Origin: Amylolactobacillus amylophilus DSM 20533 = JCM 1125 | GTDB lineage: Bacteria; Bacillota; Bacilli; Lactobacillales; Lactobacillaceae | Direction: 5' to 3' | Length of the DNA: 64,000 bases | Assembly (NCBI RefSeq): GCF_001936335.1 | Contig: NZ_CP018888.1 | Coordinates: 496,001-560,000, forward strand | In this document: piece by piece, positions 1 to 64,000 of the stretch | How positions within the stretch are numbered: position 1 is the first letter of the stretch | How the letters are laid out: every line of letters starts with the position of its first letter | Notes under the pieces: model-generated | Told to the model about the DNA's origin: nothing | Seen by the model: the letters and a program-made list of their open reading frames with translations, nothing else | The model's database searches: none | Translations under genes and position numbers: made by a program

Positions 1-84
1 GAAATCGCCGCAGGAACGGATTTCGAATTGAGCAAAGGTGAATGGTACAACCTCTACCAGGCAAGCGGACATAAATTACCATAG
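1..84 (+). CDS. Aldo/keto reductase, C-terminal fragment (cut by window edge)
   Basis: The first 27 codons of the window read in one open frame and end at TAG. The tail (…EWYNLYQASGHKLP) resembles the C-terminus of YdhF-like NAD(P)H-dependent aldo/keto reductases, where a WY.LY.AAG..LP ending is common. The active site lies outside the window, so the family call rests on this tail only. Confidence 0.5.
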   Translation, partial: EIAAGTDFELSKGEWYNLYQASGHKLP

Positions 85-286
85 ACAATCAAAATCTGAT
101 AACTAAAAAAGTCAAGTATATTAGGCTTTATCTACAATTTTAGTTTGTTTCAGCACAAAAAATATGTACACTCAAATAATCCTTGGGGCTTGTCAAAAAA
201 AATACAAGATGCTAGGCTTAAAAGTGATTAATGACAACGTTTTGTGGAAATGTCATAATCGTATCTTTGATTGATTAAAACCAAAT

Positions 287-366
287 GGTGTATTGTGGAC
301 AAGAGGCGGTCCATTGCACCAATCGAGATCTTCTTCATTCCTTTGGATGTTGAAGATCTTTTTTTA
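287..366 (+). promoter_or_regulatory. Two-hairpin leader upstream of the nucleoside phosphorylase
   Basis: In the 338-base gap before the phosphorylase, GGTG…TGGAC (287-300) can pair with GTCCA…CACC (309-320). Next AGATCTTC (326-333) pairs perfectly with GAAGATCT (352-359), followed by a run of seven T. The second hairpin looks like an intrinsic terminator, and the gene starts only 57 bases later, so it could be a leader attenuator. It could equally be the terminator of an unseen short transcript. I do not recognise a known riboswitch. Bases 85-286 are AT-rich with no feature I can support. Confidence 0.4.
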
Positions 367-422
367 TTTAAGTACCAGTGGTGTAATATGGAACAATAAT
401 TTAAATGAAAGAGGTATATGAG

Positions 423-1196
423 ATGATTTTAGAAGAATTTGACCCTAATCGACAGGCTATCATTAATCCACAAGACTTATACAAACCGATTGAAGGATTT
501 CCCAAAGTAGTCATATCGTGCTTTTCAAGAGTAACTTTTGCGCGCCTACTTGAGAATTACGAACATGACGAAATTACAAGAACATCTATGGCTAACTTTG
601 AAGTCATTGTCTATGGGATTACTATTGGAGACCAACAGATTGCTGTCTTTAATGCGCCAGTTGGGGCTGCTTCCTGTGTGGGAATTATAGAGGATTTGAT
701 TCAATTTGGGATGGAAAAACTCGTTCTCTTTGGGACTTGTGGGGTTTTGAACCAAGATATTGAGGCGACCTCCATCATCATTCCAACATCCGCCCTTCGA
801 GACGAGGGGACTAGTTATCACTATCTTCCAGCAAGTAATGAAGTGGAAGTGAACAAGGGAATCCTTCCTCTCTTCCAATCTTTTCTGGATAGTCACAAGA
901 TTTCGTATCAAAAAGGAAAAGTTTGGACGACCGATGCTCCCTATCGGGAAACCATCGGCAAGATGAAGCGTCGAAAGGAATCAGGGGCTATCTGCGTCGA
1001 TATGGAGTGCTCTGCCGTGGCGGCATTAGCAGCCTTTAGGGGCTTTGAACTCTGCCATTTCTTCTACGCGGCGGACCACCTCTCGGAAGAAAAATGGGAT
1101 ATCAGAACCTTATCTAGTCATTCGGACTTAGATAGTAAGGACCGAATCGCAGACTTGGCAATCCAATTTGCACTCTTTTGGGAAAAGGCTGACTAA
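423..1196 (+). CDS. Nucleoside phosphorylase, PNP/UDP family (uridine-phosphorylase-like)
   Basis: A 257-residue cytosolic enzyme of the phosphorylase superfamily, which cleaves nucleosides with phosphate to free base and ribose-1-phosphate. Visible family motifs are GTCGVL in the phosphate/ribose region, RDEGTSYHY, WTTDAPYRE in the substrate loop, and VDMECSA, whose M-E pair contacts ribose. Length is normal. An ATG at 405 is also in frame, but AAAGAGG sits eight bases before the ATG at 423, so 423 is preferred. The substrate (uridine, or a purine nucleoside) cannot be fixed from sequence. It has no operon partner and is preceded by a two-hairpin leader. Confidence 0.8.
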   Translation: MILEEFDPNRQAIINPQDLYKPIEGFPKVVISCFSRVTFARLLENYEHDEITRTSMANFEVIVYGITIGDQQIAVFNAPVGAASCVGIIEDLIQFGMEKLVLFGTCGVLNQDIEATSIIIPTSALRDEGTSYHYLPASNEVEVNKGILPLFQSFLDSHKISYQKGKVWTTDAPYRETIGKMKRRKESGAICVDMECSAVAALAAFRGFELCHFFYAADHLSEEKWDIRTLSSHSDLDSKDRIADLAIQFALFWEKAD

Positions 1197-1439
1197 ATAA
1201 ACCAAACTTTAATGTATTGATACCAATCGCCTCTAATAATATTAATACTTAATGTTATTATGCAGTTAAATCAACTATTTATATGAAACTTTTAGTGTTA
1301 TCAAAATCAAATTGAGATTTATCTTCAGTTACCAAAAAGTTACTAAAATTTGAAAAATGAGTCTATTTTGAAAGATTCAAAAGTCCTAAAACCCTATTAA
1401 ATCAAGGTTATAAGATTTAAAAAATGTATTCATAGAACT
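1197..1439. other. AT-rich gap at the broken 3' end of the GH1 pseudogene
   Basis: Roughly 240 bases of AT-rich sequence between the phosphorylase and the point where GH1 homology stops. I see no ORF, terminator or recognisable IS end. The abrupt loss of homology near 1440 indicates a deletion or rearrangement boundary. Confidence 0.4.
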
Positions 1440-1806
1440 CAAAATCCAGAGCGGCTTGTGATACCGATCCCACAATGTGTTCAGCGCAATCCGCAGGACG
1501 TCGGGGTCAGTTGCCCAGCCCCAATCGTTAGTCTTCAAATACGGATTCTTAACGCCGGACATGAAGTTGCCACCGCTCTTCCCGGTTTCATAGTGCGTTG
1601 TGACAACGTTTGAAGCGTAGCAAGAGAAACTCAGGAAGTCAGCAGAATAATTCTTAAGTAGCTCATAATCCTCTGGTGTATCGTCGAGCTTGATCCCTTC
1701 ACGTTCATAAAGCTTCAGGCGGTAATCAGGATACCGGCCGCCCGTCTGGACATCCGTGTAGAATAGGCTTCTCTGTGCTGATGTCATGGCCAAAAGTTGG
1801 TCTTTA

Positions 1807-2217
<411 letters not shown>

Positions 2218-2220
2218 CTA

Positions 2221-2340
<120 letters not shown>

Positions 2341-2373
2341 TCAACTGTTGTTGGTGAATCCATATTTCGAGTT

Positions 2374-2399
2374 CTAATCACTTCGTGATTAGGGCTCTT
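2374..2399 (+). terminator. Plus-strand terminator at the IS left end
   Basis: CTAATCA-CTTCG-TGATTAG followed by GGCTCTTTTTG. The T-run is on the plus strand, so this stops transcription entering the IS from the left and opposing the transposase gene, whose stop codon overlaps the stem. Such shields are common in IS elements. Confidence 0.6.
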
Positions 2400-3649
2400 T
2401 TTGTTTTGATTTTGAAAACGTATAGTACTCGAGTTCTAAACCTCCAGAAGCTGCGATAGCCAAAACTGGCTCGTTTGATCGCCTTGATTTTATTATTAGA
2501 ACCTTCCAAAGGACCATTTGAATAGTGTGTGGTAAAGGTGTTACGAATCTCATCATGATGGCTTTCAAGTGTTTTAATCGTGTTCTTCATTTCTTCAGAA
2601 TACGTTTTGTTATTCCAAAATGCCGCATTGTAGTTATGCCAATCTTGATGTTGGACAGCTGACCGGACGCTGTTTAAGACTTGATAAGTTTGTTCTAGTT
2701 CTGAATCCAACGATAACAGCTGATGGACAACATCGGTGGCAGCCATCCAGTAAGGAAAATTAGTCCACTTTTTGAATTGTTCAAAGTTAAGCTGTTCAGT
2801 TGGTACTAACAACAGCTTCCAGTAGCGCTTAAGGGCGTGAAATTCGCGAGAAGACGGGGTAAACTTCTTCATCACCTTGATTCTGGTTTTGTTAAACGCC
2901 CGATTTAGGGCGTTGATAATATGAAACTTGTCCATGACCACCATGGCATTGGGGAACACGGTCTGCACAAGCTTGGGGTAGGTATAATTCATATCAGTCA
3001 CAATAATTTTGACGTTTTCTCGGTCAGCTTGATCGAAGCGGTAAAAATACTTCTCTAGTTTATTGATGGTTCGATAAGGGAGTAAGTCGATTAATTCATG
3101 GGTTTCGCCATTCATGAACTCAAAGCTCATGGCACCAGTAGCGCTCTTGGTACTCTTCACCTCATCCATTAAGATGATCTCTGGTAAATAGTGCCAATTG
3201 GTTTGAAAGTCTCGTTCAGCGCGCATTAACTGGCGGCCCACAAATGAATCTGATGCCGATACTTCATTGGCAATGTGCTTCAAAGAGACCGGTTCACCGA
3301 GCTTCTCTAGGCATTCTTTGCGGCTGGTGTTTGAAATTGTACAGTGTTTCGGAACTGCCACTGTTTGTGCAAGAAAGTTGCCGTGACATTCTTTACAGTG
3401 GAAATAGCGGCGCTTTAAGGCTAAGATGACGGTGTTGCTCAGAACCTTCGAGAATCTGATAGTGGTATTGCGCCAGCCGTAGTTAATAATCTTTTGATCA
3501 TTGATAATCCCGCACTTGGGACAAGCCTTCGGCGTGTAATCCAAGTGGCCAGTTAAGCGAATAACCCCGTCTTCTCCAGTTTCACCGTCAGTAATTTTTA
3601 GGTTCTCGTCAGCTATTCCTAATAATAATTTTGTAGTATCATGACACAT
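2378..3649 (-). CDS. ISL3-family transposase
   Basis: A 423-residue DDE transposase. An N-terminal zinc ribbon is formed by CPKCG (about 42-46) and CKEC (about 86-89), followed by a helix-turn-helix region (about 115-140). The DDE_Tnp_ISL3 catalytic residues are visible as D in LMDEVKS, D in VTDMN or VMDKFH, and E in GPLEGSNNKIK, the last in a signature typical of ISL3 members. The start at 3649 has AGAAGGAAA upstream. Length is normal and the frame is intact, so the enzyme is predicted active. It is the only gene of the element. Confidence 0.95.
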   Translation of the reverse strand: MCHDTTKLLLGIADENLKITDGETGEDGVIRLTGHLDYTPKACPKCGIINDQKIINYGWRNTTIRFSKVLSNTVILALKRRYFHCKECHGNFLAQTVAVPKHCTISNTSRKECLEKLGEPVSLKHIANEVSASDSFVGRQLMRAERDFQTNWHYLPEIILMDEVKSTKSATGAMSFEFMNGETHELIDLLPYRTINKLEKYFYRFDQADRENVKIIVTDMNYTYPKLVQTVFPNAMVVMDKFHIINALNRAFNKTRIKVMKKFTPSSREFHALKRYWKLLLVPTEQLNFEQFKKWTNFPYWMAATDVVHQLLSLDSELEQTYQVLNSVRSAVQHQDWHNYNAAFWNNKTYSEEMKNTIKTLESHHDEIRNTFTTHYSNGPLEGSNNKIKAIKRASFGYRSFWRFRTRVLYVFKIKTKRALITK

Positions 3650-3700
3650 AGGGCATTTCCTTCTTTCTGAAAAATCTTCGTGGTGGTTGACTTGGATGAA

Positions 3701-3727
3701 CGGACAGGAAATGTCCGCTTTTTTATT
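3701..3727 (+). terminator. Plus-strand terminator near the IS right end
   Basis: CGGACA-GGAAA-TGTCCG followed by CTTTTTTATT. It points away from the transposase start and would end antisense transcripts leaving the element. On the minus strand the same hairpin lies in the transposase mRNA leader. Confidence 0.6.
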
Positions 3728-3799
3728 CTAGCCATAAATAAAAAATCTGTCATCAGTAATAGATGAAAATCTATTACCAACAACAGATATTGTAGAACC

Positions 3800-4104
<305 letters not shown>

Positions 4105-4121
4105 TTACTTTTACTATAAAA

Positions 4122-4135
4122 CGAAAGCGTTTTCT
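4122..4135. promoter_or_regulatory. cre site (CcpA operator) of the dead GH1 gene
   Basis: On the minus strand the site reads AGAAAACGCTTTCG, close to the cre consensus TGWAANCGNTNWCA with an exact core. It lies about 45 bases upstream of the GH1 start, where CcpA would repress transcription while glucose is present. Confidence 0.7.
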
Positions 4136-4151
4136 GCAATAAGTACAAAAT

Positions 4152-4177
4152 AAAAAAGCTGACGCATCAGCTTTTTT
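4152..4177. terminator. Bidirectional terminator
   Basis: AAAAAAGCTGA-CGCA-TCAGCTTTTTT. T-runs in both directions; it separates the GH1 promoter from the end of the MATE gene. Confidence 0.8.
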
Positions 4178-4199
4178 CTAGCACATTATTGCGTGAATC

Positions 4200-5555
4200 C
4201 TATTGATTGTTCTTGACCACAATCTTGTCACGCTCACGTAGTTGTTTCATCGTCGTCAGGTACGATGGGATGAGGACCATGAGCGAGCCAAACCAGGCCA
4301 AGGGATTGGCTAAACAGGCTCCAAGGAATTCGAAGTTAGCCACCAGAACCAGGCCAGCAAACGCCCGCATCATTAGCTCGAATACACCAGCAATCGTTGG
4401 AATCATGCTTTTACCAAGTCCCTGCAGGGTATACCTGAGAACGAACAAGGTGGACAACAGCCAATACATGCTGCTAACAACGTAGAAGTATTGCTGGGCT
4501 AGAGTAGTAACCGCCGGTTGGTCGTTGCCGACAAAGAAGTTCACTAGTGGCCGGCCAAAGATGATAATTAAGCCACCCAGAACAATACTAATCCCAATGG
4601 ATAAGAGTAAAATTTGTTTCACGCCCTTGATGATGCGCCCGTACTTTCTGGCGCCAAAGTTTTGTGCCACAAACGTCGCCATGGCAATGCCAAACGACAT
4701 TACTGGCAGGGTTGCAACCTGATCGATTTTACCAGCAGCGGTGTAAGCTGCGATTGATTGTGGTCCCAGTGTATTCAACATTAACTGCAGAATGACACTA
4801 CCAATGGCAATAATTGACGACTGGAACCCCATCGGCAGACCCAACCGCAGGTGGTCGATAAAATCTTGCTTAGAAATCTTGAAGTCTTCGCGCCGTAATT
4901 GGAGATATGGGACAGACTTTCTGATATACAGGATACATAGAATCATCGAAATTCCCTGCGATGAAACAGTCGCAATCCCGGCAGCCACAGTGCCAATATG
5001 CAGAACCGCAATTAGGACAATATCAATTGCCACGTTAATCACGACGGCTACGACTAGAAAAATCAATGGTGTGCGACTGTCGCCGAGTGCCATAAGGACA
5101 TTAGCGAGCAAGTTATACCCGATGGCTACTGAGAAGCCAGCAAAGATTACAATCAGGAAGTCGTATGCCTGATCAATAATCTCTGGTGGTGTCTGCATCA
5201 ATTGTAGAATCTCACGACAGAACACAACGCTCAGAGTCGTCATCACAATGGAAATTGCCAGGCTGATTACGATGCTCGTCGCAAAGCTTTTCCGGACACC
5301 CTTATAATCACGAGCGCCAAAGAGCTGTGCGGTCTTGATTGAGAGACCACTAGTGGCACCTTGTGCAAAGCCGATGATCAGAAATGTCAGGCTATTCGTC
5401 GAACCAACGGCTGCCAATGCGTTCACGCCGAGGAAGCGGCCGACTATTAGTGTGTCGGATAAAGTATAGAATTGCTGAAATAGGTTTCCAATTAGGAGTG
5501 GAATTGAGAAAATTGCAATAATTTTTAATGGGTTGCCGCGGGTTAAGTCTTTCAT
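4200..5555 (-). CDS. MATE-family multidrug efflux protein
   Basis: A 451-residue membrane protein with about twelve hydrophobic segments arranged as two MATE halves. The N-terminus (GNPLKIIAIFSIPLLIGNLFQQFY…D) and the GRFLGVNALAAVGS segment are typical of the MATE/DinF-like branch in Firmicutes, which export cationic drugs using Na+ or H+ gradients. The start has CTGGAGAAC eight bases upstream. It is transcribed alone. A 17-bp operator-like palindrome lies about 45 bases before the start, suggesting control by a TetR- or MarR-type repressor that is not encoded next to it. The substrate is unknown. Confidence 0.88.
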   Translation of the reverse strand: MKDLTRGNPLKIIAIFSIPLLIGNLFQQFYTLSDTLIVGRFLGVNALAAVGSTNSLTFLIIGFAQGATSGLSIKTAQLFGARDYKGVRKSFATSIVISLAISIVMTTLSVVFCREILQLMQTPPEIIDQAYDFLIVIFAGFSVAIGYNLLANVLMALGDSRTPLIFLVVAVVINVAIDIVLIAVLHIGTVAAGIATVSSQGISMILCILYIRKSVPYLQLRREDFKISKQDFIDHLRLGLPMGFQSSIIAIGSVILQLMLNTLGPQSIAAYTAAGKIDQVATLPVMSFGIAMATFVAQNFGARKYGRIIKGVKQILLLSIGISIVLGGLIIIFGRPLVNFFVGNDQPAVTTLAQQYFYVVSSMYWLLSTLFVLRYTLQGLGKSMIPTIAGVFELMMRAFAGLVLVANFEFLGACLANPLAWFGSLMVLIPSYLTTMKQLRERDKIVVKNNQ

Positions 5556-5597
5556 TAATGTTCTCCAGAAAAGTAAATTAATGACTATTTTAGTCTT

Positions 5598-5614
5598 TTT
5601 ACTTGGTCAGTAAA
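5598..5614. promoter_or_regulatory. Operator-like palindrome upstream of the MATE gene
   Basis: TTTACTTGGTCAGTAAA has perfect 6-bp arms, and a second inverted repeat GACTATTTTAGTC (5583-5595) adjoins it. The layout resembles operators of TetR/MarR-type efflux regulators. The regulator itself is inferred and not present nearby. Confidence 0.45.
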
Positions 5615-5616
5615 AG

Positions 5617-6202
5617 TTCAAATCGGTTAATCCACGAATTATTAACGAAGATTGATCAAAATGCGTAGCAATTTGAGGCAAGCTAGTTGAGATGAGTGGA
5701 TTGATTGGTGGAACACAGTTACAAGTTGTGACACCAATCGGTTAGTCCACGGATTATCAACGAAGATTGACCAAAATGCGTAGCAATTTGAGGCAAGCTA
5801 GTTGAGATGAGTGGATTGATTGGTGGAACACAGTTACAAGTTGTGACACAGCACGGTCAGCTTCTGAGTACTAGTTGATATATCTGATAGCTACAAAGTA
5901 GCTGTTAGATATGAGACTAGACGCAAGAAGTTGTGCTGTGGAACACAGTTACAAGTTGTGATAATCAACGTTCAACTCTTGAGTACTAGTAAAGCCTGAC
6001 AAAGATTCACGGAGTGAAGCTAGGAAGGAAAGCTAGACGGAGAGAGTTGTTGATTGGAACACAGTTACAAGTTGTGATAATCAACGTTCAACTCTTGAGT
6101 ACTAGTAAAGCCTGACAAAGATTCACGGAGTGAAGCTAGGAAGGAAAGCTAGACGGAGAGAGTTGTTGATTGGAACACAGTTACAGGTTGTGGCACAGCA
6201 CG
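5617..6202. repeat. Tandem array of structured repeats with a constant linker and covarying arms
   Basis: The linker GGAACACAGTTACAAGTTGT(G) occurs at 5710, 5825, 5940, 6056 and 6172 (the last with one change), on a 115-116 bp period. Between linkers lie 94-95 bp units. Unit 2 arms are CACCAATC/GATTGGTG, unit 3 CACAGCAC/GTGCTGTG, and units 4 and 5 AATCAA…CAACTCT/AGAGTTGTTGATT. The arm sequences differ but each pair is complementary. Units 3-5 share GAGTACTAGT and CTAGACG around an inner hairpin (in unit 3, GATAGCTAC-AAA-GTAGCTGTT). Units 4 and 5 are identical, and units 1 and 2 differ by four changes, all in the left half. No ORF is seen. The array lies upstream of the MATE gene and downstream of the TPM gene. 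Related copies are at 34605 and 39812. Confidence 0.85.
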
Positions 6203-6217
6203 ACTTGCAACAATCCA

Positions 6218-7084
6218 CTAAATTGACGCTCCACCGCCACCGGATGAACCGCCTCCGCCCGAGAATCCTCCGCCACCACCGAAGCCGCCACCGCCCCAGT
6301 GATCATTATCATCATTTGAACCACCTGAGCCCAAGAAAATCAGCCACCATGGAATAGAAGACCCGTCAACACCACCCGGGCCCTTGGGGCCGCCTTTGCC
6401 GCCTCTTCCCCTGTACGAAGCGAAAAGCACGATGCCTGTAAACACAAGCAAACCGATGACAACTCCGATAGACTCCCCACTATTATCCGCTTCTTGAACT
6501 CGTTCAAGCTCCTCATCAGAAAGTGAGTTCTTATCTAGCTTGTAGCCGTACTCTTTGTCAATCAACGTCACAACAGCATTAAAGGTTTGCTGCAAGCCTT
6601 TATTCACCTTCGCCTTATCTGACGACTTTAGTAAATCAGCGTTATTACGCAAAATCGCACCAGCCTGCGAGTCAGTTACGGCTCCTTCTAAGCCATAACC
6701 AACCTCAATCCTGACGTTTCTCTCACCGTCATTTACCGCGTAGAGAATCAGCAGGCCGTTATCAGAAGATTTCTGACCAATATTCCACTTATCGAACAGC
6801 TCACTAGCATACTCGTCGATTGATTCCCCATCAGTCGACTTCACCACCGCCATAATTACCTGTGGCTTTTTGCCGGTATTCTCATAGGATTCGTTCTTGT
6901 TGAACACCAGCTGCTTGGTCTCATCATTCAGCAATAAAACTTGGTCGTAATAATATGTGCTGGGACTCGCCGGTAATTTCGCCGCCTCAACGGAATGCGA
7001 AAAGAAGCCACCCACAAATAGAGTAGCTCCTACAAATAGCAGTAATGCCAATATTTTACTTTTAATTAAACCAGTCTGCTTCAT
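6218..7084 (-). CDS. TPM-domain membrane protein (YgcG-like) with Gly-rich tail
   Basis: A 288-residue protein. Residues 1-34 are a signal peptide ending in an HSVEA-A cleavage site. The TPM domain follows (about 37-180: YYYDQVLLLND, PQVIMAVVKSTDGESIDEYASELFDKWNIGQ, NGLLILYAVNDGERNVRIEVGYGLEG). A transmembrane segment lies near 205-222, then a tail very rich in Gly, Ser and Trp ending GGASI. The domain therefore faces outward and the tail is probably cytosolic. It directly follows lemA (28-bp gap), a pairing common in bacteria with a proposed envelope-stress role; the biochemical function is not established. The upstream ribosome site is weak, suggesting coupling to lemA. Confidence 0.85.
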   Translation of the reverse strand: MKQTGLIKSKILALLLFVGATLFVGGFFSHSVEAAKLPASPSTYYYDQVLLLNDETKQLVFNKNESYENTGKKPQVIMAVVKSTDGESIDEYASELFDKWNIGQKSSDNGLLILYAVNDGERNVRIEVGYGLEGAVTDSQAGAILRNNADLLKSSDKAKVNKGLQQTFNAVVTLIDKEYGYKLDKNSLSDEELERVQEADNSGESIGVVIGLLVFTGIVLFASYRGRGGKGGPKGPGGVDGSSIPWWLIFLGSGGSNDDNDHWGGGGFGGGGGFSGGGGSSGGGGASI

Positions 7085-7112
7085 CAGCGTCTGCTACTTC
7101 CCACTTACTAAA

Positions 7113-7697
7113 TTAATTGCCAAAGTCAACCGTTGGTGTCTTCTCGGCAGCATCAACCGCCTCAAAGTAAGGTTTCTTCCCCAGCCCCATCATGTTAGCG
7201 AAAATGTTCTTCGGGAAAGACACAACAGAACGATTATATGACTGCACTGCGAGGTTATATCTTCTTCTCTCGGTCGTAATCCGATTCTCCGTTCCTTCTA
7301 ACTGAGTCATCAAGGTCTGCACGTTCTCATTTGAAGTCAAGCTCGGATAATTTTCTTGAATCACGTTCACCAACGTACCGACGGATTGGTCAAGATTGCC
7401 ATTAGCTTCCATCTTCTCCTTATCCGTTGAGGCACTTCCGTAAGCCTTTCTGGCCTCCGCAATATCACCGAAAATCTTCTGTTCCTGCTTCATGCTACCC
7501 TTGACCGAATTAACCAGGTTCGGTACCAGGTCGTAGCGCCGTTGCATCTGGTTCTCGACCTGACCCCACTGCGCCTCTACGTCTTGGTTCTGCTTGGCCA
7601 GACCATTGTACATGCCGACGAAAATCGCAATGAGAATTACGACAACTCCACCGACAATCCACCAAGGATTGATTTTTGTTCTCTTCTTAGTTTCCAT
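7113..7697 (-). CDS. lemA: LemA family protein
   Basis: A 194-residue protein with one N-terminal membrane anchor (about 12-30, PWWIVGGVVVILIAIFVGMY) followed by the helical LemA domain. Typical signatures are RRYDLVPNLVNSVKG, E..I..DIAEARKAY and NRITTERRRYNLAVQSYN, ending with a PFFEA-like segment (KKPYFEAVDAAEKTP). The predicted topology is a short N-terminus inside and the domain outside. AAGAGGTG lies seven bases before the ATG. It is the first gene of a lemA-TPM operon. The molecular function of LemA is poorly defined; the pairing implies the two act together at the membrane. Confidence 0.9.
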   Translation of the reverse strand: METKKRTKINPWWIVGGVVVILIAIFVGMYNGLAKQNQDVEAQWGQVENQMQRRYDLVPNLVNSVKGSMKQEQKIFGDIAEARKAYGSASTDKEKMEANGNLDQSVGTLVNVIQENYPSLTSNENVQTLMTQLEGTENRITTERRRYNLAVQSYNRSVVSFPKNIFANMMGLGKKPYFEAVDAAEKTPTVDFGN

Positions 7698-7792
7698 GAA
7701 TGCACCTCTTCAATTGTTACTTAAATTTTATCATATCTGTTGAGGGATTACTGGTTTTCAGGATTTTTAACGAATTCTTTAGCTCTGGTAAA

Positions 7793-8338
7793 TCATGCTT
7801 CGTAGACAGTTGCCCCAAGCGTATTTTTAAAGTGGTCAAGGGCCCACTCGTGACCTACCTGATTGAAGCTCGCCACACCATTTTGCGGGATGGCAATCTG
7901 ATAACCCAGGTTATAGGCATCGAAAGCGGTATGGAGCACGCAGATGTCTGTCACCACGCCGACCAAGGTTAGCTCGGTAATCTTTCTTTCACGTAAACGT
8001 ATATCCAAATCCGTCCCAGAAAAAGCGGAGTAGTGGCGTTTATCCATCCAGTAGATTGCATCCCGATTCTCGTCATAGAAGTTCTGTAGCGAACCATATA
8101 GCTGACGCCCGCTAGTCCCTACCAGATTATGCGGTGGGAACAACTTCATCTCGGGGTGATATGTATCCTTGACATCGTGCATGTCAACCGCCATCACCAC
8201 AAAGTCCCCGTTAGCGACAAATTGTTGATTCAGCTCAACAATCTTTTGTTCAAGTGCCTGAGCGGGTTTGCCAGCGGTCAATTTACCATCATCCGCCACA
8301 AAATCATAGGTATAATCGATGTTAATCAATGCCTTCAT
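7793..8338 (-). CDS. pncA: Nicotinamidase / isochorismatase-family hydrolase
   Basis: A 181-residue cytosolic hydrolase that would convert nicotinamide to nicotinate for NAD salvage. The catalytic triad is visible as D8 in NIDYTYDF, K near residue 99 in MDKRHYSAF, and C near residue 130 in GVVTDICVLHTA. The metal-site Asp-His is supplied by VDMHDVKDTYHP. These features fit bacterial PncA better than other isochorismatases. Its ATG overlaps the stop of comEB by one base (TAATG), indicating translational coupling in a two-gene operon. Confidence 0.88.
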   Translation of the reverse strand: MKALINIDYTYDFVADDGKLTAGKPAQALEQKIVELNQQFVANGDFVVMAVDMHDVKDTYHPEMKLFPPHNLVGTSGRQLYGSLQNFYDENRDAIYWMDKRHYSAFSGTDLDIRLRERKITELTLVGVVTDICVLHTAFDAYNLGYQIAIPQNGVASFNQVGHEWALDHFKNTLGATVYEA

Positions 8339-8820
8339 TATTGTTCTCCTCTTGTGAGTTCTTGCAGTAATTCTCTCAGATAAGTGGGGTCCAGCGCAAC
8401 CTTTTCGACCGGCAATTTCACATGTTCAATTAATTCAAGTGCCAAGGGGTTCGCGTGGTAATCATAGACGTAATTAATCTTCCGCACACCAGCCTGGATG
8501 AGCGCCTTCGTGCAATTGTAGCACGGGAAGTGAGTTACATAGATCTCAGCATCTTTTGCGACAATACCATTCGTGGCGCATTGTAATAATGCGTTAATCT
8601 CACTGTGGATTGTGCGGACACAATGACCGTCGACCATCTGATGTCCTACGTCATCACAATGTGGCTGGCCCTTTGCAGAACCGTTATAACCACTCGCAAT
8701 CATTCTGTCTTCTTTAACTAACACACTGCCGACAAGTGCTCGATCACACGTGGACCGTTGTGCAATCACCAGCGCCTGCATCATAAAATACTGGGACCAT
8801 GGAATTCTTTGATGGGTCAT
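8338..8820 (-). CDS. comEB: dCMP deaminase family protein (ComEB-like)
   Basis: A 160-residue zinc cytidine/deoxycytidylate deaminase. HSEINAL (about 72-78) carries the zinc His and catalytic Glu, and PCYNC the two zinc cysteines; an additional H/C-rich loop (QPHCDDVGH…GHCVRT) is typical of dCMP deaminases. These make dUMP from dCMP for dTTP synthesis. Lactobacilli often annotate this as ComEB, but a role in DNA uptake does not follow from the sequence. It is first in an operon with pncA and overlaps it by one base. Confidence 0.88.
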   Translation of the reverse strand: MTHQRIPWSQYFMMQALVIAQRSTCDRALVGSVLVKEDRMIASGYNGSAKGQPHCDDVGHQMVDGHCVRTIHSEINALLQCATNGIVAKDAEIYVTHFPCYNCTKALIQAGVRKINYVYDYHANPLALELIEHVKLPVEKVALDPTYLRELLQELTRGEQ

Positions 8821-8875
8821 ATTGAGAAACCTCCATTCAAACCAAACTAATCACAATAAAATCTACTTCTCTACT

Positions 8876-10104
<1,229 letters not shown>

Positions 10105-10109
10105 GTTTA

Positions 10110-10137
10110 ATTCTAGCAAATTTACCGCTTTTGTCAA
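10110..10137 (-). promoter_or_regulatory. trpS T-box promoter
   Basis: TTGACA (10137-10132), a 16-base spacer and TAGAAT (10115-10110) read toward the T-box leader. Confidence 0.75.
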
Positions 10138-10144
10138 AAGCCGA

Positions 10145-11479
10145 TTAAGCAAAGTACTGTAAATCGCTGGCCACGCTTGGGTACGCGAAGACCTTGTTCA
10201 ACAATTCCTTGTGCGTAATATGTTGGTCAATGAGCCACATAAACTGATTAATCAAATCCTCTGCAGTACTACTCAACACGGCGGCACCAACTACTAGGTT
10301 GTTCGTGCAGTCAATCACGACCTTCACCCGTGCGACTTGTTCCTTGGTCCGATTGTACGAGTACCAGCCGGTCACATCTAAATCCTTCACTTGGTAGTGC
10401 TTCGAATCTGCCTTTGCGGCATCGGTAGTCACGCCGACCTGTGCCAGTTCGGTGGTTGAGAAGGTGATCTCTGGTACAACTGGTAGCGCAAATGGAACAC
10501 TACTTTTCCCCAGAATGTGGGCGACGAGGTATCGGCTCATGTAGCCAGCAATCGGTGTTAATTTAGGAATGTTCAGGTCAGTGACATCACCGATGGCGAA
10601 AACATGCTCGTTTGTGGTCTGCAGATACTGGTCGACATGCACGCCACGGCGGCTAAACTCCACGTTCGCTTTTGCCAAATCAAGGGCTTCAATATTTGCC
10701 ACCCGACCGGTTCCTGCATAGACCTGATCGGCCGTAATGGACCGTCCATCGGCAAGGACAACCTCAAATTGGTTGCCAACTTTTCTAATCTCAGTTGGAC
10801 TGGCATTCAACTGGACGTCAATCCCAGAATCACGCATTAACTCAACCAATTGCTGCACTTCCTCCTCGTCGAAGCGTTTGAGGGGCCGCTCGTTATGATG
10901 AATCAAGTGAACCGTTGCCCCGGCTTGATGCGCGATGTTCGCCAACTCAAACGAGACGAAGCCCCCACCAACAAAAATCAATTCGTCTGGTAGGCAATCT
11001 AGGTCGAGAAAATCAGTTGACGTCATGAAGTATTCCTTCCCCGGAATATCGAGGATAGCTGGGCGGTGGCCCGTGGCAATCACGAAATTGGTAGCTTGGT
11101 AGGATTCGTCACCCACCATAATTGTGTGCTCAGCGGTAAAGCGTGCTGTGCCATGCACCGTTTTGACGCCACTATGCTTAAGACCTTCCTCGGTACCGCC
11201 GGGAATCGCTCTCGTATAGCCTCTTTTAAATTCCATCAATTCCGGCCAGTTGATCTCGGGAGCACTTTGGACGCCGAAGCCCGTCATCTGACGCGCACGT
11301 TGGCGCGTTTCAACTGCGGCGTAGAGCATCTTCTTCGGGTCGCAACCGAAGTTTGGACATGTGCCACCGTACAGATTATTCTCCACAATCATTACTTTGT
11401 GGCCGGCGGACTGCAGTCTACTTGCAGCAGCGACACCACCAGGTCCTGCACCAATTACTATTTCATCAAATTTTTCCAT
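10145..11479 (-). CDS. FAD-dependent pyridine nucleotide-disulfide oxidoreductase (glutathione-reductase-like)
   Basis: A 444-residue flavoenzyme. The FAD site GAGPGGVAAASRL is at the N-terminus, followed by the redox disulfide in GGTCPNFGCDPKK, an NAD(P) site FVGGGFVSFELANIAHQAG (about 160-180), a second FAD motif FAIGDVTD, and a C-terminal dimerisation domain. The class I active site has C-x4-C spacing as in glutathione, mercuric and dihydrolipoyl reductases, but the catalytic C-terminal His-Glu pair of true glutathione reductase is not obvious, so the substrate is open. An upstream ATG (11518) is in frame, but AAGGG seven bases before 11479 fixes the start there. It lies just downstream of the OpuC genes. 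Confidence 0.85.
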   Translation of the reverse strand: MEKFDEIVIGAGPGGVAAASRLQSAGHKVMIVENNLYGGTCPNFGCDPKKMLYAAVETRQRARQMTGFGVQSAPEINWPELMEFKRGYTRAIPGGTEEGLKHSGVKTVHGTARFTAEHTIMVGDESYQATNFVIATGHRPAILDIPGKEYFMTSTDFLDLDCLPDELIFVGGGFVSFELANIAHQAGATVHLIHHNERPLKRFDEEEVQQLVELMRDSGIDVQLNASPTEIRKVGNQFEVVLADGRSITADQVYAGTGRVANIEALDLAKANVEFSRRGVHVDQYLQTTNEHVFAIGDVTDLNIPKLTPIAGYMSRYLVAHILGKSSVPFALPVVPEITFSTTELAQVGVTTDAAKADSKHYQVKDLDVTGWYSYNRTKEQVARVKVVIDCTNNLVVGAAVLSSTAEDLINQFMWLIDQHITHKELLNKVFAYPSVASDLQYFA

Positions 11480-11524
11480 CAAAAATCCCTTCATTTCACG
11501 AACGACTATTAGTTTCACCAGTAA

Positions 11525-12496
11525 TCAAGTGGTTATCCTAACTTGGGCCTCAAGCAGTTGTTGTCTAGTCAGGTAGCCCATCGTTCTGCTTCCATCAAGC
11601 ACTTTGATGACATCTACGTTGCCAAACTTCTCGATGGCAGCGGTAATTGTTTGCTCAGTAGTGAGTTCTGCCATGCCCCTGCCGGACGTGGGCTTTTGCT
11701 TCAGCAGATAATCTCCCGTGCACAGATCCATCAATTTACGGGTCAGAAAATCTGCCTTCTGTTCCGGGGCAACCCCTGAGAAGAATTCCGTGATGAATTC
11801 ATCCTGAGTATCGTTAACTAATTCAGCGGGAGTGGCCACCTTGATCACTTTTCCTTTGCGCATGACGGCAATCCGGTCGCCAAGCTTCAGCGCCTCTTTC
11901 ATGTCATGCGTCACAAACACAATCGTCGTCTTAAGCGTTCGGTGTAACTCAAGAATCAGGTCCTGTAGTTGCGTTCTAGATAGTGGATCGAGTGCACTTA
12001 ACGGCTCATCCATGAGCACAATTTCTGGTTGCGCAGCCAAGGCGCGCAAAATACCGACTCGTTGCTGCTCACCGCCTGATAACTCACGTGGGTATCTATT
12101 CCTGTACTGTTCGGGATCCAGTCCGACCTGTTGTAGCATCTTATCTATGCCCTGTTTTGTCTCCCTCTTATCCTTCCCGACCATATCCGGAATTACCGCA
12201 ATGTTCTGGGCCACCGTCATGTTTGGAAAAAGGGCGATTTGCTGCAAAACATAGCCCATCTGCCACCTTAACTTCTGTAGATCATAGTCCTTGAACCTCT
12301 TGCCATTAATGTACAGATACCCATCGGTAATCTCATGCAAGCCATTGATCATCTTGATCGTAGTCGTCTTCCCGCTACCAGAGGGGCCAACAATCACAAA
12401 TAGTTCGCCCTGTTCAATTTCCAGGTTCAAGTCATTAATGATTTGCTTACCATCAATTTGCTTACCAATATGGTCAAACTTAATAATTGGCTCCAT
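11525..12496 (-). CDS. opuCA: Osmolyte (glycine betaine/carnitine/choline) ABC transporter ATPase, OpuCA type
   Basis: A 323-residue ATPase. Walker A GPSGSGKTT is near 38-46, signature LSGGEQQR near 140, Walker B IVLMDEPLSALD near 160, and the switch His in FVTHDM. The C-terminus (about 255-323) holds one CBS-like region, shorter than the two CBS domains of many OpuCA proteins. It would drive uptake of compatible solutes under osmotic stress. Its ATG overlaps the stop of the permease/binding-protein gene by one base (TAATG), so the two subunits are translationally coupled. Confidence 0.92.
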   Translation of the reverse strand: MEPIIKFDHIGKQIDGKQIINDLNLEIEQGELFVIVGPSGSGKTTTIKMINGLHEITDGYLYINGKRFKDYDLQKLRWQMGYVLQQIALFPNMTVAQNIAVIPDMVGKDKRETKQGIDKMLQQVGLDPEQYRNRYPRELSGGEQQRVGILRALAAQPEIVLMDEPLSALDPLSRTQLQDLILELHRTLKTTIVFVTHDMKEALKLGDRIAVMRKGKVIKVATPAELVNDTQDEFITEFFSGVAPEQKADFLTRKLMDLCTGDYLLKQKPTSGRGMAELTTEQTITAAIEKFGNVDVIKVLDGSRTMGYLTRQQLLEAQVRITT

Positions 12497-14025
12497 TATT
12501 TATCACCAACCAATCCGTGTGTTTGCAGGAACTTGTGGGCAACAGCCTTTGGCTTCTCGTTGTGCACATTGACTGCATAATTCATTTCCTGCATCTGGTG
12601 CTCCGTAATCTTGCCCCGCAACTTATTCAGTGCCGCCACAACCTTCGGGTGCTTCTTAGCAAAACTCGTCTTCATCAGCGGTGCCCCTTGATATGAAGGA
12701 AAAACATTTTGATCGTCCGTTAACAAGCTGAGGTTATACTGCACTAATTCACTGTCGGTCGAATATGCATCTACGACCTGAACGGAATCGTTCTTAATGG
12801 CAGCGTAGCGCAGCTTTGGCTCCATCGTTTTAACCGTGAAGTTCAGCCCATACGCCTGCTTAATTGCCGGATAACCATCTGGCCGATCGGTGAATTCAAG
12901 CGTAAAGCCGGCGGTTTGGTTCCCGCCAATCTTTGCCAGGTCACCGATTGTCTTTAGGTTCTGGTTAGTGGCGAAACTCTTTTTGACGGCAATTGCATAA
13001 GTATTCTGATACTTCATCGGTGGCAGAAGTGTCATCTTACTTTGACTAGCAAGCAATTTTTTGGCTAATTGATAGGTCTCAGCAGGTGTCTTTACTTGAT
13101 CAACCGCAGGTGTTTTCTTGACCAGGCTCTCCAGGACAGTTCCGGTAAATTCCGGATAAATATCCACCTGATTCGCTTTCAATGCCTCATAAACGAAGCT
13201 GGTCTTGCCGAAGTTCTGTTTCAGTTCAACGTTAATGTGGGGGTCGGCATCCTCAATCAATTCTTTGTACATGTTGATTAAAATATCTGGCTCAGATCCG
13301 AGTTTACCTGCAATCACAACTTTCTCTGTTTGATTTGCGGCTACATTCTGGTAAACTGCCTGACCGACGTAACCCACAAGAACCACTCCTAGTACCACAA
13401 TGGCGTAAACTGGGCGTAATTTCTGCAAAAGGTTGATTAGACCCGAGATCAAGACAGCCAAGAGTGCGGAGCTGATGGCACCAATGAGAATTAGAGCCGT
13501 GTTGTTCCGGTCAATTCCAAGGAGAATGAAACTACCAAGGCCGCCTGCACCAATCAGGGCTGCTAGCGTCGCCGTCCCGACAATCATCACGAATGCAGTG
13601 CGAATGCCCGAAATAATTACGGGCATTGCAATTGGGAGCTCCACTTTAATTAGGCGCCGGCGAAATGACATCCCAAAGGCAACGGCTGCCTCCTCAATGG
13701 AGGGATTAATTTCCGTTAAGCCTAAGTAAGTATTCTGAAAGATGGGTAATATTGCGTAGATTACTAATGCAATCACCGCCGGTACCTGGCCGATACCCAC
13801 AAGGGGGATCAACAGCCCAAGCAGTGCCAGAGAAGGAATCGTCTGCAAAATACCGGCAAGTTGTACCAGAATCTCGGCAAATCTCTGGTGCTTCTTAGCC
13901 CAAATTGCGAGCGGAATAGCGATTGCTATCGCCACCAGTAGGGCTAGTACAGAAATATTTAAATGTTCAAGTAGCGCCGTTAATAAGGCTGCTTTGCGTT
14001 CTACCAACGTCTGTATTATATTCAT
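12496..14025 (-). CDS. Osmolyte ABC transporter fused permease and substrate-binding protein (OpuCB/OpuCC type)
   Basis: A 509-residue fusion. Residues 1-205 form a permease with about five to six membrane segments and the ATPase-docking motif EAAVAFGMS. A further membrane helix near 215-230 leads into an extracytoplasmic substrate-binding domain of the OpuAC/OsmF type (about 240-509: KVVIAGKLGSEPDILINMYKEL, QVDIYPEFTGT). With the next gene it makes a complete two-gene importer, the arrangement seen in many lactobacilli. No CosR-like regulator is adjacent. Confidence 0.92.
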   Translation of the reverse strand: MNIIQTLVERKAALLTALLEHLNISVLALLVAIAIAIPLAIWAKKHQRFAEILVQLAGILQTIPSLALLGLLIPLVGIGQVPAVIALVIYAILPIFQNTYLGLTEINPSIEEAAVAFGMSFRRRLIKVELPIAMPVIISGIRTAFVMIVGTATLAALIGAGGLGSFILLGIDRNNTALILIGAISSALLAVLISGLINLLQKLRPVYAIVVLGVVLVGYVGQAVYQNVAANQTEKVVIAGKLGSEPDILINMYKELIEDADPHINVELKQNFGKTSFVYEALKANQVDIYPEFTGTVLESLVKKTPAVDQVKTPAETYQLAKKLLASQSKMTLLPPMKYQNTYAIAVKKSFATNQNLKTIGDLAKIGGNQTAGFTLEFTDRPDGYPAIKQAYGLNFTVKTMEPKLRYAAIKNDSVQVVDAYSTDSELVQYNLSLLTDDQNVFPSYQGAPLMKTSFAKKHPKVVAALNKLRGKITEHQMQEMNYAVNVHNEKPKAVAHKFLQTHGLVGDK

Positions 14026-14204
14026 GTCTCAATCCTCTTCTTCCAGTATAACTATTTAATATAAATTCTCTACCTATTATGCTCTAAAATTTAATATTCG
14101 CTGGCCACTTTGCTTTACTTTAGCGCTACAATTGACTAAACTAAATTACCTTATTAAACGGTTAAACCATTATTTTTTACGAAAATGGAGGTGCGGAGAT
14201 AGCA

Positions 14205-16526
14205 ATGGACAAGAAGATTCTTGAGGTAGAACAGAAACGGGTAGATTATGTTGTGGACGAGATCAAACATCAGCTGACGAGCACTGCAGAACAATTGGGT
14301 AAGGCATTGACGGAACGCCGTAAAGTCGAAGCAACATACGGTGACACAGCCAAGGTTAATCTAGCTGAGGTCGATGACCGCATGGAGACTAACGCTGCCA
14401 TTCAACAACAAAAACAGCTAGTGGCATTAGCAGTCGAGAATGAGACTATTCTGACCAACCGCGAAAAGAATTTGCATCTCCTGCAGAAGTCACCCTACTT
14501 CGGTCGCATTGATATCGCTGAGGACGGCGAGCAAGAGACACTCTATATCGGTACCTCCTCGCTCATTACCTCGGATGATGAATTTCTTGTCTATGACTGG
14601 CGCGCGCCAATCTCCTCCCTTTACTATAACGGTACACTTGGACCAGCCACATATGACACCCCGGTGGGGTCAGTTGATGTAGAGCTTTTGCATAAGCGCC
14701 AGTTTAAAATAGTGCATAACCAGATTGTTAAGATGTTCGACACCAACGAAACGGTCGCTGACGACGTGCTCCAGGACATGTTGAGTGAACAAAGCGATAC
14801 CCACATGAAGAATATCGTGGCGACCGTCCAACAAGCGCAGAACGAGATAATCAGAAACACCACTTCTGACCTACTGGTTGTAGAAGGAGTCGCCGGGAGC
14901 GGGAAGACCTCAGCCATCCTTCAACGCGTTGCTTACCTCCTATACCACGCCCGTGAGAAGCTGGATGCTGAACAAATTATTCTTTTCTCACCTAACAACC
15001 TCTTCAGCAACTACATCGCAGAAGTCTTACCAAGCCTTGGTGAGAAAAACATGCGGCAAGTCACGCTCATGGACTTCTTAGAGCACCGCCACCGTGGCTT
15101 CACTATTGAGAGCCTCTTCGAGCGCTTTGAACGCGATCAGCAGAATCTACCAACCGTTACCAGGCAAATTCGGGATTTCAAGGAAAGCTCCAGTTTCGTT
15201 AAGTTGCTTGAAGAATACCTCAGGCAAACTCCTAGTGACTTGCTGCCGTTCAGCAACCTCGTTCTACATGGGGAGGTAATCATTGGTAAAGATGAGATTA
15301 AGGCAATCTATACCAGCATTTCCAACCGTTTCTCGTTGCCAGAACGGTTCACCCAGACAAAGAACGCACTAATTAAACTGTTGCAGAACCGTACCCGCGC
15401 ATATGCCAAAACAAATACCATCGAACAAGCGATCGAAAACCTCACTGACTCAGAATACCGCCAAATTCTGGGAGATAAGGAAGGCAGTTTTGCTAGCTAC
15501 GACGATGAGTACAGTTTCGTGGCCTATCGGCTGGCCAAGCGGCACCTCAAGCTAGTTTACGATGCCATCTATAACGACTATTTCGTCGATATCTACCAGA
15601 CATACCTTAATTTTCTTAACCATTTAGAGCCAGCAGGAATTGCGCCGAAGGCTTTCAAGGAGTCAATTTACCAATCAGCCAACGACATCGAGCTCCACCG
15701 TTTAAGAATTACGGACGCCGTGGCCATCATGTTTCTTCGCGACCTCCTCACTGGCTCAGGTCAGAACCATACGATTATGTATCTCTTTGTCGATGAGATG
15801 CAGGATTATTCCGCGAGTCTGCTCCTTTACCTAGCTCACGCATTCCCCAAGGCCAAGTTGACCCTCTTAGGTGACCAGAGCCAGTCAATCTTTACGGATA
15901 ACCCGACAAGAAAGGGCACTACTAGTCAAGAGCAAACACTACAACAGCTCTTCCCCCAAAAACGCCTTAACTACCATGAATTAAATACCAGTTACCGTTC
16001 AACTAAGACCATTACGGACTTTGCCAAGGCAATTCTTGCTGCAAGTAAAATTGAGGCGTACTCGAGAGCTGGCACTCTACCAACCCTGGTCCAGTTCAAC
16101 GACGAGGAGCAGTTAAACGCCGCCTATCCCACGATTATTCGCCGAGAACTACGCAACAACAAGATTGTTGCATTAATTACGAAGACCGCGGCGGAGGCTA
16201 AGGGTTTAGCTTCGCAGTTAGCACCCACAATTGAACTCACGCTAATTACAGCTAAAACTCGTTCCCTGAAGGAAGGGCTCCTAATCATGCCCATCTATCT
16301 AGCTAAGGGCTTGGAGTTTGACAGTGTCATCGCCCATAACGTTTCCACCACTAACTTTACTGACCATGCCGATGAGGAATTAATCTATACAATTGCCAGT
16401 CGTGCGCTGCACAGGCTCACACTAACCGTGGCAGGAACGCTCTCAAAGATCGTCGCCGACTCTAATGCAGAATACGAATTGCTCGATAATTTGCAGACCA
16501 TAGAAGGAGGAACGAGCAATGTGTAG
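14205..16526 (+). CDS. helD: HelD-like RNA polymerase recycling factor (UvrD/Rep superfamily)
   Basis: A 773-residue protein. An N-terminal coiled coil (about 1-75) is typical of the HelD arm that enters the RNA polymerase secondary channel. The motor has Walker A GVAGSGKTSA near 227, a DEMQDYS motif II near 530, LLGDQSQSI, SYRSTKTI, and a C-terminal AKGLEFDSVI motif. In Firmicutes HelD releases stalled RNA polymerase from nucleic acid using ATP. The start follows GGAG seven bases upstream. The last eight bases overlap the SRAP gene, so both are made from one transcript. Confidence 0.92.
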   Translation: MDKKILEVEQKRVDYVVDEIKHQLTSTAEQLGKALTERRKVEATYGDTAKVNLAEVDDRMETNAAIQQQKQLVALAVENETILTNREKNLHLLQKSPYFGRIDIAEDGEQETLYIGTSSLITSDDEFLVYDWRAPISSLYYNGTLGPATYDTPVGSVDVELLHKRQFKIVHNQIVKMFDTNETVADDVLQDMLSEQSDTHMKNIVATVQQAQNEIIRNTTSDLLVVEGVAGSGKTSAILQRVAYLLYHAREKLDAEQIILFSPNNLFSNYIAEVLPSLGEKNMRQVTLMDFLEHRHRGFTIESLFERFERDQQNLPTVTRQIRDFKESSSFVKLLEEYLRQTPSDLLPFSNLVLHGEVIIGKDEIKAIYTSISNRFSLPERFTQTKNALIKLLQNRTRAYAKTNTIEQAIENLTDSEYRQILGDKEGSFASYDDEYSFVAYRLAKRHLKLVYDAIYNDYFVDIYQTYLNFLNHLEPAGIAPKAFKESIYQSANDIELHRLRITDAVAIMFLRDLLTGSGQNHTIMYLFVDEMQDYSASLLLYLAHAFPKAKLTLLGDQSQSIFTDNPTRKGTTSQEQTLQQLFPQKRLNYHELNTSYRSTKTITDFAKAILAASKIEAYSRAGTLPTLVQFNDEEQLNAAYPTIIRRELRNNKIVALITKTAAEAKGLASQLAPTIELTLITAKTRSLKEGLLIMPIYLAKGLEFDSVIAHNVSTTNFTDHADEELIYTIASRALHRLTLTVAGTLSKIVADSNAEYELLDNLQTIEGGTSNV

Positions 16527-17130
16527 CCACTTCTCCATCGCTAGCATGTCTGAAATTAACAGTTTTCTCCGCGAGCTCAATTTACCGGTGGTAAACGCTA
16601 ACGATGACCCATCAAATAATGACGAAGCTACCGAAATCTATCCGAACATCCAGGCACCTGTCTTAATCTACCAGAACAATCAATTACAATTAAACAAACT
16701 CAATTGGGGGTTCGAAAACCCAATTGATAAAAGAAAGCCGCCTATTTTCAACGCCAGAATCGAACGGTTCTACGAGGCTAAACCCTCGATGTGGGATCAG
16801 GCATTTGCGCAACAACGCTGCCTGATTATTGCAGCGCGCTTCTACGAGAGTCACCCGACTGAAACCGTCAAGAGCGCAAAAACCGGCCGAAGTATGAAAC
16901 GACCATATCAATTTAAGTTAGCTGACCAAGATTTGTTTTTCATCGCTGGCATCTATGAGGCTGACCACTTTGCAATGGTCACAACGGAACCAAACGAGGC
17001 GGTACGTCCTTACCACAACCGCATGCCACTTCTGCTGGAACCAGCCGAGATTAGGACCTGGCTTTTCCAAAACTTCACTGAATTGGTTAATCGTCCTACC
17101 ATTTCGTTAGACATCAGGCCAGCAGAATGA
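16519..17130 (+). CDS. SRAP (YedK/HMCES-type) abasic-site processing protein
   Basis: A 203-residue protein that begins MC, leaving Cys2 as the N-terminal nucleophile after Met removal. In this family Cys2 bonds covalently to abasic sites in single-stranded DNA. Further family features are NARIERFYE (the Asn/Arg DNA contacts), AARFYES (the catalytic Glu region, normally G.YEW) and YHNRMPLLL with the active His. The start GTG/ATG region overlaps helD by eight bases. No LexA box is seen nearby, so SOS control is not supported; the pairing with HelD hints at coping with DNA or transcription blocks. Confidence 0.9.
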   Translation: MCSHFSIASMSEINSFLRELNLPVVNANDDPSNNDEATEIYPNIQAPVLIYQNNQLQLNKLNWGFENPIDKRKPPIFNARIERFYEAKPSMWDQAFAQQRCLIIAARFYESHPTETVKSAKTGRSMKRPYQFKLADQDLFFIAGIYEADHFAMVTTEPNEAVRPYHNRMPLLLEPAEIRTWLFQNFTELVNRPTISLDIRPAE

Positions 17131-17453
17131 AGGTAGCTTACTATTAATAAGTAAAATACCCAAAATTCAATTTGTTAATATTAAATAAAATTGCTACTAA
17201 TTATTTTAAAAAAGTTATATAACTGAAGTTTTACTAGTTTACGCTGCCGCTATTTTCAGGAATGTTAAATAACGGATGTCTATACGCAGTTAGTTCATAT
17301 TTTTCAGAAAATATGAACTTTTTTAATCCGTTTTCAGTAATCGGATACACAGCCAGATTTAACTTGAAGTGCGAAATTATTTTATCGTAACAATCATGTT
17401 CCCTGTTATGTTTACCACTATTGTTTTTTAAGAAACAGAATGGGTAATTATCA
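17131..17453. other. Intergenic region with a possible gene remnant on the minus strand
   Basis: AT-rich spacer of 323 bases. On the minus strand a frame from about 17400 to 17234 reads plausible protein (…KLNLAVYPITENGLKKF… to a TAA) but has no start codon or ribosome site of its own. It may be the decayed end of a lost gene; I do not recognise it. Confidence 0.3.
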
Positions 17454-18296
17454 ATGCACAGAAGTATCAGCAAAAAGTTAATTACATTAATAGGTATCTT
17501 ATTCACAGCAATCGGCATGCTTGGCGTCAATCAAGTGTTGCCAGCAAATCATGTCGAAGCAACGCTCGAATTGAAAGGTGGCCATTGGCCAAGCAGAACT
17601 GTTACCTACTCGATTAATCCAGGCACCGAAGCTACGGTTGCCTCAGCGTGGATTAACGCAGCCAACGAAATCAATCGTTACGGCATCATCAACTTTGTTT
17701 AGACTTCAAACGGGGCAGTGAAGTTGGGCCAACAAGTCGCCACTAACCAATCCGAACTAGGCGTAACCCAGACCTGGCGCCGCGGCAATGAGTATAGCCG
17801 CGCTGTTGCCTATCTGTCGGTTAATCAGAGTCTGAAGAATAGTCAGGGTAATAACTACTACCAAAGACAATATCCGGCGGCGTTGCACGAGCTCGGTCAC
17901 GTCATCGGGTTGAAACATGACACGAATCCCGCCGGTTTGATGTACTCAGCAAGTGGCGCCTCCTTCAGCACGATTGACAGTACGTTTTTGAACGCGATGA
18001 TCCAAATCTACGGTGCTTCGACCACTGGTTATGTGGGCTATGCGGCACAATCTAATGCCTCAAATGGTAACACACAACAAGCAGCACCAAATAGTGGCAC
18101 CGCAACTAGAACCACCGATAACGTCGTCCCTACGCAGCAGACTACAGCGACCAACACTTTGGTTAACGCTAAGCAGCTAGAGGTTCGCATTAAAAATCTC
18201 TTAGAGGAGCTCACGCAATTCTTCAATGCGCATCGCGCTGAATATCAGTCTAGCTTAGCCAGTCACGATAAGATTCAGATGACTAGGGCAAATTAA
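17454..18296 (+). pseudogene. Secreted metzincin (matrixin-like) zinc metalloprotease, interrupted by a TAG codon
   Basis: One frame runs from ATG 17454 to TAA 18296 except for a single TAG at 17700-17702, after residue 82 (…GIINFV*TSNGAV…). It has a signal peptide (LITLIGILFTAIGMLGV…VEA), then AALHELGHVIGLKHD near residue 144, the full HExxHxxGxxH zinc site, and a Met-turn at GLMYSASG. A Thr/Gln-rich linker and a C-terminal helix follow. Without the stop it would be a 280-residue secreted matrixin-type protease. Downstream of the stop there is no good ribosome site before GTG 17718, so the protease is probably not made, unless the codon is read through or is a sequencing error. Confidence 0.85.
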
Positions 18297-18343
18297 CCAA
18301 GCAATAATTTTTACCAAAAGTATCCCACAGGGGCTTTTTTTCG

Positions 18344-18352
18344 TGGTATAAT
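18344..18352 (+). promoter_or_regulatory. Extended -10 promoter of tRNA-Gly
   Basis: TGGTATAAT (TG at 18344-18345, TATAAT at 18347-18352) ends 13 bases before the tRNA. No clear -35 is present, consistent with an extended -10 promoter. Confidence 0.6.
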
Positions 18353-18365
18353 TTTTATTGCTAAT

Positions 18366-18436
18366 GCGGGTGTAGTTTAGTGGTAAAACTTCAGCTTCCC
18401 AAGCTGGCGTCGCGAGTTCGATTCTCGTCACCCGCT
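18366..18436 (+). tRNA. tRNA-Gly (anticodon CCC)
   Basis: Cloverleaf of 71 nt: acceptor GCGGGTG/CACCCGC, D arm GTTTAGTGGTAAAAC, anticodon stem TCAGC/GCTGG around loop TTCCCAA (anticodon CCC), and T arm with GTTCGAT. The 3' CCA is not encoded. It is a single gene between its own promoter and a terminator. Confidence 0.95.
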
Positions 18437-18441
18437 TCTTA

Positions 18442-18469
18442 AATAGTGGATTATTCCACTATTTTTTTT
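18442..18469 (+). terminator. Terminator of tRNA-Gly
   Basis: AATAGTGGA-TTAT-TCCACTATT followed by a T-run, starting six bases after the tRNA. Confidence 0.9.
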
Positions 18470-18499
18470 GCGAATTTTACGTGATCCGCATAATTCATA

Positions 18500-18525
18500 C
18501 AACAAAGAAGCAGATTTTCATCTGC
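18500..18525 (-). terminator. Terminator of the small minus-strand genes
   Basis: On the minus strand: GCAGAT-GAAA-ATCTGC followed by TTCTTTGTT. Confidence 0.7.
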
Positions 18526-18582
18526 CTGTGCGCTTAGCCTCGATGCACCTTGGTACATGCTGCTTTTCTTTTAGCTGGTCTC

Positions 18583-18789
18583 TTAGCGTAAATCCTGAAG
18601 GCGTTCTTCCAGTCTGCTAATCTGACTCTCGGTCGCCGAAATCTCTGCCTGTACTTCCGCCAACGTCAGACCACTAGCGCTATAACCCTTGTACATTGCA
18701 GTGGCATAGTCGGTCTCCGTCAGCTGGCGCAAGCGCTCGTTCAATTTACCCAATTGTTTAACCGTTTGTTCATAGTGAAATTCATCCAT
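18583..18789 (-). CDS. Small coiled-coil protein of unknown function
   Basis: A 68-residue acidic, helix-rich protein (MDEFHYEQTVKQLGKL…SQISRLEERLQDLR) with heptad-like leucines at both ends, so a short coiled coil is likely. AGGAG nine bases before the ATG supports translation. I recognise no family. Together with the 44-residue gene just upstream it looks like a two-gene unit ending at the terminator near 18510. Small ORFs of this type are common at the tail end of phage structural operons, but no phage genes are nearby. Confidence 0.65.
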   Translation of the reverse strand: MDEFHYEQTVKQLGKLNERLRQLTETDYATAMYKGYSASGLTLAEVQAEISATESQISRLEERLQDLR

Positions 18790-18920
18790 CCGTCAATTCT
18801 CCTCACGCCAATGCATCGGGAGCCTTCAGCTGGCGAAATGACAACGCATCGATTGTAGCTGAGTAAGCGCCCATCAGCACCGTAAATCACGGTCACGTGT
18901 TCGTTATTCGGCTCAATGGA

Positions 18921-19055
18921 TTATTCTGCCTGATACCGCAACACCACTACATTTTCTTTATTGCGGACGTGCTCCTCTTCTCGGACAAGTGTAAAATCTG
19001 CGGGTATTACTAGGTCCGGAATCACTCTGCCATTAACTTGGACTACCTCGCTCAT
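18921..19055 (-). CDS. Small protein of unknown function (44 residues)
   Basis: ATG at 19055 follows GGAGG by seven bases; a longer frame from 19112 lacks a ribosome site. The product (MSEVVQVNGRVIPDLVIPADF … ending RYQAE) has no signal peptide, membrane segment or family I know. After the TAA at 18921-18923 the same frame stays open for about 45 codons (…NNEHVTVIYGADGRLLSYN…), so the original protein may have been longer and cut by this stop. Confidence 0.5.
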   Translation of the reverse strand: MSEVVQVNGRVIPDLVIPADFTLVREEEHVRNKENVVVLRYQAE

Positions 19056-19257
19056 CTCAGTGCCTCCAGTTGAAAAACTACTATTATCATCTAAATCACC
19101 CGCAGTATGCACTGATTTTATTTTTCGTGCAAAGGATTTGCCTAAAAAAAATAACTCGAGATATTTGTGAATATTGGCACAAACGATTGAACGTCTCTCG
19201 TAGATGAGTTATAGTAATCACAAAGTAAGCGATTATATGTGAAAGGGAGTACCAATT

Positions 19258-19914
19258 ATGACTACTACAACTTTGGACCAACAACTTGTTTTAAATGACT
19301 TCAGTAAGGTAATGTTCGAGCGGCATTCGGTCCGGAAATTCAACCCTGACAAGAAGATTGACCGCGAGGAGTTACAGGCAATGATTAAGGAGGCCACCAC
19401 TGCTCCTTCAGCCTGCAACCTCCAATCTTGGCACTTTGTAGTTGTGGACACGCCAGAAGGCAAAGATAAAGCCAAATCCTTCATGATGAAGTTTAACTAC
19501 CCGCAGTTAGATTCATGTGCAGCAATGATCTTCGTCTTAGGCGATACACTATCGTATCAATCATACCGTGATGTTTGGAACAAAGCGGCCGAGGAAGGAC
19601 GTATTACGCCCGAGAAACGGGATGAGGTATTCAAGACATTCTTGCCGTTATACGAGAGCGCTACACCCGAATTTCTCACGATGGATGCGACAATTGATGC
19701 CAGCATGGCTGCAATGCAGCTAATGCTGGTTGCCCGTGCCCACGGCTACGATACCAATCCCATTGCAGGTTACGCAGCAGACAAAGTAGTTCAAACACTC
19801 GGACTAGATAAGACTCGCTATGTGCCAGTTGTGGCACTAGCAGTCGGTGAAGCAGCTGAAACACCCATTTCTTCCGCACGTTATACCGCAGCAGAATTAA
19901 CCGATTTTCTCTAA
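19258..19914 (+). CDS. Nitroreductase-family FMN oxidoreductase
   Basis: A 218-residue nitroreductase-fold protein. The FMN phosphate-binding RHSVRKFNPDKKI (about 23-35) and APSACNLQSWHFVVVD (about 58-73, the usual PSA.N.Q.W..) are clear, and the C-terminal half holds GYDTNPIAGY and VPVVALAVGEA, typical of the NfsB/YodC-like group. It would be a homodimeric FMN enzyme reducing nitro- or quinone compounds with NAD(P)H; the natural substrate is unknown. The ribosome site AAAGGGAG lies nine bases upstream. Single gene with its own terminator. Confidence 0.88.
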   Translation: MTTTTLDQQLVLNDFSKVMFERHSVRKFNPDKKIDREELQAMIKEATTAPSACNLQSWHFVVVDTPEGKDKAKSFMMKFNYPQLDSCAAMIFVLGDTLSYQSYRDVWNKAAEEGRITPEKRDEVFKTFLPLYESATPEFLTMDATIDASMAAMQLMLVARAHGYDTNPIAGYAADKVVQTLGLDKTRYVPVVALAVGEAAETPISSARYTAAELTDFL

Positions 19915-19956
19915 ACTTCGTTAACCTTCGATTAATCTAACTAAATAACTAAATTT

Positions 19957-19993
19957 ATCCCCATGCCTGCTTTACTCGGTATGGGGATTTTTT
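19957..19993 (+). terminator. Terminator of the nitroreductase gene
   Basis: ATCCCCAT (19957-19964) pairs with ATGGGGAT (19981-19988), and TTTTTT follows. Confidence 0.85.
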
Positions 19994-20067
19994 GTGAGGT
20001 AAAATAGGACTTTTCCACATATATTGCTATAATTAACTCGATTAGCAATATTCGAAGGAGCACTTAA

Positions 20068-21261
20068 ATGAAACAGCAACACATCGGTATTTTGGTCACC
20101 GGCGGCATCGCTGCCTACAAAGTACCTCAATTAATTCGAGACCTCATTCGTGGTGGCGCTGAAGTTCGTGTTGCCATGACCAAGTCAGCACAACAATTCG
20201 TCACCCCATTAACGCTCGCAACCGTGAGCAAAAATCCTGTTTTGACCGATGGAGTGGGCATCTCAGCCGATGCAAAACACATTGATCACGTGGAATTTGC
20301 CCACTGGCTGGACGTTGCCGTCATTGTACCCGCAACGGCAAACACGATTGCTAAACTAGCTGCAGGGCTGGCAGACAACATCGTGACGGAAACGCTCCTC
20401 GCTTTCAATGGACCAAAATTACTAGTTCCAGCGATGAATGACCAAATGTGGCTCAATAAAAGAACACAACTGAACATTGCCCGTTTAGCAGACACAGGAT
20501 TTACGCTGTTGCAGCCGGCTGAAGGAATGCTAGCTGAGGGCTATGCTGCGGTGGGCCGGTTACCCGAATTATCCGTGATTCAGCTCTTTATCAATTCGTT
20601 TAAGCAAGATAAGATTCTAACCGGAAAACGTGTATTAGTATCGGCTGGTGGAACCAGCGAGGTGATTGATCCTGTTCGCTTGCTAACTAACCGCTCCTCT
20701 GGCAAGATGGGCACATCCTTGGCCAACGCTGCTGCAGCCCTTGGAGCAGCGGTAACACTAGTTACTACGAAGGATTTGCCCACCCTACCAGCAGTAAAGA
20801 TTGACCACGTCTCCTCGGCACAAGAGATGGCAACCGCGATGGCTAATCACTTTCAACAAGCGGACATTATCATCATGGCTGCTGCCGTGGCAGATTTCCG
20901 TCCTGAACATACTAGCAATCAGAAGATAAAGAAGCAGGATAATTCGACCACATTAGATCTTCATCTAGTTCAGAACACTGACATACTAGCAAAGTTAGGG
21001 CAAAAGAAAAATGCTAGTCAATATGTCGCCGGCTTCGCAGCAGAAACTACTAATCTTGTAGCAAACGCAAAGACAAAGCTAGCACACAAAAACGCTGACC
21101 TAATCATTGCCAACAGCGTTGACAATGGGCGCGGCTTTGATCAACCAAACAATAAAGTAACATTATTAACGAACAGTAAGCAGATCGAATTAGCAGACCA
21201 AGATAAACTCACACTTGCCTTTGAAATACTGACATTTATTCAACAAGAGCAGTCTAAATAA
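20068..21261 (+). CDS. coaBC: Bifunctional phosphopantothenoylcysteine decarboxylase / phosphopantothenate-cysteine ligase
   Basis: A 397-residue enzyme of coenzyme A synthesis. The CoaC half (about 1-180) is a flavoprotein with VTGGIAAYK at the start, the active His in HIDHVEFAHW, PATANTIAKLA, and the PAMNDQMW motif typical of PPC decarboxylases. The CoaB half (about 190-397) carries VLVSAGGTSEVIDPVR, NRSSGKMG and AAAVADF. The ribosome site CGAAGGAG is well placed. Length is normal for the Dfp fusion. Single gene. Confidence 0.95.
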   Translation: MKQQHIGILVTGGIAAYKVPQLIRDLIRGGAEVRVAMTKSAQQFVTPLTLATVSKNPVLTDGVGISADAKHIDHVEFAHWLDVAVIVPATANTIAKLAAGLADNIVTETLLAFNGPKLLVPAMNDQMWLNKRTQLNIARLADTGFTLLQPAEGMLAEGYAAVGRLPELSVIQLFINSFKQDKILTGKRVLVSAGGTSEVIDPVRLLTNRSSGKMGTSLANAAAALGAAVTLVTTKDLPTLPAVKIDHVSSAQEMATAMANHFQQADIIIMAAAVADFRPEHTSNQKIKKQDNSTTLDLHLVQNTDILAKLGQKKNASQYVAGFAAETTNLVANAKTKLAHKNADLIIANSVDNGRGFDQPNNKVTLLTNSKQIELADQDKLTLAFEILTFIQQEQSK

Positions 21262-21270
21262 TTCCTCAAA

Positions 21271-21309
21271 AAAAATCCTCTCAAACTTTTAATGGTTTGA
21301 GAGGATTTT
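21271..21309. terminator. Bidirectional terminator between coaBC and the CPBP gene
   Basis: AATCCTCTCAAAC pairs with GTTTGAGAGGATT, with A- and T-runs on the two sides; it serves two convergent genes. Confidence 0.88.
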
Positions 21310-21319
21310 CTGTAAATAA

Positions 21320-21985
21320 TTAAAGGAGTACCACGGTTAACACACCATTGAATATTGCTAGCAAGACGGGTACCCAAAGACTTTGCGTTGAAAGATACGA
21401 CCACGCTAGCAAGCCCCCAATAAGTAGCTCGCTAATAAAAATTAACGGTATACTTGAAAAGTTTAGTAAGGCAAAAATCAGTGCAGAAAAGATAACTCCC
21501 ATGATGGCCTTAATCAGCGTATTTTGACGGAAAAAATAATTGAAAAAAAAGCCAGTGGTCAGAAATTGTTGTAGTGTACTTATGATGATTCCCTCGGAGA
21601 AAATAAAGAACCAAAATAATCCAGCGGAATCCCCGGCATGATATGCTGTTTGAATGCTGGTATAACCTATGCCCTGCGCCAATTGGATGTAGTTGATTAC
21701 CATTCTCACAATAAATATTAGCGTGGTAATCAATACCAGTTGACCGAAATGGTCCGATATCGGCAGTGTGGTGTCTGAACGCTCAAAGTAGCGCGATTCG
21801 CGATTAAAGCGGTAGATGTAGAAAATCAACATCATTAGGCTTAGCAACAAAAAGAGAATGCTGCCCCAAAGGCGTACCTTGCCATCAACTACTGCCAACC
21901 TTCTCGCACCGAAAATAATAAAGTATCCTATTAGGTAGATGGTTCCGCGAACCATATTACCTTCACGTGATCTTGGTGTATTCAT
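21320..21985 (-). CDS. CPBP-like integral membrane protein, probably without protease activity
   Basis: A 221-residue protein with about six to seven membrane segments. The C-terminal half matches the layout of CPBP (Abi/CAAX-protease-like) proteins, notably LAWSYLSTQSLWVPVLLAIFNGV. However, the conserved EExxxR box is SEGIIISTLQQF here, with one Glu and no Arg, and the expected His in FALLNF is absent, so the metal ligands seem lost. CPBP proteins in lactobacilli are linked to bacteriocin immunity or membrane proteolysis; a non-catalytic role is inferred. GAGGG eight bases before ATG 21985 fixes the start; an ATG at 22000 is also in frame. Confidence 0.65.
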   Translation of the reverse strand: MNTPRSREGNMVRGTIYLIGYFIIFGARRLAVVDGKVRLWGSILFLLLSLMMLIFYIYRFNRESRYFERSDTTLPISDHFGQLVLITTLIFIVRMVINYIQLAQGIGYTSIQTAYHAGDSAGLFWFFIFSEGIIISTLQQFLTTGFFFNYFFRQNTLIKAIMGVIFSALIFALLNFSSIPLIFISELLIGGLLAWSYLSTQSLWVPVLLAIFNGVLTVVLL

Positions 21986-22063
21986 GTAATCATCCCTCAT
22001 AAAGTCATGTTCGATTATACCAAAAAAAATGACTAGTTTCAGGCCAGATACTATTTTGTGCTC

Positions 22064-22426
22064 CTATTCAGTTCTAATTTGAATATTCTTAATATCTTCA
22101 AATTTAATCTGTTGGTCATTAATCACAACATTATCTTGCTGATAACCACCAACAAAGCCCACGATACTTGCAGGAATTACACCATTTACGTCAACTTGTT
22201 TCAATTGGATATCCACCTCTAGATGATTCTCAAATGCCTGGAACAACAGCATACCAACCTCTTCTGCAGTTTGAATCGGGCGACTCTTTATTACCTTATT
22301 ATTTTGCTGCTCCTCTTGTTCAATCTTTTGTGTGTGATCACTTAAATAAAAACCTGCCCATTTCTTCATACCACGATCCTGATAATTCTTAAAAAAATCG
22401 TCCAACATTCGATCAAAATCACTCAT
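22064..22426 (-). CDS. YolD-like protein, partner of the Y-family polymerase
   Basis: A 120-residue soluble protein (start ATG 22426, MSDFDRMLDDFF). It matches the YolD-like pattern by context and layout: a short protein directly after a UvrX-type polymerase, with the two reading frames overlapping by eight bases (ATGAGTGA). YolD-like proteins accompany these polymerases in many Firmicutes and are thought to assist UV-damage tolerance. The sequence ends …VINDQQIKFEDIKNIQIRTE, typical of the beta-rich C-terminus of this family. It shares the LexA-controlled promoter of the polymerase. Confidence 0.7.
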   Translation of the reverse strand: MSDFDRMLDDFFKNYQDRGMKKWAGFYLSDHTQKIEQEEQQNNKVIKSRPIQTAEEVGMLLFQAFENHLEVDIQLKQVDVNGVIPASIVGFVGGYQQDNVVINDQQIKFEDIKNIQIRTE

Positions 22427-23729
22427 AACTATTACCACCATTGTGGCCCCCGACAAGGCCGGCACGTTCTATCGCTGTACCCCCAGGTGCTAAGCTACTT
22501 AATTTAACGGCAGATTTCAAACCGAATTTCTTTCTAATCTGATCAGCCGTCCGATCCAGTTTGCTCCGTTTCTCTAACTGCTGCGGTTGCACAAACAGAT
22601 TTAATTGACTTACTTGTTCTGGAATCAGGTCACCATAGTCCACTCCAATATTTCGTACAATTTCCCCATGCCAATTACTCCGAAAAAGGGCTAGTAGCTC
22701 CTCAACTAACTCCTTATTGTCATTTGTATAACTAATTTTTTGTTGCTTACGAAAACCCGAACGCTTCTTACCCGTACTACTTTTGTATGAAAAACCAATC
22801 CACAAGCTGACGAGACCCGTTTGTAATTTGCGACTTCTAATTCTGGCGGCGACCTGTTCGCCAATTTCCCTAATCACGATTTCAATCTCACGTTGCACCA
22901 AGTAGTCTCGTGGTAAAACCTGTGAATTACCATAGCTTCTTGCTTGCGGAATATATTTATCCCGAATTAAACTCCGATCAACCCCCCAACTCATTGCAAA
23001 AAGCTGTTCACCGATTATGCCAAATTCGTTCTTCAGTTTGACCGGATCAGTGTGTGCCAACTCGTACATATTGTGAATACCAATTCTCTCAAGGTGGGCT
23101 GCAGTTCGTTTATTGATTCCCCAAACATCCGTTAAATCAGAAATTTGCCAGATTGTATCTGCCACCTCCACATAATGCCAGAAGGCGATCATTGTTGCCC
23201 TTTTCTTTGCATCGATGTCCAGTGCAAATTTCGCCAAAAGCGGGTTCTCTCCGATACCTACAGTCGTGTAAATACCGAGCTGATTACGAATATCTAATTG
23301 AATCTTCCGCGCCACCTCAAACGGGTCCTTACCAAACAACTGGTATGAGTTGGTCATGTCTAAGATACTCTCATCAATCGAGTAGACGTGCAGGTCCTCG
23401 TCAGCCACATATTTCCGAAATATCTCAATAATCTCCATGCTCTTCTGGATGTAAAGGTTCATGTGGGGCTCGACGTAAATTAGGTCTGGCGCCTCCTCCT
23501 TGGTTGGCAAGTTGCGCTGTCTCATCACATTCTTGATTCCGTATTTCTTCTTCGCCATCGGCGAGGCAGCTAGGACGAGGCCGCCATTAGTATTCTTCTG
23601 GGTCGACATGACTACCAATTTGGTCTTCAACGGATTCAACCCCAAGGCCACGCTCTCGACACTGGCATAGAATGATTTATTATCAATCATGAAGATTAGG
23701 CGTTTAGGCTCATAACGATAATCATACAA
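22419..23729 (-). CDS. Y-family DNA polymerase (UvrX/UmuC-like), SOS-controlled
   Basis: A 436-residue translesion polymerase. Catalytic motifs are FMIDNKSFYASVESV, with the first metal Asp, and YSIDESILDM, with the Asp-Glu pair. Helix-hairpin-helix elements (DVWGINKRTAAHLERIGI) and a C-terminal little-finger domain with GTAIERAGLVGGHNGG complete it. The start is probably TTG at 23729, seven bases after AGGGG and giving LYDYRYEPKRLIFMIDNK as in homologs; a further TTG at 23753 lies inside the LexA box and is unlikely. A perfect Gram-positive LexA box sits 18 bases upstream. It is first in an operon with the YolD-like gene. Confidence 0.92.
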   Translation of the reverse strand: MYDYRYEPKRLIFMIDNKSFYASVESVALGLNPLKTKLVVMSTQKNTNGGLVLAASPMAKKKYGIKNVMRQRNLPTKEEAPDLIYVEPHMNLYIQKSMEIIEIFRKYVADEDLHVYSIDESILDMTNSYQLFGKDPFEVARKIQLDIRNQLGIYTTVGIGENPLLAKFALDIDAKKRATMIAFWHYVEVADTIWQISDLTDVWGINKRTAAHLERIGIHNMYELAHTDPVKLKNEFGIIGEQLFAMSWGVDRSLIRDKYIPQARSYGNSQVLPRDYLVQREIEIVIREIGEQVAARIRSRKLQTGLVSLWIGFSYKSSTGKKRSGFRKQQKISYTNDNKELVEELLALFRSNWHGEIVRNIGVDYGDLIPEQVSQLNLFVQPQQLEKRSKLDRTADQIRKKFGLKSAVKLSSLAPGGTAIERAGLVGGHNGGNSYE

Positions 23730-23746
23730 ATTATCACCCCTTTTCG

Positions 23747-23760
23747 CGAACAAGTGTTCG
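23747..23760. promoter_or_regulatory. LexA (DinR) box
   Basis: CGAACAAGTGTTCG is an exact match to the Firmicute LexA operator CGAAC-N4-GTTCG, directly upstream of the polymerase ribosome site. The polymerase/YolD operon is therefore expected to be induced by DNA damage. Confidence 0.92.
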
Positions 23761-23835
23761 TATTTGCTATATCAAAATTACATTATTTTAGCAAAAATAG
23801 CAAGTGCAAAATATTTGAATCCCGGTAAAATAGCT

Positions 23836-23854
23836 CCTACAATATATATGTAGG
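23836..23854. promoter_or_regulatory. Inverted repeat upstream of hsp20
   Basis: CCTACAATATATATGTAGG has 6-bp arms and lies 24 bases before the hsp20 ATG, in or next to its promoter. It matches neither CIRCE nor the CtsR site, so the regulator is unknown. An mRNA hairpin is the alternative. Confidence 0.35.
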
Positions 23855-23877
23855 TTGAAAGAAAGGAAGTTTTCAAT

Positions 23878-24324
23878 ATGGCAAATGAATTAATGCATCG
23901 TAGTAATAGAAATCCATTGGATCGGTTTAATGATTGGTTTAACGATGACTTCTTCGGTTTCCCTAGAGACGACTTTGCTAATGTATCATTAGCAAATATT
24001 ATGCAATCAGACATCGCTGAAACCGACAAGGAGTACGTAGTCAAGATTGACATGCCAGGAATGCAAAAGGATAAGATTAATTTAAATTACCAAAACGGCG
24101 TTCTTAGTGTTTCTGGTTCTCGTGAGTCATTCTCAGATTTGAGTGATAAAGATGGGAACATCATTCACAACGAGCGTTCGATTGGCCATGTATCAAGGCA
24201 ATTCCGCCTTCCAGACGTAGAAAAGTCAGCTATCTCTGCTAAATACGAGGGTGGCGTTTTGACCGTCACATTACCAAAAGCAACTGAGAAATCTGATGAC
24301 GCAAATCAGATTAAGATTGATTAA
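23878..24324 (+). CDS. hsp20: Small heat shock protein, Hsp20/alpha-crystallin family
   Basis: A 148-residue ATP-independent chaperone. The N-terminal arm has NPLDRFNDWFNDDFFGFPRDDF, followed by the alpha-crystallin domain (about 42-135: DIAETDKEYVVKIDMPGMQKDKINLNYQNGVLSVSG … YEGGVLTVTLPK) with the A-x-x-x-x-G-V-L motif. It would hold unfolding proteins during heat or acid stress. GAAAGGAAG is well placed. Single gene between an upstream inverted repeat and a strong terminator. Confidence 0.95.
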   Translation: MANELMHRSNRNPLDRFNDWFNDDFFGFPRDDFANVSLANIMQSDIAETDKEYVVKIDMPGMQKDKINLNYQNGVLSVSGSRESFSDLSDKDGNIIHNERSIGHVSRQFRLPDVEKSAISAKYEGGVLTVTLPKATEKSDDANQIKID

Positions 24325-24361
24325 CAGAGCATTAACACATAGTTAGCTGGTAAGTAATACT

Positions 24362-24391
24362 AAGGGTGGGTTCTTCTGAACCCACCCTTTT
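24362..24391 (+). terminator. Terminator of hsp20
   Basis: AAGGGTGGGTTC-TTCT-GAACCCACCCTT followed by TTTA; a 12-bp perfect stem. Confidence 0.92.
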
Positions 24392-24468
24392 TATATTCTG
24401 TAGTTGCCAAATGTTTTTCTAAAAATGCTATAATCAAACTCAACGAATGAAATCAAAGGATTACATTA

Positions 24469-27144
24469 ATGCAAACAGCTAGTTTGGTACAAAAAATTCA
24501 AGCTTCATTACTCAATATATTCGTAGGCTTAATAGCAGTTCTAGCAATTGCCTATAATTCACTTTACCCAGCGACACCCACCGCAATCACCTTTCGGGGC
24601 TCGCGTTACCTCTTTGTGTTGGAGTTTGCAATAATCCTAGGAATTTCCTTTATCCTCGGCTCCCGCCATGAGACTCTATTGTCCCAGGTTAAAAACAAGC
24701 AATACTATTACCGTATCCTACTCTTTTTCCTCACTTACAGTGTATTTACATTCATCATTCACCTCAGCCTAGTTAGCTCCGCCCTTTCGCTTGCCAAATT
24801 AAGCACCGCTTTTAACTTTGTCTGGAAGATAAACAATCCCACCTTCATCCTTTTCTGGCTCGCGCTGCTTAGTCCCCTCTTTACCAAGTGGTTCCTGACC
24901 TTAACCAAGAATAAACGTTGGCTATTAATTGGTATTAACCTGCTGTTACTGCTTTTAGGCCTTGTAATTATTGACCGCACAAACCGACTTAATCTCCTTT
25001 ATCTAGTGGCGATCTTTGGCGTGCTGTTCAGCTTCAGTCTAGGAATTATCGTTAGACTACCTCATTTACTCAAAGACCTAGAAGCCCAGTTATCCTTGCC
25101 TTTAATTGCGGGAATCCTAATTGTCGGCTCGCTCAACTTTGAAATTAACACAATCTGGTGGAACACCGGCATGGTCGCAGCAACTAACCTACTTGGAATT
25201 ACTAATCCCAGCGCCCTCCTCATCATCCGAATTTTGCTCACCTTCATACTGATTACGACCATCGAGTGGATCAGACAACACCGACTGACGCGACCACATC
25301 TTTTTGCTGCGTCAATTGTTATTCCCAGCTCCTACTTTATTATCCAAGCCTCCAACTATTCATTTAGACTGAGCACGATGGTAACCGGTCCAGGCTCACT
25401 GTGGTTGAGTTTGATTAATCTGACATTTCTACTGGCGATTTACATGATCGTCGTGGCAATTGTGAAACGTGTCTATTTGGCCCTTGGTATCTACAGCCTC
25501 ATCGTGATTCTTGTAGCTTACGCGAATATGCAAAAGGTACTACTACGAAATGAACCGATCACCCCACTAGATTTAAAAAATATTGTTATTCTTCCAGAAT
25601 TGATTAGCATGATTAACGCTACCTACCTAGTGGGCGTCATCTTAGGTCTCGTCCTTTTATTAGGGTTCATTTGGCTTATCCAGAAACGCTTTAACCTCCA
25701 ATTACACGCTAAATTACCAGTACGACTAGGGCTAATTATCGTCAGCGTCAGCTACCTTGTTTTCTGGGTCAATTTCCTACCAACTCAAACTGTAAGCTGG
25801 AACACTACCGGTACGCATGTCGCCAAGAATCCGGCAATGCGTGCCGCACATTACAGCACCCTCTCCATGATTGTGCCAATCGGGCATTACAGAACCAATG
25901 GCACCCTGGTTGGTTTTGCCAGCATGCTGAAAGTCACTGCAATGGAACAGCCACACGGTTACAGCAAGAGCAAGATGGAACAGCTAGCGTACAAATATAC
26001 TAAAGTTGCTCAATCCCTCAACCAAACACGTAAGAATAAGATAAACGACCAAACTATTATTTATATTCTCAGTGAGTCGCTCGCAAATCCAGCACGTATT
26101 CCTGGTGTTCAATTAACCAGTAACCCACTGCCAAATATCACAAACTACCAAGCCAATAATCACGGTGGGCTCTTCTTCTCGAATGGATACGGCGGCGGGA
26201 CTGCCAACATTGAGTTCGAGGCTATTACTGGTCTTTCGATGAATAATTTCTCGCCCTCGATGTCTATTCCATATTCCTTTCTCGTCCCTCAGCTGGATTT
26301 CTTCCCAACAATTATCAATTCTTTTGACGAACGAATCGCCATCCATCCTTTCACGACCCAAACCTATGAGCGTAACAAAGCGTTCAAGAAATTGGGTTTC
26401 CAGCGTTTCTACGCACAAACAGCCGGAACCGACCCTCTGAAATACTCAGCTAAAATTGGCAATAACCCATATGTCAGTGACGCTGCCTCGTATAAGAATG
26501 TCTTGGCAATACTCCGCCAGAACAACAAGAATAAAATTATTCAGTTGTCCACAATGCAGAACCACGTGCCCTACCTGAGCAATTACTATGACAGTAAAAT
26601 AAAGCTGGATACTAATCTTTCCGCAAGTTCAGTGGCAAGTCTAGAGACATACACAAAAGGAGTCAACATTACGGACAAGGAGACTGCGAATTTCATCCAG
26701 GAACTGAATCAGCTACCGCAAAAGGTGACTGTCGTCTTATATGGCGATCATTTACCAGGTATCTATAACTGGCAGAAGAATAATGAACAACAACACGCTA
26801 AGTACGACAACGTTCTGCATCAGTCCGATTACTTTATCTACTCCAATTTCCAAGAAAAGAATGTCGGTAAAGCCGTAGTCTCACCGAACATGCTTAACCC
26901 ACTTCTTTTCGCAAAAACTGACGCAAAAGTCTCGCCTTTCTATGGGTTAATGACCAAGATTGCCCTAAAGACTCCGGCCGCTGAATTAGGTAAGTATATG
27001 GCTGATTCGGGCAAATATATTACACAATCTAAGTTAACGAAAGCTCAACGTAAAATTTTGGCCGACTATAACATGGTAATGTACGATCTTACTGCCGGTA
27101 AAAAATACCTGAACGGTACTAATTTTTACGCCATTCCACATTAA
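24469..27144 (+). CDS. Large LTA-synthase-type sulfatase with extended membrane domain (891 aa)
   Basis: An integral membrane phosphoglycerol transferase-like enzyme. The first ~470 residues hold about 13 hydrophobic segments, far more than the five of LtaS. The outer catalytic domain (about 515-840) has IIYILSESLANP (metal Glu), NGYGGGTANIEFEAITG (Thr nucleophile) and VVLYGDHLPG (Asp-His metal ligands). The family adds glycerophosphate or similar groups from phosphatidylglycerol to teichoic acids or glycans. A region before the domain (RNEPITPLDLKN) matches the usual LtaS hinge. Another family member starts at 28922; the two are not close copies. The precise acceptor is unknown. Confidence 0.85.
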   Translation: MQTASLVQKIQASLLNIFVGLIAVLAIAYNSLYPATPTAITFRGSRYLFVLEFAIILGISFILGSRHETLLSQVKNKQYYYRILLFFLTYSVFTFIIHLSLVSSALSLAKLSTAFNFVWKINNPTFILFWLALLSPLFTKWFLTLTKNKRWLLIGINLLLLLLGLVIIDRTNRLNLLYLVAIFGVLFSFSLGIIVRLPHLLKDLEAQLSLPLIAGILIVGSLNFEINTIWWNTGMVAATNLLGITNPSALLIIRILLTFILITTIEWIRQHRLTRPHLFAASIVIPSSYFIIQASNYSFRLSTMVTGPGSLWLSLINLTFLLAIYMIVVAIVKRVYLALGIYSLIVILVAYANMQKVLLRNEPITPLDLKNIVILPELISMINATYLVGVILGLVLLLGFIWLIQKRFNLQLHAKLPVRLGLIIVSVSYLVFWVNFLPTQTVSWNTTGTHVAKNPAMRAAHYSTLSMIVPIGHYRTNGTLVGFASMLKVTAMEQPHGYSKSKMEQLAYKYTKVAQSLNQTRKNKINDQTIIYILSESLANPARIPGVQLTSNPLPNITNYQANNHGGLFFSNGYGGGTANIEFEAITGLSMNNFSPSMSIPYSFLVPQLDFFPTIINSFDERIAIHPFTTQTYERNKAFKKLGFQRFYAQTAGTDPLKYSAKIGNNPYVSDAASYKNVLAILRQNNKNKIIQLSTMQNHVPYLSNYYDSKIKLDTNLSASSVASLETYTKGVNITDKETANFIQELNQLPQKVTVVLYGDHLPGIYNWQKNNEQQHAKYDNVLHQSDYFIYSNFQEKNVGKAVVSPNMLNPLLFAKTDAKVSPFYGLMTKIALKTPAAELGKYMADSGKYITQSKLTKAQRKILADYNMVMYDLTAGKKYLNGTNFYAIPH

Positions 27145-27147
27145 AAC

Positions 27148-27185
27148 CAAAAAAGTCTGTGCTCATTATTCAGCACAGACTTTTT
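27148..27185. terminator. Bidirectional terminator
   Basis: AAAAAAGTCTGTGCT pairs with AGCACAGACTTTTT across eight bases; it serves the convergent sulfatase and HD genes. Confidence 0.9.
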
Positions 27186-27845
27186 CTATTTCTCTCCACG
27201 ATATTCTGCTTCGTACTCACTCACGAATTCTTGCATTAATTTGGTTCGGCTACGTGCAATCCTCTTCGCTGCCTTCGTATTCATTAGCTTTTCAAGCTTA
27301 AATAATTTCTCATAGAAATGATTAATGATGGTTGTATCTTCACGGTAGTTATCCTGCGTAAGCTCTTCCCGCGGTTCTAGAGTGCTGTCATAATCAGCAA
27401 TGCCATGTACGACACCGTACCTAATTGCACGAAAGACCCCAATTGCCCCAATGGCATCTAGCCGATCTGCATCCTGAACTATTTGCCCTTCAAGCGATAA
27501 TTTATGGGTCTCAGCCAGATTATGCGCGAAGGACATCTGATCAATTATTTGAAAAATATCGTTGATCGTATCTGAGCTAATCTCAAATTGTTGCACAAGT
27601 ATGTGGCGCAGATTAGCTTTCTCTGCCGTAACGTCCTGTACCAACTTTTCATCGTAAAAATCATGGAGATAGCAAGCAAGTAAAACCTTGAAATCATCCG
27701 CCTTCTTCTCTTTGTCCAGTAAGTACTGTGCATTACGGACTACTCGCCGGACGTGTTCGTAATCATGACCAGATTGATCGGATTCCATCTTACGTCTAAC
27801 GAGCATTGCTACCTGCTGAACTTGTGTTTTTTCAATTTGATCCAA
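27186..27845 (-). CDS. HD-domain phosphohydrolase (YpgQ/YedJ-like)
   Basis: A 219-residue cytosolic protein with metal-binding HD-domain motifs SGHDYEHVRRVV (first His-Asp), LLACYLHDFYDEK (central HD), and IVQDADRLDAIGAIGVFRA (last Asp). The fold matches YpgQ/YedJ-like enzymes, which act on nucleotides such as (d)NTPs; the substrate is not known here. The start is most likely TTG 27845, nine bases after AAGGAG and directly behind the stop of the DUF805 gene. A longer frame would overlap that gene by 95 bases without a ribosome site. Second gene of a DUF805-HD operon. Confidence 0.8.
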   Translation of the reverse strand: MDQIEKTQVQQVAMLVRRKMESDQSGHDYEHVRRVVRNAQYLLDKEKKADDFKVLLACYLHDFYDEKLVQDVTAEKANLRHILVQQFEISSDTINDIFQIIDQMSFAHNLAETHKLSLEGQIVQDADRLDAIGAIGVFRAIRYGVVHGIADYDSTLEPREELTQDNYREDTTIINHFYEKLFKLEKLMNTKAAKRIARSRTKLMQEFVSEYEAEYRGEK

Positions 27846-27846
27846 C

Positions 27847-28317
27847 TTATTTCGCTCCTTCTCGTGACGGTGAAAACTCCCGTTCATCACCAACATTTGT
27901 TGTATCCGTCTCTTCACCGTAAACATTCTGATGATATTCACTCGGATACATTGACAAAATTAGTATTATTATCCAGCCAATCAATGGAATAAAGTGTAGT
28001 AACAGATACCATGCCGATTTATCCATGTCATGCAACCTTCTAACCTGTAAGCCCAGACTAATTATTTTGGCGAGAGCCTGAATTAAGGCGCTATAGCCAA
28101 TCAAGCGTGCAAAAATGACAATCCGCATAAAATCAGTTGCGTCAGCCAACTTTCCTGTGTATTGGCTGTAGATTAAGCTAATTAAAATACTCATGCACAC
28201 TAAAACGAGTCCCTGCGGCCACCAATAATCTCGTCTTGCAGTTCTACCATCAAGCATGAACATATTTTTGACAAAACGTCCAAGGGACGCTCTAATGGAG
28301 AAAGTAGCTGGTTTCAT
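27847..28317 (-). CDS. DUF805 membrane protein
   Basis: A 156-residue protein with about four membrane segments. DUF805 signatures are GRTARRDYWWPQGLVLV near the N-terminus, LGLQVRRLHDMDKSAWYLLLHFIPLIGWIIILIL in the second half, and a charged C-terminus. The function of DUF805 proteins is unknown. AAGGAAAA precedes the ATG. Its stop is followed at once by the start of the HD-domain gene. Confidence 0.82.
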   Translation of the reverse strand: MKPATFSIRASLGRFVKNMFMLDGRTARRDYWWPQGLVLVCMSILISLIYSQYTGKLADATDFMRIVIFARLIGYSALIQALAKIISLGLQVRRLHDMDKSAWYLLLHFIPLIGWIIILILSMYPSEYHQNVYGEETDTTNVGDEREFSPSREGAK

Positions 28318-28378
28318 GAATATTTTCCTTGTCTATATTTAATTATAATGCAAACCATAGCATTCACCAACTTAAAGC

Positions 28379-28408
28379 AAAAAAGAACTAGGTCTGATAA
28401 CCTAGTTC
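28379..28408 (-). terminator. Terminator downstream of the tRNA-Thr/yoeB region
   Basis: Minus strand: GAACTAGG…CCTAGTTC (28408-28385) followed by TTTTTTG. It probably ends the transcript that begins at tRNA-Thr. Confidence 0.8.
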
Positions 28409-28478
28409 CAGTTGTTGCCTTTAAAAATAAGTATCAAGAATGGGATATTACTCCTAGCGCTTTCGAATAAAGCCACTC

Positions 28479-28690
28479 CTAGTAGTGATCCTTGACGGAA
28501 TAGATGTAAATAATCTCACTTTCGATAGAGTAAACTAACCGATGTTCATCACTAACTCTTCGAGACCATTTTCCGGCCAAGCCGTATTTTAATGGCTCGG
28601 GTTCCCCCAAACCTTCATATGGACTACGTTCAATATCTCGTAAAACTTATCAACTTTCTAGATTCTTTACTCGACTTCTGCCCGATTAAC
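28479..28690 (-). pseudogene. YoeB/Txe-family toxin remnant
   Basis: The minus strand encodes a C-terminal YoeB segment: DIERSPYEGLGEPEPLKYGL, then AGKWSRRVSDEHRLVYSI, ending YSVKDHY and TAG at 28479-28481. The catalytic region of this ribosome-dependent mRNase (E-P-L-K, W-S-R-R, EHRLVY, final HY) is preserved. Upstream in the same frame TGA and TAA occur (…NLES**VLRD…) where homologs have LIK, most simply through small deletions. The N-terminus and any YefM-type antitoxin are missing. It lies just 3' of tRNA-Thr, a usual integration site, so it may be debris of a mobile element. Confidence 0.8.
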
Positions 28691-28703
28691 AAAAACCTCA
28701 TTA

Positions 28704-28776
28704 AGCCACTTGCCAGATTTGAACTGGCGACCCCCACCTTACCATGGTGATGCTCTACCTGCTGAGCTAAAGTGGC
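28704..28776 (-). tRNA. tRNA-Thr (anticodon GGT)
   Basis: Minus-strand cloverleaf of 73 nt: acceptor GCCACTT/AAGTGGC, D arm GCTCAGCAGGTAGAGC, anticodon stem TCACC/GGTGG around loop ATGGTAA (anticodon GGT), and T arm GCCAG-TTCAAAT-CTGGC. CCA is not encoded. A yoeB remnant follows its 3' end. Confidence 0.95.
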
Positions 28777-28921
28777 ATAAATCCTCCAACAATCTTACTA
28801 ATTACCTAGATAATCGTCAACTATTATCAATAAACAATTTGTCCAGATATTTTCGTGCTACAATAATGGTTAAATAAGTAGCTGTTTGCAACGGCTAAAT
28901 CCAACAAAAATAAGGAGTTCC

Positions 28922-31258
28922 ATGATTCAAGATATTAAAGTTCTCAGCCACAAAAACCTCACATTACACATACTCTGGCAATACATTAAGTACCACCCAA
29001 CCAAATGGTGGCTTCTGGTAACGACGGCTTTCTATTTTTGTCTCTTCAAACTGCATATCTGGCGGGAGCAACGCTACCTCACTCAGCTCTGGCAATTTCT
29101 CAAACAGAGTGACTGGTCAGAAGCTGACTGGGCTACACACATTAAGCCGCTTAAACTAAAACACAGCACGCAATTCATGCTTCCAGAGACCATCATTGCA
29201 CCCCTCCCGAACTTCCTATTACAAATCTTACTGGATGGGCAAGTACAACAGTTCTATGGAATCGACATTGATGTCAAGGGGCTCTCTGGTGAACCATATA
29301 TGCCACTTGTGACACCATTAACAGATGCTAGTCGAATCCTGGTTACCCCTTCCTTTCAGCGGAGTTTTATCCAGCGGGTGAAAAAGCAGTTTAAAGCACC
29401 GATTCAAATCTATCATGCTGGTAAAATTTATCCCACCTACAGCCATTTCTGGTGGCATACATTCGCACTCAATGTGCGGGATGGCCTTATTCTAATTTAC
29501 CTGGCTACATTTGCTACCTTTGTGATCACTACCATTGCCGGGGATCAGTACAACTTTCAGATGGTCACCGCAATCTTATTCCACCCGCGGCCTTTCCTTG
29601 CTAATATGTTCCCGGTCTTTATCACCATGATTTTTTGCTATCTGCTTTTTAGATCGCTCACTGTCGCCAGTCTGCTAGGGGCGTTACCATACCTCATTAT
29701 CGGTCTGGTCAATCTCTTCATGCTTAAATACCGTAATTTTCCCTTTAAATACAGCGACATTGCTCTAGCAGGTGAAGCGCAGAATATGGGCACCCGTTAC
29801 AGCTACATGCCACCCTACAAAGTTATTCTCCTAATTGTTGCGTTCGTACTTTTCAGTGTATTGATTGGATTACTGGTCAAAAGAACGGCGCTCAGTCCCT
29901 GGTTACGCACCGCCGGACTAGTACTCAGTGTCTTACTTTTCATCGTGGCCTTCAACAAGTTCTACCAGGATAATGAGCGCTATACGGCCGCATCAGACGT
30001 TAAATACGGCAACATATGGAACGGTACCAATCGCTATATGACGGCCGGGCCAATTTACTCATTCCTGCATTCAATTGGCGAAGACCAAATTAAAGAGCCC
30101 AAAGGATATGCTAAGCAGAAGGCCGAGAAGACATTAGCACAATACACTTATAAAGCTATTCCCGCTAAGAAAAAAATCAATATCTTAACAATCCAATTAG
30201 AGGCCTACGCTGACTTTGACCGATACAACCAAATTGACATCGATCCGTCAGTTTATGCCCCCCTGCGTGAAATCCAGGCACAGTCACTAACGGGTGATCT
30301 CACAACAACGATTTTCGGTGGCGGTACGGTAGATACTGAACGTAAACTTCTAACGGGATACAGTACACTGCCCCCACTCACGCACAACCAGAACTCTTTC
30401 GTGCACTATTTCAAGGAACAGAACTACGCGACACTTGCTCTCCACCCCGGCTATGGCTGGTTCTATAATCGGCAAAATACTAAAAAATATCTCGGTTTTG
30501 ACAAATTCTATTATAAGGAGAATTATTACAATAAGAATGTCTCAAACGAACCTGTCGTGCCTGACAAATTAGTCTTTAACGACCTCTATCAGCAATTTAA
30601 GCAGGCAACCAATAATGGTAAGTTCCTCTTCAACCAGACCGTTACATACCAGAACCACGGCCCATATAAGACGACATATACGGGTACACCACTAGTGAAG
30701 TGGCAGGATGGTTATAACAAAGAAGACTACGCAATTATCAATAACTACCTCACCGGTATCCGTCAGACAAACGAGGCACTCCTGAACCTCATTAATAAGC
30801 TGAAAGGTGAAGATGCACCCGTCATCCTCGCCTTCTACGGTGATCACAAGCCATGGGGTGGTGCAAATAATAGCACGTACCAGATGCTGGGCATTGACCT
30901 TGACCAAGGAAGTGTGGCCGGCTACAGAAACTATTTCGATACACCATATGTAATGTGGGCTAATGCTAGCGCAAAGAAGTTAATGAAGACTGACCTTTCA
31001 GGCGCGGGGCCCAATATCTCACCAATGTACATTCTGCCAGAAATCTTTAGACACGCAGGCTGGCAAGGTAATCAGTACATGCAGTTACTACTAGATCAAC
31101 AAGCCAAGCTACCTATTTTCGGTCTCAATGACATCTTTTGGTATAAGCAAAGTTATACACCAGATGTCCCGGCCGATCTCAAGCGGCGAATCAACCAGTT
31201 CCTGTACGTTCAATACTACTTGCAGACCCATTTCAAACCACAATCAATCACCAAATAA
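28922..31258 (+). CDS. LTA-synthase-type sulfatase with N-terminal cytosolic/periplasmic insert (778 aa)
   Basis: A membrane enzyme with one early hydrophobic helix (about 20-40) and a soluble stretch of roughly 130 residues. Five or so membrane segments follow (about 190-370), then an outer sulfatase domain (about 415-740). Catalytic elements are ILTIQLEAYADF (metal Glu), FGGGTVDTERKLLTGYS (Thr nucleophile), QNHGPY and AFYGDHKPWGG (Asp-His). It would transfer phosphoglycerol-like groups outside the cell. The start at 28922 follows AAGGAG closely; an ATG at 28886 is also in frame but lacks a site. It and the 891-residue protein have the same order of domains but different membrane parts. Confidence 0.85.
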   Translation: MIQDIKVLSHKNLTLHILWQYIKYHPTKWWLLVTTAFYFCLFKLHIWREQRYLTQLWQFLKQSDWSEADWATHIKPLKLKHSTQFMLPETIIAPLPNFLLQILLDGQVQQFYGIDIDVKGLSGEPYMPLVTPLTDASRILVTPSFQRSFIQRVKKQFKAPIQIYHAGKIYPTYSHFWWHTFALNVRDGLILIYLATFATFVITTIAGDQYNFQMVTAILFHPRPFLANMFPVFITMIFCYLLFRSLTVASLLGALPYLIIGLVNLFMLKYRNFPFKYSDIALAGEAQNMGTRYSYMPPYKVILLIVAFVLFSVLIGLLVKRTALSPWLRTAGLVLSVLLFIVAFNKFYQDNERYTAASDVKYGNIWNGTNRYMTAGPIYSFLHSIGEDQIKEPKGYAKQKAEKTLAQYTYKAIPAKKKINILTIQLEAYADFDRYNQIDIDPSVYAPLREIQAQSLTGDLTTTIFGGGTVDTERKLLTGYSTLPPLTHNQNSFVHYFKEQNYATLALHPGYGWFYNRQNTKKYLGFDKFYYKENYYNKNVSNEPVVPDKLVFNDLYQQFKQATNNGKFLFNQTVTYQNHGPYKTTYTGTPLVKWQDGYNKEDYAIINNYLTGIRQTNEALLNLINKLKGEDAPVILAFYGDHKPWGGANNSTYQMLGIDLDQGSVAGYRNYFDTPYVMWANASAKKLMKTDLSGAGPNISPMYILPEIFRHAGWQGNQYMQLLLDQQAKLPIFGLNDIFWYKQSYTPDVPADLKRRINQFLYVQYYLQTHFKPQSITK

Positions 31259-31262
31259 CAAT

Positions 31263-31325
31263 AAAAAACGAGATTATCACAAAGTTTTCCCCGGCTCAAT
31301 GCCGCTTGTGTTAATCTCGTTTTTA
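31263..31325. terminator. Bidirectional terminator
   Basis: AAAACGAGATTA…CACAAAG pairs with CTTGTG…TTAATCTCGTTTTT; a long interrupted stem between convergent genes. Confidence 0.85.
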
Positions 31326-31346
31326 GCTAATTATCAGGTGGTGAAT

Positions 31347-31766
31347 TTACTCAGCTTCTAACACAACTTCGATGTTGCCAGCTGTTGCCTTTGAGTATGG
31401 GCAAATTTGTTCACCCTTCTTCATGTAAGACAGTGTCTCATCCTTACTGAGTCCCTCGATGTGACCAATTAGAGTTACGCGTAACTTAAAGTCTGTGCCA
31501 ACACCATTGTAGAGGCTAACCTCAGCCCGTAACTTACGTGGCAAGTCCCCCTTGCCATCGGCTTCTAGTGGGAAGCTCATTGCACCGTTAAAGCAGGCAG
31601 AAAATCCAGCCGCAAAAAGTAGTTCTGGTGTAACTGTGTCTGGTGTTTCTGTCATTGAAGTCTTCACTTCAAAAGACTTGTTTGGGGTGTAGGAAACACC
31701 CTCACGGCCGCCCTCGTTAATTGCTGTCTTAACCGAAATCTTCTTCATTGCATCATAACTTGTCAT
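31347..31766 (-). CDS. ohr: Organic hydroperoxide resistance protein Ohr
   Basis: A 139-residue OsmC/Ohr-fold peroxidase. The two catalytic cysteines are visible in AAGFSACFNGA and EQICPYSKAT, and the Arg/Glu pair in GREGV and PELLFA, as in Ohr, which reduces organic hydroperoxides using lipoylated partners. The start is ATG 31766 behind GGAGG; the ATG at 31784 overlaps that site and is rejected. It is transcribed away from the prenyltransferase gene. A perfect palindrome with the OhrR-like core TTGTATACAA lies 66 bases upstream; no ohrR gene is adjacent. Confidence 0.92.
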   Translation of the reverse strand: MTSYDAMKKISVKTAINEGGREGVSYTPNKSFEVKTSMTETPDTVTPELLFAAGFSACFNGAMSFPLEADGKGDLPRKLRAEVSLYNGVGTDFKLRVTLIGHIEGLSKDETLSYMKKGEQICPYSKATAGNIEVVLEAE

Positions 31767-31831
31767 GTTTGTAAAAACCTCCATTGTTTTTTCTAAAAAC
31801 GCTTACAAATAAAGTTTAACATATTAGAATT

Positions 31832-31847
31832 AGATTGTATACAATCT
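31832..31847. promoter_or_regulatory. OhrR-like operator palindrome
   Basis: AGATTGTATACAATCT is a perfect 16-bp palindrome in the divergent ohr/prenyltransferase promoter region. Its core TTGTATACAA resembles the known OhrR operator of Bacillus ohrA. It may control both directions. The assignment to OhrR is inferred. Confidence 0.6.
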
Positions 31848-31901
31848 TATGTGTTAATTTTGTAACATTTGCATTATCATTGTGTATTGGAGGTTTACAA
31901 C

Positions 31902-32849
31902 ATGTCATTAAAGAATTTTCTGGAATTTATCGAGATTCGTACCAAAACGCTCTCTGTGCTTGCGTTTATTGTCGGACTCTCGTTCACTTTCTACTACTTT
32001 GGTAACCTAAATTGGGTGAATACCGTACTCTTCTTCATCGCTATGTTCACGTTCGATATCGTGACAACAGAGATTAACAATACCATGGATTTCGTCAAGG
32101 CAAAGGATCAAAACTACCGTGACAACATTAATCTTCTCGGCCGTGAGCATATCTCTGTTGCGACTGCTGCCACCTATATCATCGTGGGGCTCGTCATTGC
32201 CAGTGCCATCGGCATCTACCTTGTCACACAGACAAACTTACTGTTACTAGCGCTTGGCGGGCTGTGCTTCATCATCGGTATCTTCTACACGTTCGGTCCG
32301 CTACCACTGTCTCGCCTTCCTTTAGGCGAAGTATTTTCTGGGGTGACCATGGGATTCGGTATTCCCTTTATCTTTGCCTACGTCAACCTAAATGACGCAG
32401 CATTACTGAGTCTAGAAATTGATCAGCATTGGAACTTTACGTTTAGCGGTTCCCTGATCGCCGTTGCTGCATTTGCGGTGGCCACGTACCCTATCGCCTG
32501 CTACATTGGCAACGTGATGCTCGCCAATAATCTGTCTGACATGGAGACTGATATCAAGAATCACCGCCTGACTTTTCCCATTATGGCTGGTAAAAAGCTT
32601 GCAGTACTCACATATGAATTTCTCGCCTTGAGCCCCTACCTGGCACTAATTGTCGCAGTGATCTTAAAATTCTTGCCAATCACTAGTTTATTAACATTCT
32701 TTACCTTGTTGAAAATTTATCCAAACGTCAAACTTTTTGCCAACAAACAAGACAAAAAGACAACCTTCCCCACTTCGATTCAAAACGCAACCATCTTTAC
32801 TGTGGCCCTTGCGGTAACGACAATCGTTGGTGCGTTAATTAATTTCTAG
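31902..32849 (+). CDS. UbiA-family prenyltransferase (1,4-dihydroxy-2-naphthoate polyprenyltransferase-like)
   Basis: A 315-residue protein with about eight to nine membrane helices. The first prenyl-diphosphate motif is visible as TTEINNTMDFVKAKDQNYRDN (N-x4-D-x3-D type, about 55-75) and the second as NNLSDMETDIKNHRLTFP. These fit the MenA/DmkA branch that makes demethylmenaquinone from DHNA. No other menaquinone genes are near, as in lactobacilli that use imported DHNA for respiration or electron transfer; that use is inferred. The start at 31902 follows GGAGG by eight bases. The DtxR-type regulator begins 42 bases downstream. Confidence 0.82.
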   Translation: MSLKNFLEFIEIRTKTLSVLAFIVGLSFTFYYFGNLNWVNTVLFFIAMFTFDIVTTEINNTMDFVKAKDQNYRDNINLLGREHISVATAATYIIVGLVIASAIGIYLVTQTNLLLLALGGLCFIIGIFYTFGPLPLSRLPLGEVFSGVTMGFGIPFIFAYVNLNDAALLSLEIDQHWNFTFSGSLIAVAAFAVATYPIACYIGNVMLANNLSDMETDIKNHRLTFPIMAGKKLAVLTYEFLALSPYLALIVAVILKFLPITSLLTFFTLLKIYPNVKLFANKQDKKTTFPTSIQNATIFTVALAVTTIVGALINF

Positions 32850-32891
32850 AAGTAGAATGATTTGTTATAATAGGGCAAAGGCGGTAGCAAA

Positions 32892-33539
32892 ATGACACTC
32901 TCATCAAATAAAGAAAATTATTTAAAAACGATTTTTGAACTCAGTTACGACAGGCAGAAGATTACAAACAAGAATATCGCGGATATACTCCAGGTGAGTG
33001 CACCGTCCGTGACCGAAATGATGGCTAACCTGACCAAATCAGGCCTCGTGACCCACACGCCATATAATGAGATATCACTGACCAAGGAAGGCCGACTACT
33101 GGCAACCGAGATGGTGCGCAAACATCGCCTGTGGGAGATTTTCCTCTACCAAAAGCTTGGCTATGGCATTGAGGAGGTTCACCGGGCAGCAGACACGCTG
33201 GAGCACTCCACCGATTCGAAACTAGCCGATCGGCTTAACGTCTTCCTTGAGAAGCCTGCACGTTGCCCACACGGTGGTATCGTACCTGGGAATTCTGTTG
33301 AAGAAGTCGAAAGCGACGTAATGATTTTGGCAGATGTACCGAACGATCAAACGGTCAGTATTGTGCGCGTGATGGACAATCACGAATTCCTCATGTATTT
33401 TGGTGAGCTAGGACTAAATATCGGTGAAGAGCTCACCGTGCTGCGCCACCAACCATTTGACGGTCCAGTCGAAGTTCAAGCTGGTAACCGTAAAATTCAG
33501 ATTAGCCTCAAATCGGCACGCTATATTTTCGTGAAATAG
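32892..33539 (+). CDS. DtxR-family metal-dependent transcriptional regulator (MntR/IdeR-like)
   Basis: A 215-residue repressor. The N-terminal winged helix (about 4-60, NKENYLKTIFELS … NKNIADILQVSAPSVTEMMANLTKSGLV) is followed by the metal-binding/dimerisation domain (about 65-135, with MVRKHRLWEIFL, EVHRAADTLEHS, ARCPHGG) and a C-terminal FeoA/SH3-like domain (about 150-215). Such proteins repress Mn2+ or Fe2+ uptake genes when metal is bound. The 42-base gap to the prenyltransferase suggests one transcript. Metal preference and targets cannot be read from the sequence. Confidence 0.88.
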   Translation: MTLSSNKENYLKTIFELSYDRQKITNKNIADILQVSAPSVTEMMANLTKSGLVTHTPYNEISLTKEGRLLATEMVRKHRLWEIFLYQKLGYGIEEVHRAADTLEHSTDSKLADRLNVFLEKPARCPHGGIVPGNSVEEVESDVMILADVPNDQTVSIVRVMDNHEFLMYFGELGLNIGEELTVLRHQPFDGPVEVQAGNRKIQISLKSARYIFVK

Positions 33540-33652
33540 GTTCATCTAAGTAATAATTCCAACTGTGGTAAATTCACCGCATGGTGGAATTTTTTTTAGT
33601 TAGCAAGTGGTAAAATGAACTTGGATAACAATCAAACAAAAGGAGAACCAAG

Positions 33653-34609
33653 ATGACGAAGAACTTAAATTGGGGGATCGTTGGATTAGGAGCCATTGCG
33701 CACGACTTTGCCGCAAGCTTCAACCAGCCCGATAGCAAACTCTGCGCTGTAGCATCTAGAACAACGACCAAGGCTGAAGAATTTGCAACTAAATACGGGA
33801 TCGAGAAAGCATATGGTGACTATGATGAAATGTTAGCGGACCCGGCACTCGATGTCGTCTATATTGCCGTACCAAACAAGCAACATATTGAGTACATCCT
33901 GAAAGCTCTGCATGCGGGCAAGCATGTCATGTCAGAAAAGGCAATCACGATTGATAGTCAGGAGTTGCAAGAAGCTATAGAACTCGCCGAAAAGAAGCAA
34001 CTTGTATTAACAGAGGCCATGACAATCTTCAATATGCCACTCTACCGTGAATTACATTCAATCATCGCTTCTGGCAAATTAGGTAAACTCAAGATGATCC
34101 AGGCGCCTTTTGGCAGCTACAAGGAACCTAATCCGGAAAACCGCTTCTTTAATCCAGCACTAGCAGGAGGCGCTCTACTGGATATCGGGACGTATGCTGT
34201 ATCCTTTGCACGTTGGTTCATGACCGCACAGCCGCAGGTTGTTGCATCCACTATGCAACCATTCTCAACTGGGGTTGATGAGCAATCTGTTACAATTCTC
34301 CAGAATAAGAATTCAGAGATGGCCGCCGTTACGCTCACCTTCCAGGCCAAGATGCCGAAACTTGGCATCGTTGCTTTTGAAAATGGCTACATTACAGTCG
34401 ACGGTTATCCACGGTCAGATGTTGCTAAAATTTACTACAATGATGGCTCCGTGGAGACAATCGAATCAGGCGAGTCGGCTGAGGCGATGAACTACGAAAT
34501 TGCGAATATGAACAAGATTATTAGGAAAGAGACTACAAACGAATCACTCTTCTATACCAGGGATGTGATTGATATCCTTGATCAGATGAGACAGCTATGG
34601 AACAGGTAG
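33653..34609 (+). CDS. Gfo/Idh/MocA-family oxidoreductase
   Basis: A 318-residue NAD(P)-dependent dehydrogenase. The Rossmann motif GIVGLGAIAHDFAASF is at the N-terminus, the cofactor Asp/Ser region in VASRTT, and the catalytic-region Lys in MSEKAIT (EKP-like, with Ala for Pro). The substrate domain has GGALLDIGTYAVSFARWF. Family members act on sugars, dihydrodiols or inositols; the substrate is unknown. The last codons (TGG AAC AGG TAG) fall inside a copy of the dispersed repeat that begins at 34605, so the repeat supplies the stop codon. AAAGGAGAA precedes the ATG. Single gene. Confidence 0.88.
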   Translation: MTKNLNWGIVGLGAIAHDFAASFNQPDSKLCAVASRTTTKAEEFATKYGIEKAYGDYDEMLADPALDVVYIAVPNKQHIEYILKALHAGKHVMSEKAITIDSQELQEAIELAEKKQLVLTEAMTIFNMPLYRELHSIIASGKLGKLKMIQAPFGSYKEPNPENRFFNPALAGGALLDIGTYAVSFARWFMTAQPQVVASTMQPFSTGVDEQSVTILQNKNSEMAAVTLTFQAKMPKLGIVAFENGYITVDGYPRSDVAKIYYNDGSVETIESGESAEAMNYEIANMNKIIRKETTNESLFYTRDVIDILDQMRQLWNR

Positions 34610-34765
34610 TGCCATAACACGCTTAGCTTTCGAGCACTAGTGAATTCAGGTGCTCACCACAAAGTGGTGACAAGCTGAAGAACTAGACGGAGAAAGTTGT
34701 GCTGGGAAACACAGTTAATAGGTAGTGCCACAGCACGCTTAGCTTTCGAGTACTAGTGAATACCT
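34605..34765. repeat. Dispersed structured repeat, one full unit and one truncated unit
   Basis: GGTAGTGCCA at 34605 and 34721 are 116 bases apart, the same period as the 5617-6202 array. The unit contains CTTTCGAGCACTAGTGAA, an inner hairpin CACCAC-AAA-GTGGTG, then AACTAGACGGAGAAAGTTGT, and a linker GGGAAACACAGTTAATAGGT. The second copy stops after GAGTACTAGTGAATAC. It overlaps the 3' end of the Gfo/Idh gene and lies between convergent genes. Confidence 0.8.
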
Positions 34766-34795
34766 AAAGAACTGATTAAAAATTCCACATAACAT

Positions 34796-34827
34796 AAAAA
34801 GAGCATTCCAGCTGGAATGCTCTTTTA
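34796..34827. terminator. Bidirectional terminator
   Basis: AGAGCATTCCA-GC-TGGAATGCTCT flanked by A- and T-runs, between the convergent Gfo/Idh and NlpC/P60 genes. Confidence 0.9.
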
Positions 34828-34845
34828 CTTTGGATTGATTTTATT

Positions 34846-35940
34846 TTAGAGACGACGACCAAAGCTTGGTGTGAAGTATTGCACGCTACCAACTTTAACG
34901 TTTTGGCCTGGTCGTGGTGCATGAATATATTGGCCACCACCAATGTAAATACCTACGTGATATGCACTACCAACGCCACCCCAGAATACGAGATCACCAG
35001 CTTGCAACTGTGAAACGCTGACATATGAACCAACATTACTTTGATCTTGTGATACACGTGGCAATGAAATACCAGCCATATTAGCCGCGTACTGAACTAG
35101 ACCAGAACAGTCAAAGCCAGCAGGTGTTCGACCACCCGAAACATAAGGAACACCGATAAATTGTGCTGCATTTTGAATTAAGCTTGATGAACCCTTAAAG
35201 CTCTTAGCAGCCTGCGTTGTTGTCGCATTCCAAGCAGTCTTCACTAATTGCTGTGTCTTGGCAGAATCTGCCTTTTGCCTTGCCTCAAGTTCTTTTCTGT
35301 TGTCCCACATTTCTTGTTGTAACTTAGTTTGACTTTCTTTTGCCTTAGTTTTGGCAGCTTTCAGAGATGTCATTTCTGAATCAGCTTTCGCCTTTGCAGC
35401 AACAATCTTAGCTTGTTCAGCTTCTTGACTTTCCGCCAAAGCGTTTAACTTAGATTTTGCTTCGTTTACGTCATCGATTGCAGCCTTATTAGCTGAGCTA
35501 ATCTTACCAACAGCCATTGAACGGCCAATCAAATCAGAGAAATTATCTGAGCTTAATAAATAGTCAATATAGATATTGCCCGAAACACTCTTGTTTGATT
35601 CTTTCTGTAATTCAACAACTTGGTCACGTAAAACTTCTTTACGCTCATCAAGTTCCTTCTTAGCAGCTTTAATTTCTGACTTAGTCTTAGCTATTTCAGC
35701 CTTAGACTTTTCAATCTTGGTGTTGATTTTACTTATCTCAACCTGTTTCATTGAAACTTGATTATTTAACTTAGCTACTTTTTGATTTAATTCGTTTAAT
35801 TTTGTTTGTAATGATGTGTTGGGTGTTGCTTCAACTGTGTTACTAGTAACCCCCGCGAAACTAGTTAACCCCGTGGTGCCAACGCCAGCTAAAGCGAGCG
35901 CAGCTACTGCTGTAAAAGTAATTTTTTTAATGGATTTCAA
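34846..35940 (-). CDS. Secreted NlpC/P60 peptidoglycan endopeptidase with coiled coil (PcsB/p75-like)
   Basis: A 364-residue exported hydrolase. The signal peptide (about 1-38) ends near SNTVEA. A long coiled coil (about 42-225, rich in Lys, Glu and Ala) is followed by a C-terminal NlpC/P60 domain (about 250-364). Catalytic residues are Cys in GFDCSGLVQY, His in YHVGIYIGG and a polar third residue in YIHAPRPGQ. The coiled-coil plus NlpC layout is typical of division-linked hydrolases that may be activated by FtsEX. About 185 bases without a gene precede it, so a long mRNA leader is possible. Codon use suggests high expression. Confidence 0.92.
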   Translation of the reverse strand: MKSIKKITFTAVAALALAGVGTTGLTSFAGVTSNTVEATPNTSLQTKLNELNQKVAKLNNQVSMKQVEISKINTKIEKSKAEIAKTKSEIKAAKKELDERKEVLRDQVVELQKESNKSVSGNIYIDYLLSSDNFSDLIGRSMAVGKISSANKAAIDDVNEAKSKLNALAESQEAEQAKIVAAKAKADSEMTSLKAAKTKAKESQTKLQQEMWDNRKELEARQKADSAKTQQLVKTAWNATTTQAAKSFKGSSSLIQNAAQFIGVPYVSGGRTPAGFDCSGLVQYAANMAGISLPRVSQDQSNVGSYVSVSQLQAGDLVFWGGVGSAYHVGIYIGGGQYIHAPRPGQNVKVGSVQYFTPSFGRRL

Positions 35941-36126
35941 AATATCTTCCTCGTTAACTTATTTTTCGAACGAGACTAAGTATAACTTAGTTACATTACA
36001 GCGCAATTACAGGCAAGTTAAGGTTCGTACCAATATGAATCCCCTTACAACAGGGTTTAGGTCAATTGCTGTCACACTAATAAAATTGCAAGCGTTCTAT
36101 TTTACGGTGGTGTTACAAAAAAGAAT

Positions 36127-37392
36127 TTATTCCTCCACCGTCACAAGTGTATATTTCTTCTTGCCCTTACGAACAATTACGAACTTTCCGTCAAATGCGG
36201 CGCTTGGATCCACGATAAATTCTAAGTCAGTTTGTCTCTCACCGTTCAGATAGATTGCCCCATTCTGGACATCTTCTCTGGCCTGTCTCCTTGACGGCTC
36301 AATTTTGGTTACATCGACCAAGAACTCAACAATATTAACTGGTTCGTGCGTCATTGTGGCACTTGGCATGTTCTTAAAGCCCTGTTCAATCTCAGCTGAA
36401 GTAAGATTCTTCAGCTCACCCGTGAAGAGCGCATGTGTGATGTGCTTCGCCTGTTGCAGTGCCTCTTCACCGTGGACAAAACGAGTAACTTCTTCAGCCA
36501 GTTTAATCTGGGCAGCACGCTGCTCAGGCGCTGTCTTCACCTGCTCCTCGAGGGCATCAATTTCTTCATGACTGAGGAAGGTAAAGTACTTCAGGTATTT
36601 GATTACATCGCGGTCGTCTTGATTAATCCAAAATTGGTAAAATTCGTACGGCGTGGTTTTCTCCGGGTCAAGCCAAACAGCACCGCCAGCGGTCTTACCA
36701 AACTTCGTACCATCGGACTTCAACATCAACGGAATAGTGAGACCGTAAGCCTCTTGCTCAGCGCCGCCCAGCTTATGAATCAAGTCTGTTCCCGCGGTAA
36801 TATTGCCCCATTGATCTGCTCCACCAATCTGAAGTTGGACACCATAATTCTTATTCAACTCATAGAAATCAATCGACTGGAGGATTTGATACGTGAATTC
36901 AGTGTAGGAAATACCCACTTCCAACCGGCTGGCCACAACCTCCTTATTCAGCATGGTTTTCAGATTGAATAATTTACCATAATCACGCAAGAATTCTAGT
37001 AAGGAAATCTGGGACAACCATTCGTAGTTGTTCACTATTGTGAAATTCTCTGTGCCGAAAAGTTGCTCCATCATCTTGGTTAGAGCGACCTCGTTATGAT
37101 GTACTTGCTCCATCGACTGGAGCACCCGCTCGGAGTTTTTGCCGGAAGGATCACCAATGGAGCCTGTCCCACCACCGATAACGATAACCGGGTGATGCCC
37201 GGCCTCTTGGAATCTTTTAAGAATCATGAATGGGATCAAGTGACCAATGTGCAAGGAATCTCCCGTGGGATCGACGCCACAGTAGAGCGAAATTTCCTTT
37301 CGTGCCACCAACTTACGGAGCCCCTCCTCGTCGGTCTGCTGATTGATTGCTCCACGCCATTCTAAATCGCTGATAATATCAAATTTTGCCAT
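36127..37392 (-). CDS. tyrS: Tyrosyl-tRNA synthetase
   Basis: A 421-residue class I synthetase. HIGH motif HIGHL near 48-52 in DPTGDSLHIGHLIPFM, KFGKT near 229 (KMSKS counterpart), QIGGADQWGNI for tyrosine/tRNA binding, and a C-terminal S4 RNA-binding domain (about 355-415, VNIVEFLVDVTKIEPSRRQAREDVQNGAIYLNG). Transcription is governed by a T-box leader with a UAC specifier. Together with the Tyr-leader-peptide attenuator at 48734, the window holds two different tyrosine-sensing devices. Single gene. Confidence 0.97.
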   Translation of the reverse strand: MAKFDIISDLEWRGAINQQTDEEGLRKLVARKEISLYCGVDPTGDSLHIGHLIPFMILKRFQEAGHHPVIVIGGGTGSIGDPSGKNSERVLQSMEQVHHNEVALTKMMEQLFGTENFTIVNNYEWLSQISLLEFLRDYGKLFNLKTMLNKEVVASRLEVGISYTEFTYQILQSIDFYELNKNYGVQLQIGGADQWGNITAGTDLIHKLGGAEQEAYGLTIPLMLKSDGTKFGKTAGGAVWLDPEKTTPYEFYQFWINQDDRDVIKYLKYFTFLSHEEIDALEEQVKTAPEQRAAQIKLAEEVTRFVHGEEALQQAKHITHALFTGELKNLTSAEIEQGFKNMPSATMTHEPVNIVEFLVDVTKIEPSRRQAREDVQNGAIYLNGERQTDLEFIVDPSAAFDGKFVIVRKGKKKYTLVTVEE

Positions 37393-37406
37393 GTTTTTCC
37401 TCCATC

Positions 37407-37615
37407 AAAAAATCCCTAGTAGCAAAAAACTACTAGGGACGAATTAATATCTAAGTCGTGGTACCACCCAAATTCGGAGCAAAGCTCCCTCTACATTGTT
37501 ATCGAGGTTTCCCCCGTCGAGAAATAATCGTATTTCGCTGACACAATCTGCCTAGTTCCCACTAACCACTAGTTCTCTGACCACTGAATTATGCCGCTAC
37601 TCAATTGTAACTAAA
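37407..37615 (-). promoter_or_regulatory. T-box riboswitch (Tyr) of tyrS
   Basis: Minus strand: T-box bulge region GGGTGGTACCACGAC, then terminator TCCCTAGTAG…CTACTAGGGA (37439-37413) with a T-run that ends just before the tyrS ribosome site. Stem I contains GAAATACGA near 37535, giving TAC as the Tyr specifier. Uncharged tRNA-Tyr would switch the terminator to the antiterminator. Confidence 0.94.
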
Positions 37616-37628
37616 TCTCGCTAAAGTG

Positions 37629-37657
37629 ATTCTAACAACAAAAGAAATTTTTAGCAA
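37629..37657 (-). promoter_or_regulatory. tyrS T-box promoter
   Basis: TTGCTA (37657-37652), 17-base spacer, TAGAAT (37634-37629). Confidence 0.65.
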
Positions 37658-37695
37658 GTAACTCTGAATTATTGACAACCGCACCTTTAGCTATA

Positions 37696-38640
37696 TTATT
37701 TGCCAATTCTCTCTTCAATGGTATATCTAGGTCGGTGTTTCACTTCAGTTGTAACTTTACCAATATATTCGCCGATTACACCTAAGCTAATCATCTGAAA
37801 GCCCCCGATAATCCAAATTGAAATCATTAATGAAGACCATCCTTCATTTGCTTTACCAATCAATTTGACGATCACAGAATAAACAAATGCAATCATGCCA
37901 AACAAACTAAACAGAATACCCAAAATTAGGATCGCTCTCACGGGAGCAATTGTTAACGATGTAATACCATCCCAAGCAAAGGCAAGCATTTTTTTCAAAG
38001 GATATTTTGATTCACCAGCAAGTCTTGGTGTTCTTTTGTAGTAAACTTTTACACTTTTATATCCAAGCATTGGAATTATTCCACGTAAAAACAAATTTCT
38101 TTCTTTATATTCAAGTAGTGTCTCCACAGCCCTCTTACTCATTAGTCTAAAATCTGCATGATTAGGTACGACCTTAACACCAAGAATATTCAATATACGA
38201 TAGTATCCCTGGGCGGTAGTTCTCTTAAACCACGTGTCTTGCTCACGATTATTTCGGACACCATAGACAACTTCGTTACCTTCGTTAAATCGATCAACCA
38301 TTATTTTGATGACATTAGGGTTGTCTTGTAAATCTGCATCGATGGTTACAATCATATCGGACGTTTCAATTGCTTCACTCATTCCAGCCACTAAAGCATC
38401 TTGGTGGCCAAAATTTCTGCTGAATTTAATTCCAGTAAAACGGTAATTTTCAGAATTTAACTCTCTTAGTATTTCCCAAGTATTATCTTTAGATCCATCA
38501 TCAACGACTAAAATATTTGAATCTTCTGCTATTTTACTTTCGCTGATTAAGTCATCTTCAATTTGAAGAAGTGTGACCAAAGTTGTCTTCAGAACTTCCT
38601 GTTCATTGAAGGCAGGTATAACAATTGTCAGTTTATTCAT
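37696..38640 (-). CDS. Membrane-anchored GT2 glycosyltransferase (GtrB/DPM1-like)
   Basis: A 314-residue enzyme with a GT-A catalytic domain (about 1-225): VIPAFNEQEVL, VVDDGSKDNTWE, FSRNFGHQDALVAG, TIDADLQDNP (the DxD region) and AGESKYPLKKML. Two C-terminal membrane helices follow (about 230-290). This layout is that of polyprenyl-phosphate glycosyltransferases such as GtrB, CsbB and DPM1, which load a sugar on undecaprenyl phosphate. ATG 38640 is chosen for homology, but MVEKKIF can precede it in frame. A second GT2 is divergently transcribed across a 165-base gap. A cognate flippase is not in the window. Confidence 0.9.
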   Translation of the reverse strand: MNKLTIVIPAFNEQEVLKTTLVTLLQIEDDLISESKIAEDSNILVVDDGSKDNTWEILRELNSENYRFTGIKFSRNFGHQDALVAGMSEAIETSDMIVTIDADLQDNPNVIKIMVDRFNEGNEVVYGVRNNREQDTWFKRTTAQGYYRILNILGVKVVPNHADFRLMSKRAVETLLEYKERNLFLRGIIPMLGYKSVKVYYKRTPRLAGESKYPLKKMLAFAWDGITSLTIAPVRAILILGILFSLFGMIAFVYSVIVKLIGKANEGWSSLMISIWIIGGFQMISLGVIGEYIGKVTTEVKHRPRYTIEERIGK

Positions 38641-38805
38641 AAATATCTTCTTCTCCACCATTATAAACAAATCATACTACACTTAAGCTACTAAACTAAA
38701 GACAAATTTATATTTAAGTAATTTAAAAGGTGTGTCAAAAACCTTGTGTAAACATAACAGCCGATTATGATAAACTTAATTTATTAACGTGGAGGAAATA
38801 TTTTA

Positions 38806-39735
38806 ATGACACAAAAAGTTTCAATAATAGTTCCCTGCTATAATGAACAAGAAAGCGTGCCGCTATTTTACACCGCCATCAGTAAGGTTTTTTCCAACAT
38901 AGACTACGAAATAGAACTGCTCTATGTTGATGATGGCTCAAGTGACGACACCCTTAATTCGATACGCAAGGTTCAGAAATTAGACCCAGACCACGTTCAT
39001 TATCTGACCTTTTCACGCAACTTCGGTAAAGAGGCTGCGATGTATGCAGGGTTACAGAACGTGACTGGTGACTATGTAGGAATTATGGATGTTGACCTAC
39101 AAGATCCACCAGAATTGATTCCGAAAATGCTCGCAGAAATTGAAAACAACAACTATGATGTTGTCGGTTCACGCCGGGTTACTCGTGCTGGCGAACCAAA
39201 GATTCGTTCATTTTTTGCCAGAATGTTCTACAAACTAATCAACAAAATATCCGAAACCGAGATTGTTGATGGCGCGCGTGATTTCCGGATTATGACAAGG
39301 CAAGTTGTCAACTCCATCCTCACTGTGACTGAGTATAATCGTTTCTCGAAAGGTATTTTTTCTTGGGTTGGTTACAAAACCAAGTACCTAGAATATGAGA
39401 ACCGTGACCGCGTAGCCGGTGAAACCAGTTGGTCCTTCTGGAAATTACTCCAGTATTCGATCGATGGAATTATTTCCTTCTCAGAAGCACCCCTCTCAAT
39501 TGCAGTATGGGTCGGTCTTGCAACATCAATTGGATCTTTGGTTGCAATATTTATAATTGTCATTCGGACTCTGTTGTATGGTGACCCCACTGCAGGTTGG
39601 CCATCAATGGTCTCTATCTTCTTACTGGTTAGCGGAGTTATTTTACTCTCACTCGGAATCATTGGTAAATATATTGGCAAAATTTTCATTGAGGTGAAGA
39701 ATCGACCGGTTTATATCATCAAAGAGAAGAAATAG
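38806..39735 (+). CDS. Membrane-anchored GT2 glycosyltransferase (GtrB/CsbB-like)
   Basis: A 309-residue enzyme with the same layout as its divergent neighbour. The catalytic domain holds IIVPCYNEQESVPLFY, YVDDGSSDDTL, FSRNFGKEAAMYAGL, GIMDVDLQDPPELI and AGETSWSFWKL, followed by two membrane helices (about 230-290). It probably makes an undecaprenyl-phosphate-linked sugar for wall-glycopolymer decoration. Both may supply the outer glycosyltransferase type found at 57231, which uses lipid-linked sugars; this link is inferred. TGGAGGAAAT precedes the ATG. Confidence 0.9.
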   Translation: MTQKVSIIVPCYNEQESVPLFYTAISKVFSNIDYEIELLYVDDGSSDDTLNSIRKVQKLDPDHVHYLTFSRNFGKEAAMYAGLQNVTGDYVGIMDVDLQDPPELIPKMLAEIENNNYDVVGSRRVTRAGEPKIRSFFARMFYKLINKISETEIVDGARDFRIMTRQVVNSILTVTEYNRFSKGIFSWVGYKTKYLEYENRDRVAGETSWSFWKLLQYSIDGIISFSEAPLSIAVWVGLATSIGSLVAIFIIVIRTLLYGDPTAGWPSMVSIFLLVSGVILLSLGIIGKYIGKIFIEVKNRPVYIIKEKK

Positions 39736-39740
39736 CAAAA

Positions 39741-39784
39741 AACAAGAGTTAGTAGTCCGACGGACTTACTAACTCTTGTTTTTG
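39741..39784. terminator. Bidirectional terminator
   Basis: AACAAGAGTTAGTA (39741-39754) pairs with TACTAACTCTTGTT (39767-39780), followed by TTT. Confidence 0.9.
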
Positions 39785-39811
39785 TGTGTTGAGATTAGGA
39801 AACTAGTCCCG

Positions 39812-39926
39812 TTGCATGTCACTACTTGTTTAATTGTGTTCCCTGCAACAACTTGTTTAATTGTGTTCCCTGCAACAACTTGTTTAATTGTGTTCCCTGC
39901 AACAACTCTTTGCATGTCACTACTTG
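39812..39926. repeat. Collapsed copy of the dispersed repeat: 27-bp tandem linkers
   Basis: On the minus strand GGGAACACAATTAAACAAGT occurs three times with a 27-bp period, joined by TGTTGCA. The block is bounded on both sides by AAGTAGTGACATGCAA. The motif matches the linker of the 5617-6202 array, and the minus-strand end continues into GGGACTAGT, a piece of the repeat unit. The hairpin interior is absent, with TGCAA and TTGCA arms almost directly joined. It lies between convergent genes. Confidence 0.75.
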
Positions 39927-40543
39927 TTTTTAAATCTCTGTTTCGTTGACTTCAAGATGTCGACCTTCTTCGCATTGCCTTGAACCAAGTCTTTCAAATC
40001 AGTCCGAAACTGCCAAATCATGATTAACGTCAACACGAGGAAAACATACATTGTCTCCGTATCACCACGCATCATGTACTGCGCCGTCATCAGGAGCAAC
40101 GCGAGTATTGGCGGTACAGTGAGATTCTGTGACACTACCAAGACAAACAATGCAACCAAAAGCTCGATTAGACCGAGCCGCCAATCAAAAATCAGCATGA
40201 ACAGGACGCTAACTGCCACACCTTTACCACCCTTAAATTTCTGCCAGATTGGAAAATCATGGCCTAAGGTCAGTCCAAGGCCAGCATATAGCATTGCTAG
40301 TTCTGCGTCTGCTGTGAAAATAAATTGGACGAGTACGAGTGCCACGAGTGTCTTAAACAAGTCACCAATTAGTACCAATATCCCAGCCTTTTTGCCTAGA
40401 ACAGCACCAACATTCGCCGTACCCGGATTGCCCGAGCCAAACTCGGTCGGTGCCGGCTGGCCGAAAAACTTGGCCACCACAAAAGCTGACAAGATATTAC
40501 CAAATGCATATCCTATCAGTAATGAAACTATTCTCACTATCAT
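39920..40543 (-). CDS. plsY: Glycerol-3-phosphate acyltransferase PlsY
   Basis: A 207-residue membrane enzyme that acylates glycerol-3-phosphate from acyl-phosphate in phospholipid synthesis. The three conserved loops are SGNPGTANVGAVLG, GHDFPIWQKFKGGKGVAVS and a C-terminal region before RTDLKDL; about five membrane helices. The start is ATG 40543, behind GGGTGAATTG. ATGs at 40555 and 40573 lie over the end of the LCP gene and lack ribosome sites. It follows the LCP gene closely, so the two may be cotranscribed. Confidence 0.93.
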   Translation of the reverse strand: MIVRIVSLLIGYAFGNILSAFVVAKFFGQPAPTEFGSGNPGTANVGAVLGKKAGILVLIGDLFKTLVALVLVQFIFTADAELAMLYAGLGLTLGHDFPIWQKFKGGKGVAVSVLFMLIFDWRLGLIELLVALFVLVVSQNLTVPPILALLLMTAQYMMRGDTETMYVFLVLTLIMIWQFRTDLKDLVQGNAKKVDILKSTKQRFKNK

Positions 40544-40554
40544 CAATTCACCCA

Positions 40555-41676
40555 TTAATTTGTGCCATCCCAAATCACACCAGGATTACTCTTCGAATAG
40601 ATTGTGAATGGTTGTGTATAAACACCGCTGTGCCAATCAAACGTTGTATTCTGCTCATTCTGGTAAGTCTCATTATTATCCAATGTCTCAGTCTCAAGGC
40701 CCATCTGCTCCCTGATCAAGTCCGAGATTCGCTGAAGTTCAGTCGTTGCCATAATCTGGTATGATGCATCCCCGATAAACGCGGGCGTACCATGCAGATA
40801 ATCACTCTTCATATTATCCGCTGCACTAGTATAGTTACGCATAATACTTATCATGTTGTTAAAGGTTAGATTAGTACGCACATTATCCTCAAAGGAGTCA
40901 AGGATGGTCTCCAGGTTCTTGACCGTGTTCAATGAAATTGCGTTTTTTACAATAGACTTAATCACCTGACGTTGACGCTTCTGACGCCCATAATCATTCT
41001 CGGGGTCATCATAACGCATCCGAGCATACGCCAATGCCTGTGCACCATTCAGATGCATTGGGCCCTTCGTAAACGTGTAGCCGCCGTAGGAAAATGTGAA
41101 TGGTACCTGAACGTCCACACCGTCAACCGCGTTGACAATCTTCTCAAGCCCGGCCATATTAACCTCGACATAATACTTCAATGGTACATTCACAAGGGCG
41201 CTAACGGTGTTCATCGCCATCTTGGCCTTACCAATACTGTAGGCAGCATTAATCTTCTGCACGTTAAAACTGCTAGTGCCGATCATCTCAGCCATCGTAT
41301 CACGGGGTACACTGAACAGCGCTGAGCGTTTATTCTGAGCATCAATCGTCGCAACAATAATTGTATCGGTATTTGAAATCTCATCGCTCCGACCGAACTT
41401 ACCAGTATCTGTACCTAGTAACAGAATCGAAACGGGATTCTTACCATCAAAAAAGCCAGGATCAACATTAACAGCATTCTTAGAATCATATGTTTTATCA
41501 ACCGCGTTTTTCGCTCTAAAGTATGTATAACCCGCATATGTACCAAAGCCAATCAGCAGCAAAATCAACACAATCAATATGTTTCTCAGAAAATGATGTT
41601 TTTTCGGTTCTCTGGCCAAATTATCATTCTTGTGTAACTCAGCCCGCGTCATCGTTGATTTATCATTCTCGCTCAT
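40555..41676 (-). CDS. LytR-CpsA-Psr (LCP) family glycopolymer transferase
   Basis: A 373-residue membrane protein: a cytosolic N-terminus of about 28 residues, one membrane helix (about 30-50), then an outer LCP domain (about 80-260). Typical motifs are LLLGTDTGKFGRSDEISNTDTIIVATID, SVPRDTMAEM, KINAAYSIGKAKMAMNTV, VDVQVPFTF and LAYARMRYDDPENDYGRQKRQRQVI. LCP enzymes attach wall teichoic acid or polysaccharide from lipid carriers to peptidoglycan. It is upstream of plsY. The substrate polymer cannot be told. Confidence 0.93.
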   Translation of the reverse strand: MSENDKSTMTRAELHKNDNLAREPKKHHFLRNILIVLILLLIGFGTYAGYTYFRAKNAVDKTYDSKNAVNVDPGFFDGKNPVSILLLGTDTGKFGRSDEISNTDTIIVATIDAQNKRSALFSVPRDTMAEMIGTSSFNVQKINAAYSIGKAKMAMNTVSALVNVPLKYYVEVNMAGLEKIVNAVDGVDVQVPFTFSYGGYTFTKGPMHLNGAQALAYARMRYDDPENDYGRQKRQRQVIKSIVKNAISLNTVKNLETILDSFEDNVRTNLTFNNMISIMRNYTSAADNMKSDYLHGTPAFIGDASYQIMATTELQRISDLIREQMGLETETLDNNETYQNEQNTTFDWHSGVYTQPFTIYSKSNPGVIWDGTN

Positions 41677-41773
41677 GAACGTTCCTCATTCTTCTCATGT
41701 CTAACGGTATTATAGCAAGAAACTAACGAAAATGAAGAATTATTGTCATTTCTTAAGAAAAATAATATTAAAA

Positions 41774-41811
41774 ACCACCTAAAGCTCTCTTTACTCGGAG
41801 GTTAGGTGGTC
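41774..41811 (-). terminator. Terminator of the aldose-1-epimerase-like gene
   Basis: Minus strand: ACCACCTAA…TTTAGGTGGT followed by TTTTAATATT. Confidence 0.8.
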
Positions 41812-41829
41812 AATAATGCCTACTAAATT

Positions 41830-42708
41830 TTAAAGAAGTTTCATCATATAAGAACCGTTGTACTTAGAGCCCGGTTCGAGGGTCACATTACCCTCCTTCG
41901 TCAGCCAATCGGTTGGCTCACCGTGGACATCAGGTAATCCATTAAACGGCTCAATACACAGAAATGGTTCCTCGGCGTTCTCCATCGTCCAAAGTGTGAC
42001 ATACGGGAAGTCTTCAAGCGTCAATTCAATGCTGTGTTCGGACTGTGGACTGCTTAACTTGATTGCCGTCAATCCCTGATTAGCAATAATAATCAGTCCG
42101 TCATCAAACGTCTCATGCGTGAGCGGCAGTGTAGAACCGCGTCCGGCAGTCAAATCAACTACTTTACCGGTTCTAAAAGGTGCTGGTCCAATCTCAAACT
42201 TCTGTAATTGTGGTACCTCAGGTGAGACTGTGATTTGATAATCCGAGAAGGCCAACTGGTCACCATTCATTGGTACGTTGAAGCCAGGATGTGAGCCCAA
42301 TGCAAACGGCATTAACTCCGTTGAATTATTAATGACTTCGTATGACGTAATCAAATTTGACTCACTCAACTGATATGTCACGCTTAGTGAGAATTGGAAC
42401 GGAAACTTCACTAATGTTTCTGGATTATCCGTCAAAGTGAGTGTCACGTGGTCATCGCCCTTATCAACCGGCGTCCATGCATAGTCGCGCGCAAAGCCAT
42501 GTTGCGTCATCGGATACGTTTTCTCGTTTAATACATATTGGTCCTCATTTGAACGACCAATGGCTGGAAACAGAATTGGTGCATGCCGTTTCCAGGCGGT
42601 ACCATTCCAAATAAAATCAAAATTATCATTTTTTTGAATAATATGAGTAATCTCGGCCCCAACTTCATTAATTTCAACCTGTAAAAATTCATTCTCAATT
42701 GAAAGCAT
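41830..42708 (-). CDS. Aldose 1-epimerase family protein (LacX-like)
   Basis: A 292-residue protein with the galactose-mutarotase-like beta fold. Visible active-site elements are QHGFARDYAW (first His region), LGSHPGFNVPM (second His) and CIEPFNGLPD (catalytic Glu region). The length and SHPGFNVP motif fit the LacX/YeaD-like branch, whose sugar substrate is often unknown. Start is ATG 42708 with GGGGA upstream; two in-frame ATGs lie further out. It is not next to sugar-utilisation genes. Single gene with a terminator. Confidence 0.88.
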   Translation of the reverse strand: MLSIENEFLQVEINEVGAEITHIIQKNDNFDFIWNGTAWKRHAPILFPAIGRSNEDQYVLNEKTYPMTQHGFARDYAWTPVDKGDDHVTLTLTDNPETLVKFPFQFSLSVTYQLSESNLITSYEVINNSTELMPFALGSHPGFNVPMNGDQLAFSDYQITVSPEVPQLQKFEIGPAPFRTGKVVDLTAGRGSTLPLTHETFDDGLIIIANQGLTAIKLSSPQSEHSIELTLEDFPYVTLWTMENAEEPFLCIEPFNGLPDVHGEPTDWLTKEGNVTLEPGSKYNGSYMMKLL

Positions 42709-42817
42709 TCTTGTCCCCATTCTAAAAGCCAACCGGCAAGAAATGAACGGGACCCAAACCGTTCTAGTTGAAACATCTAGACCAATTGACGCAATTATTT
42801 ATTATTTTACCACATAA

Positions 42818-42841
42818 AAAACAATGTCGTTAACACATTGT
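42818..42841 (-). terminator. Terminator of brnQ
   Basis: Minus strand: ACAATGT-GTTAACG-ACATTGT followed by TTTTTTATG. Confidence 0.8.
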
Positions 42842-42854
42842 CATTTTTCTCTAT

Positions 42855-44222
42855 TTATTTTGTTAGACCAATCTTTCTATAGCGTAGCATGTAATAGATC
42901 CACGAGATTAAAAAGCCAATAATGCTTGGAATAATCCAGGTTAAGCCAATGTCATAGAATGGTAAGTGGCTCTGAATATTGGCAATTGCTTGGCCAAATG
43001 CGCTACCACTAATTTGCTTCGGTAACTTCACCACAAAGTCTAGTAAGGCGGGAACAATCGTCAACAAGAGCGTCCCCCGATAGAGCTGCTTAGCAGCAGG
43101 TGCATCGTAGACCGTGAGCCCCAGTAAGACGAGTACGATCACAATTGGGTAGAGGAACATCAGGATAGGAACCGACCAACGAATTAGTTTCTCCAGTCCG
43201 ATGTTCGCTACCCCAAACGAAGCAACCGTTGAGATAGTCAGCCATGCCCGGTAACTCAACTTACTAAAACTGCGGTGGAAGTCTTCAGCGAAGGAAGTTA
43301 ATAGGCCAATGGCCGTAGTCAGACAGGCTAGAATAATCAACGCTGCTAAGAACAATTGTCCCGGTTCGCCCATCAGGTGCCGCACTATTTGAACCAGTGT
43401 GGTTCCGCCTTCGGCCGCAATTTGCTCTTTGCCAAGCGACATGGCTCCGAGCAGAATCAGGCCAACATAGATTAAGCCGGTCAGTAGGAAGGTTAAAATA
43501 CCCGATAAACTTGTAATGCGCTCAACATCACGCTTCTTACGGTAACCCATCTCTCGAACAGAGTTGACTACGGCGCCCCCGAATACCAACCCCGCTAGCA
43601 TATCAAGCGTATTGTAGCCTTCCAAAAAGCCCTTGAAATAGGTGCCATTACCGAAGTTTGCCTGTCCCGCCTCTAAATTTGGATTACCCATCGGGTTCAG
43701 CATGGCCAGAACGAACAAAGTCGCTAATAATATCAAGAATAATGGATTCATGATTTTGCCAACTGTATCGATAATCGTCGATTCACGATTAGCAAAGTAG
43801 AACGCTACCGCAAAGAAAAGCGCGCTGTAAATCAACAGTGCTAGCTGCGAATGCTGTCCACCTAAAAGTGGCTTGATGCCAACGGCAAACGACACTGTGG
43901 CTACCCTAGGTGTGGCGTATAGCGGACCAATCGTTACTTGTACCAGAATCATGAACAATAAGGCGAACTTGGTGCCAGCAGGGTTGCCCAAGTCACGAAT
44001 ACCCGAGGCATTCGACTTGCTAATCACCAGGATGGCCAGCAGCGGCATCAACACGGATGCGGTCAAGAAGCCCAATGTGGCCACCAACCAATGTGAACCG
44101 GCCATCTGCCCCAGGTGAATTGGGAAAATCAGATTTCCTGCACCGAAGAACAGCCCAAAGAGCAACGAAGCAATCACAAAATATTTTTTTATGCCCGTTT
44201 GGGGCTCGTTTAAATCATTCAC
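42855..44222 (-). CDS. brnQ: Branched-chain amino acid transporter BrnQ (LIVCS family)
   Basis: A 455-residue permease with about twelve membrane segments. The N-terminal FGLFFGAGNLIFPIHLGQMAG and TPRVATVSFAVGI motifs are characteristic of LIVCS transporters, which import Leu, Ile and Val with Na+ or H+. No leader peptide, T-box or CodY box was recognised upstream; a 30-bp inverted repeat sits between it and the deacetylase gene. GGAGATTTT precedes the ATG/GTG region of the start. Confidence 0.93.
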   Translation of the reverse strand: MNDLNEPQTGIKKYFVIASLLFGLFFGAGNLIFPIHLGQMAGSHWLVATLGFLTASVLMPLLAILVISKSNASGIRDLGNPAGTKFALLFMILVQVTIGPLYATPRVATVSFAVGIKPLLGGQHSQLALLIYSALFFAVAFYFANRESTIIDTVGKIMNPLFLILLATLFVLAMLNPMGNPNLEAGQANFGNGTYFKGFLEGYNTLDMLAGLVFGGAVVNSVREMGYRKKRDVERITSLSGILTFLLTGLIYVGLILLGAMSLGKEQIAAEGGTTLVQIVRHLMGEPGQLFLAALIILACLTTAIGLLTSFAEDFHRSFSKLSYRAWLTISTVASFGVANIGLEKLIRWSVPILMFLYPIVIVLVLLGLTVYDAPAAKQLYRGTLLLTIVPALLDFVVKLPKQISGSAFGQAIANIQSHLPFYDIGLTWIIPSIIGFLISWIYYMLRYRKIGLTK

Positions 44223-44269
44223 TAGAAAATCTCCTCAACTGGTCATCGTTATAACACTAAATATGCATA

Positions 44270-44299
44270 CTAGTTGACGAGCCGCTCCTTGTCAACTAG
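44270..44299. other. Inverted repeat between deacetylase and brnQ
   Basis: CTAGTTGACGAG…CTTGTCAACTAG forms a near-perfect stem-loop overlapping the deacetylase stop codon. There is no T-run, so it is not a typical terminator. It could be an operator or an mRNA-stabilising hairpin. Confidence 0.4.
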
Positions 44300-45615
44300 G
44301 CTGGACGGTAATCATTTTGCCCGAAATACTGATAGCCAGGAAGTAGTTTTTGTCCCAGTAATTCTTTGACCGTCTTGAGCTCATATCCCTCTTGTTTGAG
44401 GTAACTAATTATCCCCGGCAGGGCCGCAACAGACTGCGGATGGGTATCATGCATCAAGATGATTGCGCCCGGATGCGCGCTCGCACGTACCTTACCAATA
44501 ATGGCCGCGACATCGTTGGTTGCCCAATCATCTGTGTCGATGTCCCACTGAATCAAGGGCATCGGTAACGTAGCACCCACTGTCGTGCTCACGGCACCGT
44601 ATGGTGGTCGAATGAAGTCTGCTAGTTTGCCCGTTGCACTGTATATCGCATCGTTTGTTCTGGTGATTTGGTCGGTCATCTGTGCGGGAGAGAGTGTATT
44701 CAGCTGGGGGTGATCATAGCTATGATTGCCTATCTCATGGCCTTTTTCTAAAACCTCTTTGGCAAGCGCAGGATAGGCACTTGCGCCGGTTCCCACCATG
44801 AAGAAGGTGGCTTTTACTTGTTGTTCTGCCAGTGTCTTTAGAATAGCTGGTGTTGTCGCTGGGTTTGGACCGTCATCAAACGTCAACGCAATAAATTTCC
44901 CGGTCGCTGTAGGCACCCGGTCGCTTTCTAAAATATATTGTGGCGCAATAAAAGGGGCGACTTCTGCAGCACCCAAAGTTATACCAGAAATTTCAAGGCC
45001 CTCTTTTGAATAACTAAAGTTTGTTGTCTTAGTCTCTGACAAAAAACTTTTGTTGAGCAACTCGTTTAATTGAGTGATGGAGAGGCCACGATCATCTGCT
45101 TGTTGCTTAATTAGCTGGTAGTTTAAAGCCCTAACCGCGGCATTATCTGGTACCAATTCTGCCAGTGTGAGAAGATGACCATTCGTCTGGTTAACCGTCT
45201 GACTTGCCAAATTAACCGTCTGTCGCAGTCGTAAGCGCTGATTCTTCTGGCGTGTATAGACTTTCACGACCGGTTTAATTGCAACAAACGACTCAGGTCC
45301 CTGCTGCACCGAAAAGCTGAGGTAGGCCGTGCTACCTTTCTTGCTACCAGCTTTAGTCAGAATTTCCTGTGCATCTACCTTAACCGCCGGAGAATACTTG
45401 ACCTTCTTGCCGTCTAACTCCGGCTCGATTACAACCAATTTGCCGTTTTTTGACTTAGTTTCACTCGCATTTTGTGCAGACTTGTCCTTCAATTTATTAA
45501 CCATATGCTGTTCTACTCGTGTTGCTTGTTTCTTTTGATTAAGGTAAATCCATGATCCACCGGCAACTAAAAGCGCGAGTACAATTATTACATCGCTAAT
45601 CAAAAACTTTCTCAT
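44296..45615 (-). CDS. Membrane-anchored polysaccharide deacetylase (PgdA-like)
   Basis: A 439-residue protein. An N-terminal membrane anchor (about 7-25) is followed by a region of about 190 residues of mixed structure and a C-terminal NodB domain (about 240-410). NodB motifs are all present: FIALTFDDGPNP (catalytic Asp and metal Asp), GNHSYDHPQL (metal His pair), RPPYGAV, WDIDTDDW and ILMHDTHP. It would remove acetyl groups from peptidoglycan GlcNAc or another wall glycan, which confers lysozyme resistance in PgdA proteins. The middle region has no confident family. Single gene. Confidence 0.9.
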   Translation of the reverse strand: MRKFLISDVIIVLALLVAGGSWIYLNQKKQATRVEQHMVNKLKDKSAQNASETKSKNGKLVVIEPELDGKKVKYSPAVKVDAQEILTKAGSKKGSTAYLSFSVQQGPESFVAIKPVVKVYTRQKNQRLRLRQTVNLASQTVNQTNGHLLTLAELVPDNAAVRALNYQLIKQQADDRGLSITQLNELLNKSFLSETKTTNFSYSKEGLEISGITLGAAEVAPFIAPQYILESDRVPTATGKFIALTFDDGPNPATTPAILKTLAEQQVKATFFMVGTGASAYPALAKEVLEKGHEIGNHSYDHPQLNTLSPAQMTDQITRTNDAIYSATGKLADFIRPPYGAVSTTVGATLPMPLIQWDIDTDDWATNDVAAIIGKVRASAHPGAIILMHDTHPQSVAALPGIISYLKQEGYELKTVKELLGQKLLPGYQYFGQNDYRPA

Positions 45616-45694
45616 GATTTAGTACCATTCCCCAAAGCGTTATTTAACCTTATTCTACATGAGACAAGAATGGAGATAAAGAAAAACGCCACGT

Positions 45695-45724
45695 AAAAAA
45701 GGATAGCCACAGCCATCCTTTTTG
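45695..45724. terminator. Bidirectional terminator
   Basis: AAAAAAGGAT…ATCCTTTTT with inner GGC/GCC pairing, between the ABC operon end and the deacetylase start. Confidence 0.75.
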
Positions 45725-45736
45725 TCTAGCAACAGT

Positions 45737-46540
45737 TTATCCTAACAGCATCGCATCGTTATTTAATTCCTTACCACTACGTTCCTTAAAGAGTTGCATC
45801 AACTTCGGCACGGTCATCCCCTTTTTCTCCGCAGCATTCAGCTCAACGGCTATCTGTCCGTGGTCCAGCATAATTAACCGATTACCATACTTAATGGCGT
45901 CATCCATGTTGTGCGTAATCATAAGTGTCGTAATGTTCTGTGCCTTGACGAGCTTGTCAGTCAGTTCCATCACCGTTGCGCTAGTCTTTGGGTCTAGTGC
46001 AGCAGTATGTTCATCGAGTAGTAATAAGCTCGGAGTCTCGATGGTTGCCATTAAGAGAGTAATGGCCTGCCTTTGCCCGCCTGATAACAATCCTATTTCT
46101 GTCGTCAGCCGGTCCTCTAATCCGAGTCCAAGCTGGGCCAATTTCTCCCTGAATAATGCTTGATCACTCTTCTTAACACCAGTTCGCCAAAAGTTTCGCC
46201 ACTCAACACGATGTAGCGCGAGTGAGAGGTTTTCCTCCACTGTCAAAAGTGGTGCAGTACCAGATTTGGGATCTTGGAACACACGACTGATGAGCCGGGA
46301 TCTCTTGGCCACATTCTGGTAGGTTACGTTTTGGCTATTAATCTTAATTTGGCCGCGAGAAACCGGGAGCGAACCAGCGATGCTGTTTAAGAGGGTCGAT
46401 TTACCAGCGCCGTTACCACCAATGATCACCATAAAGTCACCCTCGTTTAGACTTAAGTCAATCGACTTCAGTGCATGATTCTCATTTGGCGTTCCTTGTT
46501 CGAAAATTTGTTGTAATTTCTTCACTTCTAAAACAGGCAT
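45737..46540 (-). CDS. ABC transporter ATPase, TrpZ-like
   Basis: A 267-residue ATPase. Walker A GGNGAGKST is near 41-49, signature LLSGGQRQAITLLMA, Walker B LLLLDEHTAALDPK and switch His in MITHNM. It belongs to the COG1101 group that pairs with the permease and lipoprotein upstream. Its ATG directly follows the permease stop (TAAATG), so translation is coupled. It energises the importer that the tyrosine-responsive leader appears to control. Third gene of the operon. Confidence 0.9.
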   Translation of the reverse strand: MPVLEVKKLQQIFEQGTPNENHALKSIDLSLNEGDFMVIIGGNGAGKSTLLNSIAGSLPVSRGQIKINSQNVTYQNVAKRSRLISRVFQDPKSGTAPLLTVEENLSLALHRVEWRNFWRTGVKKSDQALFREKLAQLGLGLEDRLTTEIGLLSGGQRQAITLLMATIETPSLLLLDEHTAALDPKTSATVMELTDKLVKAQNITTLMITHNMDDAIKYGNRLIMLDHGQIAVELNAAEKKGMTVPKLMQLFKERSGKELNNDAMLLG

Positions 46541-47452
46541 TTACTCATCCTCCTGCATTGCGCGGTTATTCTGGCGCCTTTCTTTTTGTCTTTTCATGGT
46601 TTTATTAATCAACGGAATTGCCAAAAATACGGCAAGCATCAGCGAGTAGAACAGTCTTAGCGCGTTAGGATCGACACCACGATCGAGCACAAATGCAATG
46701 ATCAGCCGGTAGATAATTGAGCCAACGATAATCGTCATGAGCCGCTTGCCAAAAGAAAGGTTGTGCAGGATGATCTCGGCAATAATAATGGCTGCGAGCG
46801 CGATCACAATTGTCCCGATACCCATCGAAACGTCCGCGTACCCGTTCATCTGCATCATCAAGCTACCGGATAGTGCAATCAAGCCGTTTGAAATCATGTA
46901 GACAATAATTTTCATATTATCGTTATTAATACCGTTCGCCGCACTCATCTGCTGGTTATTTCCCACAGCCCGTGCAGCGAGCCCCATCTCCGTGTTGAAA
47001 AAGAAGACGAGAATCGCAATCACGATGACCACCATCACTGCGCCGATTACCATCACATCCATCGTTGAGCTGCCAAAGTCATGCATTGTAAAAATGGTTT
47101 TGATGTTATTCAACAGCGAGATATTCGCCTTGCCCATCACGAAAAGATTGACCGAATACAGGCCAGTCATCGTCAGGATACCAGTTAACAATGCCGGGAT
47201 TTTCAACTTGGTGTGCAACACCCCGGAGACAAGCCCAGCGGCCGCGCCGCCCAGGAAGCCGTATAGCGTCGCCAGAATGGGCGAGATACCGCTGACCAAT
47301 GATTGGGCCGTGATGGCAGCCCCCAAGGGGAAGCTCCCTTCGGCAGTCATGTCAGCAATATCCAATATTCTAAATGTCAGGTAGACACCAATGGCCATAA
47401 TTGACCACAGCAACCCTTGATAGATGCTTGAAACCAGGATATCGACATCCAT
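46541..47452 (-). CDS. ABC transporter permease, TrpY-like
   Basis: A 303-residue permease with about eight to nine membrane segments, of the branched-chain-amino-acid-type permease fold. VYLTFRILDIADMTAEGSFPLGAAI and GLAARAVGNNQQMSAANGI are typical of the COG4120 group. GGAGG lies nine bases before the ATG. It links the lipoprotein gene (36-bp gap) and the ATPase gene (no gap). The C-terminus is highly basic (KRQKERRQNNR), facing the cytosol. Confidence 0.9.
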   Translation of the reverse strand: MDVDILVSSIYQGLLWSIMAIGVYLTFRILDIADMTAEGSFPLGAAITAQSLVSGISPILATLYGFLGGAAAGLVSGVLHTKLKIPALLTGILTMTGLYSVNLFVMGKANISLLNNIKTIFTMHDFGSSTMDVMVIGAVMVVIVIAILVFFFNTEMGLAARAVGNNQQMSAANGINNDNMKIIVYMISNGLIALSGSLMMQMNGYADVSMGIGTIVIALAAIIIAEIILHNLSFGKRLMTIIVGSIIYRLIIAFVLDRGVDPNALRLFYSLMLAVFLAIPLINKTMKRQKERRQNNRAMQEDE

Positions 47453-47488
47453 TAATAAAATCCTCCACGTAGTTAAGTTAATTGAATA

Positions 47489-48481
47489 CTATTTTAGCAT
47501 ATCTTCCGTAATTCCGAATAACTTCATTCGTTTCGTGCTGGTCATCAGCTCTGTTTTCGCAGGGGCCTCAACTGGCAGCTGATCAATCTTCTTACCCTTT
47601 AGAATCTTCACGGCCATCTTAGCGGTCTGCTTACCTAATTCCTTGTAGCTAATTCCCCGGGTTGCCACACCAGCGTATTTAATCATCGTTGCATCGGCGT
47701 TAATCACTGGTGTCTTGACCTTCTCGGATACCTTACCGATGGTCGGCATCGCTGCAGCGGCAATATTATCTGTTGGGATGTAGATTGCATCAACTTGATG
47801 GGCAAGTGCCGTCACGGCCTGTTCTACATCATTCGTAGTAGCTGCAGTCTTCTCAACCGCAGTCAATCCCAATTTCTTCAATTCCTTCCTCGCAATCTTA
47901 ATCTGGAAGACTGAATTAGGCTCACCGGCGTTGTAGAACAGTCCCACTTTCTTCGCCTTCGGGAAAATCTGGTGCAAGAAGTCAATCTGACCCTGAACAT
48001 CAACCATATCGGTGACCCCGGTGGCATTCATATCTGGCTTCTTTGGGGTATTTACTAACCCGGCAGATTTGGGGTCAGTGATTGCGGTGAACAACATTGG
48101 CGTATCTGGATCAACCTTTTGCAGCGTTTGTGCTGCTGGAGTGGCGATGGCGAGGTTTAAATCATTCTTATCCTTCTTCAATCGCTCACTCATCGAACGT
48201 AGATTACTCTGATCTCCTTGGGCATTTAAAAAGTCGATTTTGACCTTATCACCTGAGTAACCAGCTTCCTTTAATCCCGCCTCGAACCCCTCACGCGCAT
48301 CATTCAATGCCGATTGGTCCAGCAGCTGCAGGATCCCAATTTTGACGGTATCCTTGTCCGCTGACTTCTGCTCGTTACTGCAAGCCGTCAATCCCACCAG
48401 CACTCCCGCAAGGGCAGCTCCCGCAATTAATTTCTTCATATGTTTCTTGATACCGCGCTTTTTATTCGTCGTATTCATCAT
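47489..48481 (-). CDS. ABC transporter substrate-binding lipoprotein, TrpX-like
   Basis: A 330-residue lipoprotein. The signal peptide ends in the lipobox GLTAC (Cys about residue 34). The mature part is a periplasmic-binding-protein fold of the COG2984 (TrpX) group: VKIGILQLLDQSALNDAREGFEAGLKEAGY, TPMLFTAITDPKSAGLV and VDAIYIPTDNIAAAAMPTI. Streptococcal relatives are described as tryptophan importers. Here the leader encodes a Tyr-rich peptide, so tyrosine or another aromatic amino acid is a plausible ligand. First structural gene of the operon, behind two tandem terminators. GGAGGAAGAG precedes the start. Confidence 0.9.
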   Translation of the reverse strand: MMNTTNKKRGIKKHMKKLIAGAALAGVLVGLTACSNEQKSADKDTVKIGILQLLDQSALNDAREGFEAGLKEAGYSGDKVKIDFLNAQGDQSNLRSMSERLKKDKNDLNLAIATPAAQTLQKVDPDTPMLFTAITDPKSAGLVNTPKKPDMNATGVTDMVDVQGQIDFLHQIFPKAKKVGLFYNAGEPNSVFQIKIARKELKKLGLTAVEKTAATTNDVEQAVTALAHQVDAIYIPTDNIAAAAMPTIGKVSEKVKTPVINADATMIKYAGVATRGISYKELGKQTAKMAVKILKGKKIDQLPVEAPAKTELMTSTKRMKLFGITEDMLK

Positions 48482-48541
48482 TACTCTTCCTCCAAATTTG
48501 TCTATTTCACTAATTTTTTAACCAGTTTAGCCAAATAAAAA

Positions 48542-48572
48542 CCAGTCATGGGATAATAATCCATGTGACTGG
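48542..48572 (-). terminator. Attenuator terminator T2 of the TrpXYZ-type operon
   Basis: Minus strand: segment F (48572-48559, CCAGTCACATGGAT) pairs with segment G (48552-48542, CCCATGACTGG) with a 2-base bulge, and TTTTTATTT follows. Segment F is also complementary over nine bases to segment E of T1, so forming E:F would remove this terminator. Confidence 0.85.
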
Positions 48573-48611
48573 CCAGAAAATATCTTTTTTTATTTTGATA
48601 CAAAACTACCT

Positions 48612-48649
48612 AAAAAAAGACCACATGGATAAATCTCTCATCCATGTGG
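48612..48649 (-). terminator. Attenuator terminator T1 of the TrpXYZ-type operon
   Basis: Minus strand: segment D CCACATGGAT (48649-48640) pairs perfectly with segment E ATCCATGTGG (48630-48621), and TCTTTTTTT follows. The D core CATGGATG is also complementary over eight bases to segment C (48688-48681), which would form an antiterminator. Confidence 0.92.
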
Positions 48650-48680
48650 CTGTTATTTGCACTTTGAAAAGTACGCCTAT

Positions 48681-48734
48681 CATGGATGCAATTCGCTCTC
48701 CGCGCTTGCATCCGTTGATACTAGACGCAACCGC
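48681..48734 (-). promoter_or_regulatory. Alternative-pairing region (segments A, B, C) of the attenuator
   Basis: Minus strand, in order: A (48734-48724, GCGGTTGCGTC), B (48713-48702, GGATGCAAGCGC) and C (48691-48681, TTGCATCCATG). A:B can form ten pairs with one G-G mismatch and one G-U. B:C can form eight perfect pairs (GGATGCAA/TTGCATCC). C:D forms eight pairs (CATCCATG/CATGGATG). A begins at the last base of the leader stop codon, so a ribosome paused at that stop would cover it. Confidence 0.8.
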
Positions 48735-48793
48735 TATCCGTAATAGTCGTAATAATAGGCTTGATTTAATTGTCGATTAGTAAGTTTATCCAT
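48734..48793 (-). CDS. Tyrosine-rich leader peptide (19 aa)
   Basis: MDKLTNRQLNQAYYYDYYG, ending at TAG. AGGAG (48805-48801) lies seven bases before the ATG. Five Tyr codons stand within six (48757-48740), just before the alternative-pairing region and two terminators. This is the layout of a translational attenuation leader: slow decoding of UAU/UAC when charged tRNA-Tyr is low would place the ribosome upstream of segment A. Too short for usual gene finders. The product is probably non-functional as a protein. Confidence 0.85.
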   Translation of the reverse strand: MDKLTNRQLNQAYYYDYYG

Positions 48794-48851
48794 GACTCTT
48801 CTCCTATTGTTACCAGAACTGTGTCGCCACTTTAGATAGCTGGTTTTTTAA

Positions 48852-48880
48852 AGCATACTATCATTTATTTCTCACGTCAA
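48852..48880 (-). promoter_or_regulatory. Promoter of the TrpXYZ-type operon
   Basis: TTGACG (48880-48875), 17-base spacer, TATGCT (48857-48852). The expected start near 48845 gives a leader of about 365 bases before the lipoprotein gene. Confidence 0.8.
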
Positions 48881-48966
48881 GCGGTAATTACAGAAAATTT
48901 TTGGTCAACGCGAGCATTTTTAACTGTATAATTGAGTCAACTAGACGATTTGAAGGACTGATAATA

Positions 48967-49935
48967 ATGGCAAAGGCACAAGAGACTATTACGAAGACGC
49001 ATCACGCATTAGGGACCAATATTGTGCTCACACTGTTTGGCACAACAAATATGCAAATTCTTGACCAAACCTGTGCGCTAATCGACTTCTACGAAGACCA
49101 ATTGACAGTAAACCGCCAAGAATCAGAAGTAATGTCGATTAACCATGCTGCCGGCCAAAATGCGGTCAGCGTATCCAATTCCACGTATGAATTGGCTAAG
49201 CGGGCCATCTTAGTCAGCCAGGAGAGACGCGGATTTGATGCATTAATCGGGCCATTGGTGAAGCTTTGGAAAATTGGTTTCACCGGGGCTAACGTACCCG
49301 ACGATGCGGCGATTAAAGCCAGACTAAATCTAACAGACCCCACCGCGATAGAAATGAACGACCAAGAAATGAGTATTTTCTTGCAAAAGCCGGGGATGGA
49401 ACTGGATCTCGGCGGAATCGCTAAGGGCTACATTGCCGATCGTATCCGGGACTTCTGGCGCGCCTACGATGTCCGTGCGGGCATCATCAATCTCGGCGGT
49501 AATCTCCTATTTGTGGGGAATTCACCAGCTCACGCCGACGGTAACTGGCGCATTGGCGTCCAGAATCCTTTGTCGCAGCGGGGTGAAATTATTGCTAGTG
49601 TCACCAGTGGTGAATGTTCGGCCGTCACCAGCGGCATCTACGAGCGTTCTTTTACAAAGAATGGCAAACAATACCACCACATTCTAAATCCAAACACAGG
49701 CTATCCGACGGAGAACAATCTGTTGGGGGTAACAGTCTTCACTAAGAATTCTATTGATGCGGAAATTTACACCACGCAGTTCTTCTTCGCTGGTCCAAAA
49801 GCCCCGGAGTGGTATCTGAATCACCCAGAGGTCTACGGCGCCATTTTTGTTACCAAGGACAATCAGATTAAGATTTCTGGACTAGCAAACCTAGAGGTCA
49901 TAATTCTTGACGCATCATTCACATTAGAACAATAA
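48967..49935 (+). CDS. apbE: FAD:protein FMN transferase ApbE
   Basis: A 322-residue flavin transferase that attaches FMN covalently to Thr/Ser of target proteins. Visible ApbE features are MSINHAAG, LIGPLVKLWKIG, ELDLGGIAKGYIADRIRDF, GIINLGGNLLFVG and HHILNPNTGYPTEN, with the metal/FAD-binding residues. No clear signal peptide is present. ATG 48967 behind AAGGA is preferred over an upstream in-frame codon at 48901. In lactobacilli ApbE serves flavinylated extracellular or membrane redox proteins; no such target lies in the window, though a MenA-like gene at 31902 could feed the same electron-transfer system (inference). Confidence 0.92.
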   Translation: MAKAQETITKTHHALGTNIVLTLFGTTNMQILDQTCALIDFYEDQLTVNRQESEVMSINHAAGQNAVSVSNSTYELAKRAILVSQERRGFDALIGPLVKLWKIGFTGANVPDDAAIKARLNLTDPTAIEMNDQEMSIFLQKPGMELDLGGIAKGYIADRIRDFWRAYDVRAGIINLGGNLLFVGNSPAHADGNWRIGVQNPLSQRGEIIASVTSGECSAVTSGIYERSFTKNGKQYHHILNPNTGYPTENNLLGVTVFTKNSIDAEIYTTQFFFAGPKAPEWYLNHPEVYGAIFVTKDNQIKISGLANLEVIILDASFTLEQ

Positions 49936-49941
49936 GAAATT

Positions 49942-49975
49942 AAAAAAGCGTATTCCGAGGATGGAATACGCTTTT
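49942..49975. terminator. Bidirectional terminator
   Basis: AAAAAAGCGTATTCC…GGAATACGCTTTT between the convergent apbE and gpmA genes. Confidence 0.9.
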
Positions 49976-49988
49976 GCTATACAAATAA

Positions 49989-50681
49989 TTAGTCGTGTAA
50001 TTTTTCTTTTGAAACAACGTTTAATTTATCATCAAATGTGTAAACAACAGGTTCACCAGTAGCCATTTCAACATCCATGATGTCTTCGTCGGAGATGTTT
50101 TCGATGTACTTAGTCAATGCGCGAAGTGAGTTACCATGTGCAGCAACAATCACGTTCTTGCCGGCTAATAGGTCTGGTGCAATGTGGTCCTCCCAGAATG
50201 GCAATGCCCGTTCCAGAGTAACCTTCAAGTTCTCACCACCAGGTACTAAACGTGGGTCTAGGTCTGCATAACGACGGTCGTTGACAGCTGAGCCTTCATC
50301 AGTAGCTTCCATCAATGGAGGTAAAGTATCGTATGAACGGCGCCAGATGTGCACTTGTTCGTCGCCATACTTATCAGCAGTCTCCTTCTTGTTTAGGCCT
50401 TGTAATTTACCGTAATGACGTTCGTTCAAGCGCCATGACTTAGTTTCAGGAATCCAAAGTTGGTCACTTTCTTCAAGCACATAGTGCAAAGTCTTGATGG
50501 CTCTAGTTAAAACTGAAGTATAGGCTTGATCAAATTCGATTCCAGCTGCTTTGATTGCAGCACCAGCGGCCTTAGCCTCACTCACACCTTGTTCTGATAA
50601 ATCAACATCGTGCCAGCCAGTGAACTTGTTCTCAAGGTTCCATTCACTTTGACCGTGACGAATAAATACTAATTTCGACAT
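49989..50681 (-). CDS. gpmA: 2,3-bisphosphoglycerate-dependent phosphoglycerate mutase
   Basis: A 230-residue glycolytic enzyme interconverting 3- and 2-phosphoglycerate. The phosphohistidine motif [10 protein letters not shown] lies near 6-15, and [15 protein letters not shown], the catalytic Glu region [14 protein letters not shown] and the second His in [14 protein letters not shown] are all present. Length is normal for dPGM. Codon use is biased, consistent with high expression. GGAGAACG precedes the ATG. Single gene. Confidence 0.97.
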
Positions 50682-50981
50682 TTTCGTTCTCCTTTAAATC
50701 CTTTATAGTACATACCGTTAATTATTTTACACGTTTTAGCAGTTTTTTCATAGTCGGGTTCAAGTATTTTTACCACAAACAAAAAAGACTCCTACCAACA
50801 ATAGGAGTCTTCATGTAAAAATAAGCCACGAAATGTGAAAAGAATAAACCGAATCAATACTTAGAGGAGTGTATCTGTTTTGGCTTGCGCCAACAACGAT
50901 TTTAATTTCTGCTAAATTTTTACAAATTAAGTATACTACATCTAAACCAAATTACCAATAATTGTTTTCAACGTTATATTA
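50682..50981. other. Intergenic region with terminator of the amidase gene
   Basis: 300 bases without a gene. The only clear element is a minus-strand terminator at 50781-50811, AGACTCCTA…TAGGAGTCT followed by TTTTTTG, which would end the amidase transcript. The gpmA promoter must lie between about 50700 and 50780, but no strong match stands out. Confidence 0.7.
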
Positions 50982-53186
50982 CTAGATACTTGGAATCTTA
51001 CTGTACCCTTCCACGTAGACGTATCCGCTTGGAATCCAGTCTACAGAACCAACCTTGTACCAAGTTTGTGTTCCTACGACTCGCTTACCAAAAATTTTCC
51101 ACCTTGTGTTCATACCCAATACTCTATGGGTAATATTAGCGCCAGCTGTACCGTAAACCTTTATACCCCGACTATGCATTACCTTAGCTACAGGTTCACC
51201 GGAATTGACAGCTAATCCTGCACCAGATGATACAACAGGTATACTGCTGTATCCCGTAATCGAGATTCTGTTGCCTTGAATCCAGTTATCAGTCCCAACG
51301 TTATACCAAGCTTGACCGTTATAGTTCATCCTAGCAAATACTTTCCACTTTGTCTGAGGATTAAGTGTTTGCCCTGTAGCGTTTGCACCAGGTGCTTTAT
51401 AGACAGGAATTGCTCCAGCTACTTCAACTTTAGCTACAGGTACACCAGAATTAGTAATAGTTCCTGCAGCTGATCCACCACCTGGGTTTACAACAGGTAT
51501 TTGACTATAGCCGGTCACATAAAGATATTTACCTTCAATCCAGTCATTTGAGCCAACCTTGTACCACATTTGACCGTTATGTGTTGTCCGACCAAAGACT
51601 TTCCAGTTTGACTGTGGTGGCAATTTTTGGCCAGTGGCACTAGATCCCGGTGCCTTATAAACTGGAATATCACTACCATTTTCAACACGGGCAATTGGTG
51701 AACCTGAATCAGTAGTAGTCCCTATAAATGGATTTACAACAGGAATTTGACTATAGCCGGTCACATAAAGATATTTACCTTCAATCCAGTCATTTGAACC
51801 AACTTTATACCACATTTGACCGTTATGTATTGTCCGACCAAAGACTTTCCAGTTTGACTGTGGTGGCAATTTTTGGCCAGTGGCACTAGATCCCGGTGCC
51901 GTATAAACCGGAATTTTGCTGCTATGTTCAACTTTGGCAACTGGTGTACCGGAATTACTAGTAGTTCCTGTAACCGAGCCGGAATCGATATTTACTACCG
52001 GAATACTACTGTATCCCTTTACATACAGATACTTACCTTCAATCCAATCATTTGAGCCGACCTTATACCAAGACTGGCCTTTATATGTTGCTCGACCGAA
52101 TACCTTCCAGCCAGATTGTGGCCGCAACTTTTGACCAGTGCTACTAGAGCCTGGTGCTTTATAAACTGGAATTTCTGTTCCATGTTCAACGCGTGCAATA
52201 GGACTGCCACTATTGGTCACCTTACCCGCATCGAGATAGTTCATCAAAATCTTGCTGTAACCAGTGACATAAGAATATTTACCCTCTATCCACTGATTAG
52301 TAGCAACACGATACCATGTCTGACCGTTAACGGTTGCTCGACCGAATACCTTCCACCGTGAATTCTTTGGTAGAGTTTTATTAGTTTTGCCTGATCCAGG
52401 ATCAGAATAAACTGGTGCCCCTGAATTATTTAGAACCTTAGCAATCGCGTCACCACTGTTTGAGGTCGTTCCCATCAACCCAGACTCATCAGGTGGTTGA
52501 ACCGTCCCGCCGAGTGAATTGTACTTCTGAACAATCAGATCGTAAAATTGGTCCATAGAGTAGCCAAAGCTTGCAAAATAGCCATCGGGATCACCATGAT
52601 CGGTACCATGTAGATAATATGAAATATTTCTATGTGACCAGATAGTACCTGTGCCATCTCGCTTAGCTTTACTTGGTTTTAGACCATATTGTTTCAACAA
52701 AGTCGCGATATAATACGCATCGTTACTGATAGAATGGGCAAAGTTATAATTAGAATGTTCATGAACCAGTTCAATCTGAATAAAATGCCCATTAGCATTT
52801 GGCCCTGCCCCCCAAACAGTCTGGTTTGTAGTATGAATATTTCTAACCTCATTACGGTCCACGAAAGCATGAACATAGGCAAAAGATGTTTTATTCCACT
52901 CTCGTTGCATATATGTAACTTCGTTTTGCAACGTAGATGCCGAGTTCCCTGTCTCATGAACAATAATCCCTTCGGGTCTGCCCTTAGCATATGCTACACC
53001 TTCAGTAAAGGTAGATTTGGTGTAGTTGATTGGTGGATTTGCAAATTTTTGTGCATTGATGTAACTATTATTAACAGCCGCTTGGACTTCAACGATGGGG
53101 GCCGTAGTCTGCTGGATAGCAACCCCCACAAGGGTGAGCGCAGATGCACTAGCGAAAGCACCTACCAATTTCTTATTTAATCCCAT
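50982..53186 (-). CDS. Secreted N-acetylmuramoyl-L-alanine amidase with six GW/SH3-like wall-binding repeats
   Basis: A 734-residue autolysin. The signal peptide ends near VEVQA-A (about 36). An Amidase_2 domain (about 55-220) has zinc ligands and catalytic residues in GIIVHETGNS, FIQIELVHEH, IWSHRNISYY and HGDPDGYF. Six repeats of about 75 residues follow (from about 240), each with a start like SG.P.AKV…IPVY.APG and a core WKVFGR…G..WYKVG..DWIEGKYLYVTGYS.IP, the GW/SH3_8 type that holds autolysins on teichoic acid. AGGAGGAG precedes the ATG. The ComX-like sigma gene lies upstream in the same direction. Confidence 0.92.
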   Translation of the reverse strand: MGLNKKLVGAFASASALTLVGVAIQQTTAPIVEVQAAVNNSYINAQKFANPPINYTKSTFTEGVAYAKGRPEGIIVHETGNSASTLQNEVTYMQREWNKTSFAYVHAFVDRNEVRNIHTTNQTVWGAGPNANGHFIQIELVHEHSNYNFAHSISNDAYYIATLLKQYGLKPSKAKRDGTGTIWSHRNISYYLHGTDHGDPDGYFASFGYSMDQFYDLIVQKYNSLGGTVQPPDESGLMGTTSNSGDAIAKVLNNSGAPVYSDPGSGKTNKTLPKNSRWKVFGRATVNGQTWYRVATNQWIEGKYSYVTGYSKILMNYLDAGKVTNSGSPIARVEHGTEIPVYKAPGSSSTGQKLRPQSGWKVFGRATYKGQSWYKVGSNDWIEGKYLYVKGYSSIPVVNIDSGSVTGTTSNSGTPVAKVEHSSKIPVYTAPGSSATGQKLPPQSNWKVFGRTIHNGQMWYKVGSNDWIEGKYLYVTGYSQIPVVNPFIGTTTDSGSPIARVENGSDIPVYKAPGSSATGQKLPPQSNWKVFGRTTHNGQMWYKVGSNDWIEGKYLYVTGYSQIPVVNPGGGSAAGTITNSGVPVAKVEVAGAIPVYKAPGANATGQTLNPQTKWKVFARMNYNGQAWYNVGTDNWIQGNRISITGYSSIPVVSSGAGLAVNSGEPVAKVMHSRGIKVYGTAGANITHRVLGMNTRWKIFGKRVVGTQTWYKVGSVDWIPSGYVYVEGYSKIPSI

Positions 53187-53291
53187 TTTAACTCCTCCTA
53201 AGACAATAAAACTGTTCTACTACTAAACTAGCATGAAAACGTTATTAAATCAACGATAATCTATTTTATGTAACACTTTAGTAACAACAAA

Positions 53292-53822
53292 TTAAACTGT
53301 GATATACTGCCGTAAATATTGCCTTGTCCTCTTTTGCGCTCGATAGATTGTTTGAATACTGATATCACACTCTTTTGCTAGATCTTTCAAACTTTTTCCT
53401 CGTAGAAAATGTTCTTTTAGAATTAACTGTTCAACGTTATTTAATCCATCTATAGCTTCATTGGCTTCCATACAAATCACCATTTTGTCTGAATCTGCGG
53501 CATTCTCCGTCAATTCTTCATGATCAAATCCATCATCCAGTGAATAACTAGTCTTTTCAGCCAGAAACTTCTGTCTTCTTAAGGTATCAATACTTTGCCA
53601 AACAATCTTACGGAAGGCTAACTTATCCATCTCGGCCTTCGTCAGTCGAGGATTTGCCACAATCATTAGTGCATATGTAATTAGTCCCTCCTGCACAAAG
53701 TCTTCATAATCATTGTTATGTGGCAGAATTCCCGCCGCCTTAACCGCTCCATAAACCAGACGAATATTGTTGATTGCTTTTGTAAAACTAACTTGAGTAA
53801 TTTCGTTCGTTATTTCGTTCAT
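53292..53822 (-). CDS. ComX/SigX-like alternative sigma factor
   Basis: A 176-residue protein with the two core domains of a small sigma-70 factor. Region 2 (about 30-90: NDYEDFVQEGLITYALMIV … FRKIVWQSIDTLRRQKFL) would contact core polymerase and the -10 element; region 4 (about 120-170: LNNVEQLILKEHFLRGKSLKDLAKECDISIQTIYRAQKRTRQYLRQ) has a helix-turn-helix. Size and layout match the ComX/SigH-type competence sigma factors of lactobacilli. The start is ATG 53822, seven bases after GGGAGG. A perfect 16-bp palindrome lies just upstream of that ribosome site. No cin-box (TACGAATA) was found nearby. Confidence 0.75.
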   Translation of the reverse strand: MNEITNEITQVSFTKAINNIRLVYGAVKAAGILPHNNDYEDFVQEGLITYALMIVANPRLTKAEMDKLAFRKIVWQSIDTLRRQKFLAEKTSYSLDDGFDHEELTENAADSDKMVICMEANEAIDGLNNVEQLILKEHFLRGKSLKDLAKECDISIQTIYRAQKRTRQYLRQYITV

Positions 53823-53842
53823 TGCGGAACCTCCCTCGGTAT

Positions 53843-53858
53843 CCACAAGCGCTTGTGG
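53843..53858. promoter_or_regulatory. Perfect palindrome in the leader of the sigma-factor gene
   Basis: CCACAAGCGCTTGTGG, extended by GGTA/TACC with a one-base slip, ends nine bases before the GGGAGG site. As RNA it forms CCACAA-GCGC-TTGTGG and could hinder ribosome access. As DNA it is a good operator for a dimeric repressor. It partly resembles cre but lacks the TG…CA ends. Confidence 0.55.
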
Positions 53859-54021
53859 TACCTCAAGAATAAGTTTTCCAATTTGTCAAACCAAGCCGAA
53901 ATAGGGTAACTCAAATACGTATCACAATCACGTTTTAGCCACTTATATTTTTACGCTACCAACTCTCCCTAATATTAATTACGCTAAAAGTCGGGTAAAA
54001 CTTTTTTATAATAAAATTTTT

Positions 54022-54049
54022 CCAAAAAAAAATTGGTTGTCCACCAATT
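54022..54049 (-). terminator. Terminator of the ComK-like gene
   Basis: Minus strand: AATTGGT-GGACA-ACCAATT followed by a nine-base T-run; the stem overlaps the stop codon. Confidence 0.85.
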
Positions 54050-54887
54050 AATCCCATTTATACTTTCTTTTGTTAACCCTGGTCCTAAACACTTTCATAT
54101 CGGAAAGTGTACACTTGATATCATACTCACTTTCCAGTAACCTCTTCATAAAGATCAGTTCTTCCTCAACAATATTATCAATGAAGTCCTGAGTAAGTGT
54201 GCTATCAACGGAACTAATAATATCTGCCTGTCCATAATCCCAATCTAATCCAAGATTACTTTCATCACCCATCTTATGCTTTATGCTAAATCCCATTTCA
54301 CTAACGAAACGCTCTGTAACAAGGCAGGATAGATAATTCACCGCAATTGATTTACCAAGATGGGATTTCACATAACTGAAATCCTGTTCAAAGTGAAAAA
54401 CAATACCAGATTTACTAGAAAAACTACTTTGATTATGTATGAAACTAAAGTCATTCATCTGGTGCAGTGCCACCCAATCCACAATCTTCTTTGAATAACC
54501 GTTGAGTGAAAAATAAGAGTAATTACCATATGAAAGTACGTGGTATCTCTTAATATTTAATTGTTGATGCATCTGCTTACTTTGTGTGAAGCTCAAAATA
54601 TTCTGCCGCACATATTCGTTAACTATATGTTTCGTCGTTTGTGTAGTCACAACAATGCCGCAGCTTAAATCAAACACAACAGAATTATAACAACCTGCAA
54701 TTTGTTGATCTGAAAAATTGTATAGTACTACCACAGCTGGTGTCATTTTATAGTCGTTATCAATGGTGAATAATTCATCCAGTCGATGATCAATAAAGAA
54801 AGACTCTCGGATTTTATTTCTGTTCCAACATTTTAAATCATGGTCTAAAGTCATCTTAAAAATGTTTGTCATATGCTCACGAGCCAT
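54048..54887 (-). CDS. Protein of unknown function, possibly a ComK-type competence regulator
   Basis: A 279-residue soluble protein without signal peptide or membrane segment. I see a weak match to the ComK family: the stretch HVLSYGNYSYFSLNGYSKKI and the following VDWVALHQM recall the ComK pattern P.….FPT.S…..WI..HH in position and spacing, and it lies next to a ComX-like sigma gene. The remaining sequence, about 80 residues longer than Bacillus ComK, is not recognised. The upstream ribosome site is weak (GAAG). A cre-like site overlaps its presumed promoter. If not ComK, it is a lineage-specific unknown. Confidence 0.45.
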   Translation of the reverse strand: MAREHMTNIFKMTLDHDLKCWNRNKIRESFFIDHRLDELFTIDNDYKMTPAVVVLYNFSDQQIAGCYNSVVFDLSCGIVVTTQTTKHIVNEYVRQNILSFTQSKQMHQQLNIKRYHVLSYGNYSYFSLNGYSKKIVDWVALHQMNDFSFIHNQSSFSSKSGIVFHFEQDFSYVKSHLGKSIAVNYLSCLVTERFVSEMGFSIKHKMGDESNLGLDWDYGQADIISSVDSTLTQDFIDNIVEEELIFMKRLLESEYDIKCTLSDMKVFRTRVNKRKYKWD

Positions 54888-54946
54888 TCTTCAATTTATG
54901 AAATCTTAAGTTGTGCTTTATCAGCTTAACATAGACCAAAGCTATA

Positions 54947-54960
54947 TAAAAGCGCTTACA
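54947..54960. promoter_or_regulatory. cre-like site upstream of the ComK-like gene
   Basis: Minus strand TGTAAGCGCTTTTA differs from the cre consensus at one end position. It lies 60-73 bases before the start codon, where CcpA could act on the promoter. Confidence 0.5.
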
Positions 54961-54985
54961 ATAATATACTCGGTTATTTTTGAAT

Positions 54986-55013
54986 TAAAAAAATCCACAA
55001 ATACTGTGGATTT
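54986..55013 (-). terminator. Terminator of the glucosaminidase gene
   Basis: Minus strand: AATCCACA-GTATT-TGTGGATT followed by TTTTTAATTC. Confidence 0.85.
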
Positions 55014-55035
55014 CAAAGGGAAGAATTCAAGTTTC

Positions 55036-57108
55036 TTAAACTAGTGGAATCTGGCTGTACCCTGTCACATAGACATACTTGCCGTTAATCCAGTCATTGG
55101 TACCAACTTTATACCATGTCTCGTTATCAACAATCTTACGGCCGAAGACTTTCCATGAAGTAGCTGGATTAAGCTGCTGTCCCGTTCTAGTTCCATTGGG
55201 AGCACTGTGAACTGCAATACTCTTAAGGTAATCGACCTTTGCAATAGGACTACCATAATTGCTGATTTTACCGGCATGTGTTCCTAAATATGAATCAATT
55301 GCTGGGATACCACTGTAACCTGTGACAGATAAGTACTTGCCCTCTATCCAGTCATTTGTACCAACTTTATACCAAGTATCACCAGCATAGTTTGCCCGAC
55401 CAAACACTTTCCAGCGACTACCTGCTGCCAATGTATTAGTCTTCTTAGATACTCCCGGAGCTGTCCAGACGGAAATTGCATGACCAACCTCGACCTTAGC
55501 AACTGGTTCTCTGGAATTAATGGTTGTTCCAGCATTAAAATAAACCACAGGAATCTTACTGTAACCCGTTACATAAAGGTACTTGCCCTCTATCCAATCA
55601 TTTGTACCAACTTTATACCATGTCTCGTTATCAACAATCTTACGGCCGAAGACTTTCCATGAAGTAGCTGGATTAAGCTGCTGTCCCGTTCTAGTTCCAT
55701 TGGGAGCACTGTGAACTGCAATACTCTTAAGGTAATCGACCTTTGCAATAGGACTACCATAATTGCTGATTTTACCGGCATGTGTTCCTAAATATGGATC
55801 AATTGCTGGGATACCACTGTAACCTGTGACAGATAAGTACTTGCCCTCTATCCAGTCATTTGTACCAACTTTATACCAAGTATCACCAGCATAGTTTGCC
55901 CGACCAAACACTTTCCAGCGACTACCTGCTGCCAATGTATTAGTCTTCTTAGATACTCCCGGAGCTGTCCAGACGGAAATTGCATGACCAACCTCGACCT
56001 TAGCAACTGGTTCTCCGGAATTAATGGTTGTTCCAGCATTAAAATAAACCACAGGAATCTTACTGTAACCCGTTACATAAAGGTACTTGCCCTCTATCCA
56101 GTCATTTGTACCAACTTTATACCATAACTGCCCATTAACCGTCTTACGGCCAAATACCTTCCAGTTAGATTGCGGACTGAGTTTCTGACCAGTAACACTA
56201 GTACCTGGTGCCTTATAGACGGCAATACTCCTTGAACTTTCTACCCTCGCAATTGGGTTACCATCATTACTTACAGTCCCCATTAAAGAGGGGCCCTGAG
56301 AAGAGGAGTCAGTCATTGCAGAACTCATAACCCATTGACCGCTTGCAATCTCGTTATACTTAGAACCATCAGGTAAAGTAACTTGACGTAACACCTTTTT
56401 GACAGTGCCAGCCGCAATAGAACCCAAGCTCTTCTTCTGGCCACTAAAAGTATTATAAATGTTTGTCTGTACCTTCACTTTTTGATCTTGATTCAAAGTT
56501 TTGTACTGAGGGTCGTACTTTGTCAAACCAAGAGTTGAAATGAGACTATTAAGTGCGGCAGCATAGGTTCCACTCGTAGCATAATGAACACCAATAGCAG
56601 CTGTTGCTGCAGTATATGATGATGCATTCTCAAGCCAGGCACCCTTGTATAGTTCTCGATTCCAGGCAAACGCGCTCCTGATTTTCAGACCATTATCTGC
56701 AAAAGAAGCCTCTAAGTTGGGATAGGTTCTAAATGGTTTATTAACCTTATACGCATTGTCCTTATCATACTCCCAGGTCAACATGTAAACAGCACCGTAT
56801 TTCCCTTTGTCTGAGCTCTCCACATAATTAATACCGAAATAATTGTTATTTGGCGCTTGGGCTAATTCAGACGTTCCGGAGCCACTCTCTAAGACGGCCT
56901 GAGCAATCATGACAGAAGGATAAACTCCATACCTCATAGATTGAGTCTGAGCAATTCTCGCAACTTTCTCTACAAATACTTGTTGAGCCGTTGCAGCTTC
57001 AACTATATTCTCAGGTTGATCCTTTAGCACTATCTCATTAAGAACCGCCGCTGAGCCACCCATCACCAAAATTGCAGGTATAATCGCTCTAACCATCGTC
57101 TTCTTCAT
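55036..57108 (-). CDS. Secreted endo-beta-N-acetylglucosaminidase (GH73, LytG-like) with five GW/SH3-like repeats
   Basis: A 690-residue murein hydrolase. The N-terminal export signal or anchor (about 1-40) is followed by a GH73 domain (about 45-200). IAQAVLESGSGTSELAQAPNNNYFGI carries the catalytic Glu, and PFRTYPNLEASFADN … YTAATAAIGVHYATS complete the fold. A linker domain (about 205-275) leads to five GW/SH3-like repeats of about 84 residues. Repeats 2+3 and 4+5 are near-identical copies of one 168-residue block, the result of a 504-bp tandem duplication. The repeats resemble those of the amidase at 50982, so both enzymes likely bind the same wall polymer. Confidence 0.92.
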   Translation of the reverse strand: MKKTMVRAIIPAILVMGGSAAVLNEIVLKDQPENIVEAATAQQVFVEKVARIAQTQSMRYGVYPSVMIAQAVLESGSGTSELAQAPNNNYFGINYVESSDKGKYGAVYMLTWEYDKDNAYKVNKPFRTYPNLEASFADNGLKIRSAFAWNRELYKGAWLENASSYTAATAAIGVHYATSGTYAAALNSLISTLGLTKYDPQYKTLNQDQKVKVQTNIYNTFSGQKKSLGSIAAGTVKKVLRQVTLPDGSKYNEIASGQWVMSSAMTDSSSQGPSLMGTVSNDGNPIARVESSRSIAVYKAPGTSVTGQKLSPQSNWKVFGRKTVNGQLWYKVGTNDWIEGKYLYVTGYSKIPVVYFNAGTTINSGEPVAKVEVGHAISVWTAPGVSKKTNTLAAGSRWKVFGRANYAGDTWYKVGTNDWIEGKYLSVTGYSGIPAIDPYLGTHAGKISNYGSPIAKVDYLKSIAVHSAPNGTRTGQQLNPATSWKVFGRKIVDNETWYKVGTNDWIEGKYLYVTGYSKIPVVYFNAGTTINSREPVAKVEVGHAISVWTAPGVSKKTNTLAAGSRWKVFGRANYAGDTWYKVGTNDWIEGKYLSVTGYSGIPAIDSYLGTHAGKISNYGSPIAKVDYLKSIAVHSAPNGTRTGQQLNPATSWKVFGRKIVDNETWYKVGTNDWINGKYVYVTGYSQIPLV
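55100..56107 (-). repeat. 504-bp tandem duplication inside the glucosaminidase gene
   Basis: About 55100-55603 and 55604-56107 are nearly identical at DNA level; I see about three substitutions, including codons giving Gly/Arg and Pro/Ser. The length is a multiple of three (168 codons), so the frame is kept. The low divergence implies a recent duplication. Confidence 0.9.
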
Positions 57109-57230
57109 AGATACTCTCCTAAATAATACGTTCTAATTATTTATACGCTAATTTAACATTATCACGTCTTCAAACAAGCAGCAACAATCATACATTCACA
57201 GATTACAAGATATTTATTGGAAACTTAGCG

Positions 57231-58739
57231 TTATTTAACAATGCTAATATCTTGGGCCTTCTCTTGATCAACTTTTCCAAGTAAACTAGACAAACCAATT
57301 GCGCCCATTGAAATAATAAACGGAATGATAAAGAATCTGTATCTAGTCTGAATTTCAATCAATAAATGGACTGCAATATAGCCAAAAATTAAAATAATCA
57401 ACAACATCACAAAACTATTTTTATTTAGCATAATATCTGCTGATTTAAACATCATCACTAGTGCAATGACTAGTAGCATAAAGATGAAAATCCATTGGAT
57501 CTTCTGAGCGAGTTCGATTCTTCTTATCACCAATTTTCCGTTCAATGTAGTTACATTGACTTGGACATTTGGGTTATTCGCAGACCACCTCATTGAAGAA
57601 TCATTATCACTCCACATAGACTTGTACTTCACTAAGAATAGCTTCAGTACATTGCCGTTCTTGAGCTCTGATTTTATTATTCTTTTACCCAAAGCATCAC
57701 GTTTCACTCCAATTGGTTCTTTATTAAGCTCAGCCAAGGCTTCAGTAGAATAATGGCCGCGAGATTCTGAATTAAGACCAGTAACGAATTTCCACATTGG
57801 ATCACGATTTACCAGTCCATAATCTGAGACACCACTCGCCTTTATTCCAGCTCCGGCAGCAAACATACCAACAAAATAAATAACCAAGATTACAACAATT
57901 GCCAACAATGATTTGATATTCCCGGAGAAGAATTTTTTTCTGTATTCTAAAACATATACTAAGTAGTAAAGTACGATAGCGATTAAAATAACCGGACCTA
58001 AAGGTCGCATGATATTCCCCAAAAGAATGAACAGAGCCCCGAAAGATAACTTCATTAGACCTAGCCAACTATCTCTCAATTGCTTCTGACCATCAATAAG
58101 TAGGTAAAAACCAGCTACATACATTAGTGTAGCCACAATTTGGTTTGTAAGCACACTTGTCATTAGGATAGCTGGTAGATAGAACGCATACATAAACATG
58201 GCAATCATAGCGGTACGATCGTTGCTGATGAGCTTGACCATGAAATAAAGTAAAATAATTGTTAATCCGCCTAGTAGGACGTTCATAAGTTGAAGACTAA
58301 ATACACTTGTGCCAAACACTTTCATTATCAAAGCTTGGTACAAAACAAACCCATTTTGATATGGGTAAGCTAGAAAGTAACCGGATTCCTTAAGCACATT
58401 CAGATTATGCCCACTCGCTAAATCACGAGCGGCATGGTACATTACCGCAAAGTCGGATTCAGGTACAGTATTCGCAACCTTAATCCACCAATACCGAATC
58501 AATGCTGCTAAAATAACAATTGTTGCTAGTACAATTACCCTAACCAATCTCTTATTCGGTATGAAATACAAGCCCACACTAACGCCAATATAAAAAATCA
58601 CAAATAATGTAGTTACTACATCTAAGTTTGCCAGTCCAAATTTTTTTAAATTTAGCAGGCTGAATAGGACAATAAGAACGCCACCCAAGCTACCCACAGT
58701 TAGTAAAAATACGTTACTCACTTTACGCAATATTCGCAT
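57231..58739 (-). CDS. Polytopic membrane glycosyltransferase (GT39/PMT-like)
   Basis: A 502-residue protein with about twelve membrane segments. The first outer loop holds ESDFAVMYHAARDLASGHN, matching the acidic D-x-D/E-F motif of GT-C enzymes that use polyprenyl-linked sugars. Further family-like features are YFLAYPYQNGFVLYQALIMKVFG and MRPLGP. It ends with a short cytosolic tail. It may glycosylate wall polymers or surface proteins using products of the GT2 enzymes at 37696 and 38806 (inference). The start is either ATG 58739 or ATG 58760 (MLEKKKT); the former has GGAG upstream. Confidence 0.8.
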   Translation of the reverse strand: MRILRKVSNVFLLTVGSLGGVLIVLFSLLNLKKFGLANLDVVTTLFVIFYIGVSVGLYFIPNKRLVRVIVLATIVILAALIRYWWIKVANTVPESDFAVMYHAARDLASGHNLNVLKESGYFLAYPYQNGFVLYQALIMKVFGTSVFSLQLMNVLLGGLTIILLYFMVKLISNDRTAMIAMFMYAFYLPAILMTSVLTNQIVATLMYVAGFYLLIDGQKQLRDSWLGLMKLSFGALFILLGNIMRPLGPVILIAIVLYYLVYVLEYRKKFFSGNIKSLLAIVVILVIYFVGMFAAGAGIKASGVSDYGLVNRDPMWKFVTGLNSESRGHYSTEALAELNKEPIGVKRDALGKRIIKSELKNGNVLKLFLVKYKSMWSDNDSSMRWSANNPNVQVNVTTLNGKLVIRRIELAQKIQWIFIFMLLVIALVMMFKSADIMLNKNSFVMLLIILIFGYIAVHLLIEIQTRYRFFIIPFIISMGAIGLSSLLGKVDQEKAQDISIVK

Positions 58740-58844
58740 AGTCTTCTTTTTCTCCAGCATTATAATAAACAGATTAATCCATTAACCTTCAGAGTATAAA
58801 AAAAGCCTTGAATATACAAGAGAACCTCTGTTCACAATCTCACA

Positions 58845-58872
58845 CAAAAAGGTCCGCCAAATTTGGCGGACC
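58845..58872 (-). terminator. Terminator of the DUF1659/DUF2922 genes
   Basis: GGTCCGCCAAATTTGGCGGACC, a perfect 22-bp palindrome, with TTTTTG following on the minus strand. Confidence 0.88.
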
Positions 58873-58924
58873 CTATATTTGCTATTTAAATTTAAAGAAC
58901 CCTCGCCCCAGTTTAAGTATCTTG

Positions 58925-59182
58925 TTAAGCAACTGGAGTAGCTGCAGGAGCTTCATAAATAGGTGTAACGTGGCGCTCAACATATCTTGCATTTTTTGGT
59001 GTTTGATAAACGATCACCCCATCTTTTTCAAAGATGTTCTCGGTGACGATTGCCTCCATCGCAGCCTGCGCCACCTCTGGAGTAACACTCTCATTCATTT
59101 CGCTCAATGAGATAGATGTGTTCTTTCCTTCGCCATTGAGAAACGATAACGTTAACTGTTTAGTAACTGTTGTTTCAGCCAT
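58925..59182 (-). CDS. DUF2922 family protein
   Basis: An 85-residue protein. The sequence pattern TKQLTLSFLNGEGKNTSISLSEMNESVTPEVAQAAMEAIVTENIF fits DUF2922, small proteins found in pairs with DUF1659 in Bacilli. The function is unknown. The tail is Ala/Pro-rich. GGAGG precedes the ATG by nine bases. It follows the DUF1659 gene with a 53-base gap and shares its terminator. Confidence 0.8.
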   Translation of the reverse strand: MAETTVTKQLTLSFLNGEGKNTSISLSEMNESVTPEVAQAAMEAIVTENIFEKDGVIVYQTPKNARYVERHVTPIYEAPAATPVA

Positions 59183-59235
59183 TAATAAAATCCTCCAAGT
59201 GTAGTTTCAAATAATTAATCAGTCCAGGTTATGCC

Positions 59236-59460
59236 CTATGCTACAGTATCTAGATCGATAGTTTGATGTTGTACAAGCTCGATATCCACCAGAACATCCC
59301 CGTCTAACAATGGTAACAACGCTTCAGCAACCTTTTTCAGTCCCGCAGCGGTCGCATCCTGTTTAACGTTTCGGAAGCTTCTAGTCTTCTTACCTTTAAC
59401 ATATTTGGCATCATTTTGAAAAGTAATGTTGACAGATTGGCTCAGAAATTCATAACCCAT
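59236..59460 (-). CDS. DUF1659 family protein
   Basis: A 74-residue protein. The pattern SVNITFQNDAKYVKGKKTRSFRNVKQDATAAGLKKVAEALLPLLDGDVLVDIELV fits DUF1659 and its size. The start is ATG 59460 behind AAGGGAG. It is the first gene of a two-gene unit with DUF2922. The pair recurs in Firmicutes, but I know of no defined function. Confidence 0.8.
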   Translation of the reverse strand: MGYEFLSQSVNITFQNDAKYVKGKKTRSFRNVKQDATAAGLKKVAEALLPLLDGDVLVDIELVQHQTIDLDTVA

Positions 59461-59665
59461 AATCAATTCTCCCTTGAATTATATTTGTAATTGTAAGCTT
59501 CACCGCCGGCTGGTGCTCCTTACATTATTACTAACGTTTCAGGGCGTCCAAAAGTACCATTTTTTATAAAAAAACGTGAACACGCCCCTCGGACAGGCGG
59601 AGCGTTTTAAAGACCGGGGATATTTGTTATAATAGTTGCAGTTACAAATCCGGAGGGAAAATAAC

Positions 59666-60529
59666 ATGAAGAAGAAATATTGGATTATTGGTGGGGTAGC
59701 CGCTGTGGTCGTGGTTATTGGAATCGCGCTCGCAGTTAATGCCAATAACACCGCAAAGAAGAACCAATTGGCTGACCAATACAACACAGCAATGAATGCG
59801 GGTAAGGACGCCGTCGATGCAAAGGAATACAGCATAGCAGCTAAATACTTCGAACGTGCTGAGAATTACCGCGAGGATGACGTGAAGGCTGAAGCCTACG
59901 GAAACCAAGCCGAGAGTTTTGCCGAAGCAATGGACGAAATTAACGATTATAAATTCGACTCCGCCAACGATAAGTTAAGCGATGTGCTATCAGAACCCGA
60001 TGGCTATTCCGTAATGAATACCCAGGCGAGGAAATTACAGGCTAAGGTTGCTGAAGTTTTAGACAACATCGAGAACGAGATTCAGCCATTAATTGACCAG
60101 GCCGAGAGTAACGAAGACTCGGACAAGTACGCCGAGGCAGTGGAACTTTACGATCAAGTTATCGCACTGGATTACATTAATGGTAAGTACTACAAGAAAG
60201 TACTACGGGAAGTGAAGTCCAGCCGGGCAAAGGCGGCGGCTGCACAGGCTAATAGTAGTTCCAATGCAAGTTCTGACTCAGAAAAACCTACAGATCAAAA
60301 TGAGCCACACGGAGAGGGCGCTACTGAAGATGATCGCCAGGTTAACGGGAAGCAAATCACACCCGAGATGATTGCTGATGCCAGAAAGCAACTGACCGCA
60401 CTCGGTGAAACCTCCGCTTTCTACAGCGACTTAGACGTAATGCGTGTAATCAAAATCGCGGCCGAAAACGGTCACTCTACGATTACTAAAGAAGACATTG
60501 CAGAATATCTTAAACCAAGTGGCAACTAA
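59666..60529 (+). CDS. Membrane-anchored protein with helical repeats, unknown function
   Basis: A 287-residue protein. One N-terminal membrane segment (about 5-24, YWIIGGVAAVVVVIGIALAV) is followed by an outer, acidic, helical region (about 30-195) with TPR-like stretches such as AKEYSIAAKYFERAENY and DKYAEAVELYDQVIAL. A Ser/Glu-rich linker leads to a C-terminal domain (about 225-287: ITPEMIADARKQLTALGE … ITKEDIAEYLKP). There is no lipobox. The start at 59666 follows GGAGGG. The family is not recognised; a scaffold role at the cell surface is the most that can be inferred. Confidence 0.75.
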   Translation: MKKKYWIIGGVAAVVVVIGIALAVNANNTAKKNQLADQYNTAMNAGKDAVDAKEYSIAAKYFERAENYREDDVKAEAYGNQAESFAEAMDEINDYKFDSANDKLSDVLSEPDGYSVMNTQARKLQAKVAEVLDNIENEIQPLIDQAESNEDSDKYAEAVELYDQVIALDYINGKYYKKVLREVKSSRAKAAAAQANSSSNASSDSEKPTDQNEPHGEGATEDDRQVNGKQITPEMIADARKQLTALGETSAFYSDLDVMRVIKIAAENGHSTITKEDIAEYLKPSGN

Positions 60530-60629
60530 CAATTGACTTAAGTGGGATTTTAATAATATTATTTCTAGTGCTGATATAAATATCATACAGGAATCAATTT
60601 AATGGCCTTTTAGGCTAGGGGGAATAATT

Positions 60630-61067
60630 GTGAATAATAGTGAAACTATGAATGTAAATAACGAGGATGAGACGACCGAAGAACTGGGTGCGGGCTTTGA
60701 CGTGGTCGTACCTAAGCCGGAATTAGTTGAGATGCCTACATCTAATATACCAACATTTGATGCACACATTAGCTCTTTTGCCAGCTTCTACATTAAGAAG
60801 TTCAAGACAGACAACTTAGAGGTAATGGAAAGCTTCGACGCCCACAACGGAATGATGGAATTGAACAAATACATCTTGAACAATATTAGTCTTCCAAGAA
60901 AAGACTTGGCACAGAAGACCATTGCGACTCATCAAGCCAAGTTCGAAACCTTGCTGGCAGATATCGCCGAACAGTCGGATGTTAACGTCAATAACCTCAC
61001 CTCCTACCCACAATGGGAAGAATGGTATGAGTCAATTCGTAAAGAAGGCAAGACAGCTTTATCATAA
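60630..61067 (+). CDS. Cytosolic protein of unknown function (145 aa)
   Basis: Starts at GTG 60630 behind AGGGGG. An acidic, probably disordered N-terminus of about 40 residues (NNEDETTEELGAGFD) precedes a helical region of about 100 residues (SSFASFYIKKFKTDNLEVMESF … YPQWEEWYESIRKEG). There is no signal peptide or membrane segment. I do not recognise the family. It sits between the TPR-like membrane protein and kup, with its own terminator. Confidence 0.7.
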   Translation: MNNSETMNVNNEDETTEELGAGFDVVVPKPELVEMPTSNIPTFDAHISSFASFYIKKFKTDNLEVMESFDAHNGMMELNKYILNNISLPRKDLAQKTIATHQAKFETLLADIAEQSDVNVNNLTSYPQWEEWYESIRKEGKTALS

Positions 61068-61083
61068 AGTTTGGTATAATTGA

Positions 61084-61107
61084 AGAATGCGGATGCATTC
61101 TTTTTTT
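61084..61107 (+). terminator. Terminator upstream of kup
   Basis: GAATGC-GGAT-GCATTC followed by seven T. A TATAAT at 61074-61079 directly precedes it, so it could alternatively lie in the kup leader. Confidence 0.75.
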
Positions 61108-61130
61108 AGATAATTCCTTAAGGAGTAATA

Positions 61131-63155
61131 ATGAATAAAGACACCAAAAAGAAGCTGAGTATTGCTGGTATCCTGATTACAATCGGAATCGTGTATGGTG
61201 ATATCGGTACCTCGCCTTTGTACGTCATGAAATCGATTGTGAATGGAAACGGCGGAATAGCCTCCATCAATCGAGATTTAATTATTGGTAGTATCTCTTT
61301 GATTATCTGGACCATCACACTACTGACCACCGTCAAGTACGTCCTGATTGCCCTTCGCGCTACCAACCATGGTGAAGGTGGTATTTTCGCACTCTATGCC
61401 ATTGTGAGAAATAAAGCCAAATGGCTCGTCTTCCCCGCCTTAATTGGCGGCGCGGCTCTGTTAGCTGACGGCGTCTTAACACCCGCTGTGACTGTGACCA
61501 CTTCCATCGAAGGTCTGACGGGTATGAAATTTGGCAACCTCGTTCTCGTCCCCAATCAAACGGTCGTCATTGTCATCACAATTGCGATTATTTCCGTCCT
61601 CTTTCTCATTCAGAGAATGGGTACAAGCATCATCGGTAAGGCTTTTGGCCCCGTAATGCTGATCTGGTTTAGCTTTCTCGGGTTAATGGGAATCATTAAT
61701 ATGTTAGGCGATCTTTCGATTCTCCAGGCTCTCAATCCACTTTACGCAATCAAGGTCCTCTTTAGCCCAGCAAATAAAGTTGGTATCTTTATTCTTGGCA
61801 GTGTCTTCCTGGCTACTACAGGGGCGGAGGCCCTTTACTCTGACGTAGGACACGTGGGCAAGCGAAACATTCTTGCCTCATGGCCATTCGTATTTATCTG
61901 TTTAACTTTAAACTACCTCGGTCAAGGAGTTTGGATTTTACAGAATCAGAATTTCAAAACCAGCGGGGAACTAAATCCATTTTTCGAAATAATCCCTGCA
62001 GAATTCCGCTTAGTAGGAATTATCCTGGCAACACTTGCGGCAATCATTGCCTCTCAGGCACTGATCACAGGCTCCTTCACGCTTGTATCAGAGGCTGTTA
62101 AGCTTAAGTTCCTACCAAGAATGAACATCGTTTTCCCTTCTAACCAACAGGGGCAAATATTCATTCCAGCAATCAATAAAATGCTCTGGGTGTCTACAAT
62201 TGGCGTGGTTTTATTCTTCAAAAACTCCGCACATATGGAGGCAGCGTATGGCCTAGCAATCACTGTGACCATGCTGATGACAACCCTCTTATTAGATAAA
62301 TTCATCGGAATGAAGGGGGCCAAACTATTCTGGCGCGCCCTCTTCTTAGTCTTCTTCGCTGCAATTGAAGGCATGTTCTTAATCTCCAGTTTAATCAAAT
62401 TCGTTCACGGCGGATACGTCACGGTAATCATCGCTGGGGTAATTCTCTTCGCCATGTACGTTTGGTATTACGGCAACCGGATTCGGGATAAACGCGAGAA
62501 CAAGAACTCATACGTCCGCCTTGATAAATACACTGACATGTTGACGGATTTGAGCCACGACAATGGCTATCCAACCTATGCGACTAACTTAGTCTATATG
62601 GCAAAGGTGAAGCACGATAAATTTATCAAACGTGAGATTCTCTACTCCATCTTGGATAAAAGACCTAAGCGAGCTCACGCCTACTGGTTCGTGACCGTGA
62701 ATGTTACTGATGAACCTTTCACTGCCGAATACGCAATTAACACCTATGGTACAAAAAACGTGATAAACATCCAATTATACCTTGGGTTTAGACAGGAGCA
62801 ACGGGTTAATGTCTATCTGAGACACATCGTACATGACTTAATCGAGAACAAGACTATTGAGTCACAGCCGCAAGAATATACAACCACGCCAGGGCGCGAC
62901 GTTGGTGATTTCAGTTTCGTCATCGTACAAGATGTTATTTCACCGCAAACAGAGCTCACGAGCTATGAGAAGTGGATCATTCAAGCGCGTGTCTGGCTGC
63001 AGAATCTTTCAAGTAACCCCGCTAGTTGGTTTGGCCTTGAATACTCTGATACCGTCATTGAGAAGGTACCACTGATCTTGGGTAAACAAGGGAAACACCG
63101 CATTCGCGAAATCACACCGGAACGTAAAGCAAGATTCGACCAGTTACCAAAATAA
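61131..63155 (+). CDS. kup: KUP-family potassium transporter
   Basis: A 674-residue K+ uptake protein with about twelve membrane segments. The N-terminal GIVYGDIGTSPLYVMKSI is the KUP hallmark, followed by RATNHGEGGIFALYA and LADGVLTPAVTVTTSIEGL, TTGAEALYSDVGHVGKRNI and GQGVWILQN. A C-terminal cytosolic domain covers about 470-674. It would import K+ with protons. TAAGGAG precedes the ATG. No c-di-AMP riboswitch was recognised in the short leader, but the C-terminal domain of KUP proteins can bind c-di-AMP in lactic acid bacteria. Confidence 0.95.
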   Translation: MNKDTKKKLSIAGILITIGIVYGDIGTSPLYVMKSIVNGNGGIASINRDLIIGSISLIIWTITLLTTVKYVLIALRATNHGEGGIFALYAIVRNKAKWLVFPALIGGAALLADGVLTPAVTVTTSIEGLTGMKFGNLVLVPNQTVVIVITIAIISVLFLIQRMGTSIIGKAFGPVMLIWFSFLGLMGIINMLGDLSILQALNPLYAIKVLFSPANKVGIFILGSVFLATTGAEALYSDVGHVGKRNILASWPFVFICLTLNYLGQGVWILQNQNFKTSGELNPFFEIIPAEFRLVGIILATLAAIIASQALITGSFTLVSEAVKLKFLPRMNIVFPSNQQGQIFIPAINKMLWVSTIGVVLFFKNSAHMEAAYGLAITVTMLMTTLLLDKFIGMKGAKLFWRALFLVFFAAIEGMFLISSLIKFVHGGYVTVIIAGVILFAMYVWYYGNRIRDKRENKNSYVRLDKYTDMLTDLSHDNGYPTYATNLVYMAKVKHDKFIKREILYSILDKRPKRAHAYWFVTVNVTDEPFTAEYAINTYGTKNVINIQLYLGFRQEQRVNVYLRHIVHDLIENKTIESQPQEYTTTPGRDVGDFSFVIVQDVISPQTELTSYEKWIIQARVWLQNLSSNPASWFGLEYSDTVIEKVPLILGKQGKHRIREITPERKARFDQLPK

Positions 63156-63163
63156 TGACAAAT

Positions 63164-63197
63164 AAAAACCCAGATGCGTAAACATCTGGGTTTTTAT
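63164..63197 (+). terminator. Terminator of kup
   Basis: AACCCAGATG-CGTAAA-CATCTGGGTT followed by TTTATTT. Confidence 0.92.
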
Positions 63198-63487
63198 TTA
63201 GATTAAACGATCCGCTGATATTTAAAAGAAAGAAGGTAAAAACAAATTAGAATTACGAAAAGGAAAAAAACGATTATCAGTATATTACTGGATATTTGGT
63301 ATTAAAGGATTTACTAACCTATTGTATTGGTTGCGAGTCTATTTAGCAGAAATACGGATCTGTTCATCTAGTTTAGTGATTGAGTGTAAGCTGGTCTCCC
63401 CCTGAAGCAATAAGCATTGTTACCGCTTACATTATTAATATAACAGTGTTTTAACCATATGTCTAGATGTTTTTGGTGATTTTTTTG
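63198..63487. other. Intergenic region, no feature seen
   Basis: AT-rich, 290 bases. I see no convincing ORF, hairpin or promoter; short purine-rich stretches near 63225-63265 have no start codon in a useful frame. Confidence 0.4.
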
Positions 63488-63700
63488 CTAGAAAACCACT
63501 ACATAGGTTAGGGCGAGCCACGCCAGAAGTAGTAGAACGATAAAAAATCTACTATGAGCGGTTAACCGCTGCTCATTTAACCTGCTAACTCGCGTTTTTG
63601 CTTGGTACTTTGTGCGCTTAACACTGTAGACAAGTACAGCAATCGGTACTAAATATCCGACCACCATGTAGAGGTATTCCCAAATTCGTGTCACAATCAA
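63488..63700 (-). CDS. Small membrane protein, unknown function
   Basis: Up to 70 residues with two membrane segments (about 11-27, MVVGYLVPIAVLVYSV, and 51-69, FFIVLLLLAWLALTYVVV) around a basic loop (KRTKYQAKTRVSRLNEQR). The start is uncertain: TTG 63700, GTG 63694 or ATG 63667. The C-terminus resembles the partial protein at the window end (…GWLVLTYMVVIK), so the two are probably paralogs. Function unknown. Confidence 0.5.
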   Translation of the reverse strand: MIVTRIWEYLYMVVGYLVPIAVLVYSVKRTKYQAKTRVSRLNEQRLTAHSRFFIVLLLLAWLALTYVVVF

Positions 63701-63744
63701 CTACTCTGATCATCCATATTGTATCTTGAACTAGTCTATTTTAA

Positions 63745-63787
63745 CAAAAAAGCCCAAAACTAGAATGAACTAATTTTGAGCTTTTAG
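63745..63787. terminator. Terminator between small membrane genes
   Basis: AAAAGC…AAAACTAG-AATGAA-CTAATTTT…GCTTTT, an interrupted stem with A- and T-runs on both sides. Confidence 0.6.
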
Positions 63788-63828
63788 CAATTATATCACT
63801 TAACATAGTTATCGGTATTTATCTTTGA

Positions 63829-63888
63829 TTAAGCACGTCTCTTACGATCAACACCGGCTAAAGCAAGGATCCCTGAAACAATTGCTAA
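63829..63888 (-). pseudogene. Remnant of a cell-wall sorting signal (LPXTG-protein C-terminus)
   Basis: The minus strand reads LAIVSGILALAGVDRKRRA and stop. A hydrophobic stretch followed by a KRR-type tail is the end of a sortase substrate. The frame is closed by a TGA just upstream and no LPXTG or body of the protein remains, so only the last 19 codons survive. Confidence 0.5.
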
Positions 63889-63905
63889 GCATCAGCTAGA
63901 ATTGA

Positions 63906-64000
63906 TTATTTAATTACTACCATGTAAGTAAGCACAAGCCAGCCAATAAATAAAATAGAGCCCATTACCCATGCCTGCTGCGTAATTTTACGCTTATAAA
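63906..64000 (-). CDS. Small membrane protein, C-terminal part (cut by window edge)
   Basis: The minus-strand frame from the window end reads YKRKITQQAWVMGSILFIGW and then LVLTYMVVIK to TAA at 63906-63908: a basic loop followed by one membrane helix. It resembles the end of the 70-residue protein at 63488-63700, suggesting a duplicated gene pair with the sorting-signal remnant between them. Confidence 0.5.
   Translation of the reverse strand, partial: YKRKITQQAWVMGSILFIGWLVLTYMVVIK

Follow-up and report, generated by a model that had tools for sequence, protein, structure and literature searches.

Immediately upstream of a three-gene ABC importer operon, Amylolactobacillus amylophilus DSM 20533 = JCM 1125 very probably carries a ribosome-mediated transcription attenuator, and the importer placed under its control would be a probable tyrosine transporter. 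The element occupies positions 48542-48880 on the minus strand of the window—the whole stretch of DNA analysed here, 64,000 nt long and corresponding to positions 496,001-560,000 of contig NZ_CP018888.1 (assembly GCF_001936335.1)—and reading of the sequence confirmed this placement. Comparison of related loci supports the leader ORF, its codons, both sets of alternative pairings, an additional helix formed with the tyrosine codons (Z:Z') and the link to the downstream gene. Judged by sequence, the element appears to be a genuine attenuator, a comparatively well supported reading; its general type is familiar, but its layout is uncommon and its family wider than expected.

Architecture of the leader region

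The features of the locus are compiled in Table 1. A preliminary description of this DNA had listed a promoter, a leader ORF encoding YYYDYY with a good ribosome site, and seven segments, A to G, that pair either as A:B, C:D and E:F or, alternatively, as B:C, D:E and F:G; all were located at the coordinates given there, and the pair counts proved correct. The presence of the promoter among the three promoter-like sites found (2.5 expected) is not evidence by itself. The list of terminator-like sites holds a single entry against 0.4 expected, and includes T1 but not T2. The fold of positions 48525-48850 has a z-score of -5.8, with none of 100 dinucleotide shuffles being as stable. The first of the importer genes begins 60 nt after T2, and a DNA search found the leader once in its own 1.61 Mb genome. 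The preliminary description overlooked a hairpin inside E:F, formed between the U-tract of T1 and a downstream A-tract; a CCGG-centred U-rich/A-rich palindrome occupies the same place in 16/17 other leaders (exception L002).

Table 1. Features of the attenuator locus and the importer operon, in window coordinates
Feature	Position	Strand	Basis
Promoter, TTGACG-17-TATGCT	48852..48880	-	Consensus match only
Ribosome-binding site (SD) AGGAG, 7 nt upstream of the leader start codon	48801..48805	-	Reading
Leader peptide ORF, MDKLTNRQLNQAYYYDYYG then stop, 19 codons, five Tyr codons	48734..48793	-	Equivalent in 18/18 distinct leaders
Segment Z, Tyr3-Asp-Tyr4 codons, TACGACTAT; eight pairs with Z', one A.G mismatch	48743..48751	-	Swap test and covariation
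Segment A, overlaps the stop codon, pairs with B	48724..48734	-	Reading and covariation
Segment B, pairs with A or C	48702..48713	-	Reading and covariation
Segment C (TTGCATCCATG), pairs with B or D	48681..48691	-	Reading and covariation
Segment Z' (ATAGGCGTA); partner is Z or, within the C:D hairpin, the bases immediately preceding D	48672..48680	-	
Segment D, pairs with C (antiterminator) or E (terminator T1)	48639..48649	-	Reading and covariation
Terminator T1, D:E stem and U-tract	48612..48650	-	Reading and list of terminator-like sites
Segment E, pairs with D (T1) or F	48621..48630	-	Reading and covariation
U-tract of T1	48612-48618	-	Reading
T1 U-tract/downstream A-tract hairpin inside E:F	48583..48620	-	48620-48611 pairs with 48592-48583
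Segment F, pairs with E or G	48559..48572	-	Reading and covariation
Terminator T2, F:G stem and T-run (run from 48541)	48537..48572	-	Reading; conserved with covariation
Segment G, pairs with F	48542..48551	-	Reading and covariation
Substrate-binding lipoprotein gene, PF04392, TrpX-like; pocket Asp/Tyr	47489..48481	-	
ABC permease gene, PF02653	46541..47452	-	
ABC ATPase gene, PF00005	45737..46540	-	

Conservation and covariation in orthologous leaders

Scanning genome contigs with the substrate-binding protein of the window yielded 80 loci. The 17 closest orthologous loci (L002-L018; 63-81% identical, from Lacticaseibacillus, Lapidilactobacillus or Lactobacillus sp.) were aligned with the window using MAFFT, giving alignment A1 of 18 distinct leaders; L082 was left out because its leader is identical to that of L002. 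A Tyr-rich leader precedes the binding-protein gene in all 17 loci, ending mostly in AYYYGYYG or YFG. The leader of L015 shows the variant YDYSYYG, and the last Tyr is replaced by Phe in four of the 18 leaders (L002, L008, L013 and L018, with the end YFG). In 18/18 distinct leaders, a ribosome site can be read ahead of an ORF that carries repeated cognate codons.

Covariation was evaluated with structures drawn on row L004 of A1, a choice that favours them somewhat. The readthrough set (A:B, C:D and E:F) was paired in 88.6% of cells, with 7/30 pairs changed on both sides—a number reached by one of 500 shuffles; none of these reached the covariation score, and 133 reached the number of pair types. 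For the termination set (B:C, D:E and F:G, together with Z:Z'), 93.3% of cells were paired and 15/43 pairs had changed on both sides, figures that compare with 0/500 shuffles for both-side changes and for the covariation score and with 6/500 for pair types. When the partners were slid by 1-3 columns as a control, pairing fell to only 31.5-41.7% of cells. Helix by helix, on a hand-corrected copy of the alignment, A:B, B:C, E:F and F:G each beat swapped sequences in at least 499/500 trials and C:D was almost invariant; the same swap test gave no covariation of D:E beyond its conservation, 471/500 shuffles being as good. An intrinsic terminator and an antiterminator exclusive with it are both conserved. 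The preliminary description had proposed examining orthologous leaders for covariation and a conserved Tyr run, and the alignment supports it on both counts: the two pairing sets exceed the shuffles and the run is present in 18/18 leaders. No leader was seen that kept the terminators and had lost the Tyr run or segments A to C, as all 18 distinct leaders keep both. Named homologues at a greater distance (Companilactobacillus, Lentilactobacillus, Pediococcus and Weissella; ~40% identical) numbered 14; a Tyr leader was found in none of them, and 13 carry a Phe leader of the form FAFSFFFR or FGFSFFFR.

The tyrosine codons as a pairing arm

A further pairing, likewise absent from the preliminary description, is Z:Z', by which the Tyr codons themselves are predicted to act as a pairing arm. 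Z comprises codons 3-5 of the aromatic run and its partner Z' lies directly after C; in the window, TACG.CTAT faces ATAG.CGTA. On A1, this helix was paired in 91.1% of cells, with 2/10 pairs changed on both sides. The complementarity recurs across classes with wholly different codons, e.g., CTTTAGC with GCTAAAG and ACTATTGG with CCAATAGT. A column search on the model-fitted alignment A3 returned no helix at the threshold used—probably owing to differing registers between classes—and a duplex swap test was therefore used instead, which left out the 26/103 distinct leaders lacking the C-motif pattern. The duplex energy of own pairs averaged -13.1 kcal/mol, against -7.5 kcal/mol for swapped partners and -5.1 for a control window shifted by 20 nt. 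Each leader's own Z:Z' was stronger than its own swapped mean in 77/77 cases and beat single swapped partners in 4624/5060 comparisons, and it ranked first among all partners, alone or jointly, in 19/77 only. Uninterrupted runs of at least seven pairs occurred in 68/77 own Z:Z' duplexes versus 36% of the swapped pairs.

In the 62/77 leaders with at least 7 of 8 C:D pairs, Z' has a mean unpaired probability of 0.32 inside that hairpin and so is mostly engaged there, such that Z and the antiterminator compete for Z'. We infer that Z:Z' may favour termination when no ribosome occupies the codons, and that a stalled ribosome would remove it. This contribution to termination was visible only weakly in nested folds and not at all for the window; in the fold with no ribosome, Z:Z' averaged only 0.19 across leaders and was 0.00 in the window.

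Folding of the switch and proposed mechanism

The preliminary description had proposed folding the leader in both states, and the outcome depends on the length of RNA considered. Full-leader equilibrium folds do not switch: both terminators were favoured, with or without A masked, in 17/18 leaders (L017 was mixed). Since equilibrium folds favour termination whatever the position of the ribosome, the switch must be kinetic. A staged fold of RNA ending at D does switch: in the window, a free A gives A:B (1.00) and C:D (0.83), and covering A gives B:C instead. For RNA of this length with A free, C:D reached at least 0.5 in 15/18 leaders, and masking A lowered it in 17/18 (exception L010); L013, L015 and L018 were weak switchers. 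Mean C:D was 0.65 with a ribosome stalled at Tyr1, 0.63 at Tyr3, 0.23 at the stop codon and 0.37 with no ribosome. The codons of the window are placed so that a stalled ribosome alters the predicted fold, with 3/18 leaders weak and 1/18 unresponsive to masking. In the window, the stall logic put forward earlier holds insofar as a free A leads to A:B and C:D and a covered A to B:C; for an untranslated leader, in which A is free as well, it would predict readthrough, and Z:Z' may provide a route to termination there.

The most likely mechanism, judged by comparison of leaders, would be stalling at the Tyr codons leading to readthrough; its ribosome positions, kinetic order, response to tyrosine and use of Z:Z' are what we infer. 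RNA polymerase would transcribe the leader while a ribosome translates MDKLTNRQLNQAYYYDYYG. When charged Tyr-tRNA is short, the ribosome would stall at the first Tyr codons, covering Z and leaving A free, and A:B, C (with Z'):D and E:F could then form—so that neither T1 nor T2 arises and the importer is transcribed. With plentiful Tyr-tRNA, the ribosome would reach the stop codon and cover A, allowing B:C, D:E (T1) and F:G (T2) to form, with T2 offering a second chance to stop polymerases that pass T1. Whether E is free would decide between E:F and F:G, so that both terminators may obey one decision. In the absence of a ribosome, Z:Z' would compete with the antiterminator and termination would be favoured.

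The trp, his and phe operons of enterobacteria are governed by ribosome-mediated attenuators whose leader peptides are rich in the cognate codon, and there, as in this model, the position of the ribosome picks the terminator or the antiterminator. However, the segment parity of the element is inverted, in that A:B after the stop codon would bring about readthrough instead of termination. The element also differs in having two terminators joined by an E:F relay, and in that the sensed codons would double as a pairing arm (Z).

Distribution and targets of the leader class

A covariance model (R1) was built from the 18 leaders, and its matches were counted at E <=0.01 per genome—the E-values being rough and calculated per genome, with ~4 chance matches expected per 400 genomes. 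R1 matched 116/397 Lactobacillaceae genomes (21/40 genera) and 203/395 Lactobacillales genomes (55/81 genera). In 80 loci fetched for this model, it produced 88 matches, 86 of them with a recognised leader; among 106 leaders, two (L167 and L180) had no recognised leader ORF, and L180 is probably a false match. Leaders of the class are of Tyr, Phe, Trp or mixed type and stand before genes of aromatic transport and biosynthesis. Judged by sequence pattern, the genes downstream of the R1 matches encode 61 TrpX-like substrate-binding proteins (60 by pattern and L116 by reading), 12 MFS transporters, six transketolases, three AroE proteins and three APC permeases, with single cases of an aminotransferase and a PTS EIIC_2 protein; the one remaining match is the leaderless L180. 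In other Lactobacillales families, aroE, aroC, prephenate dehydratase and trpB lie behind such leaders. Family models were run on representatives of these genes: transketolase, aroE, aroC and trpB passed a curated cut-off; prephenate dehydratase (pheA) was the best match for its representative but scored 188 against a cut-off of 219.

Several individual loci deserve mention. One of the two MFS proteins run (L157, 1574-3013, minus strand; leader YYFGLVYFR) carries a C-terminal chorismate mutase type II domain, and the PTS EIIC_2 membrane protein (L176, 1901-2935, minus strand), which follows the aromatic leader YYYFYFFRKGL, is possibly an unrecognised aromatic transporter. A second copy of the element lies in the same genome outside the window (L113, 281-435; C1:381580-381734), with the Phe leader LNTNFFFDFFG preceding a paralogous binding protein whose pocket is Ala/Tyr. 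In many leaders of the Tyr, Phe and Trp types, the dipeptide LN, often as QLN, precedes the aromatic codons despite synonymous codon changes.

Leader codons and the substrate pocket of the importer

According to the available text of PMC6816091, structures of CD0873 (Tyr), VC_1101 (Phe) and SP1069 (Trp) indicate that two residues decide the substrate, with Glu263 holding the Tyr hydroxyl and Gln taking the place of Tyr279 for Trp. The window protein has Asp and Tyr at these two places and its best match among solved chains is CD0873, at 218 bits versus 188 for SP1069; against the TrpX equivalog NF041285 it scored 311 bits, below the curated cut-off of 390. The pocket residues of this TrpX-like importer fit tyrosine better than tryptophan, and the regulated gene would, by homology, belong to the sensed amino acid.

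The association extends across the class. In a comparison of 76 proteins, comprising the binding proteins found by pattern for 58/88 R1 matches and those of the 18 orthologous loci, an acidic residue at the Tyr-hydroxyl site followed 22/28 Tyr leaders (many of them close relatives, and four of them ending in YFG) and 0/48 others. All four leaders ending in YFG preceded an acidic pocket, and the other six of the 28 precede a binding protein with Thr or Ser at this place. With strict classes, the acidic pocket followed 18/24 Tyr-only, 4/14 Phe+Tyr, 0/21 Phe-only and 0/17 Trp-only leaders; the Trp-only leaders preceded proteins with a Trp pocket (x/Gln) in 17/17 cases.

Variation of the relay between classes

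The relay was compared in 68 parsed leaders, 9/77 having been dropped because their two hairpins could not be parsed; T2 of the window was misparsed here, which makes its own E:F energy in this comparison meaningless. The U-tract of T1 is kept in 13/15 Tyr leaders, 6/7 mixed leaders with Trp, 8/9 Trp leaders and 10/13 others, as compared with 2/10 of the YFSYF class and 0/14 of the Phe class (FAFSFFF). An E:F helix of -7 kcal/mol or better is available to 13/15 Tyr, 12/14 Phe and 7/7 mixed leaders, and to 7/13 others, 5/10 of the YFSYF class—where E:F was no better than with swapped partners—and 1/9 Trp leaders. As the Phe class lacks the T1 U-tract and retains E:F, D:E seems to serve there as a pure relay, with F:G as the only terminator; the Trp class, mostly without E:F, seems to use T1 alone.

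We lean with modest confidence towards a single ancestral Lactobacillales attenuator in which the sensed codons constitute arm Z and one position of the ribosome sets mutually exclusive helices over one or two terminators. It would have been re-targeted repeatedly among Tyr, Phe and Trp through joint changes of codons, Z' and the pocket residues of the transporter, and would be partly hidden in Rfam as sRNA_2410 and the trpB motif; in the Phe class, the relay alone would carry the signal to the only terminator.

Relation to Rfam families and to known systems

At gathering cut-offs, Rfam yielded no family for the element, either in the window or at 12 homologous loci. Two entries, RF02863 ('sRNA_2410') and RF04312 ('trpB motif'), nonetheless resemble branches of a single class of leader-peptide attenuators for aromatic amino acids. 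RF02863 hit 214/395 Lactobacillales genomes (98 over the cut-off) and 0/14 control genomes. Of 17 RF02863 places entered by hand, 14 were entered with an R1 partner, and these overlap the R1 matches by 92-143 bases, so that the two models agree in location and architecture. All 39 loci of the order fetched from RF02863 or R1 places carry an aromatic leader (33 by a pattern that was filtered on Z:Z' energy and hence is no test of Z:Z', six by a looser pattern), with TrpX-like substrate-binding proteins, aroE, aroC and prephenate dehydratase among the downstream genes. The family differs in being filed as an sRNA and in leaving the window element itself unmatched: RF02863 gave no match to the window at E <=10 and none in its own genome (gathering cut-off 61 bits), while the relative L125 does match at 61.5 bits. 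In the available text of PMC5593968, sRNA_2410 of Enterococcus faecium is described as a 195 nt form by RNA-seq and as two transcripts by Northern blot, and two transcripts would fit two terminators. At the level of the bacterial class, RF02863 matched 26/299 genomes, five of which lie outside the order (G727, G838, G865, G874 and G884, three from family f48; E <=0.001, none over the cut-off), possibly through transfer or an older origin.

RF04312 hit 159/295 genomes (52 over the cut-off) and 1/14 controls (Lactococcus lactis, below the cut-off). Its B:C hairpin, GGC, D:E and U-tract align with the window, at 26.8 bits and E 0.1, under the gathering cut-off of 59. All eight RF04312 loci fetched carry Trp-codon leaders (e.g., TWQNWQR and LNHSWQSR), five before a TrpX-like substrate-binding protein and one before trpB; this family would thus represent a Trp branch, as opposed to the Tyr leader of the window. 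Its original description was not found in the literature searched.

Aromatic regulation in Gram-positives was reportedly treated by Panina and colleagues in 2003. The preliminary description had called leader-peptide attenuation of this sort unusual in Firmicutes, a view that needs dividing. Neither the aromatic leader class nor the relay had an earlier description in the literature searched, which mostly did not extend to subscription papers. Attenuators with His-codon leaders are, however, on record for Firmicutes (PMC2965389, PMC9413887). The accessible parts of these two sources present leader peptides in place of T-boxes, as here, but for histidine genes and in other lineages, and make no mention of a relay or of codon-arm pairing. 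The uORFC-13-1 motif, a Phe-codon uORF before a terminator and aroF, is comparable by description only; the excerpt available assigns its 24 sequences to Acholeplasma and environmental samples (PMC8632094).

Alternative explanations

Attenuation by codon-dependent stalling has to be weighed against an arrest peptide, a reading that we consider improbable. In that case, the conserved nascent peptide QLNxxYYYGYYG would pause the ribosome at the stop codon when free tyrosine binds and the same RNA switch would terminate, so that the signal would be free tyrosine, not tRNA charging. The TnaC arrest peptide responds in this way to tryptophan. Conservation at the peptide level argues for such a device: 15/18 leaders retain LN ahead of their aromatic run, with Leu encoded as CTT, TTG, TTA, CTG and CTA, the motif recurs in many Phe and Trp leaders, and the last Tyr is Phe in 4/18, so not every Tyr codon is needed. 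Part of this conservation is nevertheless explained at the RNA level by Z:Z', and the aromatic codons shift to Phe or Trp along with the substrate pocket, as codon sensing predicts.

It is more doubtful still that the transcripts are trans-acting small RNAs and that the downstream gene escapes termination control, as the name sRNA_2410 implies and as its detection in Enterococcus faecium by RNA-seq and Northern blot could suggest (PMC5593968, as far as its available text goes). Two short transcripts would also be the products of two terminators, the loci examined carry a leader ORF and precede aromatic genes, and the Tyr class retains both of the pairing sets that exclude each other. Least likely of all, with only a very slight chance of being correct, is a T-box or metabolite riboswitch in place of a leader-peptide device. 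In its favour, T-boxes probably serve tyrS in the window (under the Rfam cut-off) and the available text of PMC9382623 places trpX of Streptococcus suis under a T-box. The locus itself, however, gave no T-box (RF00230) match even at E <=10 on 401 bases, and in A1 the conserved sequence belongs to the ORF and to the switch, no conserved aptamer being apparent apart from these.

The T-box attributed earlier to tyrS in the window corresponds to a T-box-like leader (37432-37611, minus strand) just upstream of the probable tyrS (36127-37392), albeit at 60 bits, below the Rfam cut-off of 93. A similar leader (9927-10099, minus strand; also 60 bits against 93) lies just upstream of the probable trpS (8876-9892), both gene names having been assigned by reading. 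The same genome thus seems to control its synthetases through T-boxes and the importer through a leader peptide.

Implications

If this interpretation of the leader as a ribosome-mediated attenuator is true, lactic acid bacteria would widely use leader peptides to respond to aromatic amino acids where T-boxes are expected, and the Rfam 'sRNA' of Enterococcus faecium would be a by-product of attenuation. The substrates of many TrpX-like importers would become predictable from a short peptide, and the class would provide a natural example of an RNA relay with several stages that vary from branch to branch.
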